A DNA stretch of 5,573 nt from a bacterium (GCA_027080315.1 JALWSI010000135.1:1-5573), one strand, 5' to 3'. Positions 1 to 5,573 are shown, counted from the first letter of the stretch. The notes: generated by a model from the sequence alone, not told the origin. Made by a program: numbers and translations.

Positions 1-380
1 AACCCCTAACACTTGAGCAGGATAGCATTCCCTTGAAAGGACACTCCATTGAGTGTCGTATCTACGCAGAGGATCCAGACAAGAACTTCATGCCCTCTCC
101 AGGAAAGCTCACCAAATGGGTTGTGCCCCAGGTGGAGAACACCAGAATAGACGGAGGGGTGAGAGAAGGAGACACCGTAACCCCCTACTACGATCCTCTT
201 CTCGCCAAGTTCGTGAGCTGGGGAGAGACAAGGGATAAGGCCATTGAGACCATGCTTGAGCTCTTAAAGGGCACCCAGGTGGAAGGAATAAAGACCAACA
301 TCTCCTTCCACATCAAAGCGTTGGAGAGTCCCCTTTTCAGAAGCGGGGATATCCATACAGGATTCATCAATCTCATTTAA
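1..380 (+). CDS. Biotin carboxylase subunit of an acyl-CoA carboxylase (3' end only)
   Basis: This is the C-terminal part of the ATP-dependent subunit that carboxylates biotin on the carrier protein. The frame is open from base 3, so the gene begins outside the window; the TTG at 33 is internal, not a start. About 125 residues are visible, out of roughly 450-500 usual for a stand-alone subunit. They match the biotin carboxylase C-terminal domain: PLTLEQD, then GHSIECRIYAEDP, then MPSPGKL, then TRIDGGVREGDTV with PYYDPLLAK. The Arg of TRIDGG lies where the catalytic Arg338 of E. coli AccC falls. The end, GIKTNISFH...FRSG...TGFI, is the usual terminus. No biotin domain is fused; the carrier is encoded 19 bases downstream, as in Bacillus YngH/YngHB-type carboxylases. 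The family is clear. The acyl substrate cannot be read from this subunit; 3-methylcrotonyl-CoA is inferred from the neighbours. Confidence 0.95.
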   Translation, partial: PLTLEQDSIPLKGHSIECRIYAEDPDKNFMPSPGKLTKWVVPQVENTRIDGGVREGDTVTPYYDPLLAKFVSWGETRDKAIETMLELLKGTQVEGIKTNISFHIKALESPLFRSGDIHTGFINLI

Positions 381-399
381 GCTAAAGGAGGATAGAAAG

Positions 400-612
400 A
401 TGGCAGAGCTTATCAGTTCTATGGCTGGGGTTGTTGCAGAGGTTAAGGTGAACGTGGGCGACACCATTGAGAAAGGGGACGAAGTCCTCACAGTGGAGTC
501 CATGAAGATGATGATCCCCTTTGAGGCAGAAATCGGCGGGGTTGTTAAAGAGATCAAGGTTGACGTTGGTGACTTCATAAACGAAGGCGACGTGGTTGCC
601 ATCTTAGAGTGA
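400..612 (+). CDS. Free-standing biotinyl carrier protein (biotin/lipoyl attachment domain)
   Basis: This 70-residue protein is essentially one biotinyl domain. It carries biotin between the biotin carboxylase active site and the carboxyltransferase. The biotin motif ESMKM covers residues 33-37, making Lys36 (codon 505-507) the expected biotinylation site. The two halves show the family's quasi-symmetric hammerhead: the N-terminal half has MAGVV and VGDTIEKGDEV, the C-terminal half GGVVKEIKVDVGDFINEGDVV. The thumb loop, Pro/Ala linker and N-terminal region of AccB-type carriers are missing, so this is the short type seen in Bacillus YngHB rather than the fatty-acid-synthesis BCCP. The start is set by AAAGGAGG at 384-391, eight bases before the ATG. 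It lies between the other carboxylase subunits and almost certainly serves them. Lipoylation instead of biotinylation is unlikely given the MKM context. Confidence 0.95.
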   Translation: MAELISSMAGVVAEVKVNVGDTIEKGDEVLTVESMKMMIPFEAEIGGVVKEIKVDVGDFINEGDVVAILE

Positions 613-624
613 TCTCAGACACTC

Positions 625-1407
625 ATGGGCGACGAGAGACTGGTGGTCAAGACTCAGCGGGGATTTGTTACCCTGCTGAGCCTTAGCAGGCCAAAACAGC
701 ACAACGCCTTAAGCAAGGCCCTCTTAACAGCCCTGGGAGAAGCAATAGAGGAGTGCTGGCACGACACCTCTGTTCGGGTGGTTATGATCACAGGAGAAGG
801 GCCCTCATTCTGTGCCGGAGCAGACCTCAAAGAGCGCGCCCAGATGCCGGAAGAGGAGGTTGCCCGGTTTGTCTCAAAGATTCGCAGCACCTTTGGAATG
901 CTGCAGGAGATGCCAAAACCCGTAATTGCCCTCATAAACGGCGGCGCCTTTGGAGGCGGCCTTGAGATGGCCTTGGCCTGTGACATCCGCATAGCAGCAG
1001 AGGGTGCCATTATGGGGCTCACCGAGACCAGCCTGGGCATCATTCCAGGGGCTGGTGGCACTCAAAGGCTGCCCCGGGTGGTTGGAGTGGCAAAGGCCAA
1101 AGAGCTCATCTTCACCGCCCGCCGGGTTGATGCCCGTGAGGCCTATGCCCTGGGCATGGTGAACCTTGTGGTGCCCAAAGACCGTCTTTTAGGTGCAGGA
1201 TGGGAGATGGCAGAAAGGATAGCCAAGAACGGCCCCATTGCCGTTGCCATGGCTAAGGAGGCCATCAACCGTGGATCAGAGGTGGATATAGCCACTGGCT
1301 TGGCCATTGAGGCACGGTGCTACGACGTCATTGTGCCCACTGAAGATCGGATTGAAGGACTAACCGCCTTCAAGGAGAAGAGAGAGCCCCGCTACAAGGG
1401 CAGGTGA
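625..1407 (+). CDS. Enoyl-CoA hydratase, probable methylglutaconyl-CoA hydratase (AUH/LiuC-like)
   Basis: This is a 260-residue crotonase-fold protein of full family length. Its probable job is adding water to 3-methylglutaconyl-CoA to give (S)-HMG-CoA. Visible elements are CAGADLKE (63-70), the first oxyanion-hole region; GGAFGGGLE (106-114), with Glu114 matching Glu144 of rat enoyl-CoA hydratase; and TETSLGIIPGAGGTQRLP (133-150), with Glu134 matching Glu164. Both acid/base glutamates are present, so it should be an active hydratase. The assignment to methylglutaconyl-CoA rests on the C-terminal third: AKELIFTAR, AKEAINRGSEVDIATGLAIE, PTEDRIEGLTAFKEKR and PRYKG closely follow human AUH as I recall it. 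The lysine-rich helix linked to RNA binding in AUH is not kept. It begins 12 bases after the carrier gene and lies between carboxylase subunits, as in leucine-degradation operons. A broader-range hydratase is the main alternative. Confidence 0.87.
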   Translation: MGDERLVVKTQRGFVTLLSLSRPKQHNALSKALLTALGEAIEECWHDTSVRVVMITGEGPSFCAGADLKERAQMPEEEVARFVSKIRSTFGMLQEMPKPVIALINGGAFGGGLEMALACDIRIAAEGAIMGLTETSLGIIPGAGGTQRLPRVVGVAKAKELIFTARRVDAREAYALGMVNLVVPKDRLLGAGWEMAERIAKNGPIAVAMAKEAINRGSEVDIATGLAIEARCYDVIVPTEDRIEGLTAFKEKREPRYKGR

Positions 1408-1416
1408 GGCTAAATT

Positions 1417-1427
1417 TAAGGAGGTGA
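1417..1427 (+). promoter_or_regulatory. Very strong ribosome binding site of the carboxyltransferase gene
   Basis: TAAGGAGGTGA is an 11-base uninterrupted complement to the usual bacterial 16S rRNA 3' end, five bases before the ATG at 1433. It fixes the start and predicts high translation of this subunit. By contrast the hydratase just upstream has only a weak site (GAGTGATC, 607-614, overlapping the carrier stop) and probably relies on coupling to the carrier gene. Confidence 0.75.
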
Positions 1428-1432
1428 GATAG

Positions 1433-2974
1433 ATGGCAACAAAGGGAGAGGAGCTTGCCGCCGTAAGGGAACGCATTCTCCAGATGGGCCCTGAGCGGCA
1501 CAAGAAAAGGGTGAAAGAGGATTACGGCAAGCTGTTGTGCCGTGAGCGGTTGGAGATTCTGCTGGACGAAGGTAGTATCGTAGAAGACGGTCTCATGGCC
1601 AACTGCTTAGATGAAGAGCTGGCAGCAGACGGCGTGGTGACCGTGCTTGGCCGCATAAACGGCCGCGAAGTTGCGGTTATGGCCAATGACTTCAGCGTTA
1701 AGGCAGGCTCCTGGGGAGCCCGAACAGTTGAGAAGATCATCCGCATACAAGAGACCGCCATGCGTCTTCACATCCCCATGATCTATCTGGTTGATTCAGC
1801 GGGTCTTCGCATCACAGACCAGCTCTTCTGCTTCCCAGGCCGCAGGCACGCAGGACGCATATTCCACCTACAGGCCCTAATGTCAGGAATGATTCCACAG
1901 ATCTGCGTGCTCTCAGGACCCTCTGCCGCTGGAGGCGCCTACATTCCCACCTTCTGCGATGTGATAATCGCCGTTGATAAGCTGGGTGCAATGTACCTTG
2001 GCTCTCCGAGAATGGCAGAGGTCACCATAGGTGAAAAGGTGACCCTTGAAGAGATGGGTGGGGCAAAGATGCACTGTGCCGTGAGCGGGGTGGCAGACGT
2101 CTTCGCCAAGACAGAAGAAGAGGCCCTGCAGGCGGTGAAGGACTACCTCTCTTACTTCCCCCCCAACTACACTGAAGATCCCCCTGTTTACGAACCCAAA
2201 GAGCCAGAGAAGTCCCTGGAAGATATAGAGAAGATAGTACCCCCCAACCAGAACCAGCCCTTTGACATGTACGAGCTTATCTGGCGTATCATTGACCAGG
2301 GAAGCTGGTTTGAGATGAAGAAGCTCTGGGCGCAAGAGATCATCACCGGCTTCTGCCGCATCAATGGCCAGCCTGTGGGCATAATAGCCAACCAGCCCAA
2401 GATTAAAGGCGGGGTGCTATTCGTTGACTCTGCCGACAAGGCCTGCAGGTTCATAAGGCTGTGCGATGCCTTCAACATCCCGCTGCTCTACCTTATGGAC
2501 GTGCCTGGCTTCATGATTGGATCCGCTGTGGAGAAGGCGGGGATTCTGCGACATGGATGTAAGATGCTCTATGCGGTTTCTGAGGCCACGGTGCCCAAGA
2601 TCTCTGTGATCGTGCGCAAGGCTTACGGGGCAGGGCTCTACGCCATGTGCGGCCCCTCCCACGAGCCCGATGCCTGTATCGCATTTCCTGGCGCCATGGT
2701 GGCGGTGATGGGTCCCGAGGCAGCAGTGAACGCGGTTTACTACAACAAGATCCAGGAGATTGAAGACAAGAAAGAGCAGATGAAGTTCCGCATGGAGAAG
2801 CAGAAGGAGTACAGCGAGCAGGTAAACATCTACAAAGTGGCTGCAGACCTGATTGTTGACGACGTGATTGTGCCCCAGAACCTGAGAAAAGAGCTTATTG
2901 CAAGGTTCTCTTACTACAAGAAGAAGCCCGGAGAGCTAAGGTATCCCAAGAAACACGGGGTGATGCAGGTATAA
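1433..2974 (+). CDS. Acyl-CoA carboxylase carboxyltransferase (beta) subunit, probably methylcrotonyl-CoA type
   Basis: This 513-residue protein transfers the carboxyl group from carboxybiotin to an acyl-CoA. It has the tandem crotonase-fold layout: N-terminal domain about 25-255, C-terminal domain about 275-500. In the N domain, ADGVVTVLGRINGR (65-78), SWGARTVEKI (93-102), DSAG (121-124), FPGRR (134-138) and GPSAAGGAYIP (162-172) are typical, the last holding an oxyanion-hole glycine pair. The C domain has DVPGFMIG (356-363), VPKISVIVRKAYGAG (387-401) and the second oxyanion region, then a charged helix (441-462) and VDDVIVP (475-481). Nearest in style are Bacillus YngE-type subunits. Some features (RKAYGAG) recall propionyl-CoA carboxylase, others (AMCG) methylcrotonyl-CoA carboxylase, so substrate rests mainly on the adjacent AUH-like hydratase. 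Propionyl- or glutaconyl-type substrates remain possible. The start is fixed by a very strong ribosome site. Confidence 0.9.
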   Translation: MATKGEELAAVRERILQMGPERHKKRVKEDYGKLLCRERLEILLDEGSIVEDGLMANCLDEELAADGVVTVLGRINGREVAVMANDFSVKAGSWGARTVEKIIRIQETAMRLHIPMIYLVDSAGLRITDQLFCFPGRRHAGRIFHLQALMSGMIPQICVLSGPSAAGGAYIPTFCDVIIAVDKLGAMYLGSPRMAEVTIGEKVTLEEMGGAKMHCAVSGVADVFAKTEEEALQAVKDYLSYFPPNYTEDPPVYEPKEPEKSLEDIEKIVPPNQNQPFDMYELIWRIIDQGSWFEMKKLWAQEIITGFCRINGQPVGIIANQPKIKGGVLFVDSADKACRFIRLCDAFNIPLLYLMDVPGFMIGSAVEKAGILRHGCKMLYAVSEATVPKISVIVRKAYGAGLYAMCGPSHEPDACIAFPGAMVAVMGPEAAVNAVYYNKIQEIEDKKEQMKFRMEKQKEYSEQVNIYKVAADLIVDDVIVPQNLRKELIARFSYYKKKPGELRYPKKHGVMQV

Positions 2975-2996
2975 TTTAAGTTTCGCCAAAACAGGG

Positions 2997-3026
2997 TTGA
3001 CAAAACTAAACAACCGTGGTTTTATT
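2997..3026 (+). promoter_or_regulatory. Candidate sigma70-type promoter ahead of the HMG-CoA synthase
   Basis: The 84-base gap between carboxyltransferase and synthase is the longest in the window. It holds a perfect TTGACA (2997-3002) followed, 18 bases on, by TTTATT (3021-3026), which matches TATAAT at only three of six positions. The start codon lies about 33 bases further on, leaving a short leader with the ribosome site. No terminator hairpin is visible between the two genes, so this would be an internal promoter supplementing read-through. The weak -10 makes this tentative; it might need an activator. Confidence 0.4.
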
Positions 3027-3034
3027 GGATCCAA
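3012..3034. repeat. Two adjacent short palindromes, possible operator
   Basis: AACCGTGGTT (3012-3021) is an inverted repeat with 4-base arms around GT. Four bases on, TTGGATCCAA (3025-3034) is a perfect 10-base palindrome. The first lies in the spacer of the candidate promoter and the second over its -10 and downstream edge, where a repressor could act. Short palindromes occur by chance, so the support is positional only. Confidence 0.25.
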
Positions 3035-3058
3035 GATCCGCAAGAGAGGAGGATTGGC

Positions 3059-4126
3059 ATGGCAGTAGGAATCGTTGGATACGGGGGCTATGTGCCCAGG
3101 TACCGTATCAAGGCCGAAGAGATCGCCGCCCAGTGGGGAGACGATCCAGAGGTTATCAAGAGAGGCCTGCTTCTCTACGAGAAGACGGTGCCTGGACAGG
3201 ATGAAGACACCATCACCATTGCCTATCAGGCGGCCAAATACGCTTTGGTGAGAGCCGGGATAGACCCCAAAGAGATCGGGGCCCTCTACATAGGTTCAGA
3301 GTCTCACCCCTACGCGGTGAAGCCCTCTGGTACCGTTGTGGCTCAGGCTTTGGGTATGACTCCCGAGATCCACATTGCAGACTACGAGTTTGCCTGCAAG
3401 GCCGGAGCAGAGGCCATGTTTGTAGCCTATTCACACGTGAAGTCGGGCAACATGAAATACGCTATGGCCATTGGAGCAGACACCTCTCAAGGAGCACCGG
3501 CAGACGCCCTTGAGTACTCTGCTGCAGCAGGAGGCTCTGCCTTCATCATGGGAGCCGACGAAGATAAGATCATTGCAGAGATCCTCTACACCTACTCCTA
3601 CACCACAGACACCCCCGACTTCTGGCGCAGGGAGCACGAGATGTATCCCCAGCATGGAGGACGCTTCACAGGAGAGCCTGCCTACTTCAAGCACGTGGTC
3701 TCTGCCGGAAAGAACATCATGGATATGGCAGGACTCACAGCCAAGGACATCAAGTGGGCTGTCTTCCACATGCCCAACGGAAAGTTCCCCTTAAGGGCAG
3801 GGGCAAAGCTGGGCTTCAAGAAAGAGCAGATTGAACCAGGTTGGGTGGTTCCCTGGCAGGGTAACACCTACTCAGGAGCATCTCCCAACGGCTTAACCGC
3901 AACCTTAGACAAGGTGGCTCAGCCTGGGGATCTCATCCTCATGGTCTCCTTCGGTTCTGGTGCAGGATCCGACTCCTTCATCTTCAGGGTGACCGAGAGG
4001 ATCAACGAGGTGCGAGACATGGTTCCACACCTCTGGGATCTCATCCACACAGACAAGAAACAGTATCTCACCTACGGCCAGTATGCCAAGTTCCGGGGTA
4101 AGATACACCTTAACCCCTCGGTATAA
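3059..4126 (+). CDS. Archaeal-type hydroxymethylglutaryl-CoA synthase
   Basis: This 355-residue thiolase-superfamily enzyme normally condenses acetyl-CoA with acetoacetyl-CoA and water to HMG-CoA and CoA. Length and motifs fit the archaeal branch (about 350 aa) rather than the roughly 390-aa bacterial Mva[17 protein letters not shown] (3-18), [13 protein letters not shown] (77-89), DYEFACKAG (108-116), [14 protein letters not shown] (178-191), [14 protein letters not shown] (199-212) and FGSGAGSD (298-305). The expected triad is present: Glu81 in GSES, nucleophile Cys113 in FACKAG and His237 in [10 protein letters not shown]. The C-terminal YAKFRGKI (342-349) is also archaeal-like. All three catalytic residues are present, so it should be active. 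GAGGAGG at 3046-3052 sets the start. It lies 12 bases upstream of its usual complex partner, a thiolase. In this operon it may act in reverse, cleaving HMG-CoA; that is inference. A related 3-ketoacyl synthase with another substrate is less likely. Confidence 0.9.
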
Positions 4127-4131
4127 GGAGG
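4124..4131 (+). promoter_or_regulatory. Ribosome binding site of the thiolase, overlapping the synthase stop codon
   Basis: TAAGGAGG includes the TAA stop (4124-4126) of the HMG-CoA synthase and sits seven bases before the thiolase ATG. A ribosome ending on the synthase covers this site, so the two partners are probably made together in near-equal amounts, as a shared complex would need. Confidence 0.7.
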
Positions 4132-4138
4132 AGTTGCT

Positions 4139-5287
4139 ATGAGAGATGTGGCCGTTATCGGAGTAGGAATAACCAAATTCGGAGAGCTCTGGTGGCAGAA
4201 CCTAAGAGAGCTCTACGTTGAGGCGGCCTTAAAGGCCATAAAGGACGCTGGTGTGGATCACATTGACTCCATGTATGTAGGGTGCATGACCAGCGGTCTC
4301 TTCTGCGCACAAGAGCATCTCGGCTCTTTAATGGCAGACTATTTAGGGGTAAATCCCATTCCCGCATACCGCATAGAGTCAGCCTGCGCATCAGGAGGAC
4401 TCGCCTTCAGACTGGGCTTCATTGAGGTGGCCTCTGGAATGAGCGACATCGTCCTCGTTGGCGGAGTTGAGAAGATGCTCACCGGCGCAGACGCCACCTA
4501 TGCCTTGGCCTCTGCTGCTGACCAGGAATACGAAGCCTTCCATGGCAACACCTTCCCCGGACTTTACGCAATGATCGCAAAGGCCCACATGGAGAAGTAC
4601 GGAACCACCAGGCGCCAGATGGCTGCCGTTGCAGTGAAGAATCATGAGAACGGCTCCAAGAACCCCAACGCACAGTTCCCCATGAAGATCACCATTGACA
4701 CGGTGCTCAACGCCACCCCAGTGGCGGATCCCCTTGGACTCATGGACTGCAGTCCTGTGACAGACGGAGCAGCTGCTGTGATTCTGTGCCCCGCCGACCA
4801 GGCCAAGAAGTACACCGACACCATAGTGAAGGTGATAGGCTCTGGCGCAGCAACTTCAACCATAGCCCTGCATCAGCGTGAAGACATCACCTTCTTGGAT
4901 GCAGTGTACAACGCCGGCAAGATGGCCTACAACATGGCCGGCTTGAAGCCCGAAGATATTGACTTTGCAGAGGTTCACGACTGCTTCACCATCGCAGAGA
5001 TCTGCTGCATTGAGGCCCTTGGCTTCTGTGAGAAGGGCCAGGGTGGCCCCTTCTCTGAGGCAGGAAACACCGCCCTTGACGGCAAGAAGCCCATCAACAC
5101 CAGTGGCGGACTGAAGTCTAAAGGCCATCCCGTAGGGGCAACCGGCGTAGCCCAGATCGTTGAGGTGGTTGAGCAGCTTAGGGGCAACGCAGGAGAGCGT
5201 CAGCTCAAGAGCCCCAAGAGGGGACTTGCCCAGAACATGGGCGGTTCAGGTGGAAGCTCTGTGGTTCACATCCTGGAGGTGGAGTGA
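4139..5287 (+). CDS. Acetyl-CoA C-acetyltransferase, archaeal/SCP2-type thiolase
   Basis: This 382-residue thiolase is of the kind that pairs with archaeal HMG-CoA synthase. It interconverts two acetyl-CoA and acetoacetyl-CoA plus CoA. The N-terminus [15 protein letters not shown] (4-18) is typical of the group. The nucleophile is Cys83 in [11 protein letters not shown] (80-90). His280 and Cys282 fall in the VHDCF motif, and His330 in GHPVGATG. The classical C-terminal CxG motif is replaced by NMGGSGG (366-372). In SCP2-type thiolases the cysteine of HDCF is held to do that job, so the replacement does not predict inactivity. Other marks are [19 protein letters not shown] (195-213) and [12 protein letters not shown] (320-331). 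The ribosome site TAAGGAGG contains the stop codon of the preceding gene. In methanogens this enzyme, the synthase and a DUF35 protein form one complex with a shared CoA tunnel; that all three genes are adjacent here argues for the same assembly. Confidence 0.92.
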
Positions 5288-5573
5288 TGATAGTTCCCAG
5301 ACACTACAAAGAGATGCCCCAGCGCTACCGCTTAGAGGGGAACAAGTGCAAGAAGTGCGGCAAGGTCTTTCTGCCCCCCAGATTGGTCTGCCCCTGTGGC
5401 TCGGAAGAGTTTGAGCCCTGCAACCTTGACTGGAAGGGCAAGATCCTCTCTTTCACCATCATTCGTACCCCTCCCGAGAACTTCAAGTACCAGAAGCCCT
5501 TTGCGGTTGCGTTGGTTGAGCTTGAGAACGGCGGTCGGCTTCAGTGCCAGGTGTGCGATACACCTTTAGACCA
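5287..5573 (+). CDS. DUF35 zinc-ribbon/OB-fold scaffold protein (5' part)
   Basis: Ninety-five residues are visible before the window ends; family members are usually about 130. In the archaeal complex this protein bridges thiolase and HMG-CoA synthase and helps form the shared CoA-binding site. The N-terminal helix has PQRYRL (11-16), the usual pattern before a rubredoxin-like zinc ribbon. Likely zinc ligands are Cys21 and Cys24 (CKKC) and Cys35 and Cys37 (CPCG). The second knuckle is C-x-C, one residue shorter than the usual C-x2-C. The OB-fold starts near residue 45, with [16 protein letters not shown] (51-66) and [12 protein letters not shown] (71-82). A second CxxC, Cys87 and Cys90, lies in the OB part. 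The start ATG overlaps the thiolase stop (TGATG), with GGAGGTG upstream at 5275-5281, so translation is probably coupled. Related proteins serve other thiolases, such as BbsA with BbsB in anaerobic toluene breakdown, but the synthase next door favours the HMG-CoA complex. Confidence 0.9.

What the first reader, a model, noticed from the sequence alone, without database searches (positions are those of the whole stretch)
625..5573. Possible lyase-free leucine/isovalerate pathway: HMG-CoA cleaved by a reversed HMG-CoA synthase/thiolase/DUF35 complex
Seen: carboxylase subunits, an AUH-like hydratase, then an archaeal-type HMG-CoA synthase, thiolase and DUF35 gene, all on one strand and closely spaced. 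Known: the hydratase product in leucine breakdown is HMG-CoA, normally split by HMG-CoA lyase to acetyl-CoA and acetoacetate, and acetoacetate must then be re-activated at the cost of a thioester. In methanogens the synthase/thiolase/DUF35 complex passes acetoacetyl-CoA directly and couples an unfavourable thiolase step to a favourable synthase step. Inferred: run backward, the same coupling would let favourable thiolysis pull HMG-CoA cleavage, giving three acetyl-CoA and saving a thioester, which matters for an energy-limited anaerobe. The synthase step is strongly favoured in the forward direction, so reversal needs the coupling.
Basis: partly seen in the sequence, partly recalled or inferred. 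Interest (0 to 1): 0.8.

Follow-up and report, generated by a model that had tools for sequence, protein, structure and literature searches.

The report
Leucine-breakdown operon without HMG-CoA lyase
A bacterial gene cluster for breaking down leucine or isovalerate lacks the usual last enzyme, HMG-CoA lyase, and carries an archaeal-type HMG-CoA synthase/thiolase complex in its place; the same pairing recurs in bacteria of many phyla, which suggests that a complex known for building mevalonate precursors runs backward to save energy.

Summary
The window is one whole contig of a 94%-complete bacterial genome and carries a one-strand operon: biotin carboxylase (cut at the 5' end), biotin carrier, methylglutaconyl-CoA-hydratase-like enzyme, carboxyltransferase, archaeal-type HMG-CoA synthase, thiolase, DUF35 (cut at the 3' end). 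Linkage of the synthase genes to the carboxylase/hydratase genes is seen in seven of the nine genomes of its order. No genome of the order has HMG-CoA reductase or a full-scoring HMG-CoA lyase; most have DXR, so the synthase is not for isoprenoids. The synthase/thiolase/DUF35 trio also adjoins bona fide methylcrotonyl-CoA carboxylase and a hydratase of a different subfamily in Aminicenantes, Zixibacteria, Bacteroidales, Stahlbacteria, Planctomycetes and others. Of 27 such linked genomes searched, 0 have HMG-CoA reductase and 22 lack HMG-CoA lyase; archaeal loci are never linked (0/9) and have the reductase (5/5 searched). Homologous clusters elsewhere carry a lyase instead. Direction is inferred, not shown: a biosynthetic, AIB-like direction remains the main rival. 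I found no earlier description in the papers held, which exclude most subscription journals.

The parts
3..380 (+). biotin carboxylase, C-terminal part (gene cut by the contig start)
   Evidence: PF02785 4e-40; full-length 447-aa orthologues in L035-L038
400..612 (+). 70-aa biotin carboxyl carrier protein with ESMKMM biotinylation motif
   Evidence: PF00364; NCBIfam PRK08225 79 bits
625..1407 (+). crotonase-family hydratase, best read as 3-methylglutaconyl-CoA hydratase
   Evidence: PDB: 3kqf 283 bits, human AUH 1hzd 258, Myxococcus LiuC 5jbw 249, shared ADLKERA motif; NCBIfam PRK07657 354 bits
1433..2974 (+). carboxyltransferase of an acyl-CoA carboxylase, probably 3-methylcrotonyl-CoA carboxylase beta
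   Evidence: PF01039; 62% identity to CT in an ACAD-CT-ECH-HMGL cluster, L248; best PDB hits are PCC beta
2975..3058 (+). 84-nt CT-HMGS gap with a TTGACA at 2997-3002 invariant in 7 genomes of the order (17 nt before TTTTAT 3020-3025): possible internal promoter
   Evidence: alignment A2; sequence
3059..4126 (+). archaeal-type HMG-CoA synthase; E81, C113 and H237 conserved in all 93 relatives aligned
   Evidence: TIGR00748 511 bits; 6ESQ_I 446 bits; residues
4139..5287 (+). acetoacetyl-CoA thiolase of the archaeal complex type (SCP2-thiolase-like)
   Evidence: 6ESQ_A 406 bits; NF053570 573 bits, cut-off 600
5284..5573 (+). DUF35 scaffold protein (zinc ribbon + OB fold), cut by the contig end
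   Evidence: PF12172 and PF01796; full orthologue L036:12230-12619 best PDB hit 6ESQ_E 113 bits

Best explanation
The operon encodes the lower half of leucine/isovalerate catabolism in which HMG-CoA lyase is replaced by an HMG-CoA synthase/thiolase/DUF35 complex. 3-Methylcrotonyl-CoA is carboxylated (BC, BCCP, CT), the 3-methylglutaconyl-CoA is hydrated (ECH) to HMG-CoA, and the complex runs in the cleavage direction: HMG-CoA + CoA gives acetyl-CoA + acetoacetyl-CoA, which the coupled thiolase splits with a second CoA. Net: HMG-CoA + 2 CoA gives 3 acetyl-CoA + H2O, one thioester more than the lyase route with CoA transfer. Shown: gene identities, conserved order, absence of lyase and reductase, recurrence in distant bacteria with a second, unrelated set of carboxylase and hydratase. 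Inferred: substrate, complex formation, direction and energy saving.
For: Operon linkage in 7 genomes of the order. No HMG-CoA lyase over cut-off in the order; the four HMGL-like hits of the own genome are two 2-isopropylmalate synthases, citramalate synthase and pyruvate carboxylase. No HMG-CoA reductase in the order; DXR in 6 of 9 incl. the own genome. In other phyla HMGS-THL-DUF35 adjoins true MCC beta (766 bits to human, 736 to Pseudomonas MCC), a different hydratase subfamily and sometimes acyl-CoA dehydrogenase: 29 of 71 bacterial loci linked; 27 linked genomes searched, 0 with reductase, 22 without lyase; archaeal loci 0/9 linked, 5/5 with reductase. Among 20 relatives with MCC beta, lyase is in 12 of 16 without and 1 of 4 with MCC-linked HMGS. 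The window's CT and ECH have homologues in clusters that carry a lyase (L248; ECH-HMGL neighbours L251, L253). Linkage is scattered over the HMGS tree, at least 10 changes forced by starred branches. All three subunits match 6ESQ.
Against: No biochemistry. HMG-CoA synthase is strongly favoured in the forward direction (my knowledge). 5 of 27 linked genomes do have a lyase (whole or fragment). The window's CT resembles propionyl-CoA carboxylase more than MCC structures. The operon carries no acyl-CoA dehydrogenase in the window's order. The own genome is 6% incomplete and in 253 contigs. G001 has a 131-bit lyase-like gene outside the operon (L212).
Confidence: 0.6

Rival explanations
1. The operon runs in the biosynthetic direction: three acetyl-CoA to HMG-CoA, dehydration, decarboxylation (carboxylase in reverse, or a glutaconate-CoA-transferase-like decarboxylase) and reduction to isovaleryl-CoA, for iso-branched lipids or as a fermentation product, like the myxobacterial alternative isovaleryl-CoA (AIB) pathway.
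For: HMGS and the complex are favoured in this direction. The AIB pathway, described as reversing the Liu pathway with an HMGS and LiuC, is real in Myxococcus (PMC9636800). The own genome has a PF01144 pair that also matches AibA/AibB (135 and 115 bits).
Against: The linked genes are ATP-dependent carboxylase subunits including biotin carboxylase, not AibA/B/C; the PF01144 pair scores higher to glutaconate CoA-transferase and lies in a B12 acyl-CoA mutase cluster. The loss of lyase in most linked genomes is not explained. In G065, Bacteroidales and others acyl-CoA dehydrogenase joins the cluster.
Confidence: 0.2
2. HMG-CoA is cleaved by an unrecognised DRE-TIM lyase (missed in the draft or diverged), while the HMGS/thiolase/DUF35 genes serve mainly as a thiolase for acetoacetyl-CoA or another role.
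For: Genome 94% complete; G001 has a 131-bit lyase-like protein and 5 of 27 linked genomes have lyase. The ECH closest to the window's outside its order lies beside two lyase-like genes of 190 and 222 bits (G292).
Against: No such gene in the other order genomes; the own genome's four hits are all accounted for. A thiolase alone would not need HMGS, whose catalytic residues are fully conserved.
Confidence: 0.12
3. Ordinary mevalonate/isoprenoid supply: HMGS makes HMG-CoA for HMG-CoA reductase.
For: The family's known role in archaea; two bacterial relatives (G067, G081) have both HMGS and reductase.
Against: No reductase in the 9 order genomes or in any of 27 linked genomes; DXR present.
Confidence: 0.03
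4. The carboxylase is a propionyl-/acetyl-CoA carboxylase, and the neighbouring genes belong to different pathways that merely share an operon.
For: CT scores best to PCC beta structures and lower to MCC beta; a conserved TTGACA before HMGS may be a separate promoter.
Against: The CT is 62% identical to one in an ACAD-ECH-HMGL cluster, the ECH is AUH-like, and the same functional neighbours recur with non-orthologous MCC and ECH in other phyla.
Confidence: 0.05

Closest known systems
Leu/Liu pathway of bacteria (e.g. Desulfococcus multivorans, Pseudomonas, Bacillus, Myxococcus)
   Same: Methylcrotonyl-CoA carboxylase and methylglutaconyl-CoA hydratase genes, clustered; same intermediates up to HMG-CoA
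   Different: HMG-CoA lyase (HmgL/LiuE), induced on isovalerate in D. multivorans (PMC5109826), is absent here and HMGS-thiolase-DUF35 is present instead
[quoted passage not shown]
   Same: All three subunits with full-length sequence similarity and conserved active-site residues
   Different: Here bacterial, in a catabolic operon, without HMG-CoA reductase; proposed to run in reverse
Myxobacterial alternative isovaleryl-CoA (AIB) pathway
   Same: Links an HMG-CoA synthase to the hydratase LiuC and to isovaleryl-CoA
   Different: AIB runs toward isovaleryl-CoA, uses MvaS and AibABC (no carboxylase)
Reversed oxidative TCA cycle (reverse citrate synthase)
   Same: Precedent for running a thioester-hydrolysing Claisen-type synthase backward (PMC9768450)
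   Different: Different enzyme family and pathway; no thiolase coupling

Membership tests
Archaeal thiolase/HMGS/DUF35 complex | HMG-CoA synthase of the archaeal equivalog | tested here: met
   TIGR00748 511 bits against cut-off 353
Archaeal thiolase/HMGS/DUF35 complex | Three adjacent genes matching the three subunits of 6ESQ | tested here: met
   order
Archaeal thiolase/HMGS/DUF35 complex | Catalytic Glu/Cys/His of HMGS | tested here: met
   E81, C113, H237 in 93/93
Archaeal thiolase/HMGS/DUF35 complex | Physical complex with shared CoA site | not testable with these tools
   needs protein; described for 6ESQ in PMC12329534
Mevalonate pathway | HMG-CoA reductase in the genome | tested here: not met
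   0 of 9 order genomes
Liu/leucine degradation pathway | Biotin carboxylase, BCCP and CT with methylglutaconyl-CoA hydratase | tested here: met
   substrate of CT inferred
Liu/leucine degradation pathway | HMG-CoA lyase | tested here: not met
   no hit over cut-off in the order; own hits are IPMS, CimA, PYC
Liu/leucine degradation pathway | Isovaleryl-CoA dehydrogenase | tested here: inconclusive
   8 acyl-CoA dehydrogenases in the genome, none in the operon; adjacent in other phyla
AIB pathway | AibA/AibB decarboxylase linked to HMGS | tested here: not met
   PF01144 pair is elsewhere, in a B12-mutase cluster, and closer to glutaconate CoA-transferase
Acetoacetate CoA-transferase (SCOT/Ato) of the lyase route | SCOT/Ato-type PF01144 gene | tested here: not met
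   only a glutaconate-type pair in the own genome; SCOT/acetoacetate transferase matches at most 49 bits

The most novel reading that the evidence does not exclude
Many bacterial lineages degrade leucine or isovalerate through a lyase-free route in which an archaeal-type HMG-CoA synthase/thiolase/DUF35 complex runs in reverse, giving three acetyl-CoA and saving a thioester; this would let anaerobes, including syntrophs, gain net ATP from isovalerate.
Probability: 0.55. Interest if true: 0.82.

Novelty: new variant of a known kind. Interest (0 to 1): 0.72.

Why it matters
[quoted passage not shown] By simple bookkeeping (inference), isovalerate via the lyase with acetyl-CoA as CoA donor gives no net ATP by substrate-level phosphorylation, while the lyase-free route gives one: the difference between a workable and an unworkable energy budget for a syntroph. 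It would also correct annotations: an orphan HMG-CoA synthase in a bacterial genome would mark leucine/isovalerate breakdown, not a mevalonate pathway.

Tried and rejected
Mevalonate role: rejected for this genome, no HMG-CoA reductase and DXR present. Beta-branching cassettes of trans-AT polyketide synthases (HMGS-like plus two ECH; met through PMC6163223): not followed, since the HMGS here meets the archaeal equivalog and adjoins thiolase/DUF35, not carrier-protein genes. Residues that tell carboxylase-linked from archaeal HMGS (39, 105, 118, 121, 248, 262): they mark the bacterial clade as a whole, including genomes with reductase, so they say nothing on direction. Repeats and simple promoter/terminator scans of the window: nothing of note except the intergenic TTGACA found by alignment. 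Paper searches for an earlier description found none; the Voegeli 2018 complex paper is not held. Structure prediction was not used: single-chain models would not test coupling or direction.

Full report
WHAT IS THERE. The window is a complete contig (G000:C135, 5573 bases) of a draft genome of 1.84 Mb, 94.2% complete and 2.8% contaminated. All annotated genes are on the + strand and tightly packed: BC C-terminus 3-380, BCCP 400-612, ECH 625-1407, CT 1433-2974, HMGS 3059-4126, thiolase 4139-5287, DUF35 5284-end.

CONSERVATION IN THE ORDER. Of the nine genomes of the order, seven have the synthase linked to the carboxylase genes. The order BC-BCCP-ECH-CT-HMGS-THL-DUF35 is complete in G001, G003, G005 and G006 and is cut by contig ends in the window's genome, G007 and G008. 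The two without HMGS are 88% and 71% complete. The gap before HMGS (73-84 nt in the members I measured) has an invariant TTGACA in all seven, so a second promoter for the HMGS module is possible.

WHAT IS MISSING. A search for HMG-CoA lyase (NF004283) gives no hit over the cut-off in any of the nine. The four HMGL-like hits of the own genome are two 2-isopropylmalate synthases, a citramalate synthase and pyruvate carboxylase. G001 has one 293-aa, 131-bit lyase-like protein next to unrelated genes (L212). HMG-CoA reductase is absent from all nine; DXR of the MEP pathway is found in the own genome and five others. The only PF01144 CoA-transferase pair of the own genome is glutaconate-type and sits between a B12-dependent acyl-CoA mutase large subunit and its small subunit, with acyl-CoA dehydrogenase upstream.

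IDENTITY OF THE ENZYMES. HMGS, thiolase and DUF35 all match the Methanothermococcus complex 6ESQ best (446, 406 and, for the full-length DUF35 of L036, 113 bits). HMGS E81, C113 and H237 are conserved in 93 of 93 relatives. The ECH groups with AUH and LiuC, known methylglutaconyl-CoA hydratases, with the ADLKERA motif. The CT is the weakest assignment: its best solved relatives are PCC beta (398 bits; human MCC beta 311). But it is 62% identical to the CT of a cluster ACAD-CT-ECH-HMGL in a 9-Mb genome (L248, where the lyase scores 425 bits), so this CT subfamily does occur in leucine clusters.

RECURRENCE ELSEWHERE. Within 10 kb, 29 of the 71 bacterial loci have carboxyltransferase, or ECH with BC; 25 have MCC beta-type CT of over 60% identity. 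Many contigs are short, so this is a lower bound. These CTs are bona fide MCC beta (766 bits to human, 736 to Pseudomonas), only 38% identical to the window's CT, and their ECH is another subfamily (31-32% identical). So the HMGS trio has been joined to two unrelated sets of the same two enzyme functions. Of 27 linked genomes searched, none has HMG-CoA reductase and 22 have no lyase hit of 130 bits or more. Of the archaeal loci none is linked and all five searched have the reductase. The two Aminicenantes genomes with a full lyase have a broken HMGS (TAG in L113) or thiolase (frameshift in L116) in the assembly, which may be assembly error. In 117 relatives, 20 have MCC beta of at least 58% identity: 12 of 16 without MCC-linked HMGS have lyase, against 1 of 4 with it. 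The linked relative G109 has a weak 41-bit partial reductase-like hit. The tree of 93 HMGS proteins separates most bacterial HMGS from archaeal ones, and linkage is scattered through it.

MECHANISM AND ENERGETICS. Proposed net reaction: HMG-CoA + 2 CoA = 3 acetyl-CoA + H2O. From my own knowledge the thiolase step is about +26 kJ/mol in the synthetic direction and HMGS about -30 to -36, so reversal costs some 5-10 kJ/mol under standard conditions. With 10 kJ/mol assumed, the net is +3.7 kJ/mol at acetyl-CoA/CoA 0.1/0.5 mM and HMG-CoA 0.05 mM, -1.4 at 0.05/0.5 and -9.1 at 0.02/0.6: feasible only at a low acetyl-CoA/CoA ratio, but not excluded. Reverse citrate synthase is the precedent (PMC9768450). 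The shared CoA site described for the archaeal complex (summarised in PMC12329534) would keep acetoacetyl-CoA bound. The own genome also has a thiolase/3-hydroxyacyl-CoA-dehydrogenase/acyl-CoA-dehydrogenase/EtfBA/Fe-S-oxidoreductase cluster (L209; names of the ORFs not scanned are read from their sequence), which fits a fatty-acid-oxidising anaerobe (inference).

RIVALS AND LIMITS. The myxobacterial AIB pathway shows that HMGS plus LiuC can run toward isovaleryl-CoA (PMC9636800). The ATP-dependent carboxylase, the replacement of lyase, and the acyl-CoA dehydrogenase in some clusters argue for catabolism, but gene content cannot fix direction. Nothing here measures activity. A prior report in a subscription journal cannot be excluded.

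Noticed in passing
window 2997-3025: TTGACA invariant in seven order genomes in the CT-HMGS gap, 17 nt before TTTTAT in the window: possible internal promoter or regulator site.
   Followed up: partly
L206 (G000:C12) 3-6866; also L207, L208: Conserved cluster acyl-CoA dehydrogenase, probable cobalamin adenosyltransferase, B12 acyl-CoA mutase large subunit, GctAB-like pair, mutase small subunit, MeaB-like protein: perhaps another branched-chain acyl-CoA route.
   Followed up: partly
L209 (G000:C172) 1763-9717; also L211, L213: Thiolase, 3-hydroxyacyl-CoA dehydrogenase, acyl-CoA dehydrogenase, EtfBA and a 672-aa Fe-S oxidoreductase in one cluster, as in syntrophic butyrate oxidisers.
   Followed up: partly
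L113 1-1043 and L116 about 10000-11300: Two Aminicenantes genomes that also carry HMG-CoA lyase have a stop inside HMGS or a frameshift inside thiolase of the linked cluster; may be assembly error or decay.
   Followed up: partly
L212 (G001:C32) 5979-6860: 131-bit HMG-CoA-lyase-like protein beside an SDR and what looks like a 4-hydroxybutyryl-CoA-dehydratase-type protein; role unknown.
   Followed up: no
L245 (G292:C48) 5892-10501: The ECH closest to the window's outside its order (55%) lies beside a distant CT (27%) and two lyase-like genes (222 and 190 bits, below the 246 cut-off).
   Followed up: partly
L075, L076, L087, L091, L093 and others: Gemmatimonadota and Chlorobi/Ignavibacteria loci have HMGS-THL with DUF35 but no carboxylase within 9 kb; most of those whose genomes were searched have no HMG-CoA reductase, so their role is open.
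   Followed up: no
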